Assembly: GCA_025917655.1 (NCBI GenBank)
Contig: CP084612.1
Location: 930,001 to 994,000 of the forward strand
DNA from: Chlorella sorokiniana
Taxonomy: Eukaryota > Chlorophyta > Trebouxiophyceae > Chlorellales > Chlorellaceae
Length of the DNA: 64,000 nucleotides
Reading direction: 5' to 3'
In this document: one piece after another, positions 1-64,000 of the stretch
How positions within the stretch are numbered: the stretch's first letter is position 1
How the letters are laid out: each line of letters starts with the position of its first letter
The notes under the pieces: model-generated
The model's input: only the letters and a program-made list of their open reading frames with translations
The model's database searches: none
What the model was told of the DNA's origin: nothing
Made by a program: the position numbers and the translations under genes

Positions 1-1881
1 AGTGCAGCGGCTGGGGGAGCGGCCGCTGACGCCCGCGCAGCGCGCGTACGCCGCCGCCGACGCCGCCTGCCTGCTGGGCCTGCTGGGCTCCCTGCTGGCG
101 GCGGTGGGCCAGCCTGAGCAGTGGCCCATGGTGGAGGCCCCGGAAGGCGGTACCGCCGATGGCAGCGGCAACGACGACGGCAGCCCCGCAGATGCGGCGG
201 CGGCGCCGCCGCACCGCGGGCGGCAGCCCTGCCGGCCGCGCCCGACGGGCAGCAGGCGGCGGAGGGCGGCCAGCCGGCGGGGGCGTCCCTGCTGGGGGTG
301 CACCCTGCAGCAGCTGCGCGGCGCGGCGGCCGCCTGGGGCGTGCGCCTGGAGATCAGCGGGGAGCGGGCGGTGCGGCGCAGCAGCAGGCGGAGCGGCAAG
401 GGGCGGCGGCAGCAGCGGCGGCGGCGGCGGCGGCGGCGCGGCGGGGCCCCTTCCCGCCGGCTGCTCCGGCTTCCCGGCAGCGGTGCCTTGGATGGACGAC
501 CAGCGGCGGGTGAGCCAGCAGTGGCCAAAGGCTTGCTTGCACCTGAATGAGCGGCCCGGCTTCACCCCTCGCCTCGCCGCGGCGCGGCTGACGCCGCACC
601 CAGCCGCCCGGCCCTCGCTGCTGCCCGCTGTGCCTGCCGTGCAGCTGACAGGCTCCCCCTGCTGCCCGCTGTGCGCGCTGTGCCCGCCGTGCAGCTGACG
701 GGGCCCCGCGCTTTCTGGCCGACGTCATGGCCGAGGGGCTGGCCCGCCAGCTGCGCCTGTGCGGCTACGACTGCGAGTCGCTGCAGGCCAGCATGGAGAG
801 GGCGCCCCGCCACGCGGTGTACAGGTGCGCGCGTGCGTGTGAGTGCGCTATTGCGGGTGTGTGTGGAAGAAGGGGGCGCACGAGTGCGACCGTTGCGGGC
901 TGCGCATGCTGCCGATGCTGCCAGGCTGCTTTGACCGAGACCGATCCCGCCCGCCTCCCTCGCCTCCCTGCCGCACCCTCCCACCCCAACACCGCCCGCA
1001 TCCCACCCCACCCCACCCCGCTCCCGCCTGCCCGCCCTGCCCGGCCGCAGGGCGATGGTGGAGCGCGGCGAGGGGAGGGGCGCGTGGTGCTGACGAGCGA
1101 CCGCTGCTTCGTGGGGGCCGCCCACACGCACCACGCCTTCCTGGTCACCGCCGGCACCAAGCGGCTGCAGCTGGGGAGGTGCTGGGGGCCTTTGGGCTGC
1201 GGGTGGACCGCGAGGACCTGCTGAGCAGGCAAGGGCTCGCCTTTGTGCGGCTCTCCTTTGGTTTGGTGTGGCAGGGGAGGGAGGGTGCCAGTCTGTTGTT
1301 GGTTCTTTGGTTGCGGGGGTCGGGTGCTAGCAGGCAGTGGCTGTGCGTGCTAGGGGGCCGTGCCCTGCCCCCCCACCCCACCCCACCCCACCCCACCCAC
1401 AACCCAACTCCACCCACACCTTCGTTGCAGGTGCGCACGCTGCAACGGCACCTTCCTGCCGGATCCGGTGCCGCCGGGGGCGCTGCCCGAGGGCCACGGG
1501 GTACCGCCCGCATCCTGGCCAGGCACACCGAGTTCTGGCTGTGCGGGCGATGCGGGTGCGTGCCTGTGCGGCAGAGGTCGGGCGAGCGTGGGTGTTTGGC
1601 GGGTGGGCATGTGCGCTGGGCGAGCGAGCGGGCTAGCAAAGCAGGGGCACGTGGCACACAGACGGGCCCCGCACAGCGACATGGTTGTTCCTCCGCACAC
1701 TGTGCGCCCGCCCAGGCTTGCTGCGTGACACTGGGCCCCCCCGCCCCGCTGCCGCAGCGCCGTCTACTGGCAGGGCTTCCAGTACGCGAGGGCCATGCGC
1801 AAGATGGGCGACCTGCTGGCGCAGCTGAGCCTGGGCGGAGGGACGGCGGCTGGTGCGGCGCTGGCTGGCGTCGCCAACTGA
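1..1881 (+). CDS. mut-7/EXD3-like 3'-5' exonuclease with Mut7-C domain (5' partial)
   Basis: The first exon, cut by the window edge, encodes the end of a DEDD 3'-5' exonuclease domain (RPLTPAQRAYAAADA, then a Leu-rich helix). Downstream exons encode a Mut7-C RNase domain: exon 695-824 (FLADVMAEGLARQLRLCGYD), exon 1051-1228 (GRVVLTSDRCF, LRVDREDLLSR), exon 1431-about 1557 (CARCNGTFLP, then EFWLCGRCG), and last exon 1758-1881 (AVYWQGFQYARAMRKMG, stop TGA 1879-1881). The two Cys-x2-Cys pairs of the Mut7-C zinc ribbon are present. The domain order matches the EXD3/mut-7 family, linked to RNA trimming and small-RNA pathways; that role is inferred. The frame slips by one base at a G run (1173-1176) and again near 1505. 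The intron 1229-1430 starts with GC. Exons between about 550 and 694 are unclear. Confidence 0.72.
618..700 (+). repeat. Duplicated 3' splice-site region
   Basis: Two near-copies of one block, each containing CTGCTGCCCGCTGTGC and ending GTGCAGCTGAC, lie at 618-651 and 659-701. Each supplies an AG acceptor, at 643-644 and 693-694, 50 nt apart. Use of the second gives the Mut7-C start (GAPRFLADVMAEG); use of the first would shift the frame. Confidence 0.6.
1229..1430 (+). other. GC-AG intron in the Mut7-C gene
   Basis: The exon ends in AGCAG and the intron begins GCAAGG, ending TTGCAG. Joining at these points restores R-C-A-R-C-N in the Mut7-C zinc ribbon in the correct phase. No GT donor nearby does this. 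The intron holds a CCCCA-repeat tract. Confidence 0.7.
1366..1400. repeat. CCCCA repeat tract in intron
   Basis: A run of about six CCCCA units lies just upstream of a 3' splice site. A shorter copy lies near 1005-1022 in the previous intron. The opposite strand is (TGGGG)n, which could fold as a G-quadruplex. Confidence 0.7.
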
Positions 1882-3259
1882 GCCCCTGCCCTGCGCTGCT
1901 CGCGCGCCCCCACCCAGCTGCCACGTGTGAACAACTTGGCGCTGAGGCTGCATTGCTGAGCTGTGCCGCTGCACGGGCATTTACAACAGGGGCACGAGCA
2001 GTTGGGTACAGGATCTTACGGTGCAGTGCAAACACAAACTTGGACAGGGATGCGGGGCTGCCACCTCAGCGCCGTCGCCGACAAAGGCGGCGGGCGACCC
2101 ACACGCGGGCCTGAACCGTGCACGCCCAGCATTCTTATTCAATGGCAGAAGAAGTGGGGCTTGCGCGGACAAACATGGCACTCGAACAACATTGGAGTGG
2201 GTGGCAATCGGCAGCGGCTACAACGGCAGGCCAGTGGGCAGCCCACCCAAGCAAGGACGCCCTCTGACGTTTGAGGGGGTGAGGCAGGGAGGCAGGAGCG
2301 GCGCCGTGTTAAAGGAAAAGGCACATGGGGGGAACAGCGGGCATGAAACAGGGGGCAGGCTAGACGGGATCAAACACGCGAGGTACAGATGCATTAGGGC
2401 GCTCCCTATTAAATCGGCAGGAAGGCAGGGTGGGGGGGCGAGACGTTGCCTCTGTGCTCAGGATATCAAAAGGAGGAGACAGGGGGCGCGGGTGGGGGTT
2501 GACTGATCGGCCGAGTCGCTAGGGCTCTAGCTCTCTACAAGGGACATGAATCAAGCAAGTGCCAAGGGGTTGGGGGCGGAGCCAGATCGTTCATGGTGCG
2601 CAGATGGGCGGCGGGAGGGACGCGGGACACAGAGACTGCATTCGTGCTTTAAAGGGGGAGATCGACGGGGAGACGGGCTCGTTGCATTCCATACGTTGAA
2701 AACGGCAGCGATTAGTGTTACTTGGTGTCAAGTGCGCTAGGAGAGGCGGGAGGGGCTGCCGCCTGGTGCTAAGTGGCACAGGGGGCAGCGGGGTGCCCGG
2801 GAGGCACAGCGACGGGGGGCCCAGGAGGGCTCAGCCCCAGGCTGCGGCAGGGGGCACCCCAGCACATGCAGGAGGGCGGTGGGGGCACTGAGCTGCCGGG
2901 CGCAGAGGGAGGGCGCCGGCGCGGGCAGGCCCGACTCCTCGGCAGAGCGGCAAGCGGGCGGGGAGGGAGCAGGGCTGAGGGGGCATGCTGGCTGATGAAA
3001 TGCAAAAATCAGGGGGCGTTGCGTGAAAAGAGGGCTCGGATGTTGCGGATTACGAGGATGGCGGTCTTTTTCGCGTTGGGGTAGATTGGATGGCGGTTCT
3101 GAAGGGAGCGGTGGGGCAGCGTGGAAGGAGGGAAAGGATGAAAAGCCGGCCGCGAAAGCGGCGATCCGGGCGCAGCGGCCTCTCTGCGTCGGCAGTCTGC
3201 CAAGTGCGCCCTGCGGGGGGGGCCAACAGCGGCTGCAGCAGCCGCGCAGCGAGCGCCGC
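1882..3259. other. Intergenic region between convergent genes
   Basis: No exon-like conserved reading frame seen. It should hold the 3' UTRs of the Mut7-C gene (+) and of the unidentified minus-strand gene ending at 3260. No TGTAA signal was found close to either stop. Confidence 0.5.
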
Positions 3260-5268
3260 CTACAGCTGGGTGCGCTGGCGCTTGGGCAGGCCCTCTGGGG
3301 TGGGGCGGGCCAGAGGCTCGCGCGGGTCGTTCTGGGCCACTTCAGCGCGCTCAGCGCGGACGGGGCTGGCCGGCACGCGCGCCAGGCTGGCACGCTGCTG
3401 CAGCCGCGCGCACAGGGCAGCCATGTGGGAGGACCAGGCGTCCCAGGCGGCCGCGGGGGCGCAGCCAAGGGGGCCGCCGCATCGGGCGCCGGCCGCCACC
3501 TCAGCGCCCAGCTCAGCGGCCAGCGCCGCCCAGCCGCTCGGGTCGCGGAAGAGCCAGTGGTGGCAGGGGCGCACGTCGTTCTGCAGGTCGGGCCGCACCC
3601 TCCAGGAGAGACGGGCCAGCAGGTCCTTCTGCGCTCGTGGGGAGGGCGACAGCGGCGGGGTGAGGGCCAGCCAGGGAGAGGTTGCGGCCGCTTCGCAGCA
3701 GCACACACGGACGCTCAGCTCGAGCTGCTGCCGCGGCTGCCGCGGCTGCCGCGGGGCGCTGCCCTGGGGGAGGCATCTCCAGCTGGCGGGCGGCGGCAGC
3801 GCAGGGCAGTTGCTGGCCGCAGGCGGGCGGCCACTGCTGCGCTGCCCCAACGCACCTGGGCGGCCACCACGACAGAGCGCAGCTTGACAAAAGAGGCGGG
3901 CCAGGTGGCGGTGAGGCGGGAGGCCAGCTGCAACCCGGGGAGGGGGGATTTGGCGGTTGCACCAACATTTGCCAGGCACACAGCTGGGCTGTGCCAGCGG
4001 AGCAGCACACCCTGCTGGCGCATCAGCCAGACGCGCCCCACTCCCTCCCTGCCTTCCCCACACGCCAACGTGTGCACACTCACACACCCACAGCTCACAC
4101 ACGCAGCTGACCTCTGGGCAGAAGAGCGCCACGTGCTTGAGGTAGGCGCCCAGGCAGAGGGAGGCGGGGAGCGCCACGCGCTGCCCACGCTCTCCAGCAA
4201 CCACAGCGCCGCCAGCAGCACCTCCTCGCTCGCTGCACCGCCAAGGGTGGGCAGGGGAAGGGGTTGTCGGGGGAAGGCTGCGGGAGCAGGCCAGGCAGGC
4301 GACAGACTGCCGGGCGGGCGCACGCCCCGTGGGTGGGGTGAGGGCTGCCGCCCGCACGGGACGCAAGCAACGGCCCCCGCGAGCCAGCCGGCCGCAGCTT
4401 CAGCTCAAGTGGCTTGGGAACCATGTGCGAGCCAGCAGCGGCGCACCTTGGTCGTAACCAGCCCGCAGGAAGAGAGCGAGCAGCTGGGACAGGGTCAGCC
4501 GGAGGTTGGGCAGCGGCGGCAGCGCCGCGCCGTCGTTGCCGGCCGCAGCCTCGAGGTCCTCCGCCTCGGCGCTCAGCAGCAGGGACAGCAGCGCGGACTG
4601 GATGGCGGGGGAGGCGGTCACGCAGCACACGAACGAGTGCACACGGCGCCAGCCCGCGCCCTCGCCGCCAGGAGAACCCAGCCCCCGCTCCTCCGCCTCA
4701 TCCACGACTGCTGCAGCCGCGCCGGGCGCTGCGCCCGCCTCGGCGCGGCAGACGGTGTGGCCGGCTGCATCGGCTGGGTGGCGCTTGTCGGGTGTGGTGC
4801 TGGCGTGGACGGGGGTTGGGTCGGGTGTGATGGGGCGCGCCCTGCCTGCCGGGCTGCCGCCGAGGCCGCCGCGCCCCCGCCGCCGCATGCACCACCGGGG
4901 ACCCAGCCAGGCGCTCGATGCACTCCCAGCTCTCCTCGGCAATCAGCGACGGGTTGTGGCGCTGGACGGCAAAGGCCGCCGGTGCAGCATCTGCAGGCAC
5001 ATGGGAGGTGGCAGGGGCGGCAGAGGGAGGTGGCTGGACAGTCGCACGTGCGGCGCCACCGCCACAGAACCGCAACCTGAACGACGCAACGAGATGCCGC
5101 CACAAAGCGGGGCAGCGGCGACGGGGCATGAGGGGCAGCGAGTTGCTCTGGCCGCGCGCCAAATCGTGTCAGTACACGGGGCGGGAGCGTGGCGCGCACG
5201 GGGGGCACAAGCGGCCACACCCTCCCATCCGTCGCCAGAGCCTCACCGCAGCGCTGAGACCCTGCCAT
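3260..5268 (-). CDS. Unidentified multi-exon protein, predicted mostly helical
   Basis: I do not recognise the family. A first short exon (MAGSQRC, ATG at 5266-5268) ends at a GTGAGG donor. It joins in phase to an exon near 4900-4990 reading AFAVQRHNPSLIAEESWECI. Further exons read FVCCVTASPAIQSALLSLLL and LRLTLSQLLALFLRAGYDQG (about 4440-4620), EEVLLAALWLLESVGS (about 4190-4240), AYLKHVALFCPEV (about 4110-4150), and a last exon (3260 to about 3630) with LQNDVRPCHHWLFRDPSGW, ending PKRQRTQL and a stop at 3260. The Leu/Ala-rich helical character suggests an alpha-solenoid or scaffold protein, but no repeat signature is clear. Exon borders in the middle are uncertain. Confidence 0.45.
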
Positions 5269-6419
5269 GGCGTTGTGTCAGGACAGCTCTGGCAAAAGGC
5301 GTCCCCAGGTGAATCTGGCAGCAGCACCAAGGATAGGGTTGCCAGCCCTGTGTTCAGCGCACGTGCGTCAGCAAGGCCCGGTGGCGGGAAACTCTGGGCT
5401 GCCACCGTGCGCGGGCGGGTGCTCGCTGCGGCAATCTGCAAGGGCTTGGGGCGGGTTTGGCAAGCTCAGAGCGGCAGGGGAGCCAGCAACCGGGCTGCGA
5501 GCCAGGCTGGGGCACCAGAGCCCGGCCTACTCTCTCACCCTTGCCCCGGGAATTAGATGAAGAAGTGCAGCACGTGATCCAGCGACCCCGACAGGAAATG
5601 AAACGATAAAAATACATCAGATTTTGATGCCCTGGGTGCATGGCACTGGGCGCACCTTCCTTGCGGGCTCTCCTTGCGGGGGAGAAGCGGTTGTCCTCCG
5701 TAGACACAGACCAGCACCGCGTGAGGGTCCTTGTCTTTTCGTGATGGCGCTTGCAAAGTTCCGAATGCTCCGGGTGGCCAGGGCTGCAATGCAGATGTCC
5801 CCGCGAGCGGCCCCTGCAAGGTTAGCCCCTAGTCCCAATGTTTTGTGACAATGGGCGTCCACTTGACAATGGAGTGGGGGATAGGAGGTTGTAAGATGAG
5901 GGTATCTGTCGTGGCTCTGGCGCGTGTCCTTCACTCTCCTCTCCGGAGCGTGGGACGATGAAAGAGCAAAGCGAGTAGTATCTTATCTTTCGCTTCGAAA
6001 TGATACAGCCGGACTCGCAAACTATCCAGCTGCGCCGGCTTGGATACTTTAAAAGGACAGGGCAGCACGCAGCACAGGCCTTGGCTTCAAATGTCGCTCC
6101 ATCCCCATGAGGCAGTGGGTGCACCTGCCATCGCTTCGACGGAGTTGCAACTAAGTAAAATCGCAGAGCCGAGCTTGCTACTGCTGTCGGCGGGCGTTGC
6201 GCCAGTTTCACCCCTGCTGCAAGCACGCCGCCACCTGTGCCTCCAATCGGCAAGGAATCCAGGCACTGCCAAAAATACCACATCAAGATTCCCTGCTGCA
6301 GCTCCTGCATCAGCCAACCACAGCCCGCTGACTGCGCTTGGGGCACACCCGCTGCTCGTGGCCTGTCGGCGGCCGCAAACCACGGGCCGCGTGCTGCAGC
6401 CGTCAGCGCCGGGCCTTGG
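5269..6419. other. Intergenic region, locally less GC-rich
   Basis: No supported gene. The stretch 5560-6060 is visibly richer in A and T than its surroundings. It lies upstream of the minus-strand gene starting at 5268, so it probably carries that gene's promoter, and downstream of the ABCA stop. A plus-strand TGTAA at 5890-5894 matches no known gene end. Confidence 0.4.
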
Positions 6420-9400
6420 TCACTGCTGCCGCGACGCGGAGGCCGCCAGCGCCAGAAACACCTGCTCCAGCGTGGTCTGGCTCAAGGAGTACTGGAGCAC
6501 GGGGGCTGCCGGGAGAGCCCAGGCCGCCGCCGCCTCCCCCGCCCTGCAGTCGCGGCGGCAGCGTCGATCAGCGCTGCCACGTGATGCGGGGCAGGCGGGT
6601 GTTGCTTGCGCCAACGAGGCGGCGCTGCGCGGCCCCAAGCACAGGTGGGAAGCTCCAGCGCGTCAGACAGCCAGAAAGCTGGCGGGCACCCGCCCAGAAG
6701 CTGCCGCAAGCACAGCCCGCGGCGCTGGGAGCTGAGACGGCGCGGCAGCAGCTTGGCAGCTCTGCGTCCCAAGCCCCGCCCACAGCGCCCACCTGGCAGC
6801 CTCCAGCTCAGCAAACAGCGCAGCAAGGTCAGCCTGCTTGCGCGGGATCAGGAAGCCGAGGTGCACGTCGCCCTCGCCGCCACCCCCTGCAGCACCGTGG
6901 CCCGCCTGGCCATCCAGGCCTGGCGTCGCCGGTCGCCAGCTGTCCGCGCGACGCTGCGCGGCGGGGCACACGCGCGCGACCAGCTGCGCGGCAGCCGCCG
7001 CGCAGCCAGGCGGCACCCTCATCTCCAAGCTGTACCTGCGGCGGCGATTAAGAGGGGGGAGGGGGCAGTCGGGTGCCCGTGTGCTGGCTGGGCGGGATGG
7101 GAGCCAAAGCGCACCCTCTCGTCCGCCCACAGGAGCACAGCCCCTCCAGCGGCGCCTGTAAGCCGTGCAGCGGGCACGCAGCTGTGTGCAGCGCGGAGCG
7201 GCGCCTCACCCCTGCCCGTGCTGGCTCTTCAGGCGCTGCACGGAGCCCAGGGCGCGCAGGCGGCCCGCCGACATGATGCCCAGCCGCCCGCACACCGCCT
7301 CGCACTCCTCCATGCTGCAGCTTGAAGCGGGGGTGGGGTGGGGTTGAGGTGCAGGGAAAGGGGGCCTCCATGCCAGTCAGTCGGGCCCAACCAGGCAGCG
7401 CAGCGCCAGCCAGGCACGGCGGCGCCACCCCATAGCACCTGTGGCTGGTGAGCAGCACTGTGCGTCCCCGGCCATCTCCTCGTCAATCACGCCCCACAGC
7501 GCCCGCCGCGCGCCTGCGGTGTGGGAGGCAGGCGCTGCAAGACGTGGATGCCATGGGCGGCGCAATTGGCTGGCGCAGGCGCAGGCGCTGAATGCGTGTG
7601 CCAGCAGGGGCGGCGACCGGCGGGTTTCTTGCCAGCTGCCAGGCAAGCGGTGCAGGCAGCAAAGGATTCTGCCCTCAGTCCCAATACCAAAGCCACCAAT
7701 CCACCCAGAAAGAACCCGTACGCTCTCAGCGCCAGAGAGACACCTGCACCCACACACCCACACGCTCCCACCTGGGTCCATGCCGGTGCTGGGCTCATCC
7801 AGCAGCACCAGCGGGCGGCGCCCACCAGCGCCGCCGCCGTGCCCAGCTTGCGGCGGTTGCCGCCGCTGTAGGAGCCGCAGGCGCGGGCGGCGTACTCGGC
7901 CAGGCCCAGCTGGCGCAGCAGGCGCTCCGCCTCGGCGCCCACCAGCCGCTCCGGCAGGCCCCTGCGCGGGGCGGGCCAGGCATGCAGCCGTGGGTGGGTG
8001 GGTGTGGGTGGGCAGGCGGAGGGCAAAGGAGGGGGAGAGGGGACAGGCGGGAGGGGGTGGGAGGGCAGAGGAGCCCGCGGGGGAGGCGGGAGCATCCCTT
8101 GGTTAGGTCAAGGTAAGCCAGCCAGACGGCGGAGCCGCAGCCGCCGGCAGGGCATGGCGCGAGACAGGCCGTCAGCCGCATGCGCATGGCCTGGCTGTCG
8201 AGCAGGCCGCCGCTGCTTGCACGCCCACCTGAGGCGTGCATACATGCGCAGCACCTCCCTCCCAGTCATCTGGGGCGGCAGCGCGCTGCAGGGCAGCAGG
8301 GGCACGCAGGCAGCGCCACAAGCAGCGTCGGAAAAGCGCCCTTCTCAGTCACAGCGCCACAGCGCAGCGCCAAGGGCAGCTGCAAGAGCCTGAGCGGGGG
8401 CTGGCGCCGCGCTGTGGAGCCCACCTGGCTTGGGGGCAGTAGCCCAGGAGGCGGCGGGCGGCGGCGCGCTGACGCAACAGCGACACGCCTGCCACCAGCG
8501 CGTCGCCGCTGTCTGGCTCCACCTCGCCTGAGGCAGGAGTGGAGGAGGGTGGGGTTGGGGTGGGTGACGGGGGATGGATGGGGGAGGGGGGAGAAGGGGG
8601 GGGGGGGGGACAGTTGCAGCGAACGTTGGACGGCAATGCAGGCGCAAAGGCAGGCCACGCGGTCAAGGTGGAGTGATGATGATGATCGGGTAGCAGCCAC
8701 AGAAAGACAATGCAGTCGCAGTCCGGCACCCCACACAGCCAGGCCCCGGGGGACCGCCAAAAGCCAGAGCACCTGTGATGATGCGGAAGGTGGTGGTCTT
8801 GCCGGCGCCGTTCACCCCAGCAGCCCAAAGCACTGGCCGGGGCCGGGCGCGCCTCGCCGCCGCCGTGCGCCGTCGCGCCGCCGTGCCGCGGCCCGCCGAT
8901 GCTGAGCCACAGGTCCCGCACGGCCCTCACCGCGCCGCTGGCCCGCTGCGCCTGCTGTGCCTGCTGTGCCTGGTGCGCAGGCTCCGGGTGCCCTTCGTGC
9001 GCCGGGTCACGCCCGCCAGGGGTGCGGCCCTCGGGCACCTGCCAGTAGGTCTTGCTGACGCCCGCCAGCAGCACCGTCACTTGCTCGGCCGTCAGCTGCC
9101 CGCTCTGCGACGCACGAACGAGCAGGGCTCAGGACAGCGCCGGCCAGCAACGCCGGAGGGACGAGAGTGAAGCAGCTTGCAGGCTGGCGGCTGAACCCGT
9201 GGGCTGTGCGCGAGGAGCTCACAGGTTCAAAACGCGAGGCAGCCAGCTGGCCGCGGCCTGAGGCGCTCACCTGAATGGCCTGCCGCTCAGCAGCCACATC
9301 TTCATCCTCCACATCCGCCTCGCCCGCTTCCGCAGCAGCTGTTCCAGCGCTCGTCGTCCCCGCCAAGCGCCGGCTCTCCCGGCAGGGATCGTAGCCGCCG

Positions 9401-12400
9401 CCGCCGCCGCCAACAGCACGGGCTTCCCATGCGGCGCGGACGCGGCGCCACGCGCGGGGCAGTACGCCCGCCTCCACCAGCAGTACGGCGCAGCCGTACA
9501 GCAGCGCCTGCGCCGCCAGGCTGGCCATCAGCTGCCCCGTGACTTCCCAGGCCCACGGGCTCTGCCCAGGGTAGGGCAAGGGGCCCCAGCCCACCCCGCT
9601 GCCGGCGCCCCGCTGGCGCCCCGCTGGTGCCGCTGCTGGCGCCGCCGCTGGCGCCGCCGCTGGTGCCAGCCAACAGCTGGCCCAGCTGGCGCGTCAGGAA
9701 GTCTGGCTTGTAGGTGTTGGAAATCTGCAGAAACCAGGGCGTCAGCGAGGGGTGTGAGCACGAAAGTATGTGCGCCCCGTAAACTGCGAGGCTGGCAAGA
9801 AGAGGCTGTCGGGAGGGCGGCGCGCTGTGCTGCTTCACAGCCAGCAGCCCCGGCAGCCAACCCCCAGCAGCGCATGCCCGCCCCCTTCCCCACCTTGTGC
9901 ATGCCCTGAGCCACGCAGAAGTGCGGCGACAGAGACTGCAGCACCAGGCGCAGCGCGGCGCGGGCGCGGTTCACACCGCGGGTCGGCAGGTACCTGCGCG
10001 GGGGTGGAGGGTTGGGGGTGAAGGGCAAGGGACAACGTGTCTCCCTGCAGCGACGCTCAGCCGTGTCCCTCCCCCTGCCACGCACAGCAGCTGGTGGTCA
10101 ACCTACACGCGCGCCGCCCCCCCAAACACACACACACACACTCCTTACCCCCACGAACGCAAGCACACACACACACACACACACACAAAAAGGCCGCACC
10201 CCCCTCTGCCACGTCCCGCCACGCACAGCGCGATGGTGTCCAGGATCCACACCGCCAGGAAGCCGAGGTAGCCGGTGGTGAAGAAGATGGAGTTGGAGCG
10301 CACCAGCACGCGCACCTCGTCCTGGCGGGCAGGAGTTGGGAGCAGGGGTGGCGGTCGGCGGGGGACAGAGGGGGGCAGGGGTGGCAGTTGGGGGAGGCAG
10401 AGGGGGCAGGGGTGGCGGTCGGGGGAGGCAGAGGGGGCAGGCGGCGCGGGAGCCACAGAGGAGTGGACACAAGCTGTCGAAGCGCTAGCGCTGCTGGGAA
10501 GGGGGGGGGGGGAGCGGCATGCCGCCCAGGCGAGCAAGGCAGGCGGCTCCAAACGGGCAGTTGCCGCTGCCCGGCCCGGCAGCAGGCGGGGCAAGGGGGC
10601 CGCGGCGGGCCGCCGCTACGTGAAACGAGCAGCGCCGGGTGCCCAAGCCAGGCTGCACAGCCCACAGCAAGGCCTTACCTGGAAGCCGGCCTGAAGGAGG
10701 TAGGTGAGGCAGAGCCCCGCTGGCGCAAAGGCCCACAGCAGGGCGGCGGCCGCAGCCAGGCGCGCTCCGGAGAAGGCGGGCAGGTGGAAGGCGGCAAACA
10801 GGGCCGTCATGAGGGCGGCGGGGACCTGCACAGGGGGCGGCCAGCAGCACCGCAGTCTCATGCCAGCTTCACAGGGTTAGCTCGGCTGGTAGCAATGCCA
10901 CGCTGCAAACCACCGGTACCACCACCCCCACCGTCCCGCTTCCCCAGACGCCGCCCTTCCTTCCCGCAAAACCTTCGCACACACACCACCCATGCATGCA
11001 CTCACCGAGTAATAGGCAACGTCAAAGGCGAGGTTGGCGGCCCAGAAGGCGGAGGGGAGGCCCCCGCAATCAGCTGCACCGCCTTGCTGCCCGAGGCGCG
11101 CTCCCGCACCAAAAACACGGCGAAGGAGGCGGAGAGCACTGACACCGCCAACACCACACACATCACCAGCAGCAGGTTGCCTGGGATGAGCGGGGGGCAG
11201 TTGGCGGGTGCGCAGGGCTGGGCAGGGCCACAGGGTTTGCGCTGGCTCCTATAACCCACAAAAGAAGCGTTGCATCTCCCAGTGCTCCTTTCAATCAGTT
11301 CAATCAGGAAGCACACAGAACAGGCAAAAATACATCCAACAAACTCTGAAATGCCGCTCACCAGCCTGCTCCGTCAGGCGCACATCTCGCTCCCCTGACA
11401 GCGCCGGCAACGGGTGGGCGGTGAGGTGGATGCCCGCCCGGCGTCGCTCACCAACCATCGCAGCAGCGCAGAGTGGGCCTGCCATGGGGTGGGAGTGGGG
11501 GTGGGGCTGCAGGTTGAGCTGCCATGAATCTGGCAGCCCGGCGCAGCCACGCACGAACCGAAGCACCGCGCAAAGCAGCCCCCCGCAGCTCACAACCTGG
11601 CTGATGGCGGCAGGCAGCGCATGGATCGCGGTCTGGTTGGCCAGCACGCTGTACCGCAGCTCGATCCCGCCCCGGTCAGGTTGGCGGGCAGGGTCTGCAG
11701 GAAGAAAGCATCGTACCGCCGTGCACTGGAGTTGTACCACTGGTCCAACAGCCAGCCATCCAGGCTTCCTTCCAGCCTCTCAAACAGCGGCAGCGTCAGC
11801 AGGCGGTCGGTGCCGGTGTCCTGAGGTGGGAGGCATGGTACGGCACAGCACGGAGTGGCAGATGAAACACAATCACAGGGATTGAGATTTCTTTCCTCTG
11901 ATGGCGCTCTTACAGCCAGACCTGCCGGCAAACGCACGGTCAGGAGGGCATACTAGCAGGCAGGCCGATCGCTTCAGAAGCGAGGCGCGGCAGCAGGCAC
12001 ACCTGCGCTTGGGGGTATCCAGCCAGAAAGGCAGCCAGCGAGGCGCCGCCGCCCGCGCTGCGCACGTCGGCGGCGGCGCCGCACGCGGCCGGGTTGCCGC
12101 TCAGGACAGCCGCCCTGCGGGGGCGGGAAGCATGCGCGCCTTTCTGACGACTGGCAGGGCAGCGCTGGCAGGGAGCGATCCAGGCGCTGTGCTTGCTGCG
12201 CCGCCACCCGCTCCAGCTCACCTGTCCAGCGGCAGCGGCGGCTGCTGCGGCAGCGCCGCCGACAGCTGGTTGCTCCACAGCGCCAGCAGCACCAGCAGCG
12301 CCGGCACCGCCACCTGCACCCCCGCCGCCCACCAGTCGCGCACGGCGCACAGCGCGCGCTTGGCCAGCAGCGCTCGCAGCTGCTGGCACCAGAGGCGGAA

Positions 12401-15400
12401 GCCCTGCGGGCGCGTGTGGGTGGGGGAGGCAGCTTGTGACGCAACCCTGAACGCTCTGCAACACACATGAACTCCTGGCTTCTGGCTACACCCTACAGGA
12501 TCCCAAGCCAGCCCTCCTGCCAGCGGCAGGAACGGCAGGTGGTTGCCTTCAACTGGAACAGCAGCCAGCCTCACCTTGAGGTAGCTGCTGCGCGGGACGT
12601 GCACCAACAAGAACTCGTCGCGGGAGGCGGCGCCGCCGCCGCTGCGTCGCCCTTTTTCTGCCCAGCGTCCCGTTGGTGCCGCGCCCCTCCTCCCCTGCTG
12701 CTGCAGCGTTTGCGGCGGCCCCTGCGGCCTCGGAGACCCGCAGGAACACTTGCTCCAGGGTGGCCTCAGACAGGCCGTAGCCCGCCACGCCCAGCGTGGC
12801 ACCGGCGCCCCCGGCCCCAGCTCGCGCAGCAGGGCGGGGAAGGCGGCGGCGGACTCCTTGGGCAGGCGGTACGCTGCCTCGCTGCCTGCAGTACCAGACA
12901 GAAAAGAGGATCGGCATCTTCGTCGGTGCTGGCCACGCCGCACGGACATTAATTGGAGTGCACCGGGAGATGCAAAAGCGTGGCGAGCTGGCCGTGTTGC
13001 TCCGGCAGCACCTCGACACTCGAAAGCAAGGCCCCCACCTGAGGCCGACAGCAGCTGCGCTCGCACACATGCTCCCGCACCAGCGCCGTCAGCTGCGCCA
13101 CTTGCGAGGCAGCGGCGACAGGCCCGGCGTCGGCTGGCGGCGGCGGCCCGGCAGGGCCGTCCTCGGCGGCCTCCATTGCCTCCCCCGCCAGGCTGACGGT
13201 GAGCGTGTAGCCCGCCCCAAGCTGGCTCTTCAGCTCCAACGACGTCCCCTGCGCCGCCAGCCTGCAGGAGCGTGCGGTTGGGGGAGAGGTGGAAAGGCGG
13301 CGAGCGAGGCGCTCGGCAGCAGTTTGACGCCCTCGCCGCTTCGAGCGCGGCAGATGCTGTCAGCCTGCGCTCGCCCCGTTCCGCCTCTGCCACTGCCGTT
13401 CGAAAGCCGCACGGGACGAGTCGCAGCTCGACACATTAAAGCAGCACTGCAAACCGCTCCGCGAAAGTGTCATGCGCTGCATATACCCCCCTCCCACCCA
13501 CACCCACACAGACACACACATACACACACCCCTACCACACGCACACACCCCACACACACCCACACCCGCCCACCTGCCGTGCGCCATGATGGCGATGCTG
13601 TCGGCCAGCAGGTCCGCCTCCTCCATGGAGTGGCTGGTCAGCAGGACGGCGGTACCGTGCGCGGCGCGGCGTCCCTGGATCACGCCCCACGTGAACCTGC
13701 GCGCGTGCATGCGTGTGCGTGTGTTGTACGGGTGTAGGGATTTGTGCGCAGCGGGCAGCGGATGCTGGCCTGCCCTGCAAGGCCGAGACGCAGGGCAGGG
13801 CCAGGTGTGCCCTTGGGCCCCGCTCCCACCTGCGCGTGTACGGGTCCATGCCGCTGGTGGGCTCATCCAGGACCACCACTGCACACAGGAGGTACCGCAA
13901 ATAGGCTCAGCGGGCAGGGCGAGTCCACAGGCAGCAGGCCCACAATGGCAAGCACAGCGGACCACACGCCATAAGCGCTGCTGCTGTTGGCTCAGATCAG
14001 CGGCGGCGCCGCCGCCGAGGTGTCGTCCTCGCCTGCAGGGTCCCCACAAACGCCAGCGCCACGCTCAGCTTGCGCCGCTGCCCGCCCGACAGCTCGCCCG
14101 CGGCGGCGCCCAGCTTCTCGGCGAGCCCCACCTCGGCCGCCGCCGCCGCCGCCACGGCCGCCTGTTCCTTACTGCAGGAGCGCGTGGGACAGCAGGTGAG
14201 CTGGCTGGTCAGAAGCCAGCAGTGCCTAGCTCAGGCCCCCTCGGCCTGCATTGCGCCCGCACGCTTCTGCCCCTCACAACTCCACTGGCCCAGCACCGCC
14301 GCCTGCCGCTGCCTGCTGCCTGCGTCACCCACAGGCCGTTTTCAGCCCTTCCAGCCCCTGGCAGCACCAGCTGCCTCCCCACCCAGCTGCCTCACCGCGG
14401 GGAGTAGCCCTTGATGGCGGCAAAGAGCTCCAGGTGCTCCCTCACGCTGAGCTGCGGCCACAGCACGTCGTACTGCGGGCACACGCCCAGCGTACCGCGG
14501 ATGGCGCCCATGTCCCGCGCCACCGACAGCCCCCGCCGCCGCTGCCGCCCGGGAAGAACAGCGCGTCGCCTTGGGTGGCGGGCAGCAGGCCGGTGAGGAT
14601 GGAGATGGTGGTGGACTTGCCCGCGCCGTTGTGGCCCAGCAGGGCGGTGATCTGGCCACGGGGATGTCCAGGCTCAGCCCATCCACCGCCACCTGGGCAG
14701 AGCAGGGAGGGGATGCAGCGCGTCAGGACGCGAACCCTGGCTGTTGTGCGGCCGGTGTCATGGCACACAGCAGGCTTGTTTGATCTCAACGCCCTCCAAA
14801 ACCCCTCCAGTGAACTCACCTTGTCCATGCCGTCTGTCGTGCGGAACACCTTGCGCAGGCCGACGATGCGCACCGCGGCGCCCCCGCCGCCGTCTGAGGG
14901 CTCGGCGGCGGCGGCGCTGGGCGGCGGCGGCGGTCGCCAGTACTGGCGGGAGAACGGGAAGCTCCATGGCAGTTGCCGGCCCACGTCTGAGGGCATGACC
15001 TTGTCCAGGTACCAGAGCAGTACGCTGTACAGCACAATGTCCAGCAGCAGCATGCGGTACACGCTGGCCGCGCTGTGGTGCATGGGTGGGGATGCAGGGC
15101 TGTCAGAACTGGAAGGCCCCTCCAGGCAGCCGCTAGCTGCCCCGCTGACGCAAGGCTGCTGGCGCCCACAGCCAAACCAGCCGCCCGGGAGTGATAAGCA
15201 CTCGGCCGCCCTGCTTGTTCCTAGAGCACCACACGCACGCATGCAAGCAAAGAGGCACCACCACACCACACAGCAAAACAGGAGCTGACAGCAACACGCA
15301 AACCATACCGCCGCCCCCAATAAACACACACACACACGCCGCCGCCCCCACCTGAAGCCGTGCTCCACCGTGACGGGCTGTCCCAGCGTGCGCCACGTCA

Positions 15401-18353
15401 GCCCCTGCTGCACCGCCTCGTGCCGCACCAGCACAGAGGCAAACAGGGAGATGGCGGACGGCGGCAGCAGGCACGCCAGGGACCAGCCGGGGCCGCCGTA
15501 CGGCTGCAGCGAGGGCATGAGGTAGCTGCGGCATAGGCGGCGGGGGGGGAAGAGAGGGGGTTGGCGCGCAATCGGCGGGTTGCACGGGAAGGGCGCAGGT
15601 CGGAGCAGGCAGACCAGCGCTGCGCACAACCGAATCCCCGCAGGTGAGCCTCCAGCTTGCCAGCAGGGCAGCCGCCCAGCCACACCAGGCCGGCTCCCAT
15701 GCGCGCACGGCCCAATCCCTCCAACCCCTTTCCAGCCTATCTCGATGCCCCCGCAAAACACACACATACACACACATAATAGCACACACGCACACCACCC
15801 TCGCCCACCCACCCACCCCGGCATCATGGCCAGGGAGTAGAGCACCGCGCCTGCGCCCCCGCCACCCGCGTCTTGCTGAACAGCGTGGACAGGCAGTAGG
15901 CGAAGAGCAGCAGGGCGGCGGCCACCAGCCAGTAGAAGGCGAGCATGAGGGCGAAGCTGCACAAGCGGGGTGGGTGGGTGGAGGGGTAGAGCTGGGTGGT
16001 GGTGGTGGTGGTGGTGGTGTGTGTGTGTGTGGTGGGGAAGCATAGAAGCACCGGCCTATCGCGACAAGCAACACATGCGGGGCCTCCTCGCAGGCAGGCT
16101 TCGACGGGCGAGAAGGCCTCAAGAGGCGCCTCCCGCACACACGCCCCGCCCGCCGCGCGCCTGCTGTGCTGGAAGGGGTAGAGGCCGACCAGGGCGCACA
16201 GCGCGCCGCTGACAGCCATGCCCGCCCAGTGCGTCAGGCCCCAGGAAGCCCAGTAGGCGCCGTCGCGCAGCCCCAGCAGGCGCATGCCCTCGCGCAGCAG
16301 CAGCTCCCGCTCCTGAACCACCGACATGACGGCTGTGGGTGGGGGGTGGGGGAGGGGAGAGACCGTGTTTATAGCATTGGTTGCTCAACAACTACTGACG
16401 CATAGGCTGCTGCTCCGGGAAAAGACGCAGGATGCTTTCCTTGAGATCGAGAATGCCGGGATTCTGAAAGTGTGCGGCTGCCGCGCCTGCTCGGCCAGGA
16501 AAGGGGGCAATGGGCACAAGCGCGGCTCTCACCAGAGCGAGTGGGCTGCAGGAAGGCAAAGACCAGCAGCATGTTGAAGAAGAGGGCGGCCGCCGTGGCC
16601 CCCAGATCCAGCGCCACCGCCGGCCAGGGGAAGGGCTTGAGGGACAGCGACAGCGGCAGCAGCGGCGGCGTCGCAGCGGCGGCGGTGGCGAGGTCAGCAG
16701 GCTGCCCTGCGTCGCCGGCACTGCCGTGGCTGCTGCCAGCGGCGGTGTTGGCTGCTCTGTCCGCAGCATCTGCCAGCATGGCCTGCTCCATCAGGGTTTG
16801 CAGGTTGGCGAAGAACCAGTACTGCAGGCAGGCAAGGGATGTACCGCCTCGATCCGGCGGGACCAGGCCGATCGTAACCACAGCACACGGGCATGCAGAC
16901 GAGCGGGCTCACACGGTACCCGCCCCGTGAGTGTCCCTTGAGGGGTCCCGCACGCACCTGCTTGTACTGGTTCCCGGGCAGCAGGTCAAACTGCAAGGGC
17001 ACGGGCCAGACAGCAGGCAGGATGAGGGGAGTGCGAAACGTTGGGTGCACCACGCATCCCCCGGCAGTAGTGAGGGCCAGCGCTGCCGGTGTCAGCCTGC
17101 CCCCGCACCCCGCTCCCACGCCTCCTCAGCCCCACCTGGTTGAGGCGCATGCGGGTGGGCGGCACCTCGCTGTGGTTCAATCGCAGCGTGTAGGAGTAGG
17201 ACAAGGAGCTGGCTGGCTGGCCGAAACCAAGAGCGTCACCCCAACCGCCCAGCCCCGCCGCCCTCAGCGCCTCGTCGCCCGCGGCGGGCTCCAGGGCGCG
17301 GCGCCCCGCTGCTGCTGCACCGGCCGCTGCGCTCCCGGTGTTCCCCGTGAGCGCTGGTCGGGCCCGGCTGTTGACACAGCAGGCACAGCATGCCGCGCCG
17401 CGTCCAGCGCCGCCTGCCAGGCAGAGAAGTCGAGCACGGCATCCGCTGTGCCGGGCGCCGCAAGCGCCGCAGCCTCGGCCTCCTCGCCGCTCGCGTGGCC
17501 CTGCAGCTGGGCCTGGAACAGCGGCAGGTAGCAGGCGGCTGTGCCTGGCAGGCAGCGGAGGAGGCTGCGCATTCGGGATGAGCTGCCGCCGCGGCCTTGG
17601 CCGACGCCGCAAAGAAGTGGAAGAAGGAGGAGGAGCTGGAGCGGCGGGGCCGCGCCGCGTCGGGCGGGCACGCGGCAGCCTTGGCCAGCAGCAGCATCAG
17701 CCGGCTGACGTCGCTCGTGTTGGGAGCAAAGAGCAGGCGCGCCGCGTTGTCGATGGCCGCTGCGGCGGGCCTGCAGGCAGCAGCAGGCAGGGCGGCAGCC
17801 ATAAAAGCGCATCAGGCACAATTTGTGGCTTGTCCGGGCAGCGGACTAACAGCGCCGGCTCTCATCAACAACAGTCATGCACGCAGCGACCGTTGGGCTA
17901 CCGTAGTAAAGTTGAACATACAAGTAGAAGGGGCAACCAGCCCTACGGGACAGGCCCCTCTTCCAGCCTACCCTGGTACAGCTCGCCCCAGGCCGCGCTG
18001 TCGGCGGGGTAGAGCGGCGACACCTGGCGCGGCTGCGGCATCGGCCGCATGTAATGCTTGGGGATGCACATCACCACAAAGAAGAGCACCGGCACCAACA
18101 CGTCCACCACAGCCGCAAACCAGCCGCCCAGGCCAAACCATTTGCGCCTGCAAACAGCCGGGGACGAGGCTTGGTGAAGAGGCGGCGGCTCTGGCGCCGG
18201 CGGATCCCCGCTCTCTGCAAAGCCTGCAGTTGCGGGGCAGCCGCGTTCGCACCCTCCTCGGAGTCGAAGCAGCCAGTTTTTGCGCAGCACCGCCCGAAAT
18301 TGGCTCGCGGCAGAGGCGGTGGTGCGCCTCCCGATCGCTGGGTCAGAGCGCAT
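6420..18353 (-). CDS. Full-size ABCA-family ABC transporter
   Basis: ABCA proteins move lipids across membranes using two TMD-NBD halves; both are visible here. The chosen ATG (18351-18353) begins MRSDPAIG and leads into [14 protein letters not shown], the usual ABCA N-terminus before the first membrane helix. TMD1 follows an extracellular part, with [17 protein letters not shown] near 16250 and [20 protein letters not shown] near 15030. NBD1 has Walker [10 protein letters not shown] (about 14617-14650), signature [13 protein letters not shown] (about 14039-14094), Walker [14 protein letters not shown] (about 13850-13888) and H-loop [13 protein letters not shown] (about 13600-13650). The post-NBD motif [11 protein letters not shown] is near 12750. 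TMD2 spans about 12420-9300. NBD2 has Walker [10 protein letters not shown] (about 8797-8820), signature [17 protein letters not shown] (about 7829-7875), Walker [12 protein letters not shown] (about 7776-7811) and [14 protein letters not shown] just before the stop. Many introns hold CA repeats or G runs. Local one-base frame slips are likely. Confidence 0.88.
8596..8609. repeat. G homopolymer of 14
   Basis: An uninterrupted run of 14 G in an ABCA intron. Other runs of 12-13 lie at 10501-10512, 42265-42276 and 47819-47831, and a C run of 12 at 58973-58984. All are intronic. Confidence 0.85.
10124..10187. repeat. CA microsatellite pair in ABCA intron
   Basis: Two CA runs, at about 10126-10142 and 10164-10186, are separated by a short unique spacer. 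Related CA/GT tracts lie at 13497-13566, 15760-15790, 16000-16035, 24425-24450, 30165-30180 and 42145-42175, nearly all in introns. Confidence 0.85.
10344..10440. repeat. Three-copy G-rich minisatellite
   Basis: About three tandem copies of a 31-33 bp unit starting GGGGTGGCGGT and containing GGCAGAGGGGGCA. It lies in an ABCA intron, on the strand opposite the transcript, so the transcript carries the C-rich strand. Confidence 0.7.
13497..13566. repeat. CA-rich simple repeat in ABCA intron
   Basis: Imperfect CACA/CCCACA repeats fill most of the intron between the NBD1 H-loop exon and the following regulatory-region exon. Confidence 0.75.
15994..16035. repeat. GGT/GT microsatellite in ABCA intron
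   Basis: About eight GGT units run directly into six GT units. Confidence 0.8.
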
Positions 18354-19003
18354 GCTTCCCTGCTCCCCTTAATCGGCTAAAGTCTGATTGGAAAACTCGG
18401 GAGCGATCATGCTGGAGCTATGAGGGCTCTCCGCTCGATGCCTGATCACTTTGGGCAGGTTGCCGTCGTCCGCGAGGTGCTGCCAGCTGTTCTCATCGGC
18501 ACAGGGGCTGTTCACTGCAGGATTCTGCTTCCGCCACAGATGAACCAACAGCCATGCAAGATTATTCAGAAATAAACCATGGATCTGTGGTTGTGGATCT
18601 GGGTGCCCTCCAGTGAACGGCCTTCCCCGCTGACCCGACTTTGCCAGTCCTTGCCTGATCACAGCCATGGGAGTAAGGCAAACAAGACTGCAAAAGCAGC
18701 CTTCTCAGCCAGCAGTGCGTTTCCCGCTTGCATGGAGATTCATGTTGTCAATAGATGCCCGGCACGGCCAGCGCCGTTGGCGCCCTTGCCGCTACTGGTC
18801 GCCAAGCTGGCAGGGCCCTGGGGTGGAGAGGAGAGACAATGAGCCAGACCCAGCGGGCCTGATCAGTGACTGCACGTTATCACGACAGGCCGACGCCTTT
18901 CCGTTACCTTGGCCGCTGTGTCTCCCACGGCGACCCTTACCACACCCCCTGCCCCTAGCTATTCCCTTGGGTATAGGACACACCTCGCTGCTGCGGTCGC
19001 ATT
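18354..19003. promoter_or_regulatory. Divergent promoter region, ABCA / ISCA2
   Basis: The 650 bp between the ABCA start (minus) and the ISCA2 start (plus) contain no supported gene, so both promoters must lie here or in the 5' UTRs. The part from 18360 to 18720 is less GC-rich than the flanking exons. No clear TATA box could be assigned. Confidence 0.5.
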
Positions 19004-20191
19004 ATGCAACGACAGTCGCTGCGTAAAGCGGTGGACTTGGCTCGGCAGGCTGCAACCACTGGAGCAGAAGCAGCAGGGAGTTGGGCGCCCCGCCGCGCAA
19101 TTCACGAGGTTGCTGGAGGACTGGCCGTTTGGCAGGCACCGCTCCGTCACTGTCAACAAGGGACCTTCACCACCGCCGCTGGTGCCGCCGCCGCCGCCCC
19201 TCCTTCCTCCCAGCCATGGCTGTGCGTGGGAGTGCACCGTGGTCTGAACACTTGGGCCAAACAGCACAGACATTATCAAGGAGCAGCAGGAGCGGCGCTG
19301 TTGAAACCGGGACATGGAATGCAGCAGCAACAGCCGCCGCCGCCGCAGCAGCAACCGGGGCAAGCGCGGGCAGCCAGCGCGCAAGCCATGCCGGTAGAAG
19401 CCGCCGCCGCCCCCACCAGCAGCCAGGAGGGCCTGGCCATCTCCGACAGCGCAGTGGGGCGGCTGAGGGAGCTGCAGGCGGAGGTGAGTGCTGCATGCTG
19501 CCGCTTGCCCCACTCGTGCTGCTGCCCCTCGTGTTTGCCGCCCCTCGTGTGGCCGCCCCTGCATCATCATGCAGCCAGCCAGTGAAACCCCGCTTGCGTG
19601 TGCAGTCCTCTGCGCCCGTGACCCTGCGCATCACAGTCGAGGGGGCGGCTGCAGCGGCTTTCAGTACGAGTTTGCCATGGAGGAGGGAGACCCGTCGCAG
19701 CCGCTGGCCGAGAGCGACCGGTGCGCTTCAGAGGCCCGCGTCGCACACGCCTCCGCTTGCGTGCCGCACGATGTTTGTGCTGCCGGGCAATGCTTGTGTC
19801 AAGGCTTGCAACCCACACGCATGTTTCCCTCTTGATTTTGCCCCCAGGCTGTTTGAGCGGGACGGCGTGCGCGTGGTGTGCGACGACATCTCGCTGGAGT
19901 TCCTCAAGGGGGCCACCGGTGCGCCGCCGCACCCTCACCCTGCATTGCCGAGGGTGCCGCTAGGGCCCTTCACCGGTCTGCAGCTCGCCGCTGTGGGCAG
20001 CAGCATCCGTGCGCGCAGACAGCCTCCTTGCCTGCGTTCAACTGGCGCGTGACGCGGCCGTGTGCGCACCGCTCCCTCTCCATGTTGCAGTGGATTTTGA
20101 GTCGGACTTGATGCGCTCAGCCTTCGTCATCCAGGACAACCCCAACGCCGCCTCGAGCTGCGGCTGCGGCAGCAGCTTCGTGGCCAAGTAG
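19004..20191 (+). CDS. ISCA2: Mitochondrial-type iron-sulfur assembly protein, IscA2 family
   Basis: IscA-type proteins help mature [4Fe-4S] proteins in mitochondria. Four exons fit: 19004-19483, 19606-19720, 19848-19918 and 20091-20191 (stop TAG 20189-20191). The first encodes a long Ala/Gln-rich leader that could be a transit peptide, then ISDSAVGRLRELQAE, the start of the domain. Exon 2 carries VTLRITVE and GGGCSGFQYEF. Exon 3 has FERDGVRVVCDDISLEFL. Exon 4 has VDFESDLMRSAFVI and the C-terminal CGCGSSF. The three conserved cysteines are all present. Exon 2 lacks one G in the run 19641-19645; with it restored, all splice phases agree and the protein is about 255 residues. Assignment to the ISCA2 rather than ISCA1 branch rests on overall similarity. 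Confidence 0.88.
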
Positions 20192-20964
20192 GGCGCCAAC
20201 GGGCGGCGACGGGCTGCGCATCTTGAAGGGGATCAGCTTTGGCACCTCTCAAAACGTCAGCCGCCGCGGTCAACGGCCTCGCCACCTAAGCGCTGCGGGC
20301 GTCCGTACGCCGTCGTTGTTTCGCAGCGTGAACATACCGGGCTTGGCTCACCGCAAGCAGGCCAGTTCCAGCCGGCAGCTTCTGCATGTCTTTCTGCCAG
20401 GCTGTGCACCCTTTGATATTGCATTGATGTGCATGGTGTAATTGTAGTCCTGCCTCATCTCGGGGTGGTGTCTTCAGGAGCAGCCGTGTTGGGGGGACCA
20501 TCTGGCATCAAGTTCCGCTTAAATTTACAGGCCTTTACGGGCTCCTTGTATGATAGTGGCGAGGTCTCTTGAAGCGCACTTCCCAGCTGCCGACTGGCTG
20601 CCTACCACCTGTTGCTGCCAGAGCCAGATGGGCAGAGGCAGCAGCAGACTGCAATCCATTTCAAGGAGTACTGGCTCGACAAGGCATCAAAGATTTTGTT
20701 ACAATGTTTAAACAAGCAGGTTGTATACATGCATGCATTGGCGAAATGAGGGTTGCTGCAAGGGTGATGCCCTTCACCGCCCACGCGCGTGGGCGGCGCC
20801 TCTTTCGTAGCGCTGTCAGCACATGAGGGGCTGACCCTTGTCCGCCGGTCGCTTTTCAACAACGGAGCGCCAGGCTTCGCTTGGATCGCACCGTCACAGC
20901 CCCCTGAGTCTCTGGAGAAGGAGGAGATCAAATTGCAACTGGTCGGTAGGGTTAGGGCAAAAGC
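20192..20964. other. ISCA2 3' UTR and NDB promoter region
   Basis: No conserved reading frame. After the poly(A) signal near 20440 the region to 20964 is less GC-rich and should contain the promoter of the downstream dehydrogenase gene. Confidence 0.45.
20437..20441 (+). promoter_or_regulatory. TGTAA poly(A) signal for ISCA2
   Basis: TGTAA lies about 245 nt after the ISCA2 stop. This pentamer is the usual chlorophyte polyadenylation signal; its use here is inferred. Confidence 0.55.
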
Positions 20965-23900
20965 ATGCGTGCCTCTCGGCTCGCCCCGCGGCTTCTGGAG
21001 GCCTTGGGCCGCGCCACGCGCGCCCCGTCCCTGCAGCAGGCGTTCAGCTCGGCAGGCAGCGCCGTCGCCGCTGCCAGCAGGAGCGCCGCGGAGCTGGGCT
21101 CGCCAGCAGTGGGCGGCGGTGGCGGCTTGCCTGGGCGCGGGCGTGGTGGGCGCCCAAGTGCTGCGCAGCAGCGACAGTACGGCAGAATGCGAGGCTGCGG
21201 CCCCGCCGCCGGATGCCGCAGGTGGACCGCCGCTGCTGCAGTACACCTGCTTTGTGGCGCGTGCGCGTGCCAGCTTCTGCGTGCCGCCCTGGTGTCAGGC
21301 CTTTCCAGGGCTGGAGGCCTGCGCAGGCGGCCATCGCCTGCACTCGCAGGCGGTGCTTGTGCAAGCGACGCGCGCCTGCTGCCGCTGCAGGCGCTGCAGA
21401 GGGCGCCGTTGCCGCCGCCATCGAGGCCGCTCCTCCCAAGAAGAAGACGCGCATCGTTGTGCTGGGCTCAGGCTGGGGCGCGGTGGCCTTCCTGAAGAAC
21501 CTGGATTGGAAGGGGGCGTTTGGACGTGAGCGCCGCCGCTGGCATGCGGCATGACGGGGGGTCCAGCCGCCGTCGGGCTGCGCGTGCCACCGCTGCAGCG
21601 CTGGCACCCTGCCCGGCTGACTGTCCAAGCAAGGCCTGGCCGAGGAAGGCCTGACTAACAACCAACCTTGTGCTGTTGCCGTTTTGTACCGCAGCCGACG
21701 GGCAGTACGAGGTGGTGGTGGTGTCCCCCGCTCCTACTTCCTCTACACCCCGCTGCTGCCGGGCGCGGCGGCGGGCTCCGTTCAGGAGCGGTCCATCCTG
21801 GAGCCCATCCGCAACCTGCTGCAGGGGCAGGTGCGTGAGAGTGTGTGGAGGGGTCGGGGTTGGGGATGGCGGCGTGGCAGTGGACCGAGCGCGCGGGGCC
21901 CACCGGCGCGTGCACGCTGCCTCGCGGGCCAACGTGCATGCGTTGGCCGCCCCTCTGGCGCTGCGCTTACCTCGATCGGAACTGGCCATTGCTTTCCAGC
22001 CATAATTGTGCTAGACAGCCCACCTGTACCCCCCTCCGATGCACACATACCCACCCACAGATTCACTAACTCACTACCCCTCCCAACCCCTGTTCTGCAG
22101 GGCCAGTACTACCAGGCCGAGTGCACCGCCATCGACGCCGAGCGCCGCGTCATCCACTGCGCCGTGGACAAGTGCCAGGCAGGCGGGGCAGCGGGGTGTG
22201 GCGGCCCAGCGCTGCTGTATGAAAAGTTGTTGTCGTGGACGTGGAGATGGGGCGGTCGGCAACCCCGTGCCGCCGGCTGCCTGAACCGCGCCTCCCGCGT
22301 GCCTCCTGCCCTCCCACCCCCGACTGTGCACACCTGCCGGCAGGTGTGCAAGTCTGCGGAGCACACCCAGGACTGCGCGGGCGCGACCAGCGCGCCAAGC
22401 GCCGGGGCCTGTGGCTGCCCTGGGGCGGGCCAAGCAGGTGGCCGCCGCCCCTGAGCGCGACATGTTTGAGGTGCCCTACGACATCCTGCTGGTCGGGGTG
22501 AGAGGGCACTGCAGGGAGAGAGGAGAGTGGGGCGCTGAAGGGGGTTGGGGGGCACAGGGCTGGCAGCGCCCGCATTGCAGAGGGCCACGGGCGGCACCGC
22601 TCGCACCGGATCGCAGGCTGCCCTCGGCCGTGCCGCCTGCCTGGCAAGCCGCCGTCCTGAAGCGCCGGTGCCCCTGTGCTGCCGGCAGGAGCATGCTTGC
22701 CCCTGGGCTATGTCGATTTATGTTTTGTCTGTTCGATTCCACACCCTTTTGCCCTGCAGGTGGGTTCCGTGAACAACACGTTTGGCATCCGGGCGTGGCC
22801 GAGCGCTGCTTCTTCCTCAAGTCCATCGACGATGCCCACCGCCTGAGGGTGCACATCAGGTGTGGGTGTGTGGGTGGGCGTGGGTGGGGGGAACGGGAGC
22901 GCAAGTGAACAGCGGCAGCGCGCCCGTCGACTTTGGAATGTCTTGCGGATTGCGCTGCATCTAGGCAGTGCGGTGCTGGTAACCTCTGTTGGTCAGGGCT
23001 GCGTTGCGGCCTGTCAGCACGCGCGGGCTTTGTTGGTTCGCCCGGTCTTTTGCAGCCTGCAGCAGGGCCTGCTCACGCCGACCGGCCTCCTCCCCCACAC
23101 ACACACTCCCCACCCTCGCACTTGCAGCAAAGTGGTGGAGCACGCCAGCCTGCCGCACCTGAGCAAGGAGGAGCGCTGCCGCCACCTCAACTTTGTGGTG
23201 GTGGGCGGCGGCCCCACGGGGGTGGAGCTGGCGGCCGAGCTGCACGACTTTGTGCAGGAGGACGTGGCCCGCCTCATGCCGCACCTCAAGGTGTGTGGGG
23301 AGGTGGAGGGGGTTTCATGGTGGGGTCGGTTGGTGCGGGGCCACCTGCCGGCGAGGCGGGGCGGGCTGGTTGGCCAGCAGGGTGGATCATGGACGCCATC
23401 CAGCTGCTCCCAACACGACGCCCGCTCACTGCGCTGCGCTCCTTCTCTTCTCCCTCGGCTCCCCCACCAAAAATCAACGCCCCGCGTGAGCAGGGCGCAC
23501 ATCCGCATCAGCATGCCTGTTAATTCTGCAACACCTCCCCCGCGCGACGCAGGGCGACATCCGCATCAGTGTCCTCGACACTATGGACCATCTTTTAGGC
23601 GAGTAGTTCTCCCGACGCCTGCCCGTCAGACACATGCTTGCCTGCCTGCCTGGCTCATCCCTCCTGCCCCCACCACCACCACACACCCACACACCCCCAC
23701 ACACCCACACACAACCACTGACCATCTTTTAGGCGCGTTCGACCGCACCCTCAGCGAGTACACCGCCAACCACTTCAACCGGGAGGGCATCGACGTGCAG
23801 CTGCGCACTATGTGGGCGGCTGCCGCCGGGAGAGAGAGGGGGTGGAGATGGAGGGCAATAACGGCTGTGCTTGTGAGCGCACGGCGAGCGCGGTGGCTGC

Positions 23901-26509
23901 CTTGTTGCATACAAGATCACCCCCGCCCCCTGCCTTTATTGGTCCCAGGGTGCGAAGCGTGGGGGACGGCGAGCTGACTGTGACGCGCAACGGCAGCCCC
24001 CAGGAGGAGAAGGTGCCCTTCGGCACCTGCGTCTGGGCCACCGGCATCGCCATGCACCCGCTGGTGGGCCTGCTGCGCTGCGCTGGGCGGGCGGCAGCGA
24101 GTTGCCGGGAGGCCAGCGGCAGCCGGCGTGGCAACCGCACAGCCGCGCATGCGCAGCCCCGTCGGTCGACCGGCAGCTCGAGTTTGCCGGAGAAAGCCCT
24201 GGAGCCCTGCACACGTGCGCATGCCGCATGTTCTCGGCCCCTCGCATCCACCATCTCCTCCCCCTCCCCCAGGTGCGTGCGCTCAAGGAGCAGCTGCAGC
24301 GGGGCCTTGACGACGTGCAGAACTCGCGCACCGGGCTGGTGGTGGACCACCACTTGCGCGTCAAGGGCACCAACGGAACCGTCTTCTGCATGGGGGACGC
24401 CGCCGTCATACACCAGGTGGGCTGCGTGTGTGTGGTGTGTGTGTGTGTTTGGGGGCGGCGGCGAAGCCGCGGGATTGTGGACTGCGAGAAGCCCGGCTCA
24501 GACTGCACGCGCGCTGGGTTCGAGATGCCCTGCGACAAGGCCCGGGTCCTGCTGCTGGTGCCGCGGCCGCGCAACGCAGCGGCGCGTGCCTCTCTGGAGA
24601 AGGCCCGCCACGCCCTGGAGCCTCCCGCCCGAAACGCCCGCCCCTCCTTGTGCGAGCACGATGCAGGACAAGGCGGTGGAGAACGCGGCGAAGCTGTTTG
24701 CGGAGGCCGACAGCAACAAGGACAACTGCCTGTCCCGCACCGAAGTCACCGACCTGCTCAAGCGGGTGGGTGGGCGGGTGGGGCTGCGGGTTTCATACTG
24801 TTTGTGGTGCGTGTGGGCTGCGCTCTCTTGCTGGGCTGCGGGGAGTAACGCGGTATGAGTGTGTGTATTGGAGGGCGGAGTGGGGTTCTCTTGCCTGGGC
24901 AGGGTGGCCAGGCAGCAGAGCGCAGGTCTGGCGGGGGCGTGTACGCAGGTGCAGCCTCTCTCCGGCCGTGCGGGCGCAGCCTGGCTGGCTTTCGAACCGC
25001 CCCCGCCTGGCCAACGTCTCACCCCGTTGGCGCCTTTGGGTACCGCAGGCGGGCAAGCAGTACCCTCAGATGGGCGAGCTGGCGGCCATGCTGGAGGAGG
25101 GGGTGCTGGAGAAGGCGGCGCGCGGTGTATGGGGCTCCTCCCGCAAGGAGGGCCGCTACTCCAAGTGCGCCTCAAGGGGCTGGGTGGCCGGTGGCTGCTC
25201 GCGGTGTTGCCCGCTGGCCAGGCCGCCCCGCTTTCACGTCCTAAGCAGGTTCCGGGTTGATTGCCCACAAGCACACATGTATGCCTTCCTCCCCTTCCCT
25301 TTCCCATAAAAAACCAACCGAACTCCAATAACACACCATTTACAAGCTGCCGCCCGCGTGCGCCCCCTTTGTGCCCCCACGACGTTCCCCTTCACGCAGG
25401 CACATCGAGCGGCTGAAGAAGGGGCTGTCGTTCGAGGAGTTCCAGGAGCTGCTGCGCGACATGGACACCCTCATGCGCTCGCTGCCGCCCACCGCGCAGG
25501 CAAGCCCTGCGGTTAGGGAGGCACGGGGGAGGAGGCAAGAGCAAGAGAGCCGCTGCGCAAACAGGCGGCTGCAGGGCTGCTCTGCGAAAGGGCCGGCAGG
25601 CTCACGCGGCAGCCGGCCTGGTTGACGGGTGCCTGGGGGGTCGAGAGGCCTCTGTCGGCGGAAGGGGGTTGAACTGACCTCGCTGTGCTTGCTGTGAACG
25701 CTGTCCATTGTGACCACCACCATTTACACACACTCCCTTTGCCCCCTCCACCTCGGCTGCCCCCCCCGCAGGTGGCCTCTCAGGAGGGCAAGTACCTGGC
25801 CAAGCTGTTCAACTCGCACACCCTGGCCGCCGTCCCCGCCCGCCCCCGCCCTGGCCGCGGCCTACGGCAACCCGCACGACAAGAACATCGGCTTGGATGT
25901 GTGGGTGCCCATGCCCCCCGACGCGGCGCCCTTCAAGTGAGCCGCAGCGCCCGCCCGTGGACCGGTGGAACTGCCGCTCTTCTGCAGCAAACCTCTTGAT
26001 CTGTCACACGAGGATGGTTTCCATGCGGCCGCCGCGTGCATTTGCAGCCTTGCGCGCCAGGGCGAGGGGTTTGGGCGCCCGAGCTGTGCGTGCTGACCGT
26101 GCCGCCGTGCGCTGGCGCTCCCCGCCCACCCGCAGGGCCCGCTTCTTCGGCAGCTTTGCGTACGTGGGCATGGATCGCGCGGTGCTGTCCCTGCCCGGCA
26201 CCTTCCCCTTCTCCGCCCTCCAGGGCTGGCTGGTGGGGCTGACCTGGCGCGGCTTCGAGACCTGGGGCCAGGTGTGTGTGTGGGGGAGGGGGAGGGGAGG
26301 CTGCTGCGCCGCTCTATGGGCAGGCGCAGGGCGCCACCCACTCGCATGCCCTGCTGCCGTGCTGCCCCCAGGCAACACACCCACCCATTCGCACCGGCCC
26401 ACCCGCTCCTCCCCTGCCTGCTGTGCAGGTGTCTGCCCGCAACCGCTGGATGGTGCAGAGCGACTGGCTGCGCACCAAGCTGTTTGGGCGCAACCTGAGC
26501 GAGGTGTAG
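20965..26509 (+). CDS. Type II NAD(P)H dehydrogenase with EF-hand (NDB-like)
   Basis: These single-subunit flavoenzymes oxidise NAD(P)H and reduce quinone without pumping protons; EF-hand forms usually face the intermembrane space and respond to calcium. The start ([21 protein letters not shown]) looks like a mitochondrial leader, followed by a short hydrophobic stretch. Visible motifs in order: [19 protein letters not shown] (FAD Rossmann, about 21448-21505), [18 protein letters not shown] (about 21715-21770), [19 protein letters not shown] (NAD Rossmann, about 23188-23240), [29 protein letters not shown] (about 24373-24415), EF-loop [12 protein letters not shown] (about 24710-24745), [10 protein letters not shown] and the C-terminal [19 protein letters not shown] then [13 protein letters not shown]. 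Single missing bases are evident at 21725-21729, 22791-22793 and about 25831-25855. The stop is TAG 26507-26509. Confidence 0.88.
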
Positions 26510-27225
26510 GGGGCAGCGTTGCCGCCAGGAAGCTGCCGTGAAGCTGCCTCCGTGCTGACATGGTGCCGCTGCTCGGCCCCCTGCCTCGAACAAGCATATG
26601 CCACACTTCCCTTACACCCCACCTCAGCTGTCCGTCGCATCTGTCGCTGCGGCAGGCTCGTTGGTGCTCTTCTGCCACAAGCACATAAAGTTTCGCTCAG
26701 AGCGGCTCCTCCTGCACATGCCCCTGCACATTTCCTAGGGGTTGGCCTGCCCGCTCGCCGTGCGGCTGCGCCTGTCCACTGCAGGCGGCGGCTCTCATGG
26801 CAGGGCAACCCTGCTCCCCGTCATATCCCAGCGACCACCCCCCGCACTTGTCACACAAGCACCCGGTTGCATGTATTCTAGCATACACACCCTGCTTTCC
26901 ATTGCCATTTCATTCCAGTCAGCTTTCAGGACGTCTTGGGTGTGCTGAAGCAACCAATGCTACATTGTGTAAAGCAGACGAATGCCAGGCCTCAAGCTGA
27001 CAGCTGGGGCGGACGAGTTGAGAAGGCGGCGCCGCTGGAAAGCGTGCCGCCAGCACCACAGCCATGTGACATGTTTGTGCGCCGGATGCGCAGGTCGTTG
27101 CACACCTTTGGACCAGTATCATATAGCGCCCAGCATCAAACCTGCGCCTTGAGCGGCGGCCTGTAGAGAAACCCTTCGGGCGAACAGCGCTTCCAGCGCT
27201 CGCAGCGGGCGAATTACGATCCGAA
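26510..27225. other. NDB 3' region and promoter of the chimeric kinase gene
   Basis: No gene supported. A TGTAA lies at 26968-26972, 459 nt past the NDB stop, and may end its transcript. The segment after it should contain the next gene's promoter. Confidence 0.45.
26968..26972 (+). promoter_or_regulatory. TGTAA poly(A) signal, NDB gene
   Basis: First plus-strand TGTAA after the NDB stop. The distance is long for a 3' UTR but within the range seen in green algae. Confidence 0.4.
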
Positions 27226-30200
27226 ATGAGCACGCCAAGCGGAAGGGAGGAGTGCCAACCGCGGGATGAGCCTGCCCAGGGGACGGCGCTGCCTGCGAGG
27301 CCGCCCACCGAGAAACGCAAGCGCAGCGACAGCGTGGGATCGCTGGAGCCGCAGCCAGTGGTGGCTGCCAGCGCCATGGACACGCCTGCCCACGTGCAGC
27401 GCCAGCCAACAGCCGAAAAACAGCAGCTGGCGCCCGCCGCCGCACGCCCTCGCTGCCGACGCCCCCCCGCCGCCGTTGTAGCGCGGGTGCAGCGCAGCCA
27501 GGGCCCGAGGCGTTGGCATGAAGACGAATGCGCCGGCGATAATGCACACTTGGGAGGGCACCCTGAGCTGCAGCCTGGAGATGAAGAGTTCTTCGGTGCT
27601 CTAGAGGTGCCGCCCCCTTCTCCTGGCCCAGCGCCCTGACGCCACGCATCTGCGCCCACGCCACCCACCTGCCGCCAAACCATTGCATGCTCCCGTGCGA
27701 CAGGGCCCCACACCTTCTCTGTCCGTGCCCACCAGGTTGAGGAGGCGGAGCGTGAGCTGGCGCCAGAGGCGGCGAAGGAGCGGCGCCTGCTGCGCCTGCT
27801 GCTGCACCTGAAGAACGGCGAGCGGCCGCAGTACAAGTCCGCGCTGAAGCAGCTCACGGGTGAGCTTCGCGCTGCCGCTGCTGCATCGGCGGAAGGGAGG
27901 CTGCTCCCACCTCGGCTGAGCAGAGCCTGATGCTGCCGCGTCCATGAACGCACGCCATCCTTTTTTCTCCTTCCTTCCTTCAGAGAGCGCCCGTGAATTT
28001 GGTGTTCACCTGCTGGTTGGCAAGATGCTGCCGATGCTTCAGTCCGCGCTGCTGGGGGAGGCCGAGCGGAGGCGGCTGGTCAAGGTGAGGTGGCAGCACC
28101 CCGCTGCATGTGCTCTGCCGCCTGCCTGCTGGTCGCCGACTTCGAGCTGTGATGCCCAGGCCCTGAGCTGGTTGGCACCCCTGCCCCCCCAATGATGTTA
28201 TCAAGGCGCTGGATCGGGCTCTGTTTAAAATCAAAGAGCTGGTGAGGGCGCCATGGAGGGTCAAGCATTCCGTGCGCTCCTCTTTCCCAGGCCGCATGCA
28301 TCACCCCGCGCCCGTTGAGCGCTGCCTCACGGATTGCTCCGCCGCACCTGAGCTCCTTCCCTTCGTCGCCCGCCCCTGCAGCTGCCCAAGAAGCGCATGC
28401 CCGCCTCGAAGCTGCGGCGCAGGTTTGCATCCGCCCTGGACCCCCGGCCCTGGACGCTGCTGGAGACCGAGCTTGTGGTCGACCCCCAGCCGCTGGGCCG
28501 GGGCTCCTACAGCGAGGTGTGCTGGGAGGTCGAGGGCACGGGAGTTCAGCAGGGAGCAGGAGCAGCAAGCTAACGGCGCTTGTTACAGGCTCCCCCAGCC
28601 CCCGACTCCCCCCCACAGCGCCCTCCGTTGCTGCCTCTGCCCCCACAGGTGCACCTGGCCGACTGGCACGGCACCATGGTCGTGTTCAAGAAATTCTTGC
28701 GCAGCAGGGGCAGGAGCTGCGTCGGGCACGACAGCCAGCCGCTGGACACCGCACTAGCCCGGGCAGAAGAGGTGGGGTGGCATGCATCGCCGTTTTAGTT
28801 CTTTTGTTGTTTTTGTGTGCGGTGGCGATGGTGGATGAGGGAATGGGCTGAATCAGGGGCGGGGGAGGGGGTTGGAGGGGGCGCTTAACCCTAAGCGGTT
28901 GTTGCCACCTTCGCCCGTGGCCCCCCGGGCCCCACCCCGCAGGAGGCGAGCTTGTTGGCGCTCCTGCGCCACCCAAACGTGGTGCCCTTCCTCGGCCTGT
29001 GCCGCTCGCCGCCCGCCGTGGTCATGGGTGGGTTGGGCTGCTTGCATGGGCCGCCGCCCTCTTCTCCTGCCTGCCGCTCGCCGCCTGGACATGCCTTGCC
29101 GGCTGGCATGCCGACGTGTGTACCACTTCCGCCGCCGCCCTGCAGAGTATTGTGCACGGGGATCGCTGTGCGACGTGTTGAAGGCTGCACGCAGCGACCC
29201 GGCGCTGGCTGCCGAGCTGAGCTGGCAACGCCGCCTCAACCTGGTGCGACCCGCTCTCCTCAAACTCCTTCACATCCCCATCGTGTTGCCGTTGTGCGTG
29301 TCGGCCCGTTTCCCTTATTCCACATCCCTGGTTCTCCGCCCGTTTACCACACCGCTCCTCAGGCGCTGGACCTGGCCTGCGGGATGGCGTACCTGCACAC
29401 CCGCCCCGCCCCTGTCGTGCACCGCGACCTCAAGTCGCCCAACTGCTTTGTCGCCGCCGACTGGCGCCTGAAGGTGGGCCGGCACGCGGGGCTGCGCCCC
29501 AGTGAGCCCGGGCCCCTGCTCTTGCGTGTGCAGGTTTGCGCCGCCGCCGCTGCTGCAGGCAGCAGACTGTTTTTGCGCTGCCAGGGGTGCGGTCATGCAG
29601 GCTGTTGGCTGGCAACCTCCTCCCGCTCTTACCGCAGGTGGGAGACTTGAACCTCAGCAAGGTGCTGGAGAACGGGGAGGCGAGCAGCGACGGCGAGGCG
29701 GTGATGAACTCGGTGAGCGCCCTGCCGGCCCGCGAGGACAGCCGACCTGGGACGCCGGGCGTGCCCGCAGGCAGCCAAGGCTGCAGGCTCACGCCTCATG
29801 CCTCGTGTGTGGTGCCCCCAATCTCCACCCCCGCTGTCCGCCTGCAGCGCTGGTTGGGGCCGGAGGTGACAAGCGGCGGGCCGGCCACGCTGGCAGCCGA
29901 TGTCTACTCTGGCAGCATGGTGCTGTGGGAGCTGCTGACCTGGCAGCTGCCCTGGGCGGGGGAAAACAACACGTGGGAGGTGTGCTTGGTGGTGTGGATG
30001 AGTGGTGATGTGGCTTGTGGTGGTGTTGAGAGCCTGTGGGGCTCCGCGGCAGGATGGTGGTGGTGTGTGTGGGTGATGTGGGGTGGTAGCTGGGGGTGGA
30101 ACCATAGCTGCGCAGTAGGTGGGGTTTGGGGTCCGGGGGGTTGGGTGTGTTTGTGGGGGTTGGGGTGTGTGTGTGTGTGGTGGGGGGGGCAAACAGCCCA

Positions 30201-30620
30201 GGCACTTCCCGAGCGCCTTCCATGCCGTTGTGTTGTGTACTTGCTGTCTACTTTGCATGTGCCCTGTGCCCGGAACCGGTAGCCATGCTGGCGCTTGCAC
30301 TTCCATGTTTAAGACGTAGTTCTACCTGCATGCTGCCAATTCTGCTCATGCAGATCGCAAGACAGATCAGAATCGGTGAGCGGCCGCCAGTGCCTCCACT
30401 GGAGGAGCTGCCAGGCCCAGCAGCAGCATCCGTCCCTGGCTTGAACGCGTACATCGCCCTCATGCGGCGGTGCTGGGACCCACGGGCCGAGGCTCGGCCC
30501 TCCTTTGTCGAGGTTGCTGCGGAGCTCAGGTGTGCTGGCTTACTGAAGGGGCTGCTGCCGCTGGTGGCGTCGCTTCACGCCGCAGCGGAAAGCGCGCCAT
30601 TCCAGGTCAGAGCGATATGA
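27226..30620 (+). CDS. SF3B1-fragment / Raf-like protein kinase chimera
   Basis: Exons A 27226-27606, B 27736-27859, C 27984-28084 and D 28206-28241 give a basic low-complexity head (EKRKRSDSVGS). This leads into a clear match to the start of the SF3B1 HEAT array: ERELAPEAAKERRLL, LKNGERPQYKSALKQLTE, SAREFG, LVKALDRALFKIKEL. SF3B1 is the U2 snRNP SF3b155 subunit; here homology stops after the first repeat or two. Exon E (28382-28516) joins in phase 0 and starts a TKL/Raf-like kinase: glycine loop PLGRGSYSEV, lysine in MVVFKKF, LRHPNVVPFLGL, catalytic HRDLKSPN (29420-29443), GDLNLSK in place of DFG, RWLGPEV for the APE site, DVYSGSMVLWELLTWQLPW and RCWDPRAEARPSF. The C-terminus is unsettled: reading through ends at 30620, while splicing at 30605 to about 30651 would end near 30724. 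All junction phases from A to E agree, but one transcript is not proven. Confidence 0.68.
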
Positions 30621-30724
30621 TTTGCCTGCATGAGCCCCTATCTCGAGTGCAGGAAGCTTCTGAAGGAGGAAGATCAGGCTGCGCAACAGCCAACAGCTGT
30701 GCCCGCCAGACGGGAGGAGCTTGA

Positions 30725-31578
30725 GGCAGCAGCGGGCGCGGCGCTGGACTGCGGAGCGCAGCGGGTATCCAACGACGAAGATGCGCCGGCAAGGCCTGCC
30801 AAGCGAGCCCGGGCCGCACCCAGCCCAACACACACTAGACAGGCTTGCGGCTGGCTGCACCAACTGTGCTGACCCCGCTGCCTGTGGCGTTGGGCTGCTG
30901 CGCGTTGTGGCAGTGGAGGCGAGTGCCGCCTGTGGCTAGCGTGAAAAGCAGACGGCGCCTCCCCCTTTTTGCATCCACTTTTCTTTTGCGAAATCTGTGG
31001 TGAGGGAACCCTAAGAAACAACCAGAACCAGCAGATTGGAATCCGGGTGCCAGGTGGATCCGGGCAAAAGCAGGGGACGAGCATGAAAAGCCGGGCTGGT
31101 TGAACCCTTCCACTCGTCATTTCTCTAAGCGACATTGCAAAGGGAAGCACCTTGACTAAGGTTGGTTCTTGTGCCGGGCACATGCGGGTGCCTTGCCGTC
31201 GCACCCCGCGGCCAGCTTGCAGCCTCGATGGTTGTTATGCGTCACGAATGTACATGGCAACACGAGCAAGATGCACCGACCAAGCCCGCTCAGGGCTTCA
31301 AGCAAACGACAGCAGCCACTTGCCTTGCAGTCTGCCTCTGTTCTGCCCCTGTCGGTTGTTGCGTCACGTGCTTTTGAGTTTAACCATGACTGTCGAGCTC
31401 GCGGCCGCCAGGTGCCGAGCGCCGGGTCGGCCGGCCGCGGCCCAGACGCCGCTGGCGGCGCTGCAGACATTGCGGCTCTGTGGGCCCCTCCCCCACCCCC
31501 CAACCTTCAACTCTCCCCACAAGCAGCCCCAAACTATTCACTCACTCGGTATGTTACGCTCGTTCCTGTCGCAGCAAC
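30725..31578. other. Intergenic, kinase 3' flank and cystatin promoter
   Basis: A frame at 30630-30872 encodes a basic tail ending RPAKRARAAPSPTHT, which could be an alternative last kinase exon. Beyond about 30900 nothing coding is seen. The segment 30950-31380 is less GC-rich. Confidence 0.4.
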
Positions 31579-33474
31579 CATGCGTCCTGCCGGCATCCTG
31601 CTCCTCACGCTGCTCCTGGGGGCGGCGCTCGCGTCTGCTGTGGGCGACGACGGCATGGACGGCCATGACGGCCAACAGTACGGCAGCTTTGGGCCCCCCC
31701 GCCACCTGTGGGCCCGAGGGCCTGCCCGGCGGGTGGAGCAAGATTGAGGGCGGCGTGGCCGACAACGTGCTGGAGGCGGTGCTGCAGGAGCTGGACGCCG
31801 CATACGGTGCGGTTTGGGGCAGCAGGGCTGCGAAGCTGGTGCTGCGTGGGGGCTGACAGGGACTCAAGCAGGGACCGGAGGATGAGGAGTGGGAGAGAAC
31901 ATGAGCGAGAGCTTGCCGGTGCGTCTCTGACTGCCGCCCCGTCGCCCCCTCCGCCCCACCGCCCTCCCGCCCCTCGCCTCTCTGGCAGGCGCCAACCTGA
32001 CCGCTCTGCTGGGTGGCTCCGAGTTCTGTCCCCCGAGGACCTGGACACTTCCGTGGACGGGTGCTCCCAGGTGGTGGCTGGCACCAACTACAAGGTGAGC
32101 CGGGCGTGCCGCGGGCCAGAACACCGCGCCGCCCGGCTGCAGGCTCTGCGCGGCATGCGCCTCGCAGGGACCCAACAAAGCATTGCCTTGCCCAAGGCAG
32201 GGAGCAGGCTTGCAGCACCCCTGACAAGGCCCCCTTTCCCCCTGAGAAGCTGTGGGTCAACGTGTCGTGCGCTACAGCAGGCGCCAACTACACGCTGGGG
32301 CTCATCGTGGATGCCTTCGAGCCGCTGCCCTCCGCCGCCAACACCGCGGTGCAGGTGGGCGGGCTCTGCTTGGGCGGAGTGGAGGAGGGAGAAAGGGGGG
32401 CACGGGGGGCCTGAACGGGCCTGCTCCCACCCTCCACCCATGTGTGTTTGCACCAAGTCGGCGGCCTGTGGCGGCGACTGCCCCCTTGGCATGCCAGCCT
32501 GTCGGCTTCCGGAACTTGCTAGCTTCCGGAATCATGATCCTCGCCCCCAGCCATCCGCAACGCTTTTTGCCTTCCCGCTTCCGCTGTCATCACTCCGCTG
32601 CGTCTCCATGTTTGCATCCGTTACAGATCTACGACCTTGATGTCGAGTTCATCGCCAGGAACGGCTACCAGCTGAACATAGATCTGGACGATGGTGGGCA
32701 GGGGCGGGGGGCTCAACTACGGGGAGTCGTGCACAACAGAAGGGGTCCACCCAGGGATGCCGAAGCGGGTGCTGCTGGTTCGTGCCCGCCGCTCCCGGCC
32801 TTCAGCACGCTGTGCTGTGCCCACCCCCCGGCCCTCCCTCCCTTGTTCCAGGCATGCACGACGACCGCTTTGATTTCAACACCACCATCGGCGGAATCAC
32901 CTCCAACGACGACTGGTGAGGCGGCTGCCAGCTGGTTGGCTTGTGGCAGATCTGCCAGCAGCGACGAATCCCGCCCGGGGGTGCGGGGGGGGTGCGGCGG
33001 TGGTATGGATCTCCTTGCCCTTCAGCACGAAGGTGGCCAGCCCAGACGCTTCACACTATTGCCGCCGGCGGAGCATGCGCAGGACGGGGGATGGGAGCGA
33101 CGCCAGCGACGACACCATTGGAAGCACCACCTCCGATGCATTGGTGAGCGAGGGCGACACCGACCTGGATGACGCGTCTGGCGCCAGCAGCATGGACGAC
33201 GGCGACAGCGACGACCTGGGCGACAACAACGGTGGGTGCTGGGCCTGCGGCGGCAGCCGGCGAAGCCGGCCAACAGGCTGAGGGCGGGGTGCCTCCCGGC
33301 TGGCAGCCACGGCGACCCTGTGGGGCATGCAGCAGCATGCATGAACACCCCGTCACACGAGCCGGCCTGCGACTCAACGCTGGCATAATCTTCCTCCTGG
33401 GCCCCGCAGGCCTGAACCCCAACACAAACACCGTGACTGGCGTGGTAGGCAGCGCCGCTGGCGGCCGCCGTTGA
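31579..33474 (+). CDS. Secreted cystatin-like cysteine-protease inhibitor with acidic tail
   Basis: The ATG at 31579 opens a good signal peptide (MRPAGILLLTLLLGAALASA). The next part reads GGWSKIEGGVADNVLEAVLQELDAA, with the N-terminal glycine and helix of cystatins, then GSEFCPPEDLDTS and the inhibitory-loop motif QVVAGTNYKLWVNVSC (about 32068-32272), matching QxVxG. Later exons encode ANYTLGLIVDAFEPLP, IYDLDVEFIARNGYQLNIDLD (32627-32693), FDFNTTIGGITSNDDW, a Ser/Asp-rich acidic stretch (about 33024-33230, e.g. DDASGASSMDDGDSDD) and a short C-terminus (stop 33472-33474). Frame slips sit at the C runs 31694-31700 and 32030-32034. Cystatins block papain-type proteases; a secreted or vacuolar place of action is inferred. 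The acidic tail is not a usual cystatin feature. Confidence 0.7.
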
Positions 33475-34032
33475 GAGCAGAGTGACGGGCCGGCGCTGCC
33501 CTGGCTGGAGCACGCGGGTGTGGGGCAACGCCACGTTTTAAAGGCCCATCCAGCAATGCACAGAACAGGCTTGCACATGACATGCACTGGAGCTCTCCAG
33601 CGCTGAAGCCAACTTTGAGCTGAAGTTAGTACGCGCGGCAAGAAGCCAAGACTTGTGGCCATCCGGATGACACCCACACTTGCATTGATCCCATTGCACA
33701 CTTTTGCGAATGATTGGTCAATATATCCTGTTTCCACCCTTACTGGTTTGTACTCTTTCCGTCCAGACAACGAGCGCAGACCCTGTTAACAGCGCAGCAG
33801 TAGCTTCACACACCAATTTCCACTGTCTTCGAGGGTCTTCAAGGGGCATTCAAATCACTGTCTGATTTGAGCTGAGTTGAAGTGGGTTACAAGGGCCGCA
33901 TGCGGGCTCAGCTCTGCGGCAGTTGTGTTAGCGGCACCTCGCTCTGCCCGCTTTGCGACAGCAGGCTATCTCTGCGTGATGCCGCCCTCAGCCCCGCCAG
34001 TTTGAGTTTCCCCGTATTCATCAAGTGCAGCC
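33475..34032. other. Intergenic, relatively AT-rich
   Basis: No gene seen. From 33600 to 33900 the base composition is clearly less GC-rich. It probably contains the cystatin 3' UTR and the promoter of the coiled-coil gene. Confidence 0.4.
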
Positions 34033-36497
34033 ATGACTCCTGAAGTCGAGGAGGATCAGTTTGAGTGCGCCGGGTATGAGCAGCTGTCGCTCGCTGCTCA
34101 CTCCCTGGCAAAGGAAGGCGCGCCTCCCTCGGCTCGACCCGTCGTTTGTCATCTTCTTTGCGCCCGGAGAGCCATCCCGTCTCTCCGGTCAGCAGCGGCG
34201 GTGGCAGCAACAGCCCTCCCACCAGCTCGCCCTCGCCGCTGCGGAAGCAGCCGAGCCGCCCAGGCAGCATCCCAGCCTCGCCAGCGACCTCCCACTACTC
34301 CATTTCTGCCTCCATCCCTGCCTACCGGGGCAGCAGCCCCACGGATTGGGTGCACACAGCTGTCGATGGCGCGGCAGGAGGGAGCGCGGCGGCGGTGGAC
34401 TTGCTTGAGACGCAGCGACCAGCAGCCGCAGTGGCAGCAGTGGAGGAGCGCATCACCCTCAACATATTTGTGCACGACGGGCCCACAGGAGAGGACGTGC
34501 AGCATCTGCAGGAAGAGATGGAGGGCCTGCGCCGCCGAATGGGGCTGCTGCAAACGCGGCTGGGTGAGGCGCAGCAGGAGGCTGCCCCACCAGCAGCACG
34601 CCCTGCTGCTGCCCAGCCCTCAGACACCGTGCAGCTTGTCATCAATGTGGTGGAGGCTGCCCGTGAACCAGCAGCAGCGGCAGAGATTATAGCGACTGCG
34701 GCGGAGCCTGTTGTGCTGGTTCTGAACGTTGTGGAGGCGCCCGCTGGGCCGCCCAGCGTTGCCGTGCCCACCAGCGGCGGCGCCTGCCCCTCGGCTGCAT
34801 CGCCAGACAACCCCGTTCAGCAAGCCAGCCTGGCAGCCCAGCTGCAGCGAGTGGAGACGTGCCGCGAAGACCTGGCACGGCAGGCGGGGCAGCTGCGTGG
34901 CCGCGTCGCCAAGGCGCGTTCCTGTGCTGGTTGCTGCCGTTGCCGCCTGTTGTGGAAGAAGTATTTTAGTTTCCGCGCGCTTGCACGTGCTGCATGTAGC
35001 CTCCTAATCCATATCGGTCTGCCTCTTGTTGCAGCTGGAGGGCGTGGTTCTGGCGGGAGAGGGCCGCGTGAAGGCGCAGGCTGCTGAGCTGGAGGAGCTC
35101 AAGGGAGCCAACCGGCAGCTGGAGCAGCAGCTGGCGGCGGCGCAGGCAAGCATGCTGGCTGCGGCTTGGGGCTGAGAGGGTGCATGGCAGGGTTTTGCAT
35201 CAACAGCGGCGGCGCCCACCACCTCCGGAGACCTTTCTGCTTGCCGCTGCCTTATGCCTGCTAATCGCAGTTTGCCCACAAAGTTGAGCGTCCAGGTCTT
35301 TGCCATGTGCCAAGAGCTTTTGCCCAGTACGCTCCGCAGGCGCAAGTGGGGTGACCCCGACCGAGCGAGGGCCGAGCGCCAGCGGCTGACGGAGCTGGCG
35401 GCGGAGGCGCAGGCCGCAGCGGAGGCGCAGACCGCCCGCGCCGACCGGCTGGCGGCAGCCCTCGCGCTTGAGGTGGGTGGCGCTGCTGCGCTGTGGTGCA
35501 CTGTGTGGCAGTGCTTTCTTCCCGTGTTCCTTGTCCGGCTCCCATTCCAGGCCCCCTCCTCCCCTCGCTGCCGCCTTTTTCCCAACCCACAAATACATGC
35601 ACACAAGCGCGCCTGCCCCATTTGTGCACACACAGGCCGGCCAGCATGGCGAGCTGGCCGAGTTTGCTTCCCTGGAGCACCGCCTGCTCAGCGAGCGGGA
35701 GCGGGCTCTGGCTGCCGAGGCGACCCAGCTGCGTGCAGACGTGGCTGCCGCCGCCGCGCAGCTGGCCGGACGCGCGGCAGCGGCTGGTGGACACAGATGC
35801 AGCGCTGCTGGGCAGGGACGAGGAGGTGCGCCAGCTGCGTGGCGAGCTGGAGGCGGCACAGGCTGCAGCGGGGGCCGCGGCGACGGTGGCTGCAGAGTGG
35901 CGCCAGCGCTCGGAGCAGTACGATCGGGACCGCCAAATGGCGGCGGACAACATCAGGTGTTTGTTTGAAGAGGGGGTGGGCGCTCCGCTCTGCAGCACCT
36001 TCCAGGCAGCTGCACGCTGCTGCTGCCAGCATCGTCCGCCAACCAGCTTGCAGCTACCACATGTGTTGTTCCAGCCCTCTGTTCACGCTGTTCCCCCTGC
36101 AGGAAGGCGGAGCGGGAGCTGGAGCTGGTTGCGCAGGACAACGAGCGCATGTTCCGCCAGGTGGGCGCGCTGAGCTGGCAACGCTGAGCTGGCACGCTGG
36201 GCTGGCAAGCGCGGAGAGATGTTGGTGCCACCCCTGACACTTGTTGTGCATCTGTTCACACTGGAACCTGAAAGAGAGGGCTGCTGCTTGGTCTCGGTGC
36301 CGGCAAGACAGATCAGGTTGCCACCCGCGCTCTCCGTGCCTCCTCTCCTCACCCTGCAGCTCAACTTTGTACGGACTCGGTTGATGGGCCACCTGGGCAG
36401 CCTGGACCCTGCTGTGCCGGACATCGGCAAGCTGGCGCGGGAGCTGCAGTCGTGGTGCGACGTGGAGGCGGCGCGGCGCGGGCGGCAGAAGGCGTGA
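34033..36497 (+). CDS. Coiled-coil protein of unknown function
   Basis: I do not recognise a family. From ATG 34033 the protein starts MTPEVEEDQFECAGYEQLSL. A one-base slip near 34100-34150 then leads into a Ser/Pro-rich segment (about 34150-34340) and the frame ITLNIFVHDGPTGEDVQHLQ. The rest is heptad-like: QLQRVETCREDLARQAGQL, AAELEELKGANRQLEQQL (about 35070-35140), RQRLTELAAEAQAAAEAQ (about 35380-35440), FASLEHRLLSERERALAAEA, RDEEVRQLRGELEAAQAA and AERELELVAQDNERMFRQ. It ends FVRTRLMGHLGSLDPAVPDIGKLARE and RRGRQKA (stop 36495-36497). Another slip lies near 35770. Long coiled coils suggest a structural, tethering or cytoskeletal role, but nothing more specific is visible. An alternative start at about 34146 cannot be excluded. 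Confidence 0.55.
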
Positions 36498-36758
36498 CAG
36501 CGTGGCGTGCGGCCACGCCACCGAGTGGCAGCTCGGCCACAGTGACAGGGTGCTGTTGTAGCATTGCTTGCATTTGTGTGTCGCAGGCTTGGAAGGCACA
36601 GTTGGCTGCAAGCCCGGCATCAGAAGGAGAAGAAGATCACGCCTGGTGACTCCCTCTCCAGGACGGGCGAGCGTAGTGGGGCAGTACTGAGAAGAGCGGA
36701 CCTCGGATAGAGGAGGCGCAACAGAGATCGGAATTAGGCTGTTCCAGTGTTGACCATC

Positions 36759-37585
36759 ATGGCTCAAGTGGCTGTCCTCAAAACGGTGTGCAGCTTGGCT
36801 GCCGGGCTGGCGCTGGGCAGGCTGCTCTTCGGCCGCAAACGAGTAACCGGTGCTGCCACATTCGATATGGACCCACGATTGCTGGAGGGCAAGCATTGGG
36901 TGAGCGACCGGGAGCAGCAGTAGACTGCCTGCCGATGGCCGCCACCGCCGTTGCTCGTCGCCAACACTGTTGCAGCCCAAGCGCAGCTCCTCTTGTTTGC
37001 CAGGTGTGCGACTTGCCGCTTTGCCGAGTGCTGGTGGTTGATGATGCAAGCTACCCCTGCTGGATCGTGCTCGTGCCGCGCGTCAACCACTGCCGGGAGG
37101 TGATCCAGCTGTCTGAGGAGCAGCAGGCAGCACTCTGGCGTGAGGTGGCGGCAACCGCACAGATCATCCAGGTGGGCACGGGCCAGGGCTTGGCGGCCAC
37201 CGACCGCGGGGTTCCAGCATCCCAGCCTCTCCTGTGGTGCCCGCCCTGCAGGACTTGTACCGCCCCTTCAAACTCAACATAGCAGCCATTGGCAACATTG
37301 TTTCGCAGCTGCATGTCCACGTGACAGGCCGGCTGCAGGTGCGTCCTGCACAGCGTACTGCTGCATTACGGGAGGACCTCACACACAGCACCCCAGCTGC
37401 AGCACCTAGCGCTCTGGCAGCTGCTGCCCTCCGACACCAACCCTTTCATCAATGGCCGCTCCTTTCAGACGGACCCTGCGTGGCCAGGACCCTGCTACGG
37501 CGTGTCTGGGCCGCCCTTGGAGCCTCAACAGGCGGCGGCGGTGGTGCAGCTGTTGAAGCAGGCGTTTGCGGCAGTGCGCCCTTGA
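36759..37585 (+). CDS. HIT-domain protein, bacterial type
   Basis: Histidine-triad proteins are nucleotide hydrolases or transferases. Four exons fit with no frame problem: 36759-36899, 37004-37171, 37252-37338 and 37469-37585, giving 170 residues. The N-terminus (LAAGLALGRLLF followed by GRKR) could be a membrane anchor or targeting signal. The core reads DLPLCRVLVVDDASYPCWIV, LVPRVNHCREVIQLSEEQQ, KLNIAAIGNIVSQLHVHVTG and DPAWPGP. SQLHVHV is the triad region with Gln in place of the first His, as in a group of proteobacterial HIT proteins. The closest resemblance I can recall is to those bacterial proteins rather than to plant HINT or FHIT. The substrate is unknown; Ap4A-type dinucleotides are a family-based guess. 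Confidence 0.82.
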
Positions 37586-37902
37586 GCCGGCGATGCTGTG
37601 CAATAAATCATGGCTCATTACCGCCAGAATGGTATCCTTTACATGAATGCATGAAGTGACTCGCTTAAAGCTGGGGTCCAGCTGCAATGCACGAGCACTG
37701 GCTTGGGGCGCCCGACAGGCGGGGGCAATACCATGGCAGCAGTACATGCCTCCATCTTGGCGAGCAACCATCGCGGAAGGCTGTTAATCCACGTGTCCAT
37801 TATTTCATCGGAAAATTACCACGCCAACGGAAACGCGACCAGTTCCTACCACCTCCCTCTCTTTCTGCCCGCCACCACTTCTAGAGACCTCCGCTGCGCT
37901 CC
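37586..37902. other. Short intergenic region
   Basis: Contains the HIT 3' flank and, within about 300 bp, the promoter of the next gene. No conserved reading frame. Confidence 0.4.
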
Positions 37903-38908
37903 ATGCCCGCTACAGGCCGCATCACGACGGGGAATGGCGACAATGTGCCGGCCGTGTTTGTCACCCTGAGCGGGCAGACCTACAGGCAAGGCGCCGCCGC
38001 CAGAAGCGGTCTCTGGCGCGCGGGCTTCCCGCCCGCCAGCTCGCCCTCCCACCTTCTTATTGTTGCCACTCTTGAGTGCGGCTAACCACTGAGGCATTGT
38101 GTTCCCCTCTTGCGCAGGCTCCCTGGCCCATTGGCCCTTGTTCAAACAGACGTTGTGGAGCATGGGGGTGACCACGAAATCACGCACATCAACACCCTCA
38201 GCCTGCACGTCATTGCCTCCACCTGCCCCCTTTCACATCCCAGCAACGACGCTTATGTGGATGGTGGCGGCGGGCTGCTGACGTGCATCAGCCGCAACGG
38301 CGTATCCGTGCGCGCTCTGGCTGTGGTGGCGGTGCACGAGGCGCTGCTCTCCAGCTGCCCTGCCCGTCCACCAGGCAGGGGGCGGGGTCAGGGCGAAGAC
38401 GCGGGGGCAGAGCACCGGACTCTGCAGCGGGCTGCCGCTCGCCTCACCTGGGGCCTGGCAGGCTTGACCTACGAGCTGATGCACAGCCAGGCGGGCCACT
38501 GGCCCCAGCTGAGTGACCCGGTGCACCGTCAGGCCGTGGCAGGGCGCTCCTGTCTCAGCTGCACGGGTGAGCCAGGGGGGGGGCAGCTAAAGGTAGCACG
38601 GCAGCACGCATGCCCCGACACCTGCTGCGCCTGCCCCACTGCTGTTGGTTGACGACTGTGTGCTGCACCGCCGCCTCCCGGCACGCTGCAGGCTGAACCC
38701 CAGCCTCGCCCTGGCCGTGCTGCGTGCGTACGGTCAGCTGACGCCAACACGCTTGCAGGAGATGCTGCTGCACGGCCTCTTGCCGGCGCCGAAGGCAGCC
38801 GCGGGCAACGCTGGCGCTCAGCAGCCGGCGGAGGAGCGGTGTGCCCCAGCCGGCACCCCCAGTCGTAGCCAGCAGCACCCGCTGGACGAAACTGTAGCAC
38901 GCGTCTGA
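37903..38908 (+). CDS. Unidentified protein
   Basis: Not recognised. Exon 1 (37903-37985) encodes MPATGRITTGNGDNVPAVFV then TLSGQTY. A GC-AG intron (37986-38117) joins in phase to exon 2 (38118-38566): LALVQTDVVEHGGDHEITHI, SLHVIASTCPLSHPSNDAYV, GGGGLLTCISRNGVSV, RALAVVAVHEALL and TWGLAGLTYELMHSQAGHW. The last exon (38692-38908) encodes LNPSLALAVLRAYGQLTPTR and ends LDETVARV. Joining exons 2 and 3 needs one extra base, in line with the single-base losses elsewhere. The His/Asp-rich segment is suggestive of metal binding, but the spacing fits no motif I know. Confidence 0.5.
37986..38117 (+). other. GC-AG intron
   Basis: The donor reads CCTACAG|GCAAGG and the acceptor TGCGCAG. Splicing gives TYRLPGPLALVQ in one frame. 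The donor hexamer is the same as in the Mut7-C intron at 1229. Confidence 0.65.
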
Positions 38909-39470
38909 AGCCTGCGGCCACCCTGGCCCGCCATGCTTGCTGCGAGCCAAGGCGGGCGCTGCCTTCCTTGCGGCACCTCTGCGCCGCGCCGTCTCACTGG
39001 ATTATAGGGGTGTGCGGGGTCCAACCCGCACTCCCAACGCAAAACTGCCATCGCTCAAAGTATTCAAAGCTCACATAATCATCTTCCTAGCCTACCGCAG
39101 CACCGCAAAAACTGTAGCAGTGATCAATTTTCTTTCTTCCCGTGCGCCTCACCATACTTCACCGGCCTTTGGAGTTCTATCTGCTTTTTGCCAGGCTTTG
39201 GACCACCTCCTCCCCCACTCATGTCTGGGGGCCTCCCGCCTGCACCTGCTTTTGGTGCACCCGCCTTGCATCTGACGCCTTGCAACATAACCCCAAAGTC
39301 AATATGATACCCTTCCCAGATCTTCCCAGATTTCGTACAACAATTTCATCTGTTCGATGCCTGTATCCTGAACAACAACACTTATTTTCATTTTCATGGG
39401 GGATCGCGGCGGGGGCACGCCAAGCTTTGCCTTCATCTTTGAGGTTGCTGACTCTTGTACTTTTGGAAGC

Positions 39471-39475
39471 TTACA
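39471..39475 (-). promoter_or_regulatory. TGTAA poly(A) signal for SPT4
   Basis: TTACA on the plus strand, TGTAA on the transcript strand, about 212 nt after the SPT4 stop. Confidence 0.55.
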
Positions 39476-39498
39476 GCAAGATTTGCTTGCTGTGGGCA

Positions 39499-39503
39499 TG
39501 TAA
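39499..39503 (+). promoter_or_regulatory. TGTAA poly(A) signal, upstream plus-strand gene
   Basis: First plus-strand TGTAA after the stop at 38908, about 590 nt downstream. Confidence 0.35.
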
Positions 39504-39686
39504 TAACATTCAGCATGGAGCAAAGTGGGAACATGGGGTGCAGCAGAAAAGGGACGAGCCGCCTGCAAATCTGCACTGGTGATGGTACAACTGCTTGATT
39601 TGGGCTGCAGCTGGAAACTGGGCTGCAGAGTGGCCTGGCTGCCTATGGTCCTGCTGCTAGAATGTGGTGGGACCACAGGGGCCCTC

Positions 39687-40394
39687 TCAGGCTGCATCAG
39701 GCTGCACCACCTTCCTGCCATGGCTCTCCAGCAGGTCTTCAATGTGCTGCGGCAGGTCTGGGTTCACGTTGAGCGCGTAGCAGCCTGGCACAAAGTTCCT
39801 GCACAGTGCACGGTGGGCACCCCGTCAGCAACCGCGATGCAGAGGGGCAGGGGCCCGCCAGTGCGCAGCCCGCTCACCCCTGCACGCGCTGCGCCTCACC
39901 TCAGGTGCAACCATTTTGCGCACCAACTTGTTCTGGGGTCTACCACGCTCACCAAGCCCTGCATAGCACACGCTTGCCCGCCTGGGTGAGCAGGACCCGC
40001 AGGGCAGGTCAGCAGCGCAGGCCCCGCGCAGGCATCACTTTGAACTCAGACGTTGTGCAGTCGTATATGCGCTCTCGATCGCCATCCAAGGCGAGGAACG
40101 GACAGTTTTCGCAGCCCTGCGATTGATAAGCAGGGGAAAGGGTTCTCTTCTCGCCGCCGCAGGCTTACATGGCGGCACTGGCGGCAGTGAGTAACTGCTT
40201 GGCCGCTTCCGGCGCACTGCTGCCACAGATGGATATACGGCATCCAACACCTCAGAAGACAATAGGCAGCGGCGCGCCTGCTCGTAAAACTGCTCGAAGG
40301 TCTTGACGAGCCGGCAAGGAACGCAACAGCGCAGCGACTTTCCCAGTTCAATGGGTGGCTGAGCGCCCACTTCACCCAACCCTTCGTCCGCCAT
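39687..40394 (-). CDS. SPT4: Transcription elongation factor SPT4
   Basis: Spt4 pairs with Spt5 (DSIF) on elongating RNA polymerase II. Four exons, in transcript order: 40394-40278, 40116-40039, 39958-39900 and 39798-39687, with compatible phases and about 121 residues, close to the usual size. The protein reads RCCVPCRLVKTFEQFYEQ, GCENCPFLALDGDRERIYDC, GLVSVVDPRTSWCAKWLHL and FVPGCYALNVNPDLP, ending RKVVQPDAA. The zinc finger is complete: C-x2-C at RCCVPC and C-x2-C at GCENC. Intron 1 is odd. Ending exon 1 at EQFYEQ needs a GC donor (CAG|GCGCGC); a GT donor further on (40248-40250) would insert nine residues (ARRCLLSSE) before GCENC. The ATG at 40392-40394 fits better than one 21 nt upstream. 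Confidence 0.92.
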
Positions 40395-40655
40395 CGCTGC
40401 TCTGCTGGGCTGCAACTGGTGGGAGCGTAGGGGTCTTTCAGGGCGGAAGTGGCACTTTCAGATCATTTCGCAATCTTCCACCGAAACCAGATCAATGCGA
40501 TCGCCAGCGTTGGGAGCGTTGCCTGTACAAAGTGCGCCGTTTTTCTTCCCAAGCCAATCCTGCTTGTTGACCGCTTTCTAGCATAATTCCATTATGTTGA
40601 TGTTGTAAGACCACGAATGAGGTTTTGAACTATCGCTGGACAGCCTGCACATGCC
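40395..40655. promoter_or_regulatory. Divergent promoter, SPT4 / pseudouridine synthase
   Basis: Only 261 bp separate the two ATGs, so core promoter elements must lie here. The segment 40540-40655 is less GC-rich. No convincing TATA box. Confidence 0.45.
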
Positions 40656-43600
40656 ATGCAAGTTTCTGCAACGCTGCGAGTTTTTCTTACCAGCCCTCAC
40701 CCCATCGTTAGGACAGTGCAAGCAACACTGCAGCGCATCTGCGCCGCGAGACCGTTAAAGACGCTGCTCGTCGGAACGCACAGGGCACCTGTCCCCGCCG
40801 CGACGAACTGCGCCGCTCCGTCGGCGAAGCGCTTGAACACGAGCCCAGTTGCAGCCATGGCCCAAGGAAGCCATGCAGCCGAACAGCAGCAGGAGCGGCA
40901 GCAACAGCAGCAGCAGGAGGGTAGAACGGTGCCGCAGCGGCGACCATCGCTGTGGTGGAAGGACCGGCCCTCATACTGCTGCCCTGCCTGCGGGCAGCGC
41001 TGCTACCGCGTCCCCGCCTTTGAAACACACATACTGCGCTGCTGCCCCGACGTGGCACTGCCCGAGGAGTGGCGCCAGCTGCTGGACGAGGCCGATGCGC
41101 AAGAGCAGCAAAGGCTGGCAGCGGCGCCGCAGCAGCAGGAGGCGGGGACGGCGGCGCGCCGGCGTTCCGCCCTCACCACGCTGACGCCGCCATCCGCGCC
41201 TGGCTGGGAGTGGTGCAGCAGCGGGAGGAGGAGCAACGTGCCGAGGCGGTGAGCAGCAGGCGGGCCAGGGCAGGCAGCGCTGGCTGGTGCCCAGCCCGGC
41301 GGCCGAGGGGGAAGGCTGGAAGACCGCCAACTCGGCAAGCTGTCGCGTTCCCTCCCACCACTGTCTGTTTCACAAGCGCCCCCCCCCGCCTCCTGTCGCG
41401 CAGCTGGACATCGCCTTCCGGCAGTGCGACGCGGCGGGGCAGCCGCTGCGGCAGGGCCCCCCGAGATCGCGGCGGCGCTGGGCCTGCCGCTGGCGCGCGC
41501 GCAGCGCCTGCTGGTCGCCGCTAAGCGCGCAGTGCCGCTGGCTGCGGACCACCACCCTGTGGAGGTGCTGTACGAGGACGAGGACCTGGTGGCGGGTGAG
41601 AACCGCTGCTGCTGCTGTGCGCTGCTGCTGCTGCCGCCGGTCAGGTGGGTGCACGGTGTGGTGGCGGGTGAGACTGCTGCGCGGTGTGTAGTGCCTGCTG
41701 CCGCCGGTCAGGTGGGTGCAAGGGGTGGTGGCGGGTGGGCCTCCTGCGCGGTGTGTTGTGGCTGCTGCTGTTGATCAGGTGTGTGTACGGTGTGGGTGGT
41801 GCGGGTGGTGTTGGCGAGGGGCGTGGCTCTGTCGGGGACGGTCGCCAGGACACCACAATGGGAAGAAGGGTGGCGTGGGTGGGTGGGTGGCGGGGGGAGA
41901 GGAAGGGGGGTGTAAATGTGTTGTCAACAAGGGATTGGCCTGAGCGCGCTGCTTGCCCTGGCTGGCCCCCACTCCCATCACACCCCTGCCCGTGCAGTGA
42001 ACAAGCCGTGCGGCGTGATCACCGCCCCCAAGCACCGCTACACGGGGGCTCCATGGTGAACCGCATCATCGGCACCCTGGGCTACGAGCCGCTCACCCTG
42101 CACCGCCTGGACATGAACACCACGGGTGGGGCAGCGTGTTGGGGTATGTGTGTGTGTGTGTTTGTGGGGGTGTGGGTGTGGGAAGGAGGGGGACTGGGTG
42201 TCTGGGAGGGGAAGCGGTGTGTACGCGCGTGCGTGTGTAGGTGTGTAGGTGGGACTAAGAGACTGGGGGGGGGGGGCTTTGACAACTGTCGGGGACTCTG
42301 AGTCTCAGCCCCAGCAAGGCCCCAGCGTTTGGTGAGGAACGGCCGTGCAGGGAGGCTGGGTCAGCCGCCAGGCAGCCGCGCATCTGCCTGCCTCTGCGCC
42401 GCCGCTCAGCCCCAGCCGCCCGCTGGCCCCCTGCCGCCAGGCGTGGTGCTGTTCGCCAAGCAGCGGGACATCGTGGACGGGGTGCACTCGCAGTTCAGGT
42501 GGGGCCGCGGCTGTCCTGCGCACAGCAAGGGCAGGCCCCGCGCCGCACGGGCCTCAGCGGTTCCATCACAACGAACGCCTGCGGGGCAGCAAGCGCTCGC
42601 GTCTGCAGCGGCCCCGCTGCCGCGCCTGCCGCCCGCCAGCCCGCCGCGACCTGATGCCGAGGGGGCGGCTGCCCGCAGGCGCAAGACTGTGCGCAAGGAG
42701 TACTTGGCACTGGCGGTGGGGGTGCCCCCTGCAACATCCTTCACCGTGGATGCGCCGATCGACCGCGACGAGCACGATGAGTGAGCGCCGTGGGTCCCGC
42801 TCCGTCCAGCGCGGCGCGATGCCGCGCCGGGCCACCGCTGGCTTGTGGCTGCGGAGGGGAGCGTGCCGGCGGCCTGCGGAGGGGCTTCCCGCTGGCCTCG
42901 TCTGCAGCCTGTTCTGCTCTGCTGCGCAGGGTGGCGCGGCGTGTGGTGCAGGGCGGCAAGCCCGCCCTCACCGACTTCACCGTGCTGTGCTCCGCGGCGG
43001 GGGCTGACCTGGCGGCGGCGGGCCGCCCCGCGCCCTGCTCCGACGCAGCGCTGGCGGCGGCGCTGGCCTCCGGCGGCCTCAGCTTGGTCAGCTGCCGGCC
43101 GCTGACGGGGCGCACGCACCAGGTGGGGCGCGTGCGGGGAGCTGGGCAGGCACCCCGACTGCGCGCGCCTGCCGTGTGTGGCACCAGCCGAGGAGCAGCC
43201 ACTTCACGCCCTGCGCCTGCCCCTGGACCCTGCTTGTTTGCGCCGCAGATCCGGGTGCACCTTGCACACGCTGGGCACGCCATCCTGGGCGATGATCTGT
43301 ACGGGGCAACAGGTGGGTGGTGGGTGGAGGGGGAGGAGAGAGGACCGGATGGTCACCCTTCGTTGTGGGGGAAATGGGGGAGGGGGTGCAAACAGCGAGG
43401 AGAGTCAAGCCGTTGGGAGGGCCCGCCTGGGTGCTGAGTTGATGATGTCAGGAGGAGAGCGCGAGGGCTTGGAAGCCTGCAAAGGCCCAGCCAGGCACTT
43501 TTGCGCCCGCTTAATGAAATGCAACCCGTTATGCGCAGGCCCCTGGATCGCGCGCCACGCGCTGCACGCCGCCAGCCTCAGCATCACACACCCCGCACCG

Positions 43601-43752
43601 GGCAGCCGCTCACGGTGACCGCGCCGCTGCCGCCCGACTTCCGGCAAGCCATGGCGCAGCTGGGCCTGAGCCAGCCAGGCGACGAAGGGCCTGCTGCGGC
43701 GGCAGAGGCAGCGTCCGGGTTGCCGGCAGGCGGCGAGGCGGCAGCCGCGTGA
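40656..43752 (+). CDS. RluA-family RNA pseudouridine synthase with Zn-finger-like N-terminus
   Basis: RluA-type enzymes isomerise uridine in rRNA or tRNA. From ATG 40656 the leader (MQVSATLRVFLTSPHPIVRT) could target an organelle; MAQGSHAAEQ at 40857 is an alternative start. A C-x2-C-x12-H-x3-C pattern follows (CPACGQRCYRVPAFETHILRC, about 40981-41043). The catalytic domain shows EVLYEDEDLVA, VNKPCGVITAPKHRYTG, the active-site motif LHRLDMNTTG (about 42098-42125) with the catalytic Asp, GVVLFAKQRDIVDGVHSQF, TVRKEYLALAVG, CRPLTGRTHQ (about 43093-43122), IRVHLAHAGHAILGDDLYG (about 43249-43307) and RHALHAASLSITHP. The C-terminus runs in a shifted frame (PLTVTAPLPPDFRQAMAQLG) to a stop at 43750-43752. 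Missing bases are evident at 41457-41462, 42044-42048 and 43600-43602. Whether it acts on chloroplast, mitochondrial or cytosolic RNA is open. Confidence 0.85.
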
Positions 43753-44303
43753 TGCAGCACGCACTTGCACTCTCCTTACATGCAGCACAGCTTGAAATGC
43801 AGGGAAAACTCAGCATTGGCAGGCGGCGGCTCAACAGCTGTGAAAGATGGTCACGGAGCGAGAGATTAGATGAAGCGCATGAAGGGTATGGAAGAAAATC
43901 AGGAAAAGAGGCGCGGGGGGAGGGGCGGCGTGTGTTGTGCAGGCAGACACCCGCAGTTACTCAGGAAAGCGTCCATTGTAGGCCAATAATCAGCAGCTCA
44001 ACGAAGGGTGCCTCGAGCACAGTAAAAATCAAGCGGCGCCGTCATGGCGGCAGAGAGCCTGCGGTGTTTGTGAAGCTGCACCGACCCAAGAAGCAGCACA
44101 GATTGGCAACAGAACAAATCATGATGCAGTTGCTCCAGGGAGCAGGTGGGGCTCGCCGCAGCGCAATGCTCAGTGGCAGCCCGAGCAGTCGGCAGTCGGC
44201 AGCGACGCGCGCGGTGTGCTGCCAACGCTCGGTCCGGGCGCCGTTCACGCCGGGCCGCCCCCTCCTCCCTCTTTTCGCTCCCTCGCACTCGGTAGCGTCC
44301 AGG
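43753..44303. other. Convergent 3' flanks
   Basis: Holds the 3' UTRs of the pseudouridine synthase (+) and the GH9 gene (-). A minus-strand TGTAA is at 43776-43780, 524 nt past the GH9 stop. No coding signal seen. Confidence 0.45.
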
Positions 44304-47300
44304 CTAGTTTGCGAGCAGGTAGGGACGGTAGTCCACGTCGTTCACCTCCTTCAGCTCACCGCTCCAGGGCCCCTGCTGGTAGTACTCAGCCAGACCCGCC
44401 AGAGCTCCCGTGATGGCTGCAGCGGCAGGGGGCGCACATGTATTCATCGTGGTTGTTGTGGCCACAAACAAGCGGCGAAAGCTGCAAAGAAGCTGTTCGT
44501 GCGGGGCAAGCGGCGCCCACGACGGCGGGAATCGCCCAAGGCAGCACCTCGATGCTGTTGTGGTGGCTTCGTTCAGGCACGTGACGCTGACTGCTGCATC
44601 TCCACTGTAAGGACCTCTACCAGGCACACCTCGCCCCCGTTACAGACACGCTCACGCCCCGCCCAGAAGCCCCCCCACACACACACACACGCCCCCACCC
44701 CCACACACACTCCACACCCACCCGAGTTGTACACGATGGTGGGCTCGGTGTAGGTGTAGTCGCGGCGCGACAGCACCAGCCCGTCGTTGAGCAGCGGGCG
44801 CCGAAGAGGGTGCCGTAGGCGATGTGGCGGGGGGGGAACCAGTTGCCGAAGAAGTCCAGCATGGCCTTCATCCAGCGCTGGGGCCGGCCTGCAGGGAGGG
44901 CGGGTGCGTGGAGGGGGGAGGCTTCACGGCGGAGGGCGGCGCTGGTGAGAGGGGCAGTGCAGGAAGGTGGGGAGGGACGGAGCAACGAGGGCGGCGTGTG
45001 GTGCTGGCAAGCCGTGCCTAGCCGGGCAAGGGCTGCCGGCGGGAGAGGGGAGCGGCGTGCAGCCAGGCCAGAGTGCAGGCAGTAGAGAGGCCCGGGGTGG
45101 GAGCCAGCAGCGCTGCTGTCACAGGCTGGCGCCAGCAGGGCGCGAGCGGAGCAGCACTGGCCCGCCGCCGCCGCTCACCGTTCTTCTCCACGGTGAGAGG
45201 GCCCAGCTGCATGCTGCGGGGGAGGCAGGGCGAGCGGGGGCGGGTCCAGGCTCAGAAGGAGGCGGGAATGGCCAGGGCCGACTGGCGTGGGGTCGGCCTG
45301 CCGATAGGTGCCACCCTGGCAGCGGGCACCAGGCCCCGGCCCCCATCTTGGAGCAGGAGATGTGCAGGCACGCTGCCGAGCACACGCCCCCCCAGCAGGG
45401 CCTCACGTGGCTGGGATGCGGACCCCAGTGGGTCGCTCTCGTTGCGCCACACCAGGATGGAGTTGTAGGGGGACTCCTGGTGCAGGTACTGCGGCGGTAC
45501 AGCAGGACGGCACAGGGGCCAGGCGGTACATCACGCGCCGGGGCAGAGGCGGCACAGGCAGCAGGTCACGCAGGTGTGCGCGCCCACGCACAGGCAGCCA
45601 GCCGAAGCTGGGTCGGCGCTGCAGCCCGGGGGCGCCCTCAGCCAGCCTGTGGGGCGGCAGCGCGCGGCGGCGGCGCCACACCTGGGGGTACTTCTCGCCA
45701 AAGCCCACCAGCCAGGAGCGGCCGCAGTCGCCCAGCACATAGTCCACTTGGAACTGGCCTGCGGAAAAGAAGAAAGCAGGGAAAAGGGCAGCGGTGGAGC
45801 TGGGCACCCGTTCCAGCTGGCATCATCTGTCCTACAGGGCGCTGGGACAGTGCGCAGGGGCTGCAGGGTGCGGCAGTTCCGCTCTGCCAACTAAACACGC
45901 TCTCTGCAGGGAGCCCTGCCCGGCTCCTGCGTTGGCCTCCTCCCTTGCCAGCACTGGGATGGACGCTGCCCAGCCAGGCCCGCTCGCTCACCGTAGTTGA
46001 ACAGGCGGGCAGCGTACTCTCTGTCCAAGGCAGGGTTCTTCGCGTGGCAGAAGCCCAGCGTGGCTGCAGGCAGGGTGCAAGCACGCAGGAGCGCAGGGGA
46101 GACAATCGTGCGGGTCCGGGGTGGCAAGCCGCGGCGCAGGGAAGGAAGGCAGCAGCTGCTTCGAACGTGGCTGCCAGCTGAAGCGGGGGCGGCGTGTGGT
46201 TCAGGCGCGGCAGGCTGCTCACCGACGTTGGACCCGTGTGTGAGCCCGCCCCAGTGGTAGGGCTGGGCCGAGCCGCAATCGGTGTGCTTCACATTGCCCT
46301 CCAGGTACTCGTCAAAGTAGCGGCGAGCCTGGGTGGGGGTGGGCGTGCGTGGTTGGCATGCTGCTTGCGTTCATGTGAGAACCGGGGTGGCAGAGGGCGC
46401 GGCAGCAGCGGTCGACACCACACGGCCAGCCCGGCTCCGCTCTCCGGGCCCTGGACTCGATCCAGCGGCCGCCGCGGCTGCATGCGGCTGCGCCTCTGCT
46501 GCCGGGCCAGCTGCCGAGATCCCTGTGCCGACACCATCACCAGCCCGCCACGGCCCGCTGAGACCATTGCAGCCCCGCATGGTTCCCCTCCCCATTTCCC
46601 AACCGAAAGCCCGCCCCCCTCCCCCACACACGTACCCACCCACACACTCCGCTGCCCACCTCTGCAAAGTACTTGTCGTTGCTTGGGTCCAGCTGCGCCA
46701 TGAGGACCGCGGTGAGCGGCTTCAGCGCGCCCACCTCCTGCGTGTTGCTGTACTCGGCCTGGTCAAAGTACCGCTCCGCGTCGGCCTTGTACTGCTCCTC
46801 GCCCGTCGCCTTGTACAGCATGGCAGCCGCAAAGGCCAGCTCATCCATGAAACCGTTGTAGCTGCGCAGGTTGATGCGGTGGGGGGCAGGCAAGGGGGCA
46901 CATGAGTGTGGTTTTGGGTGTGTGGGATGGGGAGCGCGGGGCGGCGAGGGGTTGCAGCGAGGGGCCGCATGAAGCGGGGCGTGCCGGGTTTGAGTGGATG
47001 GCGGCCAAAGCAGAGAAGGTATAGGTTGTGCACAAGCGCCCGTGCCAGCATTGATCGCCACGCCCCTAAAACTCCTGCGCGCATACGCAGGCAAGAGTCC
47101 GGGGCCCAGCCGCCGCACAGCCGGCCCGAGCGGCGCCCCACCTGGTGTAGAAGTATCGGTGGATTTCGAGGGCCCCGTTGTCGTTGACCTCCATGTAGGA
47201 CTTGGGGAACTCGGTGGCAAAGGCGTACAGCTGGCGCGCGTGCTCCAGCGCCTTGGCCGCCCATGCCGGGTTGTCGCCCTTGAGCAGCTCCGAGGCGGCG

Positions 47301-50300
47301 GCCAGCGCTGCGGGGCGGCGAGGCGGGCGCAGGGCAGCTGGGCAGGCTGCTTGAGACTGCGGCCGCTCCCCGCTGCTGGAAAGCTGCACCCAGCGGTGCT
47401 ATGCTCATCTCATGGCCCTCTGGAGGGCCATGCAGGGCAGAAGGAAGGAGCTCCTCCCTTTAATCAGCCTCCCCACCCCTAGCCGCCCCCACCTGCAGCG
47501 GCGTCGCCGGTGATCTCAGAGCACGGGATGTCCTTGGTGCTGCGTGCCAGGGATTAGAAAAAGGGAATGCGGTCACCTGGGCGCTTCGTTGAGCAAAGAT
47601 GGACAAAGGCCACGGACGAAGCAGGGGGAGGGTCTCACCAGTAGCCCATGATGCGCTTGGGGGCGTACTTCTCGTACAGCTCAACGGGCGCATACATGTC
47701 AAAATCTGGGCGGGGGTGGAGTGGTTGAGCGGGGGGCGTTTGAGGCTGTGTGATCGTGTGTAGGTGTGTTTTGGGGGCGTGAGCGCAAATGTGTGTGCTC
47801 GTGTGTGTGTGTATGGGTGGGGGGGGGGGGGCGGGCGCGGGGCAGGCAGGGTGCTGCGCGATAGCAGAAAGGCGCAGCTTCCCCGCGGCAGCGCCTGCAT
47901 GACTGCTGTGCACGGCACCGCGCCTCTGCAGGACGCAGCCTGCCGTTGCACCCCTGCCGCGCCCCTTCCCCCACTGCCGGCGTTTGGCGCACATCCGCGC
48001 GCTGCGCTGCGCTCACCCTCTGTGTTGTTGCCCATGGATCCCATGAATACGTACGGCTCCACGTGGCTGTTGATCAGGAAGTCGGCGCCCCACTTGACCT
48101 GCGTGGATGACAGCGGCGCGCCACGTCAGCAGGATGGGCAGCAGCGCAAGGAGGGCGGGGTGGGGATGGGTGTGAAGCCTGCTTGCACGGCACCCCAGTG
48201 CCTGGTCGCTTCCAGCCCGCACAAGCCCTCCGCCAGCACCGGGCGCGCTGTCGCGCGGTCCAAGACACCCTTCTCCCTGTGTGAGGGGTGCAGCGCTGCG
48301 GTGTGTAGTGCCAGAGAGGCTTGCCTTGAACTTGATGTCATCCGCCAGCCCCGTCTTAGCATAGCCGTCGGGGAAGCAGAGGGCGGAGGTGGCCAGGAAG
48401 GCGGGGGTGTAGCCGCTGATGGCTCCCAGTTTCAGCCCGGAACCGCCCGACTCGTAGTACCCTCCCGACAGGTCCTCGCCGTACTTGCCTGTGCGGTACA
48501 CGCGGTACGGCACGACATGCCACGTCACGGGACGGGATGAACGGGGAAAGGGCGGGGTGGGCAGCCCAGCGGCCCCCAGCCCAGAGCAAGCCAAGCTCGA
48601 GTCTTGCGCTGCAAGAGCCTGGGCCGTCCCCACCCCCCAGCGCATGCGGCGCCCACCTTGCAGTCGAAGCAGGAGTTGTCGCGCCAGGCCAGGCGCTTGT
48701 AGTTGCCGGCCGGCGTGTTGATCATGCCGGAGATCTGGGAGTCGTAGTAGATGAGGGCCTTGGTCAGCGCCTCGTTGTACGCGTACCTGCAAGGCGGTAC
48801 AAGCCAGCAGTACAGGCGGCTTTGCAGCCAGGTGCAGCAGGCTGCGGCAACAACGTGTGCAAGCCGGTTTGATGGAAGGCATGGGCGTCGGCAAAGAGGT
48901 GCGGTTGGTTGGGGGGCCGGGAGGACTGCAAGTATGGTTGTGCGGGAGAACGGCGGGCGGAAGTGCAGCGGCGCAGGGGGAGACAGGGGGCGGGCCGGCG
49001 GGCAGCCTCACCCTGCGCCGGAAGCCTTGTTTGGGAACTGGGTGTTGGCGGCGGCGTCCTGCCACTCTGCAGGGATTTGGGTGGTGCATATTGTGAGGGC
49101 TTGTAGGCACGCCAGACCAACCTTGGCATGGCCCATCCCAGAAGGAGGTCACTCCACGCAGCAGCATCTGTAATGGCACTGCGGCATGCAGCGCATGCAG
49201 GCGTCGCCACTCACTCTTGCCCTTGCCGCCGGTGGTGGGCTCGTAAGAAATGTCCCTGCCGTTGACGCGCACATAGGTGCACACGCCATCCTTGATGCAC
49301 TGGTCAGCGTAGCCATCGTACTGCGGCGGCCACAGAAAGGCAGGCAGTACAACGTTAAGGTGTGAAGCTGGTGGTGAGCCGACGTTTGTCCATGCAGAGA
49401 GCTGAGGAATGAGGCAGCGTGTGTGCAAAGAGGAATTGGAGAACCATCTGAGGAGGCGGTGGGCGGCAAGAGGCGGCGGGCGTGCAACAGGAAACGGCGC
49501 CCACCGCCCGAGTGGTCCAAACCACAAACCCTCATGCCCTGTGCGAACCAGCTGCGGCATGCTGCGATGCTGGGTTGCGCGCTGCTGGCCGGCTCCCAAC
49601 CGAGGCCCCGCCCCGACTGGCGGCACGCAGCCGCCGCTGCCACAACCCACTGCACCTCCACCTCGGCTGCGGTGCTCGTGCGGGAGGCCGCTCACGCCCT
49701 GCTGTCCACCCGGCGTTGCTCCACCCACCTGAGCCTCTGCCTTGTTTGTGTAGGTGATGCCCGAGGCGCACACGGGCTGGCGCGAGGACCAGTCGCCGCC
49801 GTCAAACTGGTTGCGGGGCGGGTAGCAGGTGGGGTCGCAGGGTCCGTCCTGCAGCGCACGAGGGGCAGCGAAGCGTGGACAGCACGCCCCTCGCTTAGGC
49901 CGGCCGCATGCAGGCGCTGCATGGAGCCCAGACGTAGGCTGCCAGGCTGTCCAGCCGCACTGCCTTCAGGGCAGAGGCGCAGCGGTCCTGGCCGGCGGCC
50001 GCCGCCGCCCTCGGCACCGCCCGCGCCGCACCTTGAGCTTGATGGCGTTGATGCAGCTCATGACGCACTCGTTCAGGTACGTCTGCTGGTCGGTGCCGCA
50101 CACGGCCTGCTCGGTGGCTGGGCAGTCGCAGAAGTCGGCGCCATGGCGCTCGTAGCCTGCATGGCGGCAGGGCAGCAGCAGGCAGGGACCGGGAGCGTGG
50201 CTTCGCTACTGCAACTTGGCTCAGGCTCTGTGACCATGGACAGCAGCACATAACACGGTTCGAACCAGGCGTGGCAAACGTGGCTGTTCTTCCGATCCCC

Positions 50301-50400
50301 AGCCCTGGCGGCGCTACGCACCGTTGATGAGCGCACCGGCAGCGCCGCTGGCGGCTGCCACCAACAGTGCGGCGGCTAGAGCGCCGGCTACGGCGCGCAT
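44304..50400 (-). CDS. Secreted Kazal-GH9 protein with degenerate catalytic motif
   Basis: The ATG at 50398-50400 starts a signal peptide (MRAVAGALAAALLVAAASGA). One exon (about 50032-50157) encodes a Kazal module: CDCPATEQAVCGTDQQTYLNE, CVMSCINAIKLK. A second Kazal-like module follows (RQPVCASGITYTNKAEAQ, then DQCIKDGVCTY). The rest matches glycoside hydrolase family 9 (cellulases): EALTKALIYYDSQISGM, WRDNSC, DLSGGYYESGGSG, KWGADFLINSHVEPYVFMG, GDAAAALAAASELLKGD, YNGFMDELAFAAAMLYKATG, VDYVLGDCGRSWLVGFGEKY and DYTYTEPTIVYNS then ITGALAGLAEYY, stop at 44304. In active GH9 enzymes GGYYDAGD supplies the catalytic base; here it is GGYYESGG (about 48439-48460), so both Asp are lost. The Glu equivalent to the catalytic acid (YTEPTIV) is kept. 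The usual HHR after KYPQ is not evident. It may be a binding or regulatory relative of cellulase, or have altered chemistry. Confidence 0.8.
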
Positions 50401-51241
50401 CCTGATCCCAGTCAGCCTGTAAATAGAGATCGCGGGGGCGGCCGTCTTTGTCAGACGCTTATCGTCGCATGCCGCGTCAAGGGCAGCGCACCTGAACTCG
50501 CCCTCAGCGCACGGAGTTGTCAACCGCTCAGCGCAATGAGTTGCACACGAAGAATCCACGGCACTGCGCCCCTGAACAGGGTTGGCCCCCTCGTCCTGCT
50601 GCGCCTGCGCTGGGCTCCACCGAGCCAGATGGATGCCCCAGCCGGACGCAGATTTCTTTTTGTGTGCCAATCTTATTGTCCTGACAAGGGTTCTGTGGTG
50701 GCAAAAGGTCTTCTTACCCACTCTTCTATAAAAACTGTAGCGACAGGGGCTTGCAAAAGACTTGGCGCTATCGACATATCAGACGGTGAATGCTGGGTCA
50801 CACAGCGGGAGGCCAACAGAAGGCAGCGGCGTCAGGCAGTGTCCCACGAAGAATGGGTGTGCACATGAGTAAGGCGGGGGCTGAGCTGGGGCCAAGGAGG
50901 TGGCAACCTAGAACTTGTGAGGGCGGCGCTGGGCAGGCACCGGTTGGAAGCTATCCTAAGCAGGAAACAAAACGAGGCAAAACGACAGCTTTGACTAACA
51001 AAAGTAGCGAGAAGGAGAAACAAGCAGGAGAGTGGCAGGAGGAATCAAAGAGGGGCGGCATTGCTCACCCAACAGAAGGGGGTTTAGGTCTGAGGATCAA
51101 TCAATGGGACGGATGATATGGTTCGTGGTCCGGCGCGGGTCATGACCAGCCGCGCAGGCGGGTCCTCCGCCAGACCAGGGCGCCCGTGCCGCAGCAGCCG
51201 CGGCAGGGGAGGGCAGTGCCCTGGTTGGGCAGCAGCGCGGT
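50401..51241. promoter_or_regulatory. GH9 promoter region and S6K 3' flank
   Basis: No gene supported. The part next to 50400 should carry the GH9 promoter (minus strand). 50640-51110 is A-rich on the plus strand. No TGTAA signal for the S6K transcript was found near its stop. Confidence 0.4.
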
Positions 51242-54200
51242 TCACTCGCGGATGCTGCTCATGGCGGGCGTGGGCAGCTGCGCGGAGCCTGCTGCGGCGG
51301 CCGCCGCCAGGAAAGATTCGGAGCAGTATGTGAACCCCTCAAACATGTGCTCCTGCAGGCTGGCCTCGCGCGGTGTCACGCAAGGAGAGTCCTGCGGCAG
51401 CGTTGCGGCGGAGCGGGGGCTGGGAGGGAGCATGCCAAACGGGGGGCAGCCACGGCATGCAGCGCGGCCGCCCAGGCGGCAGCACGCAGGCGCGGGGGCA
51501 GGCTGGGGTGGAGGCAGCTGACCGCACCTGCGGCGGCAGCTCTGTGTACATGCGGTCAAAATTCTCCACCGACTCTATGGACTTGATGGTGGGGCGGAAG
51601 GGGAGGGGATCTGCAGGGAGGAGCGGGGCACACCGCGAATGGGCTGCACCGCTGGCGCGAGAGCCCAAGCGCTCCACGCAAGCTGTGCCCCTGCGCGGAC
51701 AGGCCTCTTCCCCCGACAGCAGCATCCCAGCGCGCGCCACGCGGCCCACCGCCCACCTGGCGCGCCTCCAGCTTCTTCCAGTCCAGGGGCTTGAAGAATG
51801 GGTGGCGCATGACGTCGGCGGACCCGCCGGGGCCGTAGCCCAGCCGCTTGCTGGGCTCCTTCTGCAGCAGGCCCTTCACCAGGTTCTGCACCTCGCTGCT
51901 CAGGTAGGCTGCAGGTTGTTGTTGTTTGCGGGGTGGGGGTGGGGGGTGGGGGCGGGGGGGGACAGGGCAATCAGCGGCGCAGGGTTGATCGTGAGCGCAA
52001 GCCTCGCTGTTGGCTTGGCTAGAGTGCCCCTCACGCCTGGCACCAAATGCGCCACGGATGCAGGCTCAAGCAGCGCGGGCCCACGCCCCTGGCTGGCGTG
52101 CACCCCCAGGCCGGCGCGGCGCGGCTGCTCACAGGGCAGCTTGAACTTGGCGGCCGTGATGAGCTTCTGCAGCTGCTGGCGCCCCTTGGCGCGGAAGGGC
52201 GGCACGCCGCAGAGCATCTCATAGAGCAGCACCCCCACGCTCCACCAGTCCACCGCCTTGCCGTGGCCCCGCCCCGCGATGATCTCGGGGGCCTGAAGGG
52301 GGCGGCAGAGGGGTGGCAGAAGGGGGTCGGCAGGTAGAAGGGTGGTGAAGGGTTGGGACAGGGGTGAGAGGAGGGTTGAGCAGCGGGAAGCCGGGCCACC
52401 CACTCGGCAGCGTGCCGGTATGGCCCGTACGCTGCACCCAGCTTGCACGCCCTCTCTCCCTGGCGCCCAGCCACCTGATCCGATGGTTTCCCCCCCAACA
52501 CACACACCCAGCCACAACCACACCCATACCCACATACCCACGCGCGCCCCCACACACACACACACACAAGCGCCCCACCCACCACCCACCATGTACTCCA
52601 TGGTACCGATGAAGGAGTTGGTGCGGTGGTGCTCAGCGTCGCTCATGTTGCCTTTGGCTGCAGGCAGGCAGGCCAGGCGGGCGGCAGGGGTGACGCGCGG
52701 GCAGGGGCAAGGCGAGGCGCCGGGAGCGGTGGAGGGCACCAGCCTCAGCAGCGGCTGCATCGCAGGGCAGGCCCCTGCTGTATCACGGCAGCGGCGGCGC
52801 AGCTCCCTCACCCAGCCCAAAGTCGGTGACGCGCACATGGCCCTCGCTATCTAGCAGCACGTTCTCGGGCTTCAGGTCCCTGTGCGCAGCGGGGTGAAAC
52901 ACTTGCTGGGACAGCTGTGTGGCTGCGCTTACATCCTGCGGTGCTCCATGGCGAGCAGCGGCCGACTTTGCACAAGTCCCCGTGCACCCACCTACACACC
53001 CACCCCACCCAACCTCCATTGCTGCTGCCGCCACCAGCCGCCGCAGCACCCCACCTGTGCACAAAGCCCAGGGAATGCAGGTGGGCGATGGCCAGCACGA
53101 TCTCGGCTGTGTAGAGGCGGGCCAGGGGCTCGTCAAAGGTTCCCTGTCGGTACAGCTGGAAGAAGAGGTGGCCGCCGTTGATGAAGTCCAGGACCAGGTA
53201 CAGCTTCTTGGGGGTCTGTTTGTGCGTGTGGGGGGGGGGGGAGGAAGTGAGGGATAGACAGGTGGACAGGGCGGCTCGGCACCCTGGGCTTCGGACAGTC
53301 CACTGACGCGCTGGCAATCCATGTGCAAGGGCTCTGCCCTCGCCAACCCATCGGCACCCCCCGCCGCCGCCACCCCTCCCTCCCACACACACACGCCCGC
53401 CTCCAACGCCCGCGCCGCCCACCTGGAACGAGTAGCGCAGCGTGACAACGTAGGGGTGCAGCACGGCGGTGAGCACGTCCCGCTCCGCACGCACGTAGTC
53501 GCGGTGGTCCCGCTCCAGGATGCGGTCCTTGCGCATGACCTGACGGTACCGATGGAGGGGGACGGGGGCACGTGCATGTGAGTGCTGGCGGGGGCAGCGC
53601 AAGGGGTTGGCCGGTCTTGCGTGGTTGCAACTCTCAGCAGGCAGCGAGCGAGCAGCAAGGCCACACACCCCTCCCCCACATTGATCTCGAACCGCACCTT
53701 CATGGCGAAAATTTCCCCTGTGTCTCGCTTGCGCACTTGGAACACCTTGCCAAAGGCGCCCTGGCCCACGATGCGCAGCATCTCAAAGTCGGAGGGGCCC
53801 AGGCGGCGGCGCCCGCTGCCGCAGCGCTCGCTTCTGTGGGGGGTTGGAGCCGCGACCGGCGTCGCATCGTCAGGCGAGAGCCAGCTGAGGCGGGGCTGTC
53901 GCGCATGCAAGCAGCACCAGGGTCCTTGTTGCGGCAGGAGTGCCGTTGGAGGCATGCGGCGGGGCCGCGCACCCGCGCTGGCCGCCGTCTCCACATGCGT
54001 CACCACCTCGGTGGCAGCTGCCAGCTTCTCGGCAGCCGCAGCCAGCCAGCGCCGCATGGGTGCGCGCGTTGCCGGGGTGTCCTCCGTGGCCACCAGCAGC
54101 AGGGCGCCCGAGCAGGGCGAGGGGTGTGGCGAAGCCTTGGCTGGCGACGGGAGCGGCGACGGGCCGACGTACTGCGGCCAGGCGGCGAGGGGGTCGAGAC

Positions 54201-54763
54201 AGGCTGTAAGGCCGGCAACTCCCATGCATGTGGTCTGGCGCGTCAATGTTGGATGCGGCAGGCACACCACATGATGCATCAGGGAGCAGTGCCGCGCGGC
54301 GTACGGCCTCTTGGGCAAACGGGCGCAGAGACCCGCAGCCAGTGCGTCGGCTCCTGGGCCGCCCCCTCTCACCGACACTTGTGGGGACGGCTCTGTGCTG
54401 CTGGCGGTGCTCAGAGTGCGGCGCTCCAAGTCGTCCTCCCAAAGTGCAGGTCAAAGTGCAGCTCGCCGCCCGTCTCGCCGTCGTCTGGCCCCGACGCACC
54501 ACCCAGTGCTGCTGGAGGGCCAGCCGCTGGCGCAGCAGCCGCCCATTGCTGCCCAAGTAGCCCAGGGCGCGATGTATGGCTATGGCGGCGCTCGCAGCGG
54601 TGCTAGGGCTGCCAACGGCCGCGCCGCTGCCACCTCCGCTCAGGCGCCGGGCGCCGCTGCCAGGCATGACAGCAGGTCCCAGACTCAGGGCGCTAAGCTG
54701 CTCCAGCGCTGTGCCTGGCCTCCATTCTGCCGCCGAAGGGTTGAGGGCTGACCTGGCCGGCAT
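51242..54763 (-). CDS. AGC-family kinase, ribosomal protein S6 kinase (S6K) type
   Basis: S6K acts below TOR and PDK1 and promotes translation and growth. From the ATG at 54761-54763 there is a long low-complexity N-terminal region with a probable frame slip near 54450. The kinase domain reads [20 protein letters not shown] (about 53720-53790), EIFAMKV with the ATP-binding Lys, [57 protein letters not shown]-loop [12 protein letters not shown] (about 52590-52630), [32 protein letters not shown] and [16 protein letters not shown]. The C-tail has [15 protein letters not shown] and ends with the hydrophobic motif [12 protein letters not shown] (about 51310-51345), then MSSIRE and the stop at 51242. 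[12 protein letters not shown] and the FxxFTY motif point to plant-type S6K rather than PKA or PKG. It diverges from SAS10. Confidence 0.85.
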
Positions 54764-55165
54764 AATCCCGCCCTGTCGTGCAATATCCAGCGCTCAAAGA
54801 GTGGACAGGGCGGCCGCAACACGTTGCCGGTCGCGAAGCCGATCAGGCCACCGCCTGATCAGCGCGGCGCCCTTGCAACACGCAGCTGGAGTTCGCGCCC
54901 TCCAAGCACGTGAAGAATAAGTGTCAGTCAGGGTGCAAGCGCGCCGCTGTCGAAGTTTGAGCCGTGTGCGAATGTGTGGGAATTCAAATGGCAACTTGCA
55001 AGGCGGAAGACGGACAGCAGCCCAACCATGGCAAGCATGCGGCGGCGCGGCAGTGGAAAGGTGCCTCGGGGGTCAGGGACGCCTCTTTGCATATTCGGCA
55101 GTATTGTGACATCGTTTCGGACCAGTTGGAGCGGAGCGCGGACTGCATGCGTGCCTAGGCGCAAC
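54764..55165. promoter_or_regulatory. Divergent promoter, S6K / SAS10
   Basis: 402 bp separate the two start codons, so the region must carry both promoters and 5' UTRs. 54895-55000 is less GC-rich. No specific element identified. Confidence 0.5.
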
Positions 55166-58100
55166 ATGGCGAAACCCAAGTCTGCAAAGAAGGGCCGGGG
55201 CAGGCCCCCACCGCCCGACAGCCCTCTAGCCAGCGACTTAGAGATGCCGGAGGATCAGTTTCATAAGCAGAGGGACAAGCTTGCTCTGGACATTCACGAC
55301 GACGTGTTGAGCGACGACGACTCGCTGGACGAGGAGGAGGTGCTTGGAATGGAGGAGCGCAACTCGGAGGAGGACGACGACTCTGACAGCGAAGACGAGG
55401 ACACCAAGTATGGCCGCCGTGAGTGCTCCAGCATATTGGTTTGAGGCCTGGAAGGCATACTTGTGGCCTGCAGCACTTCAGCCGGGCCGCAGCGCTGCGA
55501 TGGTCACGCATGCAGTCGTGCAGCGGCATGGCCTGGCGCCAACAGCAGCGCGGAAGCAGCCTTCTGCCCAACTGCCTTTGGCCGCTGCCGCGGCAGCAGC
55601 CTTGCTGCGCACCTGCCGGCTGCACACCCGCGCCCCCTGCCCGCCCGTCGCCGCAGTGGCAAAGCAGGCCAAGGCGCTGGAGGCGCGCCTGCGGATCCAG
55701 CAGGGCGAGGAGGAGGGGGGAGGGCGAGGAGGGCGAAGGGGACGGGCAGGGCGCCGGGAGGGACCGCCTGTGGGGGGCGCCAGCAAGCGCTCCTACTACG
55801 GCGCCGACCTGCAGGATCTGGAGGTGGGTGCTGCCGCGGTGCTGGCAGCAGCGCAGCCCTGCGCGCATCTCAGACGCGCGTGCTCCTTGGCACCGCCCCC
55901 GGCCTCGACCGAGGCGGCACAGCTGCGCAGCTTGGTCGGCGGGTGGGCAAGGCCCTCCCCCACGTGATCTCATGTTGCACGCCACTCGTGCCCGCCGCGC
56001 GCAGGGCTCTGAGGAGGAGGAGGACATGGCCGACGAGGAGGAGGAGGCGGTGCGGCTGCAGCGCGAGGCGGCGGCGGCCCTGCGCCCAGAGGACTACGGC
56101 CTGTCGGCAGGCAGCGAGGAGGAGGGCGGCAGCAGCGAGGAGGAGGAGTCGGGTGCGGCGCCCGCCCGGCACGATGCAGAAAGAAAGCGGAGGCTGCCTT
56201 CCTTTCTTTCCCTGCCCAGCTCTCCCCGTTAGGCTCTACTTGCCCGCCCCGCGTGCCTCATAAGCTGGTCCCCTGCGCTGCGCTGCGCTCTTGCTGCAGA
56301 CGAGGAAGGGGAGGCGACGCTGGGGGCTGCGGCGGCTGCGGGGGTGTGGCGGTGGAGCGCGTGGCCAAGGACCTGAGCGGGCTGAGCGCGGAGGAGCGGC
56401 TGGCGGCGGTGCAGCAGGACGCTCCCGAGCTGCTGCAGTTGATCGCGGAGCTGCGGGAGGGCATCACGGAAGTGCGCAGCCGCGTGGGGCCGCTGCTGCA
56501 GGAGGTGAGGCGCCGCTGGCGTGTAAGCGCATCTGTGTATGTGTGGGTGGGAGGGGTGCGGCCCACAGGTGGCTCATCGGGCTGCTGACGAGAGGGCATG
56601 GTCACCCGAGCCACGCCCGCCGGCGCGCTGCTGGCAGATGTGCCTGGGGCCCACTGTCAATCGGGTGTGGCATGATGAAGCCTCCAGCCTGGGGGGGGGG
56701 ACAGCCTGGGACCTCCCCGCCCTGCGCTGCGCTCCCGTGACCGCGTGCCGCTGCATCCCCGTGCCCCCTGCCTCGCCGCCTGGCCCAGGTGCGTGAGGGC
56801 GGCCTGGCGACGGCGGAGGGCGTGTCCTACCTGGAGGCCAAGCACCTGCTGCTGCTGCACTACTGCGCCTCCATCACCCTCTACCTGCTGCTCAAGGCGG
56901 AGGGGCGGCCGGTGCAGGCGCACCCCGTCATCAACAGGCTGGTGGAGATCCGGGCCTACCTGGTGGGCTGCGCCGCCAAGGGGTGCTGTGTGTGTGCGGG
57001 AACATTGCAATGAGGGATGCGTGGGCAGGTGGGGGATGGCGAGGTTAGGGGGCGGGGTGGCTGCCGGTGCACGGGGCAGGGTATGGTGTTGGGGCCTGCC
57101 AGTGCAAGCGGGTGCCCGGGTGCGTGTGCCTGATCGCTGGGAGAAGACCTTCAGTGCGCTTGCATGGTTGGCAGTTGGCTTGCTGGAAGGCTGCGGATGT
57201 GGAAGTTGTTGACACACAGCTGCAGCCGGGGCGAGGCAGGGCGAAACCCTGACGCGGCGGGGCCCTGCGTGCGTTGTGTCCTGCAGGAAAAGATCCGCCC
57301 GATCGACAAGAAGCTGCAGTACCAGATGGACAAGCTGCTCAAGGCGGCAGCCGCAGTCAGGGCCGGCGCTGGCGGCGCAGACGCCGGCGAGGCCGACGGC
57401 GGCGCTGAGGGCGGCGAGGCGGCGGCGGCCGGCGGCGACGATCCCCTGCGTTACGGCCCTCGCCCGATGCGCTGGTCGCCAAGCAAGCAGGTGTGGGGGG
57501 GGTGTGCAGGGCGGCGTGTAGGGTGTCGCCGCCGCGCTCTGCTCCTCACACGCCCCGTGCTGGCTGCCTGCATCGCTGCGCTTGGTGGACGGCCTCTTTG
57601 CTCAGTCACGCCTGTTTGTTTTCCCCTGCCGCTCCCCTCCGCCAGGCTTTGCCGCGGCCGACGGCGGCGGCGACGGCGGCGGCGACGGCGTGTACCGCCC
57701 GCCCCGCCTCAACCCGGTGTCCATGGAGCTGGACGAGGCGGCGGGGAGCTGTCGGCGCGGGAGCGGCGGCAGCTGGTGGCGGCGCAGCGCCGCGCCGCGC
57801 GCAGCGGCCTGGTGCAGGAGCTGGCGGCGGAGGCGGCGGGGGGCGCGAGGAGGCGGCGCGCGGCGGCGGCGGGGCTGGACACGGCGGCGGCGCTGCGGGA
57901 GCGGCAGCGCCTGGCGGCGCGGGAGGATGTGGAGGAGGAGCTGATGGTGAGCTGGCTGGGCTGTGGCGCGTGTACGTGTATGGGGGGGCGAGGTTGGCTG
58001 CTGTGGTTGCGCCCGGCTGGGGCCTGCCAGTGGGTGAGCGTGGGTGGGCGGAGGCGGGGGGCCTGGTGCTGCTGCTAAGCCAGGGGGCTGGCCCTCCTGC

Positions 58101-60027
58101 CGCCGCTGCCTCTCTGCTGCACCCCGCCTCAGCGCATCAACACGCCTGCCCGCCTCCCCTCCGCCTCCCCCTTTCCCTCCAGATCCGCGTGCCGCTGTCC
58201 AAGGAGGAGCGCAAGCGGCTCAAGGCGCACCGCCGCGCGGGCCTGTCGGGCGCCGCCCTGCTGGACGACTTTGCGGACGAGGTGGACGACATTGTGGGCG
58301 ACGGCGCGGGGTCCACCATCGACGCCGTCTTCCGCCGCCACCAGGCCTCGCAAAAGTATGGGGCGGACCTGGCCGCGCAGGTGGGCTGGGCGGGGGCCGC
58401 TGCTGCCCGGGTAGCGCGGTTGCTGGGTGCAGCGCGGCGGGTGCAGGCGGCATTTGCGGCAAGGCGGCGCAGAAGGCGGCGTCCTGTGCTGCCCTCCGCC
58501 AGCCTCTGGCTGGCTGTCCCTGCCTGTGCGGTCCAGACCGACAAGGGGTTGCCTGCATGCGCCGGAAACTCGCGTGTCGGGCGCATCTGCCCTGCGATGC
58601 CCCGTCCCTGTCGAAACTGACGGCTTGCGGTCGCTTGTGTGCGCGCAGGCCCAGGCCGCCGCCAAGAAGGGCGGGCGCTCCGGCGACGCCGACCTGCCTG
58701 CGCGCGAGGCCCTGCACGAGCGCCGCGCCAAGTTCGACTCGGTCCGCGCGCGGCAGCAGGTGCGGCACGGCTGCAGCGGCCTTGGCACTGGCCCTTCCGG
58801 ATGCCCGCGCTGGCGGGCTTGGGTTGGTTGTGTTCAGTGTTCCGTCGCGGCGGGGCCAGAGGCGCGTGCAGCTCAGCTGCTCCCTGCAGGCCGGTAGAAG
58901 GCCGGCCATACAGCGCCCCCTCCCCCTGCCCCCTGTTCTCCCCGGTTATCTCCCCCTCCCCCGACACCCCCTCCCCCCCCCCCCACAGGCTGCGCTGGAT
59001 GAGGATGACGGCGCCCCGAGGAGCTGGGCGGCGGCGGCAGGCGGCGGCAGCGGAGGGAGGACCCCTTCTACCAGGAGGCCAAGGCGGCGGCGGGTGAGTG
59101 GGAGGCGGCGCGCGTGTGTGCTAGCGTGGTGGTGGTGTGGGTGGGTGGGTGGGTGGTGGTGGTGGTGGTGGGTGGAGGGGGGTCTTGGTGCTGGATGCAG
59201 GGTTGGGGGTGGGGTGGGACTCGTTACTCGCCTGCCCGGTGCCAGGGCAGCCACGGCAGGATCCCGCATACAAGGGCGGGTGGTCGTGAAACCGCGTTTG
59301 TCGACCTTCCGCTCATGGTGCTCCCTCTCCCCCTCCCCCCTCCCTCCCGCAGCCTCCAAGAAGGCGCGGCGCAAGGAGGCGCACCAGCACCCCGACACGC
59401 TGCCCCCTGGAGGACCCCACCACCAGCGGGGCGCGCGCCATCACGCGGGGTGCGCGCAGCCGAGCCCACCCCTTGCCTTTTGTGCCCCCTGCACTGCCCT
59501 TTGCTGCAGCGCCGCGGCTGCACGTCTGTGCACGACAGATCGGCTGCCGCCGTGCCTGCGTTGCGCTGGCCCGTGTACTGGCTCTGCCGCTTTTCCTCTG
59601 CGCCCCTCCGTCCCACACACAAAGCTTCCCCCCAAAACACGTTGCCTGCAGATATCGAGAAGAACCGGGGCCTCACCCCGCACCGCCGCAAGGACATCAA
59701 GAACCCGCGCAAGAAGCACAGGTGGGACGGGGGCGGGGGCTGCATGACGGGCCAGCCGCCTCCTGGCGCCCAAGCAGGCAATCGTGTTTGTTCCCGGAGA
59801 GCCTCGCCGCTCTGCGCCCGCTCGACGCCTCGCCCTGCTCCGTCCTCCGCCGCCTGCCTCACCCCCTTCCCTTGCGTCCCCCCTCCTTTGCCCTCCTCCC
59901 AGGGTCAAGTACGCTCAGGCCACGGTGCGGCGCAAGGGCCAGGTGCAGGAGGTGCGCCAGGCGGGGCTCCTACGGCGGCGAGGCCACCGGCATCAAGGCC
60001 CGCGTCTCCAAGTCGGTCAAGCTCTAG
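55166..60027 (+). CDS. U3 snoRNP / SSU processome protein SAS10/UTP3
   Basis: Sas10/Utp3 takes part in 18S rRNA processing in the nucleolus. ATG 55166 begins MAKPKSAKKGRGRPP, then an acidic region (LSDDDSLDEEEVLG, SEEDDDSDSEDED). Later parts: SKRSYYGADLQDLE, EEEDMADEEEEAVRLQRE, LSGLSAEERLAAVQQDAPEL (Sas10/Utp3/C1D domain start, about 56370-56430), ITEVRSRVGPLLQE, VSYLEAKHLLLLHYCASITL, HPVINRLVEIRAYL, EKIRPIDKKLQYQMDKLLKA (57287-57346), RYGPRPMRWSPSKQ, YRPPRLNPVSMELDEA, LSKEERKRLKAHRRAGLSG, EDPFYQEAKAAA, and the Sas10 C-terminal box EKNRGLTPHRRKDIKNPRKK (about 59660-59719) with YGGEATGIKARVSKSVKL at the end (stop 60025-60027). Single-base losses are evident at 57743-57746, 59014-59017, 59403-59407 and 59963-59966. 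Confidence 0.88.
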
Positions 60028-60382
60028 GCGGCGGCGGCAGCAGCCCCTTCTTCCATCCTGGGAAGCACTGGGCCTCGGGCGCCAGACTCTCGTCCCGGAC
60101 CTGCTCCCATCTGCCATGCTCTTTTGCGCTGCTGTTGGCTGCTGTTGTGCGGACCATTGCATGTCTGCTTGCCAAGCTGTTCACACTCAAGAAATGGCAT
60201 GCAGAGAGGATTTTTCTGGGCAAGGGGGCTGGCGATGCAGGCTAGCAGGGCGGCCAGGAAGGAAGCAGCGAGGGACCTCCAGCAGGGCGGCACCCATGGA
60301 AAGCAAGCCTGTGTGCGGTCACCAGTCGTCATCCCTGTCCCGCACCACGCGCCCGCCGCCGCTGCTGCGCCCGTGAAGCGCC
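60028..60382. other. Convergent 3' flanks
   Basis: Lies between the SAS10 stop and the tentative stop of the minus-strand gene at 60383. Nothing coding or repeated was recognised, and no TGTAA on either strand close to a stop. Confidence 0.4.
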
Positions 60383-61887
60383 TCAACGAAGCCTCGGCGC
60401 TGGCAGCGGCGGGGATGTGCCCCCAGCAGGCGCAGCGCCCCTGCGGGCCGCGGGTGTGGAGGTTCCCAGCACCAAAGCTGCGGCCTCGGGCGGCAGGCCC
60501 AGCCGCATCTGCCCCACATTCAGCATGGCGCCCCGCCCCGCCAGCGAGGGCTGCAGGGCGGCGAAGCACGTCGTCGCCCGCGCCGCCGCTCAGCAGCTGG
60601 CGGCAGCGGAAGGCCAGGGCGAGGCCGCTGGCGCTGCCGCAGGTGCAGGCTGCGTCCAGGGCCGGCAGCCCCTCCAGCTCAACGCCCTGCCAGGGCACCG
60701 GGCGCTGCGCAGCGCGGCGCGGCGCGGAGCACACAGGATGAACACACACAATGAAGCGGTGAAAGTAGGCGACGGCTGCACCGTTGCAGGAGTCCCCCTC
60801 GGGGACGTGAGCCCGATAGATTGTCTTGCGGTCCTGGAGCGGCACCCCCCGCCCTCAGCCGCCCACCCACCGCAGGCACATGGCATCCCCTCGGTGCGCT
60901 CAACAAGGAACGTCACCTCGCCGCCGCCGCCGCCAAAGCCGACGAGCGTCATGCGCAGCACGCCCCAGTCTGCGGCAGGGGCGCGGGCTGAGGGTGCCGG
61001 TGAGCGGCGGCAGGCAGTGCCGGGCTGCGGCACCCAGGGCCCTGGCTGCCTGCCGTGGCGCCCGGTGCTGTTGACCGCACGGCGGCGCAACCAAGGCACG
61101 GCCGTCACCTTCGTCGCTGGTGCACTCTCGCCCCGCCACCACCACCTCCCCCATCAGCCCAAACGAGCGGCGGCGCCTGGGGCCGAGCGCCGAGGGTGCA
61201 CAGACCAGGTGGCCTGCGTGGCAGCGGAGCCGCGCAGCGCTGGCCGCAGCGATGGCACCAAGCGGGGTTGCAGCGCTGGCGCATGCACCCGCCAGGCAAG
61301 GCTTGCGCGGCTGCCAGCAGACTGTTGCGCTCACCGGTGACGCTGCCGTTGGGCAGCAGCGCCAGGTAGGCGGTGCCCTGCAGCTCCACCAGCGGCTGCT
61401 CCTCGGGCTGGGGGGAGGGGCTGCGGTGCTCGTCGACGGAAGCAGGCTGGATGCCTCCCCGCCGACAGCTCAGCGGATCATCTTCATCTACTGATTCTCC
61501 TCCATCTGCTGCGACGGCTTCGCTCCCCAGGCCCCCGTCGGCATTGTCTGCTGCCCTGCGCCTCTTGGCGATCCAGCCGCCGCCGCTTGCGGGGGCCGCA
61601 GAGCTGGGTGCTGCCGTGGCTGCCACTGCTGCCGCAGCTGCTGCTTGCGCAGCAGATGGCTGAGGTGCTGCACCACAAACTGGGTCTATGGCCATGGCAT
61701 GGCTGTCTGAGGGACCGCCGGCAGGTGCCAGGTCGCTCTCTGCGCAGCCACCGACAACCAGCGGCAGCTCCACCTCGCTGTAACCAGCCTCGGCGTGTTC
61801 GTCTGCCTTCGTCGGTCTACCTTCACGTTGAATCTGCCAGGCAGACACTTGGAACACGGCCTGGCCGCCCCGCTTGCCCTTGGGCAT
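60383..61887 (-). CDS. Unidentified protein with basic segment
   Basis: I do not recognise a family. The first exon, from ATG 61885-61887, reads MPKGKRGGQAVFQVSAWQIQ, then EVELPLVVGGCAESDLAP, an Ala-rich run, GGGWIAKRRRAADNADGG (possible nuclear signal), an acidic stretch and QGTAYLALLPNGSVTGE, ending at a GTGAGC donor near 61335. Later exon-like pieces are SFGLMGEVVVAGRECTSDE (about 61110-61165), VLRMTLVGFGGGGGEVTFLV (about 60910-60970), ELEGLPALDAACTCGSASG and LNVGQMRLGLPPEAAALVLG with a stop at 60383. The last piece needs a one-base correction near 60570. The glycine-rich VTFLVE segment looks like a beta-structured domain, but that is only an impression. Confidence 0.42.
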
Positions 61888-62527
61888 GATAATTCTTCAG
61901 AAGCGATCACGGTAAGGGAGTGATCAGGAAGGGTACAATCACGGGGAATGATTTCTTGAAGTGCAATTCCTTGTCTTGGAGCTCGGTTTATCACTTACAG
62001 AACGTGCTCGCATGGGCGACAACTCGACAAAGGAACCAAGCCTCCTCATTGTCTCATTGGACCCCCCGCTTCCCACTCATAACTTTTTGGAGTCTTATAG
62101 ATTGGTAGCAGTCCTCCTCGTGCACGTCTGAAGTCTGGGCTGGTTTCAGGGGGTTAGCGTGTGGCGCCTGGCGTGGTCTGCCGCTACTCGATTCAACAAC
62201 TGATCCACGAGGTTACGGGACACATTGCGGCCCGCTGTTCGCAACATTTGCTCGAACCCGTAAGTGGCGTGTCTCAGCGCCGCCCTGCTGCCTCCACCTG
62301 CGTTACTTTGAGCACTATATGGCGGTGCATCTGCGCTGATGCCCTCGAGCCGGCGCTGCATTCCCCTCTGTGCTGCCCCTGCCATATGGCGGCGCCGGCG
62401 CTTTCCCTCCAGGTGCCCGCTCTCTGCCTCGGGTGTTTGCCCCTGCTCCCACGGCCGCAGCGCGCTCCTCTGCTCCCTTACCGCCGCTCCACAGGCGATC
62501 CGCCAGGCTGGGGTACGCAGGCGCCCC
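61888..62527. promoter_or_regulatory. Divergent upstream region
   Basis: Between the minus-strand gene (start 61887) and the ankyrin gene. 61890-62140 is the least GC-rich part of this end of the window. An open stretch at 62161-62262 ends at a perfect GTAAGT donor and could be a 5' exon, but it has no ATG and an in-frame TAG precedes it. Confidence 0.4.
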
Positions 62528-64000
62528 ATGGCCGCCCCCGCCGCTAGCAGCGGCAGCGGCCCGGTCGGCGCGACGGCAAGCGGCTGGCCCCCTGGCGCCG
62601 CCTCGGACTTCCCGACCTGCATGCCGTCGTGGCCAACACCCCCGCCGCCTTCTCCGCCAGCGCCGCGCCCGGCCCCTTCTCCAGTTATCCCTGCGAGCTG
62701 GCGCCGCTGCACCTTGCCGCCGCGCTGGGCCGGGAGGAGTGCATCCGGGCGCTGCTGGACGCGGGTGGGTGCTCGAGGGGCCACAGGAGCCCGCAGCCTG
62801 GGCTGCCCCCTTGTTCACGGCTTGCTGGATTCGAACCCTTGCCCTCGGAGCACAACGGCCCGCGTTCCGAAATGTGCGCCCTGCCCCCGGCATGCGCAGG
62901 CGCCAGCCCCTGCCTGTGGACGCGCCCGCCGTCGCCCGCGCCGCGCGCCGCCGACAGCGACGGCGACGTCGGCAGCGGCGGCGAGGAGGAGGAGGAGTAC
63001 GCTGGGTACGAGGGGGTGTGCAGCTCGCCGCTGTACCAGGCGCTGAAGCAGCAGCTTCCCAACAGCTCCCCCTTCCCCTACACCTTCACCCTGGCCCAGC
63101 TGCTGCTGCGCACGCCCTGCTCCCCGCTCCTGCTGGCCGTGCGCTTTGGCCAGCAGGGCGCAGCCCGCGCCCTGCTGGCCGCCATGCAGCGCGCCGCCGG
63201 TGGCGGCGACGCTCCTGCTGACGGCGGCAGCGACTGCGACCGCGCCAGCAGCACCCATGATTGCAGCTCTAGCAGCAGCGCCAGCACAACTGGCAGCAGC
63301 ACCAGTGGCAGCAGCAGCAGCAGCAGCGACGTCCCCGCCAGCAGCGCCGCCACCCTGGCGCTGCACCTGGATGCCGCGCTGGCGGTGTGGCCGGCTGCCA
63401 GCGAGCCGGCGCTGCCGCTGCTGCAGTGCCTGCTGGCCGCGGGGCGGCGCCCACCCGCTGCGCCGCCTGCTGCCCGCGGTGCTGGCGCGGTACCAAAACT
63501 GCAGGTGGGCGCCTTGCAATGCTGCAGCAGTGTCATGGGTGGCCTGTGTCGTTTCTGCGCGCGCAGGGGAAGGGAGGAACCCTGAAGCATTCCTTTGTCG
63601 CTTCTTTGTCACAACTGCAGCGCCGCCAGCCCCATGGCCGAGAAGCTGCGGGGGGCCTGCAGGAGGTGCTGCGGCACGTCCTGCCCGCTGTCGAGGAGGG
63701 GCCTGGGGGCCCGGGCAGCGACGGCGACGTGAGGCGGGTGGAAAGCGTGCCCACAGCAGCAGCCGAGGCGCGCATGCACTGGAGGGCCGGCCTGCCGCCG
63801 CCAAACACAGCCGCTCTGCACCAGCTGCTGTACGCTGCGGTGGCCTGCCGCGACGCGCAGCGCTGCACGCCCGTCCTGGCCGCGCTGGAGGCGAGCTGCG
63901 GCAGCCCGTGGCGCGACGCCGCCGCCAACTGCGCGCTGCTGACGGCCGCCGCCGCGCACGACTGCGGCGGGGTGGTGGCGGCGCTGCTGGCGCTGCCGCC
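62528..64000 (+). CDS. Ankyrin-repeat protein (3' partial)
   Basis: From ATG 62528 (MAAPAASSGSGPVGA), after a probable one-base slip near 62565, the frame reads WRRLGLPDLHAVVANTPAAF and an ankyrin repeat, CELAPLHLAAALGREECIRA then LLDAGA, split by an intron (about 62764-62898). Next come an acidic EEEEEY patch, VCSSPLYQALKQQLP, and a second ankyrin-like unit CSPLLLAVRFGQQGAARALL (about 63119-63178). After that there is a Ser-rich linker (SSSSSASTTGSSTSGSSSSS) and ATLALHLDAALAVW. The last visible exon (from about 63621) has ALHQLLYAAVACRDAQRCTP and NCALLTAAAAHDCGGVVAAL, again ankyrin-like, and runs off the window. Ankyrin arrays bind proteins; no catalytic domain is visible so far. The true start may lie further upstream. 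Confidence 0.65.

Follow-up and report, generated by a model that had tools for sequence, protein, structure and literature searches.

SF3B1 (SF3b155; Hsh155 in yeast) carries some 20 HEAT repeats, and its residues 1–490 are termed the N-terminal region in PMC13332222. For human pre-Bact, that paper describes a shift of the module formed by SF3B6 and SF3B1(394–430) from HEAT 12–14 to HEAT 1–2, which its authors infer to be driven by CDK11 phosphorylation of the SF3B1 N-terminus, as well as a stabilization of the SF3B6 module at HEAT 1–2 by SNIP1 of the RES complex. SF3B6 is positioned on HEAT 1–2 of SF3B1 in published structures (PMC13332222 and PMC5835773). The window analyzed here, a stretch of 64,000 nucleotides (C10:930001-994000) in a genome searched over 38.8 Mb and 15 contigs, holds a predicted gene that has in common with SF3B1 the homology to human residues 472–566 and intron positions of the parent gene. 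In contrast to SF3B1, the predicted product possesses two of the some 20 HEAT repeats, has no PF08920 motif, shows changes at about half of the residues on which parent and human SF3B1 agree and bears an added kinase.

As modeled from GT..AG splice dinucleotides, phase and homology, the predicted chimeric gene comprises 13 exons and 598 codons (598 aa) at 27226-30872 on the plus strand, with consistent phase throughout. Its parts are as follows.

27226..27606, plus strand: exon 1, aa 1–127; SF3B1-like in the last 19 codons only (from about 27550); basic motif KRKR
27736..27859, plus strand: exon 2, SF3B1-like, lead-in and HEAT 1 (VEEAERELAPEAAKERRLLRLLLHLKNG...KQLT)
27984..28084, plus strand: exon 3, SF3B1-like, covering the last part of HEAT 1 and the bulk of HEAT 2; 101 nt, the same as in the parent
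28206..28241, plus strand: exon 4, SF3B1-like, end of HEAT 2 (ALDRALFKIKEL); 36 nt; weak AAG acceptor
28242..28381, plus strand: predicted fusion intron, 140 nt, donor GTGAGG
28382-28516, 28649-28771, 28943-29027 and 29146-29243, plus strand: exons 5–8, first part of the linker and TKL kinase domain stretch encoded by exons 5–12
29363-29473, 29638-29712, 29848-29979 and 30354-30529, plus strand: exons 9–12, rest of the linker and TKL kinase domain stretch
30653..30872, plus strand: exon 13, continuation past the kinase domain (RKLLKEE) and tail with the basic motif RPAKRAR; stop codon at 30870–30872

The original prediction placed the start of SF3B1 similarity at 27226 and the coding end at 30620, and both limits had to be moved. 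Similarity is only detectable within the 3′ end of exon 1, outside of which this exon has no clear homolog across the genome (best non-self match with E 0.2). At the other side, the last full kinase exon already stops at 30529 (AG|gtgtgc, with the donor position as in the sister kinases on contig C8), and the final exon ending with the stop codon had been overlooked; the latter is supported by an alignment to CTR1 which runs on across the exon 12/13 join. The proposed phase-0 junction between exon 4 and the kinase exon starting at 28382 holds, as exons 1–4 total 642 nt, and the fusion intron has splice scores of 7.0 (donor) and 7.8 (acceptor). Exon 4, combining a weak acceptor with a length that is a multiple of three, could be subject to alternative skipping, which would yield an in-frame chimera minus the last part of HEAT 2.

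Flanking the chimeric gene, the downstream gene at 31580-33475 (plus strand) looks like a secreted protease inhibitor of the cystatin superfamily with a very acidic stretch. It has a below-cut-off Pfam match to SQAPI (E 0.006) and a QVVAGTNYK motif which we take as a sign of this superfamily. Its signal-peptide-like part and the inhibitor part lie in different frames, and the part before PEDLDTS likewise changes frame. C runs mark each of these changes, which may reflect indels in the assembly or introns that escaped recognition. The upstream gene at about 23700-26510 (plus strand) resembles type II NADH dehydrogenases, the C-terminal exon giving a sub-cut-off match to NDH2_C (E 1.7e-5), and presumably includes an EF-hand-like stretch, judged by pattern.

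The SF3B1 identity of the captured piece is clear. When a 96-aa query was compared with PDB chains by phmmer, residues 2–96 aligned to human SF3B1 472–566 with E 7e-20 (full-length chain), without a gap in the two alignments printed, and the seven distinct sequences matched at E ≤ 0.001 were all SF3B1 or Hsh155. The four motifs on which the assignment was initially based (KERRLL, LKNG, SAREFG and LVKALDRALFK) are all found in the exons named for them. The fragment spans HEAT repeats 1–2 plus the lead-in; similarity stops at the HEAT 2/3 boundary, so that the array of about 20 repeats typical of SF3B1 is not present, and a Pfam comparison of the chimera at E ≤ 1 gave no match to the SF3B6/p14-binding motif PF08920. 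Compared with the SF3B1 of its own genome, the fragment is identical at 54 of 106 positions (51%), and with human SF3B1 at 43/94, while the genome's own SF3B1 and the human protein agree at 81/94, indicating that the fragment has evolved far faster than the parent. No further copies of it were found in the genome by a loose first pass, the three candidates scored being the chimeric gene twice and the true SF3B1 once, and a scan of viral contigs with the fragment gave 108 pattern matches with no relative among them.

The parent is a separate gene on the minus strand of contig C2 (within C2:4413500-4423400), the one other SF3B1 locus of this genome. Its protein sequence runs to the C-terminal end, 20 introns could be placed, and the two genome-wide matches of the PF08920 profile both lie within it. 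In the last exon of this gene (locus L006, minus strand, near 1430), the reading frame shifts between NNVYIG and AQDALVALYPRM; as the gene is essential, this is probably an assembly indel rather than a real break.

Comparison of the two genes illustrates how the chimera may have arisen. Two introns, after QLT (phase 1) and after LVK (phase 0), have identical positions in fragment and parent, and the first intron is one codon off in the ungapped alignment (exon 2 of 124 nt versus 121 nt in the parent). With two parental introns matched exactly and a third within a codon, a partial duplication at the DNA level is indicated, and an origin by retrocopying is out, as parent introns are still present. 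Exon 4 of the fragment has 36 nt, the corresponding parent exon 119 nt. At the cut site, the parent reads GAG CTG GTG CGC CCC and the chimera GAG CTG|GTG AGG GCG, placing the new splice donor on the Val-Arg codons (GTG CGC) of the parent; past this site, no parent homology is visible in the alignment of the chimera with the C2 SF3B1. Exon capture after partial duplication, as first proposed, is thus borne out by conserved intron positions and phases, by the separate parent gene and by a donor inside parental coding sequence. When HEAT repeats are taken as about 38 residues each starting near residue 490, the cut would fall at the boundary between HEAT 2 and HEAT 3, the repeat spacing itself being inferred, and the chimera would consequently hold two whole repeats plus the lead-in. 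A copy predating the split of plants and animals is disfavored, since at the 14 sites where the genome's own and human SF3B1 differ, parent-specific residues exceed human ones (eight versus three). A repeat origin of the junction was likewise rejected, the stretch 28085–28420 matching the genome once, at itself.

The kinase half gives Pfam matches to PF07714 (E 6.1e-40) and PF00069 (E 1e-29). Its nearest solved structure among the best 60 of 2137 matches is that of plant CTR1 (3ppz, E 1.2e-39), and in this alignment the beta3 Lys, the alphaC Glu, HRDLKSPN with the HRD Asp and the Asn, and the Asp at the DFG position are all matched; we take these five residues to be the catalytic ones. DFG is altered to DLN, with the Asp kept, and APE to GPE. 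By domain and catalytic residues, the product would belong to the TKL protein kinases, with activity being predicted. Of the initial designation as TKL/Raf-like kinase, the TKL part stands, with CTR1 rather than Raf as nearest structure and with nearest relatives in the genome that possess a transmembrane segment. While the kinase domain is shared with plant CTR1 and Raf-like TKL kinases, the chimera matches neither a Raf RBD/C1 nor a CTR1 N-terminal regulatory domain in Pfam; apart from the two kinase families, its only hits at E ≤ 1 are MGA_dom and APG6_N, both below the cut-off.

In a tree of 16 kinase paralogs chosen from 88 genome matches (rows assembled from tblastn segments, 206–287 columns filled), two kinases in tandem on contig C8 form the sister group of the chimera (support 96/92). 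Five intron positions of the chimera, including the last donor, recur in one or both of these C8 genes, as judged by donor or acceptor sequence, and the intron before EYC is absent in the C8 pair and present in C6. Both the C8 pair and two kinases on contig C6 feature a hydrophobic segment followed by an arginine run ahead of the kinase, whereas the chimera has the SF3B1 exons instead. By 19-residue hydropathy, no transmembrane segment was found before the chimera kinase, the top mean value being 1.36 versus 2.35–2.53 in three paralog stretches, the one from C6 having been joined manually across an apparent intron. Sisterhood to the C8 pair, common introns and the missing hydrophobic segment make the kinase half look like a receptor-type kinase that has lost its membrane part. 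TKL kinases also occur as neighboring pairs elsewhere, namely in L042 (C8:974500-984400), L037 (C6) and L041 (C7), with hydrophobic segments in the C8 and C6 pairs, which suggests that a family of receptor kinases is expanding here.

From gene structure and homology, it can be proposed that a part of the SF3B1 DNA, including the exons for human residues 472–566, was copied in the lineage of this genome. A 5′ splice site on the Val-Arg codons, whose use is predicted, would then have allowed the copied exons to be joined to a kinase exon in phase 0. According to tree and intron positions, the kinase would share descent with the transmembrane receptor-like TKL kinases, minus the transmembrane segment. 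Taken jointly, these three steps are considered highly probable.

As a further step, the product is envisaged as a soluble, nuclear kinase in which the pair of HEAT repeats, together with its lead-in, would provide the docking element, a real chimeric gene of this kind being the best overall explanation, albeit a tentative one. We take KRKR near the N-terminus (exon 1) and KRAR near the C-terminus to be NLS-like patterns, and they suggest a nuclear protein, such motifs being weak evidence in an arginine-rich proteome. The genome encodes SF3B6, which is 80% identical over residues 34–82. The original idea of docking on SF3B1 partners or on the U2 snRNP becomes more specific with the structures showing SF3B6 on HEAT 1–2 (PMC13332222 and PMC5835773). 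Given the shift of SF3B6 to HEAT 1–2 reported in the former, the captured piece corresponds to the part on which SF3B6 docks, minus the peptide embracing SF3B6 (PMC13332222). Hence, the most specific candidate partner would be SF3B6 with the SF3B1(394–430) peptide, sitting on HEAT 1–2 during human activation. Once docked, the kinase would have SF3b, RES or neighboring factors as its phosphorylation targets, or would compete with SF3B1 for SF3B6. Docking of the chimera on SF3b/SF3B6 is conceivable, though still somewhat doubtful. A functional analog would be CDK11, also a kinase at the SF3B1/SF3B6 switch, which is the proposed site of the chimera. CDK11 is a cyclin-dependent kinase (PMC13332222), whereas the tether of the chimera would be built in.

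Among the other explanations, the one that fares best also assumes a real chimera, in which the HEAT pair has ceased to bind the spliceosome and acts as a generic helical scaffold or as an autoinhibitory or dimerizing module of a kinase with an unrelated substrate. Of the 81 residues common to parent and human SF3B1, the fragment retains only 40. A binding surface may therefore not have been preserved, and the combination of such losses with conservative changes would be expected if the fold and not the binding surface were maintained. Moreover, only two of the repeats are available. On the other hand, the kept lead-in, the cut between HEAT 2 and HEAT 3 and the basic motifs would suit a protein working in the nucleus, although no single one of them is decisive. 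The scaffold explanation is a serious yet uncertain possibility, with about the same likelihood for a generic helical module as for a kinase tethered to or competing for SF3B6.

A chimeric product is not assumed if the locus consists of two adjacent units, with the SF3B1-like exons either decaying as a relic or giving a short transcript of their own and the kinase being transcribed alone, for example, from the in-frame ATG in exon 5 (MPASK). This would be compatible with the weak acceptor of exon 4 (TTATCAAG), which scores −2.18, the lowest of 16; an AAG acceptor is also found in one of the 20 parent introns (catgaag|GTGCCTGAG, L006 minus strand near 2490, placed by protein continuity). However, the two parts are just 140 nt apart and continuous in phase 0 with intact splice dinucleotides, and the 106 aligned codons contain neither a stop nor a frameshift. 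Neutral simulations to the same identity were stop-free in 24% (GC 65%) or 38% (GC 75%) of the runs, and absence of stops alone was not significant as evidence of selection (0.12 to 0.41 of simulations stop-free). The joint neutral probability of no stop and no frameshift is 0.0001–0.04 at assumed indel:substitution ratios of 0.1–0.03. In addition, the amino acid changes are conservative, with a mean BLOSUM62 score of −0.10 compared to −0.74 to −0.80 in neutral simulations, of which only 4, 5 and 7 of 2000 runs reached −0.10 at three base compositions. Two further indications of constraint were discarded. Retention of hydrophobic class (29/37) was not above neutral, being reached in 715, 412 and 232 of 2000 simulations. 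The excess of third-position changes (57/106 versus 66/212, chi-square p 1.5e-4) was dropped as proof of selection, as synonymous changes also accumulate on the side of a conserved parent, and the same excess would be seen with a neutral copy. GC3 amounts to 0.83 in exons 2–4, 0.82 in the kinase exons and 0.93 in the parent SF3B1, with 0.58 in exon 4 alone (12 codons). No TGTAA occurs on the plus strand between 27 and 34 kb, which is a weak or uninformative argument against two units, since none follows the kinase either. Altogether, the tests favor a constrained protein over a relic, while the constraint on the fragment could date to an earlier full-length stage before truncation. Two separate units are therefore regarded as unlikely.

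A chimera acting as decoy, with the HEAT pair sequestering SF3B6 or RES factors from the true SF3B1 and the kinase domain only controlling binding, would profit from the fact that the fragment is without the SF3B6-binding peptide and everything from HEAT 3 onwards (PMC13332222), so that it could compete with SF3B1 and not replace it; the catalytic residues, superfluous for a pure decoy, are nevertheless in place, and this explanation is very improbable. An assembly error fusing two loci, for which one might invoke the small indels apparent in the last exon of the parent SF3B1 and in the gene downstream of the chimera, can practically be dismissed, because a misplaced real SF3B1 cannot explain a fragment differing from it at half its residues, and the junction stretch is unique in the genome with ordinary splice scores on either side.

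That genes can be born by exon shuffling and that kinases can acquire new N-termini is already known. Among exon-shuffled kinases, the pairing of SF3B1 HEAT repeats with a kinase, its splice-site origin still being visible, appears to be new; in keeping with the original statement that no protein of this architecture was known, no SF3B1-kinase fusion was among the matches listed in the open-access literature, which by itself does not prove absence. As Pfam does not detect the SF3B1 part of the chimera, similar chimeras may have been overlooked. Returning to the chimera as a real, soluble kinase with a HEAT 1–2 docking element, the most far-reaching and rather improbable proposal is that a kinase of receptor origin was redirected to the spliceosome by acquiring HEAT 1–2, the surface to which SF3B6 shifts once CDK11 has licensed activation, thus representing a built-in, possibly signal-controlled competitor of or assistant to the CDK11 switch. 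If the gene is expressed, a core spliceosome protein would have donated a structurally exact module of two whole HEAT repeats to a signaling enzyme, and the splice site that made the chimera would still be readable as two codons of the parent. The expressed protein would also provide a natural minimal HEAT 1–2 probe with which to study how SF3B6 relocates, and would be a candidate for a direct link from kinase signaling to spliceosome activation.
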